Positions 1-28,612 of a stretch of 28,612 nucleotides of DNA are shown in pieces. Both the position numbers and the translations under genes were made by a program. This stretch comes from a virus: the IMG/VR virus record IMGVR_UViG_3300006734_000030, positions 1 to 28,612 of that record. One strand, given 5' to 3'. The first letter of the stretch is position 1. The number at the start of each line of letters is the position of its first letter. The notes under the pieces were generated by a model that saw nothing but the letters and a program-made list of their open reading frames with translations, ran no database searches and was not told the DNA's origin.

Positions 1-1
1 A

Positions 2-301
2 GTGAAGTATTACAGTACAGATAACAAGCTATTTGATAGCAACGGGAAACCATACGACCCACAGGAAGTAGCGGATAAAATACGTAAAGCTAAAGCACAA
101 AAAATACAACAGATGCAGGACACCTACGGATATGTATTTTGTGAAGACTGCGGGCGTAATGATTGCCTTCCTGTTGATTGTAGCCATGATCTACCAGTTA
201 AGAAATGCAAAGAAACACGGCAGGTAGAACTAGCATGGGATATAAACAACATTACAATGCGTGGTAGACGTTGCCATGCTAAACACGATAAACTGTATTG
301 A
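2..301 (+). CDS. HNH-like zinc-binding protein (5' end may lie outside window)
   Basis: About 99 aa if it starts at the GTG at position 2; since the frame is open to the window edge, the true start may be further upstream. A lysine-rich helical N-terminus (residues 20-40) is followed by a CxxC pair (C47, C50), a D-C-S-H segment (H62), an N-rich turn (N82, N83) and a C-H-x2-H end (C91, H92, H95). This spacing resembles compact HNH endonucleases and NinG-type phage proteins, in which the Cys pairs bind zinc and the His residues act on DNA. It lies upstream of small conserved phage genes and the terminase module, where HNH proteins are common and can assist DNA packaging. The family is inferred from cysteine/histidine spacing only; a non-catalytic zinc protein is possible. 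Confidence 0.5.
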   Translation: MKYYSTDNKLFDSNGKPYDPQEVADKIRKAKAQKIQQMQDTYGYVFCEDCGRNDCLPVDCSHDLPVKKCKETRQVELAWDINNITMRGRRCHAKHDKLY

Positions 302-304
302 TAG

Positions 305-342
305 GTGTTCATTATTTTGATATGTTCAAGAAACGTGAACAC
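305..342. repeat. Inverted repeat, possible operator or hairpin
   Basis: GTGTTCA (305-311) and TGTTCA (323-328) are both complementary to TGAACAC (336-342). The inner pair gives a 6-bp stem with a 7-nt loop (329-335). It lies just downstream of the HNH-like gene and upstream of the small membrane ORF at 368. No T-run follows, so it is not a clear terminator. A protein-binding site with three half-sites is possible. Confidence 0.3.
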
Positions 343-367
343 TGTAAAAAACTAAACTGTATTAACT

Positions 368-535
368 ATGGAAGAAGTAATTGGGATTATAATGGCAGGT
401 ATTTTATACCTGTTCATATTCTATGCCACATGGTCTGATATGGCTAGTGAATCTAATGACCAAATAGAATGCATAGAGGGTAGGGTAATATACCAGCCCG
501 ATACTACTACTAGCTACGTAAAAATTGAACCATGA
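368..535 (+). CDS. Small single-span membrane protein
   Basis: A 55-aa ORF starting at ATG 368. Residues 4-20 (V-I-G-I-I-M-A-G-I-L-Y-L-F-I-F-Y-A) form a hydrophobic stretch long enough for one transmembrane helix, followed by an acidic, Asn/Ser-rich segment. Its stop overlaps the next start (ATGA at 532-535), the junction style used throughout the window, which supports it being translated. I do not recognise a family. Confidence 0.45.
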   Translation: MEEVIGIIMAGILYLFIFYATWSDMASESNDQIECIEGRVIYQPDTTTSYVKIEP

Positions 536-800
536 AACGAACAATATTTAAAGGCCAGCATATGAGCTGGTTCCCGTGGCCAAATAGGTTAAAAGGTATA
601 AGGCAGTAACTATTGAGTTTAGTGCTATTCATGGTATTGATGTAGGTGTTTACACAAAAGATAATAGGCATTATGACCTAAAGGGATGGCAACTACCCGA
701 TAACGCATACATAGGCACAGGCTGGATGATAAGCCCGTGGTTTGGAGGTCAGGAAACAGCACAAAAAAAGATGGTATTCAATATTGAGCATAAAATTTAG
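532..800 (+). pseudogene. Frameshifted small gene
   Basis: The ATG at 532 opens a short frame (MKRTIFKGQHMSWFPWPNRLKG...) that stops at 609. The -1 frame is open from 590 to the TAG at 798-800 and encodes a convincing protein (YKAVTIEFSAIHGIDVG... ending NIEHKI) with no ATG near its beginning. Joining the two at the A-run 591-594 gives one continuous protein of about 90 aa. The N-terminal K-G-x-H pattern followed by a beta-strand-rich body recalls a small Bacteroidota protein family seen on phages and plasmids, but that is only an impression. A disabling indel, a sequencing error or recoding could explain it; the site is not a canonical slippery heptamer. Confidence 0.45.
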
Positions 801-812
801 TATATTTACACT

Positions 813-998
813 ATGAATAAGCTTCGCGCCATATGGTACTTACTACGTTCTACAAGTTGGATAGTAATAACAGCCCAAAAGGATTACGTAAGAACCTATG
901 CAGACGTACAGGACACCGATAGGGATGACATCATGGAACAGGTAAGTGAACTATATGCAGAAAGCCACGATTTACAAATAGAGTTCAGTGAGAATTAA
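813..998 (+). CDS. Hypothetical protein, 61 aa
   Basis: A small protein with a basic, aromatic N-terminal half (residues 1-28, containing I-W-Y-L-L and S-W-I-V-I-T-A) and an acidic C-terminal half rich in Asp and Glu. Its stop overlaps the start of the next gene (TAATG, 996-1000), suggesting translational coupling. A -7-like box (TATATTTAC, 801-809) ends 3 nt before the ATG. No family recognised. Confidence 0.55.
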   Translation: MNKLRAIWYLLRSTSWIVITAQKDYVRTYADVQDTDRDDIMEQVSELYAESHDLQIEFSEN

Positions 999-1246
999 TG
1001 GCAAAAGTAACGCGCAGCAATAGGGAAGGTAAAAAGTATAAGGTCACCTACCAAGGTAAAGACATACACTTTGGAGCCAGTGGTTACCGTATAAAGCCAG
1101 GCACACCTGCGGGTGATAGCTATTGCGCACGATCAGCAGGCATAAAAGGTGCAAGTGATAAATCTACACCTAACTACTGGGCAAGGCGGCTATGGGGATG
1201 TCAAGGCACTAAATCAGTAAAAAGCAAAGCACTAAAACTACCGTAA
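998..1246 (+). CDS. Conserved small basic phage protein
   Basis: An 82-aa, Lys/Arg/Gly-rich protein. The central part reads H-F-G-A-S-G-Y-R-I-K-P-G-T (residues 24-36), then D-S-Y-C-A-R-S (40-46), then P-N-Y-W-A-R-R-L-W-G-C (57-68). This set of motifs (a small beta hairpin, a Y-C-A-R-S motif and a final W-x-C) matches my recollection of a conserved but uncharacterised phage protein that commonly lies beside terminase genes. Both of its junctions are TAATG overlaps. The function is unknown; the basic charge suggests nucleic-acid binding. Confidence 0.6.
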   Translation: MAKVTRSNREGKKYKVTYQGKDIHFGASGYRIKPGTPAGDSYCARSAGIKGASDKSTPNYWARRLWGCQGTKSVKSKALKLP

Positions 1247-1374
1247 TGCCAATAAAAAGACGCAAAGGTGAAAACCTGAGAACATTTTTAAGCAGGTGCA
1301 TAAGAACCGAAGTAAGATCAGGTAAGCCACGTAGACAGGCAGCGGCTATTTGTTACAGTCAAATAAGGAAGTAA
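1246..1374 (+). CDS. Very small conserved phage protein, 42 aa
   Basis: Starts at ATG 1246, overlapping the previous stop (TAATG), and ends at TAA 1372-1374. The protein is highly basic and carries the pattern G-K-P-R-R-Q-A-A-A-I-C-Y-S (about residues 26-38) after a helix containing R-T-F-L-S-R-C-I. The G-K-P-x-x-Q-A-x-A-I-x-Y signature is widespread in tiny phage proteins of unknown function near terminase and head genes. The coupled start and the recognisable signature make it a credible gene despite its size. Confidence 0.65.
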   Translation: MPIKRRKGENLRTFLSRCIRTEVRSGKPRRQAAAICYSQIRK

Positions 1375-1386
1375 TGGCAAGCAGCC

Positions 1387-1394
1387 TAAATTTG
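1387..1394 (+). promoter_or_regulatory. TAnnTTTG-type -7 box before the ParB-like gene
   Basis: TAAATTTG at 1387-1394 matches the Bacteroidota -7 consensus exactly and ends 5 nt before the ATG at 1400. I see no TTTG at the expected 19-nt upstream distance. If used, transcription would start almost at the start codon, giving a nearly leaderless mRNA. Confidence 0.35.
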
Positions 1395-1399
1395 ATAAT

Positions 1400-1942
1400 A
1401 TGAAGCTATCAGACATAAAACCAAACCCAAACAACCCACGGGTAATAAAAGACGATAAGTTTAACAAGCTGGTGCAGTCTATTAAGGACTTCCCTAAGAT
1501 GCTTGAATTACGCCCTATGGTTATTAATGATGATAACATACTGCTAGGCGGTAACATGCGCTTAAAAGCCTTAAAAGAACTAGGATATACCGATATACCG
1601 GATGCATGGGTAAAGAAAGCCAGTGAACTTACAGGGGACGAACAACGGCAGTTTATTATTAAAGACAACGTAGGCTTTGGTGAATGGGATTGGGATATGC
1701 TGGCTAACGAATGGCATGCGCATGAGTTAAACGAGTGGGGTTTAACTATACACTCATTTGATGAAGATTTACAAGAACCAGATTTTGATGAATTGATTGG
1801 TGAGGATAAAAACAAGCCGCCAACAATGAAAATCACGTTTGATAGTCCTGAACAACTACAAAAGGCAGAAGTAGATATACGTGAATTGCTAGACCGTAAA
1901 TATGAAGGTGCTTATTTTTCAGTAAGTGCAGGTGAAATATGA
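1400..1942 (+). CDS. ParB-like nuclease-fold protein
   Basis: A 180-aa ParB N-terminal-like (ParB/sulfiredoxin fold) protein. The N-terminus reads K-L-S-D-I-K-P-N-P-N-N-P-R (residues 2-14), then a helix (K-L-V-Q-S-I-K-D-F-P), R-P-M-V-I-N-D-D-N-I-L-L-G-G-N-M-R (38-54) with GGNMR where ParB proteins have the GxRR/GERR nucleotide-binding loop, and then F-I-I-K-D-N-V-x-F-G-E-W-D-W-D (85-99). This is the phage subfamily often encoded next to DNA-modification enzymes or terminase, rather than a plasmid-partition ParB with a helix-turn-helix. Its stop overlaps the Mom-like gene by 4 nt. The role is unproven; nucleotide binding or a part in DNA modification or packaging is possible. Confidence 0.8.
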   Translation: MKLSDIKPNPNNPRVIKDDKFNKLVQSIKDFPKMLELRPMVINDDNILLGGNMRLKALKELGYTDIPDAWVKKASELTGDEQRQFIIKDNVGFGEWDWDMLANEWHAHELNEWGLTIHSFDEDLQEPDFDELIGEDKNKPPTMKITFDSPEQLQKAEVDIRELLDRKYEGAYFSVSAGEI

Positions 1943-2514
1943 GATTAGAGAAAGCATCACGAAAAGCTGTTGAGTATGCTTGCAGAAAGTATCATTACTC
2001 AAAAAATGCACCACCTAGGGCATATGACTTAGCTTTTAGTGTTTTTGTTGATAATTCCTTTTGTGGTGTTATTTGTTACGGAAGAGGCGCCACAAATAAC
2101 ATAGGAAGTCCATATGGTTTGACTAGTGGTGAATGTATAGAGTTGATTAGGGTAGCATTAAATGGAAAGCAAGAGATAACAAGTAAGGCTGTTGCTATAT
2201 CGCTTAAATTAATCAAAAAGTACGCTCCATTAATCAGATTGGTTGTTTCTTTTGCTGACCCAGAACAAAAACATACAGGTATTATTTATCAAGCCACAAA
2301 CTGGTACTACAATGGAAATACAATACCTGCCGATGAATATATTTATAACGGTGTAAGAATGCACGGTAGAACATATCGCTCAAAAGGTAAGCCAAATGGT
2401 GCCAAAAAAATAAAAGGAAGTAGTAAGTTTAGATATATTTACCCACTAGACAAAAGTTTAATACCTTTATGTAAATCATTAGCTAAACCATATCCAAAAG
2501 AAACAAGCGTTTAA
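1939..2514 (+). CDS. mom: Mom-like DNA adenine-modification protein
   Basis: A 191-aa protein resembling the Mom family (phage Mu Mom, a GNAT-fold enzyme that adds a carbamoylmethyl-type group to adenine N6 and so protects phage DNA from restriction). Visible landmarks are R-K-x-H-Y-S (16-21), G-V-I-C-Y-G-R-G-A (43-51), E-x-I-E-L-I-R-V-A-L-N-G-K (64-77), V-S-F-A-D-P-E-Q-x-H-T-G-x-I-Y-Q-A-T-N-W-Y (103-123), and a basic C-terminus. It overlaps the ParB-like gene by 4 nt (ATGA). The gene is visibly more A/T-rich than its neighbours, which suggests recent acquisition. The final 8 nt overlap a tRNA-like sequence. The family call is made from motif memory; the substrate group and target motif are unknown. 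Confidence 0.75.
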   Translation: MRLEKASRKAVEYACRKYHYSKNAPPRAYDLAFSVFVDNSFCGVICYGRGATNNIGSPYGLTSGECIELIRVALNGKQEITSKAVAISLKLIKKYAPLIRLVVSFADPEQKHTGIIYQATNWYYNGNTIPADEYIYNGVRMHGRTYRSKGKPNGAKKIKGSSKFRYIYPLDKSLIPLCKSLAKPYPKETSV

Positions 2515-2578
2515 AGCATAGTGGCGATGCACTGTATTACCAATACAGAGAGGGCAGTTCGATTCTGACCTAAACGCT
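2507..2578 (+). tRNA. tRNA-Gly-like RNA, anticodon ACC (atypical)
   Basis: A cloverleaf can be drawn by hand. The acceptor GCGTTTA (2507-2513) pairs perfectly with TAAACGC (2571-2577). The D stem is GCAT/ATGC (2516-2519, 2527-2530) with GG in its loop. The anticodon stem CTGTA/TACAG (2532-2536, 2544-2548) is perfect with loop TTACCAA, and the T loop is TTCGATT (2558-2564). Bacterial glycine identity elements are present: G1-C72, C2-G71, G3-C70, C35, C36 and discriminator U73 (T2578). Oddities are A instead of U8, one G-A mismatch in the T stem, an extra C (2570) between T stem and acceptor, A34 at the wobble position, no encoded CCA, and overlap with the mom stop. It could be a working tRNA, a decaying one or a tRNA mimic. 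Confidence 0.45.
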
Positions 2579-2594
2579 CAAAAGATAGCAATCT

Positions 2595-2942
2595 ATGGCA
2601 TACAAGACAAGCGAGTTAAAACTTCAGGCATTAGAAGCAATAGAGAAACACAAGCTGTTTTTTATTGAAGATGTAGTAGGTTTTTTACCCTGTGCGCGGT
2701 CAACGTTCTTTGAACACTTCTCGGACGAATCGGACTACCGTAAAGAGATAGATGATGCACTAAATAAAAACCGCATTGAAGTAAAGGCCAGCATGCGTAG
2801 TAAATGGTATAAAAGCAAAGCATCAGCATTACAACTGGCACTATACAAGTTAATCTGTACACCAGAGGAACGCAGGGCATTAAGTATGCAGCATCAGGAA
2901 ATATCAGCAGAAGTTACAACCCGTCAACTAATAATAGAGTAA
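2595..2942 (+). CDS. Terminase small subunit-like protein
   Basis: A 115-aa protein beginning at ATG 2595. It resembles the short small-terminase family of Bacteroidota phages: K-T-S-E-L-K-L-Q-A-L-E-A-I-E-K-H-K-L-F-F-I-E-D-V-V-G-F-L-P-C (4-33), S-T-F-F-x-H (36-41), S-M-R-S-K-W-Y-K-S (66-74), and a C-terminal helix with L-Y-K-L-I-C-T-P-E-E-R-R-A-L-S (82-97). The N-terminal segment looks like a helix-turn-helix, fitting recognition of the packaging site. It lies one 34-codon ORF upstream of the large terminase, the usual arrangement. Its stop overlaps the next ATG (TAATG). Confidence 0.75.
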   Translation: MAYKTSELKLQALEAIEKHKLFFIEDVVGFLPCARSTFFEHFSDESDYRKEIDDALNKNRIEVKASMRSKWYKSKASALQLALYKLICTPEERRALSMQHQEISAEVTTRQLIIE

Positions 2943-3046
2943 TGAAACTACTAACACTAGTAATAACAGGCTTCATATTATTCTGGTATCTTTGTATTGC
3001 AGCCATAGGGCTGTATCAACTAGTATATGAGAATAAAAGCCAATAG
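2942..3046 (+). CDS. Tiny membrane protein, 34 aa
   Basis: An ORF from ATG 2942 to TAG 3044-3046, coupled to the small terminase stop (TAATG). Residues 3-27 are almost wholly hydrophobic (LLTLVITGFILFWYL, then CIAAIGLYQLV), predicting one transmembrane helix with a short charged tail. It overlaps the start of the large terminase by 20 nt. No family recognised; the coupled start is the main support. Confidence 0.4.
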   Translation: MKLLTLVITGFILFWYLCIAAIGLYQLVYENKSQ

Positions 3047-4301
3047 CGTATATAAGCCCCTATTCAACAATACAGACCGATATTTAGTATTAAAGGGTAG
3101 TGCAGGTAGCGGTAAGAGCGTATTCGCCAGCCAAAAGACCATAGTACGTTGCATAACAGAGCAAGAGCATAGGTTGCTGGTTATACGTAAGGTAGCACGA
3201 ACACTAAAGGAATCCGTAGTACAGGAACTAATCAACCGAATCAATGAACTAGGCATAGGCCACGAGTTCACATATAACAGAAGTGAGCATAAATTTACCC
3301 ATAGCCTAACAGGCAACGAAATATTGTGCATGGGTTTAGATGACCCTGAGAAAATAAAGTCAATAAGCGGCATTACGTCCATTTGGGTAGAGGAGGCAAC
3401 CGAGTTAAGTAAGGAAGACTTTAGCCAGCTAGACACCCGTTTACGTGGACACACGGCCAACTACAAACAGATAATACTGTCATTCAACCCTGTTGATGTT
3501 CACCACTGGATCAAAGACTACTTTTTTGACCAGCAATGGCCACAGTCAGGCCTAAATAGAACGTTACTAGAAACCACATGGCGCGATAATGAGTTTTTAG
3601 ATGACGACTACAAGCGCGTGTTAATGGCTAAGGCTAACATAAGCAAGAACCATTACCAAGTTTACTACTTAGGGGAATGGGGTAAGCCAGAGGTACTAAA
3701 TCCGTTTATGAGCGCATACGACAGCGCAAAGCACGAGGCAAGCGTAACCCTCCAGCCAGACCGCCCGATAATAATGAGTGTTGACTTTAACATAGATCCC
3801 TTTTGTGTCAACTTTGCCCATGTGTATAGCGATTCAGACGGTGACCATTGCCACGTGTTTGATGAGATAAGTATTTACAAGGGTAGCATACCGGAACTAG
3901 CCGACAGGGTACGCGATAGGTACGGGGACTACCTGTACTACATGGAAGTAACGGGCGATAGAAGTGGAACAAATAGAACACTAGGCCGCGATAATCAAAG
4001 CTACTTCCAGCAATTGCAAAACGAATTAGGGCTAAGTAGGAACCAGTTCAAGCTACCACCAAACCCAACACATAAGAAAAGCAGGGCACATTGCAACTAT
4101 GTTTTATTTCACCACCCCGACTTTAAGATTAACCCGCAAACATGCCCGCAAACGGTATTTGACATGCAGACGGTTGAGTACGCTAATGATAAGATAGTAA
4201 AAAGCAACAGGGCAAAAGATGAGCAACGTGCAGACCACTTGGATAACGTGCGCTACTTAATAAATACCTATTTGCGTAACTATGCTATCGGTAAATTTTA
4301 G
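3027..4301 (+). CDS. terL: Terminase large subunit (packaging ATPase/nuclease)
   Basis: A 424-aa PBSX-type large terminase, the motor that pumps DNA into the procapsid and cuts concatemers. The ATPase domain shows Walker A GSAGSGKS (24-31), an adenine-region R-K-V-A-R-T-L-K-E-S (54-63), Walker B S-I-W-V-E-E-A-T-E (118-126, acidic pair 122-123) and coupling motif L-S-F-N-P (151-155). The RNase H-fold nuclease domain begins near 245 with S-V-D-F (D253), then T-G-D (D311) and a C-terminal D-H-L-D (403-406), the expected acidic triad. The length is normal for this family. It follows the small terminase, but the portal gene is nearly 15 kb away, which is unusual. Confidence 0.95.
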   Translation: MRIKANSVYKPLFNNTDRYLVLKGSAGSGKSVFASQKTIVRCITEQEHRLLVIRKVARTLKESVVQELINRINELGIGHEFTYNRSEHKFTHSLTGNEILCMGLDDPEKIKSISGITSIWVEEATELSKEDFSQLDTRLRGHTANYKQIILSFNPVDVHHWIKDYFFDQQWPQSGLNRTLLETTWRDNEFLDDDYKRVLMAKANISKNHYQVYYLGEWGKPEVLNPFMSAYDSAKHEASVTLQPDRPIIMSVDFNIDPFCVNFAHVYSDSDGDHCHVFDEISIYKGSIPELADRVRDRYGDYLYYMEVTGDRSGTNRTLGRDNQSYFQQLQNELGLSRNQFKLPPNPTHKKSRAHCNYVLFHHPDFKINPQTCPQTVFDMQTVEYANDKIVKSNRAKDEQRADHLDNVRYLINTYLRNYAIGKF

Positions 4302-4313
4302 TAATTTAGTAGT

Positions 4314-4871
4314 ATGATTCCACTAAGAAACCACGAGTTTAACCACGGGGTAATGAAGGGCTTTTACCAATACTTCAAGATATATTCAAAAGACCCTATT
4401 TACCAAAATGAGAAACTAATGAATAGGGCGGTATTACAATCGTCGTATGATGTTCCTGAGTTTCTGAGGCACCTTATAATTAGATACAGGCCTAAGTTTC
4501 ACTACCAGATATACGACATTTACACCGATGCACTTTTACTCAGATTGCTGTACCCTCAATTAGTTGAATTAAATAAAGACGTAAATGTTATTAATGCGGA
4601 ACTATATCCATTGAGCAGGGTTGACGATCTTGCGTTAAGACACACTAGGGATGCAGACGATAGGCGTAAATACAGGTTCATTAACAATATACACCAAATG
4701 TACGCATCAAATGACCCTACTTGGTCAATAACCGCACTGTCAAACATAGTTAAGAATAGTTTTTTTGAAGCACTAGAAACTAACTTTGGTTCACAAGATA
4801 GATGTGAGGCGTATGCTATTGAGGATGTCAGCCAGCAATTCAAAAAACAGCTTGAAATATTAGGCGAATAA
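4314..4871 (+). CDS. Hypothetical protein, 185 aa
   Basis: A mostly helical, charged protein with many Tyr, Arg and Asp residues and no membrane segment or cysteine cluster. Notable stretches are H-G-V-M-K-G-F-Y-Q-Y-F-K-I-Y (11-24), L-R-H-L-I-I-R-Y-R-P-K-F-H-Y-Q-I-Y-D-I-Y (51-70) and a final helix ending in Q-F-K-K-Q-L-E-I-L. It sits directly after the large terminase with a 12-nt gap containing a -7-like TAATTTAG. Its location between terminase and tail genes suggests a morphogenesis role, but no family was recognised. Confidence 0.7.
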   Translation: MIPLRNHEFNHGVMKGFYQYFKIYSKDPIYQNEKLMNRAVLQSSYDVPEFLRHLIIRYRPKFHYQIYDIYTDALLLRLLYPQLVELNKDVNVINAELYPLSRVDDLALRHTRDADDRRKYRFINNIHQMYASNDPTWSITALSNIVKNSFFEALETNFGSQDRCEAYAIEDVSQQFKKQLEILGE

Positions 4872-4887
4872 TTCGTATTTTTACATT

Positions 4888-5244
4888 ATGAGTTGTCCAA
4901 GTTACATAAATACAAAGCCGGTGCCGGTATGCTGCGATACGCTAACCATAGGCACTATAACAGCCCTTAACACAGATGTAAAGGTTTACATTACTAAAGC
5001 CAATGGAGCGCGTATAGTGCAGGAAACCACCAGTAGCGCGGCAGGATTGGTAACACTGGATATGACCGACCCCGAAAGTGAGTTCTACAATGAATATGAC
5101 GGGCTATATCTGGTAAGCATAGGTACAGACCTAAACAACCTATACACTATTACTATTGGCAGCGAAACTAATACGGTAGTGGGCTTTAAGGTCAACAACT
5201 ACAAGGGTAACGATACAACAACCTTTACACTGGAGGCAGCATGA
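4888..5244 (+). CDS. Probable small beta-rich structural protein
   Basis: A 118-aa protein dominated by alternating polar and hydrophobic residues, Thr, Gly, Asn and Val, as in beta-sandwich virion proteins. Four N-terminal cysteines lie in C3 and C15-C16 (PVCCD) among a short N-terminal region. Segments such as V-K-V-Y-I-T-K-A-N-G (31-40), G-L-Y-L-V-S-I-G-T-D (71-80) and Y-T-I-T-I-G-S look like strands. The start is preceded by TATTTTTA (4876-4883). It overlaps the next ORF by 4 nt. A decoration or tail-associated role is a guess. Confidence 0.65.
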   Translation: MSCPSYINTKPVPVCCDTLTIGTITALNTDVKVYITKANGARIVQETTSSAAGLVTLDMTDPESEFYNEYDGLYLVSIGTDLNNLYTITIGSETNTVVGFKVNNYKGNDTTTFTLEAA

Positions 5245-5501
5245 TAGCAGCAATATATATATCGGGAGTAGTGGTTTCATTATACACATCGGTATGTGTT
5301 GTAAATGGAATGAGAAATGCATGGCATGTTGTAAATCACTGCGATTACTATGATTCCTATCCGCAACATAAGCTTGATAGGGCTATATTTTATACCAACT
5401 GTATTTTTTCGTGGATTAGCTTTATTAGCCTGCTTATTGTCTATTGGGATAAACAAGTGCATTCATTCTTTAAACCCTTCTATAAATACGGCAAGAAGTG
5501 A
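5241..5501 (+). CDS. Two-span membrane protein
   Basis: An 86-aa ORF overlapping the previous stop (ATGA at 5241-5244). Hydrophobic stretches lie at about 2-20 (IAAIYISGVVVSLYTSVCVV) and 50-68 (FYTNCIFSWISFISLLIVYW), with a charged loop between them and a basic tail (KYGKK), so two transmembrane helices are likely. It is followed by another membrane protein whose GTG start lies inside its last codons. Together they may act on the host membrane, but no family is recognised. Confidence 0.65.
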   Translation: MIAAIYISGVVVSLYTSVCVVNGMRNAWHVVNHCDYYDSYPQHKLDRAIFYTNCIFSWISFISLLIVYWDKQVHSFFKPFYKYGKK

Positions 5502-5770
5502 TAACAACGCTAGTATTAAACAGCTTAATTTGTTGGGGTATATACTACGCTACTTTCCCCGGCATGGTATTACACCCGATAGCAAAGAAAGCAGCGGAGA
5601 ACTTACCTGAGTGGATTACAAACCCGTTATTTGACTGTATCTACTGCATGGCATCCGTTCACAGTTACCTATTCTTTACTTTAGACTTACCTTTGTATTA
5701 CTGGCCTTTATACGTATTCGCGTTATGTGGCCTGAATGGATGGACTAAAAACTTATTCGATGTTGAGTAG
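5498..5770 (+). CDS. Membrane protein with C-x2-C motif
   Basis: A 90-aa ORF with GTG start at 5498, overlapping the preceding stop by 4 nt. It has hydrophobic segments at 4-24 and 60-80 and the motif P-L-F-D-C-I-Y-C-M-A-S-V (43-54). A short membrane protein with a D-C-x2-C-M-A-S motif is, from memory, recurrent in phages of Bacteroidota; its function is unknown. It could belong to a lysis or exclusion function together with the upstream membrane protein. It overlaps the chaperone gene by 11 nt. Confidence 0.65.
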   Translation: MITTLVLNSLICWGIYYATFPGMVLHPIAKKAAENLPEWITNPLFDCIYCMASVHSYLFFTLDLPLYYWPLYVFALCGLNGWTKNLFDVE

Positions 5771-6341
5771 GATTAAACAACTATGGCATAAAGCCCAAGC
5801 TAAAAAGGGCATACACAAGTCAGGCAAGCGCGTTAAATACGCCTTTAGCGTAGGCGTAAGGGATTATTACCAGCTAGTTAATGACCTAGACCTGCCGGAG
5901 AAACGTTTTGCCTACCTACGCCACTACTACCATGAAATGCAGATGCGTATGAGTAAGGAGGTGCTATTGCAGTTTGTTGAGGCCATGAAAAAGGCCGTTA
6001 ACCCCGAAAAGGGCAAAGCGGTTGAATTGGGCAAGGTGGATAGGCTACTTGATGAAATTAAAGACCGTACTGAGTGGCTATTTGAGCCTGACAGCTTATA
6101 TAGGCTTGCCAGTGTAGTTTACTTTACCATGGATGAGGATATCACCGACTATGACGAAAAGCTAAACGAGGCAAAGGTAAAGGCGTTCAAAAAAAAAGGC
6201 ATGTTATCCCATTTCTTACAGACGCTCACGGACGAACAGAGCGGCTTATTCAATTTATCACCAGACGCTTTAAAGACCTATTCAGATCAGGTAATGGAAC
6301 TAAGCAGAAAACAATTAGATTTCGCAGGGCAGAGCAAGTAA
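5760..6341 (+). CDS. Tail assembly chaperone, G-like short product
   Basis: A 193-aa protein from the ATG at 5760 (MLSRIKQLWHK...), preferred over the upstream ATG at 5736 because it gives an 11-nt overlap with the preceding gene instead of 35. It is helical, Lys/Glu/Asp-rich and has no catalytic motifs. Its position just upstream of the tape measure, together with the A9 slippery run at codons 144-146 and an open -1 frame beyond it, identifies it as the gpG-type tail assembly chaperone that coats the tape measure during tail assembly. The zero-frame C-terminal part (residues 147-193) is replaced in the frameshift product. Sequence similarity to known chaperones was not checked. Confidence 0.75.
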   Translation: MLSRIKQLWHKAQAKKGIHKSGKRVKYAFSVGVRDYYQLVNDLDLPEKRFAYLRHYYHEMQMRMSKEVLLQFVEAMKKAVNPEKGKAVELGKVDRLLDEIKDRTEWLFEPDSLYRLASVVYFTMDEDITDYDEKLNEAKVKAFKKKGMLSHFLQTLTDEQSGLFNLSPDALKTYSDQVMELSRKQLDFAGQSK

Positions 6342-6520
6342 TGGAGATTGAGCAAGCGGATAAAAATTTGTATTTTGCAGCACAAGGGAATGAGATACTA
6401 AAAAAGCAACTGGAACAGTACGGTATTTACGAACTGTACAGGTACATAGAGAACTCACAGAGCTATCACGATGCCACGCAAACCAAACGGCAAAAAGATA
6501 GCAATGGCAAGAGTAGATGA
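5760..6520 (+). CDS. Tail assembly chaperone, G-T-like -1 frameshift fusion
   Basis: Reading starts at 5760, slips -1 on the A run ending at 6197 and continues from codon AGG 6197-6199 to TGA 6518-6520, giving about 253 aa (146 zero-frame + 107). The -1 frame is open from at least 6188 to 6520 and encodes a plausible, highly charged segment beginning R-H-V-I-P-F-L-T-D-A-H-G. From 6341 it carries M-E-I-E-Q-A-D-K-N-L-Y-F-A-A-Q-G-N-E-I-L. The fusion ends 50 nt inside the tape measure start, the geometry seen for gpG/gpGT in lambda-like and many other long-tailed phages. The T-like part could also start separately at ATG 6341, which overlaps the G stop. Confidence 0.7.
6189..6197 (+). other. A9 slippery sequence for programmed -1 frameshifting
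   Basis: Nine consecutive A, read in the zero frame as AAA AAA AAA GGC (Lys-Lys-Lys-Gly). The last seven A form the heptamer A AAA AAA in the correct phase for tandem -1 slippage. It lies in the chaperone gene about 270 nt upstream of the tape measure. No obvious stable stem follows within 10 nt by eye; A-only sites can work without a strong stimulator. Transcriptional slippage on A9 is an alternative mechanism with the same outcome. Confidence 0.75.
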
Positions 6521-8696
6521 CGTTACGGTACGTTGGCAGGTTGATTCGCGTCAACTGGATAATGCACAGGCGCAATTACAGCGTACTACTAAAGACGTGC
6601 GTAAAGCAGAGGACGCAGTAGAAGACCTTAATAGGGACATCAATAAAACAGGTAATGACTTCCAGACGCAGGGCAAAAAGGTATCACAAACAGCGGGTAA
6701 ATTAGAACAGCAATTTACAGACCTAGCTAAAAGAATTGGTGCCGCATTTGCAATAGAGCGTATTATATCATTTAGTGCAGAAGCGATTAAACTTGCAGCC
6801 AATACCGAAACGGTAAGACGCGCCTTTGATAATCTAAACAGGCCAACACTACTAAATGACCTACGTGCAGCAGTAAGAGGGACGGTAAGTGATTTGACGT
6901 TAATGCAGAACGCGGTACGGGCCCGTGAATTTGGTATTGCACTTGAAAAACTACCCACGTTCTTCGCCTTTGCTAAACAGCAGTCTGACAAGTTAGGTGT
7001 AAGTGTGGATTACCTTGTTGACAGTATTATTAACGGTATTGGTAGGAAGTCTTCACTTGTGCTGGACAACTTAGGTATTAGTGCGACTGATCTTCAGGCT
7101 GAATTTAAGCGCACTGGGGATTTCGCACTAGCAGCTGCAAACATTATTGAGCAGAAAATGGGCGATGCTAGCGAAACTGTTGATGGCACCAAAAACGCAA
7201 TAGACCGATTTAACGCCACGCTAGAGAACACCCAAATAGCGATAGGAACATTACTAGGCCGCGCGGGTTCCGATGGGCTAAACGAGTTAACAGCCGTTTT
7301 AAGCGATTTACAGACCATTATAGGCACAATGGCAAGCACTGAACTGCCAGATTGGGTAAAGCAAGTACAATCCATTACAGGCGCGGTAAATACTGCATTA
7401 AACCCATTTGCAGCGGCAGTTAAGTTAAATGTCGAGTTGCTATCACTATTGGCTAAAGGTCTTAGGGACAGGCAAACGGGGGCTACACCAGCAATTAAGG
7501 AGTTTTACGCAGCATTAGAACAAGCCAATACAGAGGAATCGTTTATAGCCCTAATAGCATTGGCAAGCGATAAAATAAATACATTAAGCGCGGTTGTTGG
7601 TGAGAATGATGGGCAGGTAATGGCATGGAAAAAAGCCTTAGAATTTGCCCAAAACGCGCTTTTAGAGTTCCAGAAACAAGCTGAAGACACAACCGAAACA
7701 ATAGATGATCAAACAGCAGCCTTTGAAGGGGCAAGCGGTAAAATAGAAACCTACCGTGATAAGATGTTTAGGCTTAACGCTGAACTAGCCAAGTTTAATG
7801 ACCTGCTATGGGCGCAGTCAACCTTAATGACAAGGGTGAATAATGATACCGATGACCTTGTAAAAGCATTTGAGAAGCTAAGATTAGCATCAGAAAAAGC
7901 TTTTCAGGGAGAACCGCCGCCAGGCGAATCGGACTTTGAAAAAAGAATACGTAAGACATTAACCTCAATAAACTACCTACAACAAGGTTACGACGTATTA
8001 CTGCAAGGTATTGCCGTTGCATCACAAAACGCATCACAGCGATTAGCGGACAGCATAGCAGGCCAACAACGCCAATTAGATGAACAGTTCCAACAGGGGT
8101 TAATAAGTCAAGAGCGTTATGAAGCCGAACGCCTGCAGCTGGAAAGAGAAAGCGACCAAGCCCGTAGGCAATTACAACAACAACAGGCTAGACAGGAGAA
8201 ACAACTAAGTATTGCTACCATTTTACTTAATACGGCTGAATCGGTTGTTAGGGCATTAAATACACCACCTGTACCAAACGTAGCAGCAGCAGCAACAGCA
8301 GGCGCATTAGGTGCAGCACAGTTAGCTATAGCCAGCGCGGTACAAATACCTGAATTTGCAGAGGGTGTGATAGGCTTACAAGGTCCAGGTACAGAAACAA
8401 GCGATAGCATAACAGCCAAGTTAAGCCGTGGTGAATCGGTGATGACAGCAGCGGAAACCAAAGCCCACAGGCCGGTATTAGAAGCCATACGCAATGGTTC
8501 ATTTGACAAGGAGTACATAAGCATGAAGGCCATAAAAGGCCGCGCTATTGAAGGTGATAGTATTGTGCTAGACACTAAGGAACAGAACAGACTACTCAGG
8601 CAAATAATAGCCAGTAATGAGCAGAGTGCAAACAAGATAGTAAGTGGCTTAAAGCAGCCACGTAAACGCCCAGCACGTAAGAAGTATGGAGTTTAG
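6471..8696 (+). CDS. Tape measure protein
   Basis: A 741-aa protein (M12 at 6504 is an alternative start). Residues 20-85 are coiled-coil-like, rich in Gln, Asp and Arg (L-D-N-A-Q-A-Q-L-Q-R-T-T-K-D). Alpha-helical hydrophobic segments near 90-330 follow. Residues about 540-580 form a long Gln/Arg coiled coil (Q-R-Q-L-D-E-Q-F-Q-Q-G, E-R-Y-E-A-E-R-L). An Ala-rich hydrophobic stretch sits near 595-625, and the C-terminal motif F-A-E-G-V-I-G-L-Q-G-P-G-T-E-T-S-D-S-I (about 630-648), with S-R-G-E-S-V-M-T after it, is typical of tape measure C-termini. This protein sets tail length and is ejected with the DNA. Its length would predict a tail of roughly 110 nm by the usual 1.5 angstrom per residue rule. 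It overlaps the next gene by 11 nt. Confidence 0.9.
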   Translation: MPRKPNGKKIAMARVDDVTVRWQVDSRQLDNAQAQLQRTTKDVRKAEDAVEDLNRDINKTGNDFQTQGKKVSQTAGKLEQQFTDLAKRIGAAFAIERIISFSAEAIKLAANTETVRRAFDNLNRPTLLNDLRAAVRGTVSDLTLMQNAVRAREFGIALEKLPTFFAFAKQQSDKLGVSVDYLVDSIINGIGRKSSLVLDNLGISATDLQAEFKRTGDFALAAANIIEQKMGDASETVDGTKNAIDRFNATLENTQIAIGTLLGRAGSDGLNELTAVLSDLQTIIGTMASTELPDWVKQVQSITGAVNTALNPFAAAVKLNVELLSLLAKGLRDRQTGATPAIKEFYAALEQANTEESFIALIALASDKINTLSAVVGENDGQVMAWKKALEFAQNALLEFQKQAEDTTETIDDQTAAFEGASGKIETYRDKMFRLNAELAKFNDLLWAQSTLMTRVNNDTDDLVKAFEKLRLASEKAFQGEPPPGESDFEKRIRKTLTSINYLQQGYDVLLQGIAVASQNASQRLADSIAGQQRQLDEQFQQGLISQERYEAERLQLERESDQARRQLQQQQARQEKQLSIATILLNTAESVVRALNTPPVPNVAAAATAGALGAAQLAIASAVQIPEFAEGVIGLQGPGTETSDSITAKLSRGESVMTAAETKAHRPVLEAIRNGSFDKEYISMKAIKGRAIEGDSIVLDTKEQNRLLRQIIASNEQSANKIVSGLKQPRKRPARKKYGV

Positions 8697-10869
8697 ATAT
8701 ACACTGACACATAGCAGCGGTACGCATGTACTAACACAAGACCCAGAGGGGTGGAATGATATAAATATCAAGCTGACCCGCGATGCTGAAACACACGGGA
8801 TAGATGAGGTTATTGAAGCCCCTTTGCGGTTTAATTGTCAGGGAGCAGGTAAGCAATGGATAGTAAACATAATTGACACCTACGGGGTAGATGAAACCGT
8901 AATACTGGATATTGATATTTACTGCGATGGATGGGAACGGCTGTATAGTGGTACGCTTGAATTGATGGGCTACACTAATACCGATGATTACTTTGAATGC
9001 AATATAGTACAGGCTGGATTCTTTGAGAAGTTCCTCAATAGGATTGATACTGAAATAGACCTTAGCAGCTTAACGGGCGTTGATGGGCAGGCACTAACCA
9101 GCTACACTAAAGCCCCGTTTGACTTTAACCTGCATAGCCGTATATTAAGGTATGGCAGCCAGTGGGGTTACACTGAACCTACTACCGATAGTTTTGCATT
9201 TAATGGTACTGGATTTACAGCCCCGTTTGTGCAGGGCAGCTCCGGTAACGTATTGTTTCAGTTTGGGCTAGATGCACCACAAAGGGAACTGCAATACACT
9301 ACACTAATACCCAGTTACCACGCAAAAAACGTAGCTTTTAATAGTTCCGATGCACTGGTTACAACCGCACTAAGCACCGAGAACAACGAGTTAATACAGA
9401 CCATTAGCGCGGATATTACTTGGGATATTGAGGGTACATTTAGTGAAGACCGTAGCGGCGGGGCAAATTATACAGGTGGATTCCCAAACGGTATTACTTT
9501 TGTTTTAGCATACGGTCAAGATAGAGATAACGTAACAACAGTACCGATGGGCACAATAGCCCCATATTCCGATGCCCTGCCATACAGTACAAACTACAAT
9601 TTCAGCGGTAGTACAACTATTAACTTAACCCGTGGCGATGCTATTTGGATTTATGCCGTGGGTAGTGGTACGGGTTACGTTATTACAGTAGGTAGCCCAA
9701 GCGGTTCGTATCCTACCGTATTTAATTTTGAACACACCACGTTTAACATAAGTCTAGTAAGCGATACCAGCACCGATGCAAGCACTTGTAAGGCTTGGGG
9801 CATACATGAGGCATTTAGCCGTACCGTTGAATCTATTACAGGGGAAAGCCAGCCGTTTAGGTCTGAGTTCTTAGGACGCACCAACAGCCAGCCAATAAGC
9901 TACGCAAGTAACGGGTGTATGTCTTTTAACGTGCTTACCAACGGGTATAATATCCGCAAGTTCACCGACAGGCCTTTATTCACTTCATTTGAACAGCTAT
10001 ACAACAGCCTGAACGCTATTACACCCGTAGGCTATGGTTATGATAACGGGGTTATACGTGTTGAAGATGCAGGCTATTTTTATGACGATAGTGCAACGGT
10101 GTTCAACTTCGAGAACGTAACACTTACCCGTAGCAATGCCAGCGAATACTACACCAGCCAAATAAACATAGGCTTTGACAAGTGGAAAACAGAGGATGTA
10201 GGAGGTGTGGATGAAGTAAACACGGTACACCAATATGCCACGCGCATACAAAACAACAAACAAGATTTAGATCTTAACAGCGAACTAGTAACGGGTAGCT
10301 ATGCCATAGAACACACGCGCAGGCGTAAGGAACTACCTGAAACCGACTGGCAATATGATGAGGACAATTTCCTAATTGCAACGGTACGCAATACCAGCCT
10401 AGCCAGTGCAGAGAAAGACGAGAATTTCAGCAGCGTAACAGGCATAATACGCCCCGATACCATTTATAACCTACGCTACACACCAGCACGTAACTTTATA
10501 AGGTGGTTGCGAATCATTAACATAGGCTTATACCAGTACACTAGCGACCTTATAACATTTAGGAGTGGTGAGGGGAATATAACAGCGGCAACCACACAAA
10601 CAGATACTTGCCCAGGGGCATACAATGCTACAAATGTTAGCGAAAGCGGAGATTTTTTCCCCTATGGCGGGGGGTTTAGTTATGAGGTTGAGCCGTTATT
10701 CTTACCGGTATTCTTTGAGTTCCAATATCCGCTAAGCTATACGGATTATAAGGTTTTAAGGGATAACAGATATAACCAAGTAACCGTTAACGGCATACGT
10801 GCGTTTCTGTTTGATGTTGAGTTTAATATGCCAGATGTAAGCACTATAAAAGTCATTTTAAATTACTAA
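8686..10869 (+). CDS. Tail tip/baseplate protein
   Basis: A 727-aa beta-rich protein encoded immediately after the tape measure, the usual position of distal tail and tail-tip proteins. The N-terminal 130 residues (M-E-F-R-Y-T-L-T-H ... P-L-R-F-N-C-Q-G ... I-D-I-Y-C-D-G-W-E-R-L-Y-S-G-T-L-E-L) resemble a conserved N-terminal domain I associate with Bacteroidota phage tail proteins. The middle (about 200-370) is Thr/Ser/Gly-rich and sandwich-like. The C-terminal part ends F-D-V-E-F-N-M-P-D-V-S. There are no hydrolase motifs I can point to. It is probably the hub or distal tail protein. Confidence 0.7.
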   Translation: MEFRYTLTHSSGTHVLTQDPEGWNDINIKLTRDAETHGIDEVIEAPLRFNCQGAGKQWIVNIIDTYGVDETVILDIDIYCDGWERLYSGTLELMGYTNTDDYFECNIVQAGFFEKFLNRIDTEIDLSSLTGVDGQALTSYTKAPFDFNLHSRILRYGSQWGYTEPTTDSFAFNGTGFTAPFVQGSSGNVLFQFGLDAPQRELQYTTLIPSYHAKNVAFNSSDALVTTALSTENNELIQTISADITWDIEGTFSEDRSGGANYTGGFPNGITFVLAYGQDRDNVTTVPMGTIAPYSDALPYSTNYNFSGSTTINLTRGDAIWIYAVGSGTGYVITVGSPSGSYPTVFNFEHTTFNISLVSDTSTDASTCKAWGIHEAFSRTVESITGESQPFRSEFLGRTNSQPISYASNGCMSFNVLTNGYNIRKFTDRPLFTSFEQLYNSLNAITPVGYGYDNGVIRVEDAGYFYDDSATVFNFENVTLTRSNASEYYTSQINIGFDKWKTEDVGGVDEVNTVHQYATRIQNNKQDLDLNSELVTGSYAIEHTRRRKELPETDWQYDEDNFLIATVRNTSLASAEKDENFSSVTGIIRPDTIYNLRYTPARNFIRWLRIINIGLYQYTSDLITFRSGEGNITAATTQTDTCPGAYNATNVSESGDFFPYGGGFSYEVEPLFLPVFFEFQYPLSYTDYKVLRDNRYNQVTVNGIRAFLFDVEFNMPDVSTIKVILNY

Positions 10870-10874
10870 CTTTG
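10867..10874 (+). promoter_or_regulatory. TAnnTTTG-type -7 box before the 10880 gene
   Basis: TAACTTTG overlaps the stop codon of the preceding gene (TAA 10867-10869) and ends 5 nt before the ATG at 10880. It is an exact match to TAnnTTTG, but I see no clear -33 element. It may start a nearly leaderless transcript for the fibre genes. Confidence 0.35.
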
Positions 10875-10879
10875 TTAGC

Positions 10880-11635
10880 ATGGCAATAGTATTGATACCA
10901 AACCAAGTGGTTAGCTTTAATAACGTAGCGGGTTGCTTTATAGACACGCGCACGTACACGGGCAAGGTATCTACTAATGACTGCACAGAGTTTCAGGTGC
11001 GCATAACGCCCGAAACGGGAACGGAACTGGTAACAAGCCCTAATTTTGATAGTAGTACAGGCTGGACATTAAGCATAGGATCAGTGATATTTGGCGGCCT
11101 TTTGTCTTTAGCACAAAACGGGGCAAATGCACAGCAGACCATAACCACCGAGGCGGGCGGTTATTACAGGCTAACTATTGACATAGAACGTAACTTAGGA
11201 ACTACACCACTGGCAATATTATTGACCGATGGGGCTACTATAATTTCAGTTACAGCACAGCAAGGCGATGGAGTAACGGGTAGCACTAATTACTATTTTG
11301 AGGCCGTGGGAACGTCCACAAACGTTTTTATAGCCAGTGCGCAAAACCAGCTTATTGAGATTCAGAGCGTATCGGTAAAGAAGCTAACTACTATTGATGC
11401 AACTGTTGAAACGTGTGACGGTGAATATGTGAGCGATGTTGATGTAATTGAGTACGCAGCCGACTATGCCCATATACGGCATTGCTGGGAGGGTTACGAT
11501 AACGATTGTTACAGATTTAGCCTAACACCTTTAGGCTTTGAAGGCGAGAACCTGTTTGAAGGTAACGCTTTAACTACTAAGGGCGGTTTTGCCCTTACAA
11601 CTTTATTAGGTGAACCTATAACTTGGATACCATAA
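10880..11635 (+). CDS. Tail-tip protein with carbohydrate-binding-like domain
   Basis: A 251-aa protein. Residues about 50-165 have the layout of a jelly-roll carbohydrate-binding module: E-L-V-T-S-P-N-F-D-S-S-T-G-W-T-L-S (49-65), a run of strands, Q-Q-T-I-T-T-E-A-G-G-Y-Y-R-L-T-I-D (87-103) and a terminal strand I-E-I-Q-S-V-S-V-K-K-L (160-170). The N-F-D-S-x2-G-W start and V-S-V-K-x-L end are typical of CBM_4_9-type modules, which bind polysaccharides. The C-terminal part is Cys- and aromatic-rich (E-T-C-D-G, H-C-W-E-G-Y-D-N-D-C-Y-R-F). It probably contributes to receptor binding at the tail tip. Confidence 0.6.
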   Translation: MAIVLIPNQVVSFNNVAGCFIDTRTYTGKVSTNDCTEFQVRITPETGTELVTSPNFDSSTGWTLSIGSVIFGGLLSLAQNGANAQQTITTEAGGYYRLTIDIERNLGTTPLAILLTDGATIISVTAQQGDGVTGSTNYYFEAVGTSTNVFIASAQNQLIEIQSVSVKKLTTIDATVETCDGEYVSDVDVIEYAADYAHIRHCWEGYDNDCYRFSLTPLGFEGENLFEGNALTTKGGFALTTLLGEPITWIP

Positions 11636-11943
11636 TGGCAGAAAAAAAGATAACTGAACTACCTAGCGCGGGCACAAGTCCAACAGACAGCACGCTAGTA
11701 ATAGGGCAAAACACTCAGACGTACAAATACACGTTTAAGGAGTTTAAAGAGGGTATAATGACCGGATTGCCCTATAAGGCGGCAGACAGTGGCACGTACA
11801 TTAAACTAAAGCCAGACGGCAATACAAACACCGTAGATGAGGCGGGTGACTGGAAGCTAGGTATTGATAGCGATGGCAACTTTGCCATAGATTACTTTGA
11901 CGGTACAAGTTGGAAAAACAAGCAAAAATTTAACAAAGGATGA
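11635..11943 (+). CDS. Small tail-fibre adaptor-like protein
   Basis: 102 aa from the ATG at 11635 (TAATG overlap with the previous stop; an upstream in-frame ATG at 11623 is less likely). The N-terminus A-E-K-K-I-T-E-L-P-S-A-G-T-S-P-T-D-S-T-L has the K-I-x-E-L-P-x-A repeat-like signature found at the start of many phage fibre proteins, usually as a trimeric attachment segment. The C-terminal half (G-T-Y-I-K-L-K-P-D-G-N ... W-K-L-G-I-D-S-D-G-N-F) looks like a beta-hairpin shaft. It overlaps the fibre gene by 4 nt. Confidence 0.6.
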   Translation: MAEKKITELPSAGTSPTDSTLVIGQNTQTYKYTFKEFKEGIMTGLPYKAADSGTYIKLKPDGNTNTVDEAGDWKLGIDSDGNFAIDYFDGTSWKNKQKFNKG

Positions 11944-13904
11944 GAAAACTAATTACAGCATTACTGACTATTATAAACCTTACCACGTTTGCACAGGTAG
12001 GCAATACCTATCAAATAGGCGGTGTAGGTGATGAGCAGGGTGGCGATACACTAGCCTACTATTACTTTGCCAACAGGGACAGTAACGGGCGTGCAGGTCT
12101 GCTAATTCATAACGTAAAAGACAGCCTTTGGATAACGCTAAACGACACCGCTAGGATGTTTAGTAACGTACCGTTTGAGATTAGCGGGCAAATTTTACAA
12201 GATAGCATTTTTGCGGACAGCATAAGCACCGCTGCACTACGTAGCGAGCGCGTTTATGTTGGCAACCTGCTAAATACAGGTGTAGTAGGTGGTAATGGTT
12301 CAGGTAAGCTAGTAAAAGCGTATTGTGTTAAGTCGATTACATGGTCACACGCTGACAGCCTGCTAACTGATAGCCTGCTGGATGTTTGCTGTAACTACTT
12401 TATAACTGATAAGGACGTACTATTGATACCTGCCGACAGTGGCAGCTTTGCAGCTGGTGGATATTACCGTGCTAACCGTAGCGGTACCATTGACTGGGAG
12501 GTTATCCAGTATAGCTTTGAAGATAGCCTTATTACCTACCGAGCCGATAAGAACGGAAATGAGGTGTATTGTAGTGTGCTGTTTAACACCTTTACCAACT
12601 TGACGGTTCACGATATGTTTTGCTGGGATAATGCAGCAGCGGCTAATGTAACGGTACGTGATGCAGTTTTTGAGTGTGCCAGTGCTACACTTATTAACGT
12701 GGAAATCGAGGGCTTTAATCCCGGCTTGGGCGTGTTTAGGGTAATAGAAACCGGAGCGATTAGCATAACCAATAGTAAGCTAGTTGGCTTTAGTGGTGAT
12801 ACTATATTGATTGATAACTGCAACTTTAGCCAAAACACCTTTATTGGGGCGTTGAGTTGTACCATTACCACTATTCAGGATTTTGTGGGTAACCAAGTAT
12901 ATGATGAAAGTTTTATAATAGCAACCGACACAGCCGATGTAGGCGGTAACTTCTTAACGGGCTTTAGTTCTATCCAAGCCAGCGACAGCACAAGGATTAA
13001 TGGAGCGTTTTTAACCAACGGTAGTAATGCCATACTAACCAACAGGCAAGCATTAAGTAATGCAGAATTGAGCGCGTCCAATGTAACGGGTAGCTGTTTA
13101 AGTGGCACTAATGTTTACAGTAGCACAGATGTAAGGGCGGTATATGCTAATATTATAATTGACAGCCTAGCTAACTTAGGACGTATTGACGTGCATGGGA
13201 AAAGCGGTAGCCAGACCATAACCTTAGCAGGCTATGGCGATGCTAACATAAGCGGTAGTATGATTAACAGCCAGAACGTAGTATGCACAGGGGGTACGTT
13301 TGTAGATATGGTTATTGACCCGATTAGCAGCTTAGATACCTTATTTTTAGACCCTGACAGCATAACCAGCACCAGCACCATAGTTGGTGAATTTCAGATG
13401 TACGATGGTACGCAATCGGCTGGGAAGGTAATGCAATCTGATGCGTATGGTAATGCCAGTTGGGTAAATATCTACGGATACGGTGAAATGGGCTTTGGTG
13501 ATAGCAGTGCAGTAGTAGCCGTAACGCAAAACGTGTGGGAGGTAGTCACCAATGGCAATGAGGATCTTTGGGCAGTTGGTGCTATTGACTTAGTAGGTGT
13601 AACCTACACTAATGACAGCCTTATAATTAACAGGGCAGGCACCTATACTATACAGGCACAAGCCAGCCTAACTATGAGCAGCAACAGCCGGGTAAAACTT
13701 GGGGTGTATAAAAATGGCAGTTTGCTATGCACTTGCGTTTTACCCGTACATATTGACAATGGAAAATACTCTATTGCCAGTTACTTAGATGTTGCTGAGT
13801 TAGCCTTTGGTGATGTTTTGCAGGTAGTAATCATGAATGAAACCGACAGCAACCCCATAACATTTAAAGGCGGTAAGATAGTAATAGACTACAAAGGCAC
13901 GTAA
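11940..13904 (+). CDS. Tail fibre with signal peptide and TNF/C1q-like tip
   Basis: A 654-aa protein. The first 19 residues (MRKLITALLTIINLTTFAQ) have a basic n-region, a hydrophobic core and a TFA-like cleavage site, like Bacteroidota secretion signals and odd for a virion protein. Residues about 60-470 are repetitive beta-strand turns rich in Asn, Thr, Ser and Ile, fitting a right-handed beta-helix or fibre shaft. Residues about 515-654 (G-T-Y-T-I-Q-A-Q-A-S-L-T-M, V-K-L-G-V-Y-K-N-G-S-L-L-C, F-K-G-G-K-I-V-I-D-Y) match the strand pattern of a trimeric TNF/C1q-type jelly roll, often the receptor-binding tip. It lies between a fibre adaptor and another tail protein. Confidence 0.7.
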   Translation: MRKLITALLTIINLTTFAQVGNTYQIGGVGDEQGGDTLAYYYFANRDSNGRAGLLIHNVKDSLWITLNDTARMFSNVPFEISGQILQDSIFADSISTAALRSERVYVGNLLNTGVVGGNGSGKLVKAYCVKSITWSHADSLLTDSLLDVCCNYFITDKDVLLIPADSGSFAAGGYYRANRSGTIDWEVIQYSFEDSLITYRADKNGNEVYCSVLFNTFTNLTVHDMFCWDNAAAANVTVRDAVFECASATLINVEIEGFNPGLGVFRVIETGAISITNSKLVGFSGDTILIDNCNFSQNTFIGALSCTITTIQDFVGNQVYDESFIIATDTADVGGNFLTGFSSIQASDSTRINGAFLTNGSNAILTNRQALSNAELSASNVTGSCLSGTNVYSSTDVRAVYANIIIDSLANLGRIDVHGKSGSQTITLAGYGDANISGSMINSQNVVCTGGTFVDMVIDPISSLDTLFLDPDSITSTSTIVGEFQMYDGTQSAGKVMQSDAYGNASWVNIYGYGEMGFGDSSAVVAVTQNVWEVVTNGNEDLWAVGAIDLVGVTYTNDSLIINRAGTYTIQAQASLTMSSNSRVKLGVYKNGSLLCTCVLPVHIDNGKYSIASYLDVAELAFGDVLQVVIMNETDSNPITFKGGKIVIDYKGT

Positions 13905-14695
13905 TGGCTAACCAAGTTATAAATACACGCGCTGTAACCTGTACAGCCTGCTACACTTTAGAAGTAGAAGCCACTGACTATGTTAGCGGTACTACTACTT
14001 TTGAGTACGGCTATACTGACAGGCTTGGCACGTGGTATAAACTTGGGGATATAGGAACCATTACAGCAAACGGCAACTACACCTTTAACATTGATATTAC
14101 AGATGACCTAACCGTACCTGCCAGCACTTTGAACGCGCAATGCAGTATTGACGCTGCTACGGGGTTAAGCCGAATGAGCAACTTTGCCATACGTTACAAT
14201 GACGATGCAGACGTTACACTTAGCTTTGGCGGGTTCTACTTAGACCCGACTTGTGAAAGCGGACAATACACTAGCTACTGCTTTGAGGTGGATAGTGAGA
14301 ACTGCACTATACTACTACAATGGAGCAATGATAAGAACGCTTTTGGTTTTAACTATGTAGACTTTGACTTTACTCAAAGCCTACGGGTTAACGGGCAGGT
14401 ATGGTTCCCGCGATACCTTGAAGAGAACAACCAGTACACAGGAAGCACAGGCGTAAACACTATTGTAAGTGCTACTAACTACAAAGTAAATGAGGTGCGC
14501 ATAGACGAATTACCTGAGTATATCCACGATGCTATAAGGCTTGGTAGGATTCACAGGTTCTTCACTATTGACGGAATAGAATACGTTGCTTTACCGGGCG
14601 AATACGCGCCAGATTGGGATGCTTACAGGCCTATGGCTACGGCTACCTTTGAGGTGCGTAAAAAGACCGAGAACAACGAGAACGATAATTGTTAG
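13904..14695 (+). CDS. Tail/baseplate-associated protein, 263 aa
   Basis: A beta-rich protein coupled to the fibre gene by a TAATG overlap. It has an N-terminal Cys pair (C-T-A-C, 13-16), immunoglobulin-like strands in 17-120, and further cysteines at C-E-S-G-Q-Y-T-S-Y-C-F-E (about 116-127). The C-terminal third (L-P-E-Y-I-H-D-A-I-R-L-G-R-I-H-R-F-F, Y-V-A-L-P-G-E-Y-A-P-D-W-D) is a domain often seen in Bacteroidota phage structural proteins, in my recollection. There is no enzymatic motif. It is followed by a structured leader and the strongly initiated gene at 14761. Confidence 0.6.
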   Translation: MANQVINTRAVTCTACYTLEVEATDYVSGTTTFEYGYTDRLGTWYKLGDIGTITANGNYTFNIDITDDLTVPASTLNAQCSIDAATGLSRMSNFAIRYNDDADVTLSFGGFYLDPTCESGQYTSYCFEVDSENCTILLQWSNDKNAFGFNYVDFDFTQSLRVNGQVWFPRYLEENNQYTGSTGVNTIVSATNYKVNEVRIDELPEYIHDAIRLGRIHRFFTIDGIEYVALPGEYAPDWDAYRPMATATFEVRKKTENNENDNC

Positions 14696-14700
14696 CTATC

Positions 14701-14760
14701 TAGGCACGGTACGGCCTAAACAGTCCATGTTTTTTAACCATTTTAAAAAGGAGGTTTCCA
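14701..14760 (+). promoter_or_regulatory. Structured leader A: hairpin, T-tract and strong Shine-Dalgarno
   Basis: Hairpin TAGGC/GCCTA (14701-14705, 14714-14718) with loop ACGGTACG is followed by AAACAGTCC, a six-T tract (14730-14735) and AAAAAGGAGG (14745-14754), 6 nt before ATG 14761. Most other genes here lack a Shine-Dalgarno. The same order of parts precedes the capsid gene (22735-22791). It may attenuate upstream read-through, stabilise the mRNA 5' end or boost initiation. Confidence 0.6.
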
Positions 14761-15276
14761 ATGGCAATTTATTGCGACAATGTCCCCGACTTTGTGCTTG
14801 ATGCCTGTGCGACCGAAAAAGGTAGAATAACGGCTGTTGCTTATATCCGTAGTGATTTTGAGTTTACAGACCCTACCGATGCCAACGAATGGCAGACCGG
14901 AATAGATGCCGGACAAATTAAGATTATCAAGAAAGTACGTGGTGCCAAACCAGTGGCCACACCTACTGAGATTGACGGCTTTGGTTTGTCGCGTACTAAG
15001 ACGGTTGGTTTTGACCGCACGGCAGATTACGCGCATGAGAACGTTGAGGGCAATGAGGACTTCTACGATGTGTTGAACTTCGATAACTCGCACCGTTTTG
15101 CTTTTGTTACCGCTGATGATAAGGTCTGGATAGGCGATTCAGCAGTGGCTAACATTAACGCTGACAGTGTAGTTGAGGAGGGTTTGGATTCTATTGTTTA
15201 CTGGCAAGTGTCAGTACAGTGGAGTTCAAACGTGATACACAAAGCGTATGACATCCCGACCGGGATATTTACCTAA
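14761..15276 (+). CDS. Abundant structural protein, probable major tail tube protein
   Basis: A 171-aa protein without enzyme motifs: an N-terminal C-D-x-V-P-D segment, a beta-rich middle (G-R-I-T-A-V-A-Y-I-R-S-D-F-E-F, T-E-I-D-G-F-G-L-S-R-T-K-T-V-G-F-D) and a C-terminal strand pair ending W-S-S-N-V-I-H-K-A-Y-D-I-P-T-G-I-F-T. It shares with the capsid gene a hairpin/T-tract leader, a strong Shine-Dalgarno and a preference for CGN arginine codons, all pointing to high expression. The major tail protein is the most likely such product and no better candidate is obvious. Its position after the fibres rather than before the chaperones is unusual. Decoration protein is the alternative. Confidence 0.55.
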   Translation: MAIYCDNVPDFVLDACATEKGRITAVAYIRSDFEFTDPTDANEWQTGIDAGQIKIIKKVRGAKPVATPTEIDGFGLSRTKTVGFDRTADYAHENVEGNEDFYDVLNFDNSHRFAFVTADDKVWIGDSAVANINADSVVEEGLDSIVYWQVSVQWSSNVIHKAYDIPTGIFT

Positions 15277-15283
15277 CCAAAAA

Positions 15284-15316
15284 GCACCCCGTATGCCCCG
15301 TAAGGCAGAGGGGTGC
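15284..15316. terminator. Two-part hairpin at the tail/glycan-cassette boundary
   Basis: GCACCCC (15284-15290) pairs with GGGGTGC (15310-15316), and an inner stem TGCC/GGCA (15294-15297, 15304-15307) extends it. On the + strand it is followed by AATCCTTTAC, a weak T-run; on the - strand by TTTTT. It sits between the stop at 15274-15276 and ATG 15330, so it may partly lower transcription into the cassette or protect the 3' end of the abundant upstream mRNA. Confidence 0.5.
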
Positions 15317-15329
15317 AATCCTTTACATT

Positions 15330-16064
15330 ATGATTCTCACAATAGCAATAGGAAAGAAAGAATACGGTCAAATGGCTTTTAACCTAGCCGTAACGCTTAA
15401 AAAGCATAGCGACCTACCCATAAGCGTAATAACAGACGATAACGCATTAAAAGGCATACCAGAGGCCGATATGTGGGTATTTGACCAGATAATACACACC
15501 ACCGAGAAAAACCCGTTTAAACTTAAGTGCTACCTAAACGAGTTAACACCATACCCGTACACCATATTCGTTGATGCCGATTGCGTTTTTTTACAAGAGC
15601 CTAACCTAAAAGCCAGCCTGCATATTGAGGGTATTGATGAGCCGTTATATTGGGCAACAGCAGACGCTATTAAAGACCATTACAAGGTAGACACTAAAGG
15701 CATTAACACGAGCCTGATAGCTTGGAAAACCAGCAAAGCTAATGATAAGTTTTTTACAGCAGCACAAAAGGCATACGACAACCCCATGCCTAAGTATAAA
15801 CACATAGGCGGGTGGTATCCTGATGAAATACCGTTTGCAGTTGCAGCGGCTAAAAAGAAACTAGCCAGCCCCGTAGTGTTCCACCATAGCGACAAGAAAT
15901 ACAGGCTAGGTGATGCTAAAGGCTACACCGTACTGAGCATGAACGGCAAGATGTCACCTTATGACCCGATGGTAAGACATTACAATATGATTGCTAAAAG
16001 TGCCAGTTTAGATTTTGGCCTAGCGCATTACCCATTTAAACCCAATGCAAAGGTGTTCAAATGA
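15330..16064 (+). CDS. Glycosyltransferase, GT-A fold (DxD)
   Basis: A 244-aa protein starting M-I-L-T-I-A-I-G-K-K-E-Y-G-Q-M-A-F-N-L-A (1-20), an N-terminal Rossmann-like strand and helix. The metal/nucleotide-sugar motif F-V-D-A-D-C (80-85; D82, D84) follows a K-L-K-C-Y-L (64-69) helix, as in GT8-like and related nucleotide-sugar transferases. Later motifs are G-I-N-T-S-L-I-A-W-K (123-132) and D-E-I-P-F-A-V-A (165-172), and a C-terminal H-Y (214-215, in V-R-H-Y-N) that may bind the metal. It is the first of five overlapping genes and overlaps the next by 4 nt. The sugar donor and acceptor are unknown; virion protein, host surface glycan or DNA are possible acceptors. Confidence 0.75.
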   Translation: MILTIAIGKKEYGQMAFNLAVTLKKHSDLPISVITDDNALKGIPEADMWVFDQIIHTTEKNPFKLKCYLNELTPYPYTIFVDADCVFLQEPNLKASLHIEGIDEPLYWATADAIKDHYKVDTKGINTSLIAWKTSKANDKFFTAAQKAYDNPMPKYKHIGGWYPDEIPFAVAAAKKKLASPVVFHHSDKKYRLGDAKGYTVLSMNGKMSPYDPMVRHYNMIAKSASLDFGLAHYPFKPNAKVFK

Positions 16065-16924
16065 GAATCAACATTTTTACAGCCCTTAACGGTGTAGGCT
16101 TGCAGAGGGATGCGTACATACTTGAACAAGCATTACAGGGGCATGAGATTACCATAGTAGACCTGAATAAAACACCACGCCCGAAACGTGCAGACGCTAA
16201 CATATTCTGCGAAATTATAAAGCCCAACTTTTTAAAGATAGCCCCAAAGAACTACTTTATACCAAACCCCGAATGGTTTATGATGGGTTGGCAGCCGTAC
16301 CTAAAGCGGATGGAAATCCTGAATAAGACTAGGTTAAGCCAACGGGCATTTGGTGGTGAGTATATCGGGTTTACTAGTTTAGACTTTTACCAGCCTAACA
16401 AGGTTAACAGGTGGGCACACTTTAGCGGTAAAAGCAGTTACAAAGGCACTGAGGCACTTATTGACGCATGGAAGCCCGAATATCCAGAACTGGTAATAAA
16501 GCGCGACAGGAATCAGATAAAGGTGCAGAAAAAGAATATCAGTTACCAGTTTGCCCGATTACCTGAAGAGCAATTCCAAAAGTACTTTGGTGAAACGCTG
16601 GTGCACTTTTGCCCGTCAATAGCAGAGGGGTGGGGTCATTACATTTGGGAGGCTATGGGCGCGGGTAGCGTAGTAGTTACAACAGATGGCGCGCCCATGA
16701 ATGAGTACATAGATGATGATAGGCTACTGGTAAAGACTAAAGGCTACGCGGTACTCAATAAAGGTATTAAACACACTATTGACGTTAAAGACCTGCAAAG
16801 GGTAGTAGATGGCTTGATGGGTTTAGATCAAAGCGAACTAATACAAATAGGCCAACAGAACAGGCAAACATACTTAGATAATGATAAAAGGTTTACGGAA
16901 AGAATTAGAAGCGTTTTCGCGTGA
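16061..16924 (+). CDS. Glycosyltransferase, GT-B fold (GT4-like)
   Basis: A 287-aa protein with an N-terminal Rossmann strand (R-I-N-I-F-T-A-L-N-G-V-G, 2-13) and a C-terminal nucleotide-sugar domain: F-S-G-K-S-S-Y-K-G-T-E-A-L-I-D-A-W (121-137), then H-F-C-P-S-I-A-E-G-W-G-H-Y-I-W-E-A-M-G-A-G (182-202) with the E-x7-E pair E189/E197, then T-T-D-G-A-P-M-N-E-Y (207-216). This is the GT4-type retaining glycosyltransferase signature. It is somewhat shorter than typical cellular GT4 enzymes (350-400 aa), as is common for phage versions. It overlaps its neighbours by 4 nt and 44 nt, so it is translated from the same mRNA. Confidence 0.75.
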   Translation: MRINIFTALNGVGLQRDAYILEQALQGHEITIVDLNKTPRPKRADANIFCEIIKPNFLKIAPKNYFIPNPEWFMMGWQPYLKRMEILNKTRLSQRAFGGEYIGFTSLDFYQPNKVNRWAHFSGKSSYKGTEALIDAWKPEYPELVIKRDRNQIKVQKKNISYQFARLPEEQFQKYFGETLVHFCPSIAEGWGHYIWEAMGAGSVVVTTDGAPMNEYIDDDRLLVKTKGYAVLNKGIKHTIDVKDLQRVVDGLMGLDQSELIQIGQQNRQTYLDNDKRFTERIRSVFA

Positions 16925-17483
16925 TATACTGATAACAGGACACCCGCGCAGCGGTACGGGTTACTGTGCAAAGTTATTGCATCATAACGGGCTAGATGTA
17001 CCCCATGAGCAAATAGGAGGTATGGGTACAAGTAACTGGCAGTTTGCCGTGGATAGTAAAAACATACCTTTTAGCTTTGACGGCATACAGCCTGTACAAT
17101 GCAACTTTATACACCGTATTCAGGTGGTGCGTAACCCTGTTAAATGTATTGCCAGTGTGTTTTATACCGAACATGGCAGCGAATATTTTAGGGATAGCTA
17201 TTTGATGCTAACGGGCAACCGAATGGAGCGGGCGGTGCGTAGCGTTATAACGTGGAATACGATGCACAAGGATAGGGCAGACCTGATATTTAAGCTAGAG
17301 CAACCCGAACAGTTATTAGAGTACCTTAAAGGGCATGGCTACTTAAATACTTATGAGGTGTTAACAGAGCCAGTAAACACGCGCCCGCATGACGATTTAG
17401 ATTTAGATTTTATTAGGGCTTGGGTAGACCCTGAAATATACGGTAATTTGCTTAACTTTATAGCATGGTACAAAAAAATATAG
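16881..17483 (+). CDS. Sulfotransferase-like P-loop protein
   Basis: A 200-aa protein with D-I-L-I-T-G-H-P-R-S-G-T-G-Y (15-28), matching the 5'-phosphosulfate loop of PAPS-dependent sulfotransferases (xPRSGTxx), and V-V-R-N-P-V-K-C-I-A-S-V-F (82-94), matching the 3'-phosphate-binding R-D/N-P-x3-x-x-S motif (R84, S92). These two sites define the sulfotransferase fold. The start at 16881 overlaps the GT-B gene by 44 nt; there is no later in-frame ATG before the P-loop. At 200 aa it is shorter than most sulfotransferases, with a brief acceptor-binding part. It would move sulfate from PAPS to a hydroxyl, most simply on a sugar added by the neighbouring transferases. Confidence 0.65.
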   Translation: MIKGLRKELEAFSRDILITGHPRSGTGYCAKLLHHNGLDVPHEQIGGMGTSNWQFAVDSKNIPFSFDGIQPVQCNFIHRIQVVRNPVKCIASVFYTEHGSEYFRDSYLMLTGNRMERAVRSVITWNTMHKDRADLIFKLEQPEQLLEYLKGHGYLNTYEVLTEPVNTRPHDDLDLDFIRAWVDPEIYGNLLNFIAWYKKI

Positions 17484-18103
17484 GGAACATTACGCTGTAC
17501 TTAGATGACCCTGCAATAGCAGATGAGATGGGTAGCGGGTTTTATGAGCCGTGGTTACTAGATTTCATTAAGGCTAATGTAAGCGGTGGAACGTGGATAG
17601 ATTGCGGGGCTAACTTTGGCAATCATACGGTATGGTTTGATAAGCATTGTTATAATACCAAGGTAGTAGCTATCGAACCTATGCCTGAAAACCTAGAGTA
17701 CCTGCAACGTAATGTAAGTGTAAATGATTGCAGTAAAACCCGAATAGTAAAAGCAGCGGTAAGCGATAGGAAGGGCAAAGGTGAAGCAGTACGCATAGGC
17801 CGTAAAAGCCAATACAAGGTACAGGAAGGGCGCGGTGCTATTCAGGTGATAACTATTGACAGTTTGAAGTTACGCGATGTTAGGCTAATTAAAATGGATG
17901 TGGAAGGGCATGAGATGGCAGCCTTAAAAGGTGCGCACGATACTATCAAGAAATACAAGCCTGAGTTATTTATTGAAATATGGCATGACCTTGACAAGTT
18001 CCAGCAGCATTTAAGCCAGTACGGTTATGAGGTTAAGCAACGCTATTGCCATGCACCCGTTTATCATTTTTCAACTAAAGACTTTCCGAGGTTATTGAAA
18101 TGA
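17465..18103 (+). CDS. FkbM-family methyltransferase
   Basis: A 212-aa S-adenosylmethionine-dependent methyltransferase. Motif I is W-I-D-C-G-A-N-F-G-N-H-T (44-55), the acidic strand end is V-V-A-I-E-P-M-P-E-N (67-76), and the FkbM signature L-I-K-M-D-V-E-G-H-E-M-A-A-L-K-G-A (141-157) is present complete. FkbM enzymes O-methylate sugars and polyketides. It overlaps the sulfotransferase-like gene by 19 nt and the next transferase by 4 nt, so it belongs to the same cassette, where methylation of a sugar hydroxyl is the likely job. Confidence 0.85.
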   Translation: MVQKNIGNITLYLDDPAIADEMGSGFYEPWLLDFIKANVSGGTWIDCGANFGNHTVWFDKHCYNTKVVAIEPMPENLEYLQRNVSVNDCSKTRIVKAAVSDRKGKGEAVRIGRKSQYKVQEGRGAIQVITIDSLKLRDVRLIKMDVEGHEMAALKGAHDTIKKYKPELFIEIWHDLDKFQQHLSQYGYEVKQRYCHAPVYHFSTKDFPRLLK

Positions 18104-18942
18104 AAGTAGTACTGATACCCGTATTTAGGAGGCCTGAGTTCTTGACCGTGTGTTTAGAGTACATACGGGCGGCTACCTATTGCGATAACTACCACTACAT
18201 TTTTTTATGTGATTTCGGGTATAGCCGCGATAACCTCAACGTAATAAACCAGTTCCCTTTAAGTAAGGAGATAATAAAGCGCGGCAAGCACAAGTTTAAA
18301 CCCATTACTAAGCAATCATACAACTTATTGGAGGGCTACCGTTACGCGGTTGAGTTAGGTGCGGAAAAAGTGTACCTAATTGAAGATGATATCTTCATTG
18401 CTAATGACTTTTTTAAGTGGCATGAGCAGGCACAGCAACTGCACCCGCTGACCATAGCCACAGCCAACAACAACACCAAGTTTGAGGTAAGTAATGACCT
18501 TACTAAATGGTATTTGGGGGCTAATGCAGACTATCAAAGTTTAGGGGTATGTTGGGATGCGGAGTTACTCAAAGAACTGGTATTACCACACGCTAATGAT
18601 AACTACTATAAAGACCCCGTAGGCTACTGTATTAAGCACTTGCCGGGCAATATTATTGGTAGGCACTTTGTAGAACAGGATGGCCTAATAAGGCGGTGCA
18701 TACAGGATAAAGTACAGGCACTATTTCCACATGTACCCCGTGCGTTCCATGCAGGTTTTATAGGTTACAACAGGCGCGGGCGCAAGCCAGAGGGCGTAAC
18801 GGTTGACCAGAAAGCAAGGAGGGTAAAAGAAATAGCAGCAGACCCCGAACTTATGAAACGGTACGTAGAACGGCCAGAGTATTATGAAGACAGCAAGCCT
18901 ATCAACTTAATAAATGAAAATTGGGAACAGTTATGTATATAG
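18100..18942 (+). CDS. Glycosyltransferase, GT-A fold (EDD type)
   Basis: A 280-aa protein. It opens with K-V-V-L-I-P-V-F-R-R-P-E-F-L (2-15), the N-terminal strand and nucleotide-binding turn of GT2/GT13-like enzymes. The segment Y-N-L-L-E-G-Y-R-Y-A (74-83) leads to V-Y-L-I-E-D-D-I-F-I-A-N-D-F-F (91-105), in which E-D-D (95-97) is the metal-binding motif as in GlcNAc transferase I-type enzymes. A C-terminal R-A-F-H-A-G-F-I-G-Y-N-R-R-G-R (about 214-228) could bind the donor phosphates. It overlaps the portal gene by 10 nt, placing the cassette directly in the head operon. Confidence 0.75.
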   Translation: MKVVLIPVFRRPEFLTVCLEYIRAATYCDNYHYIFLCDFGYSRDNLNVINQFPLSKEIIKRGKHKFKPITKQSYNLLEGYRYAVELGAEKVYLIEDDIFIANDFFKWHEQAQQLHPLTIATANNNTKFEVSNDLTKWYLGANADYQSLGVCWDAELLKELVLPHANDNYYKDPVGYCIKHLPGNIIGRHFVEQDGLIRRCIQDKVQALFPHVPRAFHAGFIGYNRRGRKPEGVTVDQKARRVKEIAADPELMKRYVERPEYYEDSKPINLINENWEQLCI

Positions 18943-20693
18943 ATTTTACAGACCAAGAACAGGCCACAAGTTACCTGTCTTACATTATAGACGGCAACAA
19001 GCACAGTTACTACGACTACACCGTAGAACATGCCGCTGAAATGAGCGTGCATATTAAGGGTGACCAGCCGGGTGCATTGCTTAATGATTACAGGCCAAAC
19101 GAGCCAGCGGAAATACATGACTACCGATTAAGGATATGGCAGCCTATTACTAAGTCAAGCAGCAAACGCGCTATTAGTGTTATCCAACGTATCAACAATA
19201 GCAGGTATTATAGCATTGACTTCCCACCACAGCCGGACAGCATTACCGATACACTGGAAACGTATCTAACAACTAGCTACCCGCGTTTTGATAGTTTGAT
19301 ACACTGGCTGTTTGATGTGGCACTTAAGGATATGCTAAATGACCCAAATGGGGTAGTAGCGGTATTGCCTATTGATTTGGATGTACCGGATAATGAGTAT
19401 TACCAGCCTTATACGTTTTGCTACCGTAGTGACCAAGTAATTGACAAGGGCGAAAACTACTACACGATACTATTGGATGAGAAAAGCCCCGTTAAAGTGG
19501 GACAGGTTGAGAAACTGGAAGGTAATATTTACTACGTATTTACCGAAAAGCAGCTTATTGAGTTTAGGCAGGTAGGCGTAAAAGCGGACGATAAATATGA
19601 ACAAACAACCCTGCTAACCTATAATTTAAGTGACCCGCCTGTATTTGAACTGGGTGGTGAATACGTGTCGGGTACATACCCCATGATCTATGAATCATTT
19701 ATGAGTGGCATTTTACCGTTCTGGAATGATGCTGTACGTGAGTATTCGGATAAGCAAGCCAACTTTGTACAGCATGTGTACTTAGAGCGTGTAGAAATGC
19801 AGGTGCGCTGTGATAACAGGGGGTGTATGCCACAAGATGAATTACAGGGCATGTACGGCATTAAAAGCGGTGACGGTTGCAAAGTGTGTGAGCGATGCAG
19901 TGGCACAGGCTACATAAGCGGACGCAGCCCTTATGGTATTACCGTTGTTAAGGACAAAGATTGGACTGAGGCACAAGAAAAACAGGAGTTCCCCGGCGTA
20001 ACCTATATTGACAAGCCTACCGAAATAGTAACCCTATTGACCGATGACATTAAGGAGTTGATAAAGAAAGGCTTTGAAGCTATCAATATGGACATACTTA
20101 ATGAAGTTGGGGAAAACCAAAGCGGGGTAGCTAAGACCATAGACCGGAGCGACTTAGATGCGTTCCTGCTATCCATATCAAACAGGCTGTTTAATATTTA
20201 CAGTATGGCAGCCTACTACATAGGCTATTTTAGGTATAGCAACGTATTGCAGGACTGGCAGGATTACCTACCAGATGTAAACAAGCCTACCAACTTTGAT
20301 GTGCTTACCAGTGGCATGTTAGCAGATATTTTACAGGCGGCAAAACAAGCCAAACTAAACCCGCACTTGATTGACGAACTGGAAAAAGACTATGTTAATA
20401 AGCAGTTTGGAAGCAACGAGAAACTAAGGCGTAAACACACCTTGTACATTGAACTTGACCCGCTAAGTAATGTAAGTGAAGAGGATAAATACACTCGTTT
20501 AATAAATGGTGGTATCACCCGAACGGACTACATAGTGAGTTCAAATATCAAGCAGTTTGTTAACCGTGCTTTACAGGAGCAAGACTTTTTGGAACTTGAA
20601 AGGTCTGAGCAGTTAGCGATATTGCGCGGGTATGCAAGTGAGCAAGTGCAGAACATAGCACCGATACCAAACAGGGGTGAAGATGGCCAGTAA
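18933..20693 (+). CDS. Portal protein
   Basis: 586 aa from ATG 18933 (preferred to a TTG at 18921). Its size, its location just before MuF-like, scaffold and capsid genes, and its composition fit a portal: a charged N-terminus, a long beta/alpha wing domain, helical stem and crown segments near 385-460 (I-K-E-L-I-K-K-G-F-E-A-I-N-M-D-I-L-N-E-V-G-E-N-Q-S-G) and an acidic tail. The N-E-x-G-x-N-Q-S-G segment is typical of portal stems. Unusual is a cysteine cluster C293-x4-C298-x17-C316-x2-C319-x2-C322-x-G-T-G, like a zinc ribbon of DnaJ type. The dodecameric portal is the DNA gate of the head. It overlaps the next gene by 11 nt. Confidence 0.85.
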   Translation: MYIDFTDQEQATSYLSYIIDGNKHSYYDYTVEHAAEMSVHIKGDQPGALLNDYRPNEPAEIHDYRLRIWQPITKSSSKRAISVIQRINNSRYYSIDFPPQPDSITDTLETYLTTSYPRFDSLIHWLFDVALKDMLNDPNGVVAVLPIDLDVPDNEYYQPYTFCYRSDQVIDKGENYYTILLDEKSPVKVGQVEKLEGNIYYVFTEKQLIEFRQVGVKADDKYEQTTLLTYNLSDPPVFELGGEYVSGTYPMIYESFMSGILPFWNDAVREYSDKQANFVQHVYLERVEMQVRCDNRGCMPQDELQGMYGIKSGDGCKVCERCSGTGYISGRSPYGITVVKDKDWTEAQEKQEFPGVTYIDKPTEIVTLLTDDIKELIKKGFEAINMDILNEVGENQSGVAKTIDRSDLDAFLLSISNRLFNIYSMAAYYIGYFRYSNVLQDWQDYLPDVNKPTNFDVLTSGMLADILQAAKQAKLNPHLIDELEKDYVNKQFGSNEKLRRKHTLYIELDPLSNVSEEDKYTRLINGGITRTDYIVSSNIKQFVNRALQEQDFLELERSEQLAILRGYASEQVQNIAPIPNRGEDGQ

Positions 20694-21009
20694 TAAGGAA
20701 CTAATAAAGGGAACGCTTGATATAGCAGATGAGGCTGCCGATAACTTTGACAGTAAGATACCCGCTATACAGCGTAGCTTATTTAATAAGATACTAGCAA
20801 GAACCAAAGACCTAAAGCTGGATAACAACGGGCGGGTAAAACAGACACTTGAAAACAACCGTATTATATTGGCCGTGCAAAAGGATATTAAGGATATACT
20901 TGAAAGCACCAACTACACACGGGCGGTTCAGCAGTTTGTAAAGACCTATGACCGACTAGCGGACATTAATAACAAGTGGGCTAAAACAGTAGATAAAGAT
21001 GCCATCTGA
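20683..21009 (+). CDS. Hypothetical head-module protein, 108 aa
   Basis: An all-helical, Lys/Asp-rich protein beginning M-A-S-N-K-E-L-I-K-G-T-L-D-I-A-D-E-A. The ATG at 20683 follows a short A/G-rich stretch; a GTG at 20677 is an alternative. It overlaps the portal by 11 nt and the MuF-like gene by 11 nt. A similar helical segment precedes the C-terminal domain in full-length MuF minor head proteins, so this may be the separately encoded N-terminal part. That is inference from position. Confidence 0.6.
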   Translation: MASNKELIKGTLDIADEAADNFDSKIPAIQRSLFNKILARTKDLKLDNNGRVKQTLENNRIILAVQKDIKDILESTNYTRAVQQFVKTYDRLADINNKWAKTVDKDAI

Positions 21010-21625
21010 AAAGCTATTAGCTGAGGCTAAAGATTATGCAGTACAAAAGACCCTGTTCGACTTATTGGGTGCTGGTGTAGATAGTGCGTTTGTGCAGCCC
21101 GTAGTTGAGCAGTTCCGTAACATTATTAATGTAGGTGGTGATTATGAGAACCTAGTTGAAGAACTACGGCTATTAATCGAGGGTAGCCCCGAACGTTTGG
21201 GCGTGTTAGAACGATACACCAAACAAGTAAACAAAGATGCTATAAGCCAGTTTAACAGCAACTACAATAAACTAGTGACCGCTGACTTGGGATTGCAGTT
21301 TGCCCAATACGTAGGTGGCCGCAAAAAAGACACAAGAGAATTTTGTATACACTACCGACAAAAGTTTTTCCATAATGAAGAAGTAAGGTTATTAGGTGAA
21401 GGTATTGACCCGATAACAGGCAATCAATTAACAGGTGCTATGCTGAAGGGTCGCATACCATTTACAGACGGTAGCAGCATTTGGACATACAGGGGCGGCT
21501 ATAATTGTGAGCATTTTTTTGTTGGTGTTGAGACTATATTTGTACCGAAAGACGTAGTGATGCGGGCAATAAATAAAGGGTACTATACACCAAGTAAGGC
21601 GGTTAAGGAACATTTTGGTATTTAA
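20999..21625 (+). CDS. MuF-like minor head protein
   Basis: A 208-aa protein whose C-terminal half carries the MuF (SPP1 gp7) pattern: Q-Y-V-G-G-R-K-K-D-T-R-E-F-C-I-H-Y-R (103-120), then a loop with G-I-D-P-I-T-G-N-Q-L-T-G (135-146) and Y-R-G-G-Y-N-C-E-H-F-F-V-G-V (164-177). The conserved D-T-R-x-F-C and G-G-x-N-C-x-H elements are intact. MuF proteins are minor head components found just after the portal, injected or involved in DNA ejection. The N-terminal 100 residues are helical. The protein is shorter than full-length MuF proteins. Confidence 0.8.
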   Translation: MPSEKLLAEAKDYAVQKTLFDLLGAGVDSAFVQPVVEQFRNIINVGGDYENLVEELRLLIEGSPERLGVLERYTKQVNKDAISQFNSNYNKLVTADLGLQFAQYVGGRKKDTREFCIHYRQKFFHNEEVRLLGEGIDPITGNQLTGAMLKGRIPFTDGSSIWTYRGGYNCEHFFVGVETIFVPKDVVMRAINKGYYTPSKAVKEHFGI

Positions 21626-21661
21626 TAACTTTATTAGTATATTGCAAGGAAATTTAGCATC

Positions 21662-21928
21662 ATGGAAACTATACTTATTAGTAATGGTCAAAAGACCGTA
21701 GAAGTAGTGCGCCAAGTCTTTAATGCGTACCCCAATATATTTGAGGGCTTTGAACCGGTGGAACAAGAGAGGGCGGTTCAGGGTTCTCAAAACCAGCCTG
21801 AAAAAGATATTCAGGATTACAAAAAAGCAGAAATAGTAAGCCTGCTTAAACAGGAAGATATTAAGTTTAATCCACAAGATAGTAAAGCATCATTAATCGA
21901 ATTGTATGAATCCACAAGATCTAATTAA
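21662..21928 (+). CDS. HeH/LEM-like domain protein
   Basis: An 88-aa protein. The C-terminal segment D-Y-K-K-A-E-I-V-S-L-L-K-Q-E-D-I-K-F-N-P (52-71), with D-S-K-A-S-L-I-E-L-Y (73-82) after it, has the two-helix pattern of HeH/LEM/SAP-type DNA-binding domains found in small phage head proteins. It begins after a 36-nt gap with TAACTTTA (21626-21633) and a weak AAGGAA before the ATG, and overlaps the scaffold by 23 nt. Confidence 0.6.
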   Translation: METILISNGQKTVEVVRQVFNAYPNIFEGFEPVEQERAVQGSQNQPEKDIQDYKKAEIVSLLKQEDIKFNPQDSKASLIELYESTRSN

Positions 21929-22697
21929 AGAAATAGCCCAAAGCGCGGGCGTAGAAAACTTTGAGTTTGGTGAAGATAACACCATACCAGAGGAAGTAGT
22001 AAGTGCTATCAAAAGCAATCTTATTACACCTGACAGCGCAAAGAATAACCCCGATGTTGCTAAACACTTTAAGGGGCAATACTTGGGTACTGTTAACCGT
22101 GAGCTGGAGAAGTTCCTGAAAGATACCGGGATTGATGAAGGTAAAGTAGGTGAACTAAACAACGAGCCTGACACGCTAAAAAGGCTACGGGCTGGCATGA
22201 GTGTTTACGCTGAACACCTAAAGAACACACCAGACAAAAAGGTGAGCGAAAAAGAAAAGGAATTAGCCGAAAAGCTAAACAGCCTGCAAGCCCAGCTAAG
22301 TGAAACGCAAAGCACCTGGCAGCAGAAGTTGAGCGCAAAAGAGCAGGAGTTTGAAAACGAGCGTGTGAACTTTGCCGTTAACAGCAAGCTAAACAGCTAC
22401 CAATTCAGCGAGGCATACCCAGTTGAGGATGTAAAGCTTTTGATAGGTAGCAAGCTGAACAACAGCCCGTATGTGTTTAAGCGCAATGGCGATAAGGTAG
22501 GCGTGTTCCAAAAGGATAACCCCGAACTTGAAGCATACGAGGGAACTAAAAAACTGGAACTAGAGGACGTGCTGAATAAGTTTGTTGAGCCGTATTTAAA
22601 GAAAAGCAATCCAACAGAAAAGAAGGATAAAATTGTGCATGATACAAGAAAAAGACCTACCTTTACATTTGGTGGGCATGCACAGCCCCAAAGATAG
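21906..22697 (+). CDS. Capsid scaffold protein
   Basis: A 263-aa, acidic, highly charged protein encoded directly before the major capsid gene, the usual place of scaffolds. Residues about 108-155 (K-K-V-S-E-K-E-K-E-L-A-E-K-L-N-S-L, Q-A-Q-L-S-E-T-Q, S-A-K-E-Q-E-F-E-N-E-R) form a coiled coil, as in phi29- and HK97-type scaffolds. The C-terminus is basic (K-S-N-P-T-E-K-K-D-K, R-K-R-P-T-F-T-F-G-G), resembling the capsid-binding tails of scaffolds. No serine-protease motif was seen, so a separate procapsid protease is not apparent. Confidence 0.75.
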   Translation: MNPQDLIKEIAQSAGVENFEFGEDNTIPEEVVSAIKSNLITPDSAKNNPDVAKHFKGQYLGTVNRELEKFLKDTGIDEGKVGELNNEPDTLKRLRAGMSVYAEHLKNTPDKKVSEKEKELAEKLNSLQAQLSETQSTWQQKLSAKEQEFENERVNFAVNSKLNSYQFSEAYPVEDVKLLIGSKLNNSPYVFKRNGDKVGVFQKDNPELEAYEGTKKLELEDVLNKFVEPYLKKSNPTEKKDKIVHDTRKRPTFTFGGHAQPQR

Positions 22698-22705
22698 CTG
22701 ACATA

Positions 22706-28580: not shown

Positions 28581-28612
28581 ATGTTACTAGCACAGATTGG
28601 ATTCTTTACATC
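28581..28612 (+). CDS. Start of a further gene, cut by window edge
   Basis: ATG 28581 opens a frame (MLLAQIGFFT...) that runs off the window. The preceding TTTAAAACACAAGTT resembles the A-rich leaders of the two previous genes, and TATATTAG (28550-28557) is a weak -7-like box. Nothing can be said about the product. Confidence 0.4.
   Translation, partial: MLLAQIGFFT

Follow-up and report, generated by a model that had tools for sequence, protein, structure and literature searches.

To our knowledge, glycosylation of the virions of tailed phages has been shown mainly in mycobacteriophages. The virion proteins of mycobacteriophages Che8, Corndog and Myrna are reported to be glycosylated (PMC12363180), and modification of the capsid and the tail tube has been attributed, in cluster O phages, to three tandem glycosyltransferase (GT) genes that follow an O-methyltransferase gene (PMC11600133). 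In Krili, a Corndogvirus, the gene order is portal, O-methyltransferase, GT, GT, GT, capsid protease and MCP; the cassette genes overlap by 4-8 nt, and gp32 overlaps the portal gene of that phage by 4 nt.

Here, a cassette of similar design is described in DNA represented by a single IMG/VR virus record of 28,612 bases, the whole of which is referred to as the window. Like genes 32-35 of Krili (Corndog-type, cluster O), the cassette comprises overlapping genes for a methyltransferase and three GTs and directly adjoins the portal gene within the virion operon. However, the Krili enzymes are a TylF-type methyltransferase and GT25/GT2-like GTs rather than FkbM, GT-B and GT13-like enzymes, the Krili cassette follows the portal gene whereas that of the window precedes it, and the window encodes a sulfotransferase that the Krili cassette lacks. 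In the case of Che8 genes 108-110 (cluster F), GTs are likewise combined with a methyltransferase domain, but the genes are found at the right end of the genome, outside the virion operon, and the GT domain of gp108 is homologous to a GT of distant relatives of the window and not to any of the five proteins of the window. BLASTP comparison of these five proteins with the Krili and Che8 enzymes gave no match, and the resemblance to the Che8 and Corndog cassettes is thus taken as one of design rather than of descent.

An earlier note on this DNA had considered a sulfated and methylated virion glycan to be new. With regard to the sulfotransferase this still holds, and a literature search of limited scope found no report of a sulfated phage virion glycan; a methyltransferase, on the other hand, has precedents in Krili gp32 and in the C-terminal domain of Che8 gp108. 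Judged from sequence, the elements that appear new relative to known virion-glycosylation cassettes are the sulfotransferase, the non-homologous set of enzymes, and the host group.

Layout of the locus upstream of the portal gene

The five ORFs of the cassette (15330-18942, plus strand) overlap one another by 4, 44, 19 and 4 nt, and the end of the last ORF, encoding the EDD GT, overlaps the portal gene by 10 nt when the ATG at 18933 is taken as its start (Table 1). The coordinates agree with the earlier description of five overlapping genes between a structural gene and the portal, including the extent of the final overlap. Because each of the five has homologues elsewhere, they are not chance ORFs, and active-site motifs are intact in all five proteins.

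Table 1. Features of the window from the tail-module gene to the portal gene
Feature	Coordinates	Strand	Basis or remark
Tail-module protein	13904..14695	+	Left edge of slot; homologue directly before GT1 homologue or portal in relatives
Shine-Dalgarno-like AAGGAGGT, strong, of tail-tube gene	14748..14755	+	Sequence
Tail-tube (major tail) protein homologue, 171 aa, possible acceptor	14761..15276	+	Position in relatives, fold
GC-rich hairpin without T-run, between tail-tube gene and cassette	15284..15316	+	MFE -22.4, z -3.8
GT1, DxD glycosyltransferase, glycogenin (GT8)-like	15330..16064	+	Conserved at portal slot in relatives
GT-B glycosyltransferase	16061..16924	+	PF00534; paired with EDD GT in other phages
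PAPS-type sulfotransferase	16881..17483	+	Motifs, homologues, model
FkbM-family methyltransferase	17465..18103	+	PF05050, fkbM_fam, motifs
EDD glycosyltransferase, GT13/GT16-like	18100..18942	+	Profile similarity, EDD motif
Portal protein, ATG start; TTG at 18921 also in frame	18933..20693	+	phrog_7376 3.9e-9; relatives

Upstream of the cassette lies a gene whose product was not identified by PHROGs, and its identity comes from position and fold. The list of Foldseek matches consists almost entirely of tube-fold proteins, with a modest VIA Z of about 8, and the product is accordingly assigned, on its modelled fold and its position, as a tail-tube protein. All relatives that span the two genes, including the prophages, have the homologue of this gene ~6-7 kb downstream of the portal gene; only in the window is it located beside the cassette, so that it has changed place from behind the capsid module to ahead of the portal. 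Joint movement of a set of enzymes and the gene for their acceptor would make sense, but this is a single event and is suggestive at best, and the choice of the tail tube as acceptor is a guess from adjacency. Of 22 genes tabulated, only those for the major capsid protein and the tail tube are preceded by an AGGAGG ribosome-binding site, making the earlier designation of the latter as a strongly expressed structural gene a fair reading of the sequence. The hairpin that separates the tail-tube gene from the cassette did not appear in the results of a terminator scan, and may shield the tail-tube mRNA or attenuate read-through into the cassette. Further upstream, a 654-aa tail-module protein (11940-13904) has a signal-peptide-like start, MRKLITALLTIINLTTFAQ, and towards its C-terminus weakly resembles TNF/C1q (E 0.068).

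In GC content and codon usage the cassette matches the structural genes, whereas the Mom gene of the window differs; a recent foreign insertion of the cassette was rejected on the grounds of this match to core genes. A ParB-like gene and, after it, the Mom-family DNA-modification gene (PF25680, 3.3e-37) together occupy 1400-2514. The Mom gene has a GC content of 0.34 and a GC3 of 0.225, as compared to about 0.43-0.44 and 0.45 elsewhere, and its 3' end is overlapped by a tRNA-Gly gene (anticodon acc; 2507-2579). The same ParB-Mom pair is found on viral contig L044 (1382-2751), upstream of GT genes, TerL and portal.

The presence of a DNA-modification gene bears on whether the GTs of the cassette could glycosylate the bases of phage DNA as a protection against restriction, a role for which there is precedent in virus-encoded GTs that are reported to hypermodify DNA (Pyle 2024, as cited in PMC12619734). 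However, no base hydroxymethylase is found among the window proteins scanned, which is weak evidence given that the record is a fragment, and the phage possesses the Mom-type gene instead, with the cassette residing in the virion operon. With no hydroxymethylase among the proteins scanned, a Mom-type gene present and the cassette in the virion operon, DNA glycosylation by the cassette GTs was rejected, and we regard it as highly improbable.

The cassette enzymes

The three GTs have different affiliations. In GT1, a DAD motif is present at residue 82, and the DxD is invariant in 11 homologues; no Pfam family was matched, and the best PDB profile match is to glycogenin, at a weak E of 0.004. Homologues of GT1 are found at ten phage or MAG loci. 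The second enzyme, the GT-B, matches PF00534 above the cut-off (1.9e-7) and has an E-x7-E motif at residue 189. The third has an EDD motif at residue 95 and homologues in 14 viral loci found by profile search, and a 12-member profile matches POMGNT1 (2.8e-11), GnT-I (1.3e-6) and MGAT2 (1.6e-6), such that motif and profile similarity would place this protein with the GT13/GT16 GlcNAc transferases. Assignment of the FkbM methyltransferase is supported by PF05050 (3.4e-19, 70.1 bits against a cut-off of 22.7), by NCBIfam fkbM_fam (1.7e-29, 103.1 bits against 37.7), by the SAM motif DCGANFG at residue 46, and by DVEGHE at residue 145. Motifs and profile searches refined the identities first proposed for these four enzymes (DxD GT, GT-B, FkbM and EDD GT).

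All five proteins lack membrane segments, the highest 19-residue hydropathy being 1.18, and three GTs that are soluble by hydropathy in one overlapping gene group is the arrangement expected of a virion-glycosylation cassette. A membrane-bound seroconversion (gtr-like) cassette was rejected, as there is no flippase and the GTs have no membrane segments.

For the sulfotransferase, searches of PDB by sequence gave no identification, and the Pfam match is marginal, with PF13469 at 3.7e-4 and 21.3 bits, below the cut-off of 27, which is a curated threshold rather than a biochemical criterion; just one of 18 family members matches PF13469. The sequence nonetheless contains the 5' and 3' phosphosulfate-binding motifs of PAPS-dependent enzymes (GHPRSGTG at residue 20, and VRNP at residue 83 with a Ser), and the core of these is invariant in 18 homologues. 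It was an AF2 model (pLDDT 86) that identified the protein. Foldseek alone found nothing below E 0.001 in PDB, but on VIA-align of the model to the top Foldseek chains the sulfotransferases ranked first, with TPST2 at Z 11.4 and an rmsd of 4.0 over 170 residues. A viral structure library gave as best matches a capsular polysaccharide synthesis protein of a giant virus and several entries that bear the name sulfotransferase. The model thus has a predicted sulfotransferase fold, and motifs and model alignment together sustain the original description of the protein as sulfotransferase-like, in spite of the marginal Pfam score.

The fold also raises the matter of what is sulfated. Since the closest folds, at Z 10.9-11.4, are those of the tyrosylprotein sulfotransferases TPST1 and TPST2, sulfation of protein is a live rival, whereby the modified virion would bear an ordinary, unsulfated glycan, while the sulfotransferase would act on tyrosine or another residue of a virion protein and the FkbM enzyme would likewise have protein as its substrate. 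However, carbohydrate sulfotransferases of the same fold are close behind at Z 8.4-8.8, a small difference, and a fold does not give the acceptor; in addition, relatives of the sulfotransferase are mostly found beside GT or FkbM genes. We consider sulfation of protein in place of glycan quite unlikely.

Related genes at the portal slot and in other phages

Searches with the portal protein gave relatives both among viral contigs and in genomes of Bacteroidota, in support of a Bacteroidota host; in INPHARED, no relative was found by DNA, portal protein or MCP protein. The closest relative (L002, with 86% portal identity) ends inside the portal gene, placing the cassette region outside the comparison. 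In ten distant relatives (nine viral contigs and one MAG contig), a GT1 homologue is the sole gene that separates the tail-module homologue from the portal, and synteny, named beforehand as a check, is borne out for GT1 in these ten. Six Bacteroidales prophages, whose portals are 32-34% identical, have no GT ahead of the portal gene. The number of enzyme genes in this slot is consequently 0, 1 or, in the window, 5. Because the sulfotransferase, GT-B and EDD GT were not found in distant relatives of the same virion lineage, GT1 is the only enzyme conserved in place.

Among viral relatives that cover the region, an FkbM gene adjoins TerL (7 of 12 records), and there are also a PF00535 GT and, immediately following TerL, a GT-like gene, all in the virion operon. 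The PF00535 GT is the one with similarity to Che8 gp108, being 32-36% identical to its GT domain in all five checked contigs that cover the gene. The virion operons of relatives thus repeatedly hold glycan genes, which marks such genes as a trait of this lineage. The portal protein of the window has, at residues ~297-330 (numbered from the TTG start), a CxxCxGxG-like, zinc-finger-like stretch whose Cys and Gly residues are conserved in six aligned relatives.

Outside this lineage, the GT-B and EDD GT genes are found as a pair. Four Streptomyces phages (Satis, JustBecause, Kela and Frankenweenie) have homologues of both that are adjacent, in the same order as in the window and with a 4-nt overlap. 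These lie in the virion operon, flanked by the capsid gene on one side and the tape measure gene on the other, and the gene for the major tail protein is three genes away. Unlike in the window, neither a sulfotransferase nor an FkbM gene separates the pair, which lies near the major tail protein gene and does not abut the portal. On contig L044, the pair is directly upstream of TerL and portal. In single-sequence scans of viral contigs with the sulfotransferase and the EDD GT there were no matches; it was profiles that gave 41 and 14 loci, respectively.

The sulfotransferases of the 41 viral loci and of Phage C48C1 (C48C1 / IMG-VR family) belong to the same sequence family as the protein of the window (35% identity). 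They often have FkbM or GT neighbours, but are mostly in large phages, outside portal-abutting cassettes. For instance, an FkbM gene precedes the sulfotransferase in L065, L072 and L087, while at other loci it is adjoined by GT genes, by genes for an epimerase or a nucleotide-sugar dehydrogenase, or by a second sulfotransferase gene. At 34 of the 41 loci the neighbours include a glycan gene, a methyltransferase gene or another sulfotransferase gene, a count that includes many close kin, has no random control, and draws its exemplars from the same loci. A search of 395 genomes of Bacteroidota gave no member of this sulfotransferase family, an empty answer that is weak evidence, and one clear EDD GT, which may or may not be encoded by a phage.

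GT-B enzymes, FkbM proteins and sulfotransferases are frequent in cell-surface polysaccharide clusters, and at one locus (L066) the genes next to a relative of the sulfotransferase encode an epimerase and a nucleotide-sugar dehydrogenase. Both observations would suit a cassette that modifies the surface glycan of the host late in infection, for instance against re-adsorption of progeny to debris, or to exclude other phages. However, the cassette has no membrane segments, flippase or polyprenyl-phosphate enzyme, and a position in the late virion operon, by tail tube and portal, recurs in several phage lineages, leaving modification of the host surface unlikely.

Proposed function of the cassette

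The most likely function, as judged by sequence and by analogy, is decoration of the virion of a tailed phage of Bacteroidota, and we consider this probable. Decoration is favoured because the GT1 slot before the portal is conserved in ten relatives, because cassette genes recur in other virion operons, and because the Corndog-type cassette, which is reported to modify capsid and tail tube, shares the layout. It is also favoured by the tail-tube gene adjoining the cassette only in the window, and by the soluble nature of the proteins and the match in GC and codon usage to structural genes. The proposal of virion decoration in the earlier note thus stands as the best-supported reading, on the strength of the portal slot, the other virion operons and the Corndog-type layout, whereas the sulfated, methylated chain that accompanied it we only infer.

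Late in infection, the three soluble GTs would assemble a short sugar chain on a virion protein of high abundance, the acceptor most likely being the tail tube, encoded by the adjoining gene, and/or the capsid. The glycogenin-like GT1 could put the first sugar on protein, and GT-B and the GT13-like EDD enzyme could lengthen the glycan. The FkbM enzyme would place a methyl group on a hydroxyl, and the sulfotransferase would transfer sulfate from PAPS of the host, resulting in a capped, negatively charged sugar coat that may act in shielding or through a changed surface charge. We infer the order of action, the acceptor, the sugars and the placement of methyl and sulfate on the glycan, and either group could instead go on protein. 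In its most specific form, the proposal is a tentative one, possible but somewhat doubtful as a whole: that the tail tube, perhaps also the capsid, carries a sulfated and methylated glycan, which would be the first one with sulfate known from the virion of a bacteriophage, and that the cassette responsible evolved separately from those in mycobacteriophages and has had its acceptor gene move next to it.

The comparison suggests that unrelated lineages, such as phages of Bacteroidota and of Streptomyces, place GTs beside portal or tail genes using largely unrelated enzymes, to which the window adds a methyltransferase and some cassettes seem to add a sulfotransferase. A charged, capped sugar coat could alter adsorption, mucus binding or recognition by antibodies. 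Virion decoration would also provide a testable role for many phage sulfotransferases, the function of which has been stated as unclear (PMC10580990). In large phages (L058, L060-L062, L066 and L068), these sulfotransferases are found among genes of GT-like kinds (DUF2827, HtrL/YibB, PLOD-type GT, GT25 and Gly_transf_sug), and in L066 a UDP-glucose dehydrogenase, an epimerase and a second sulfotransferase are encoded beside the sulfotransferase.
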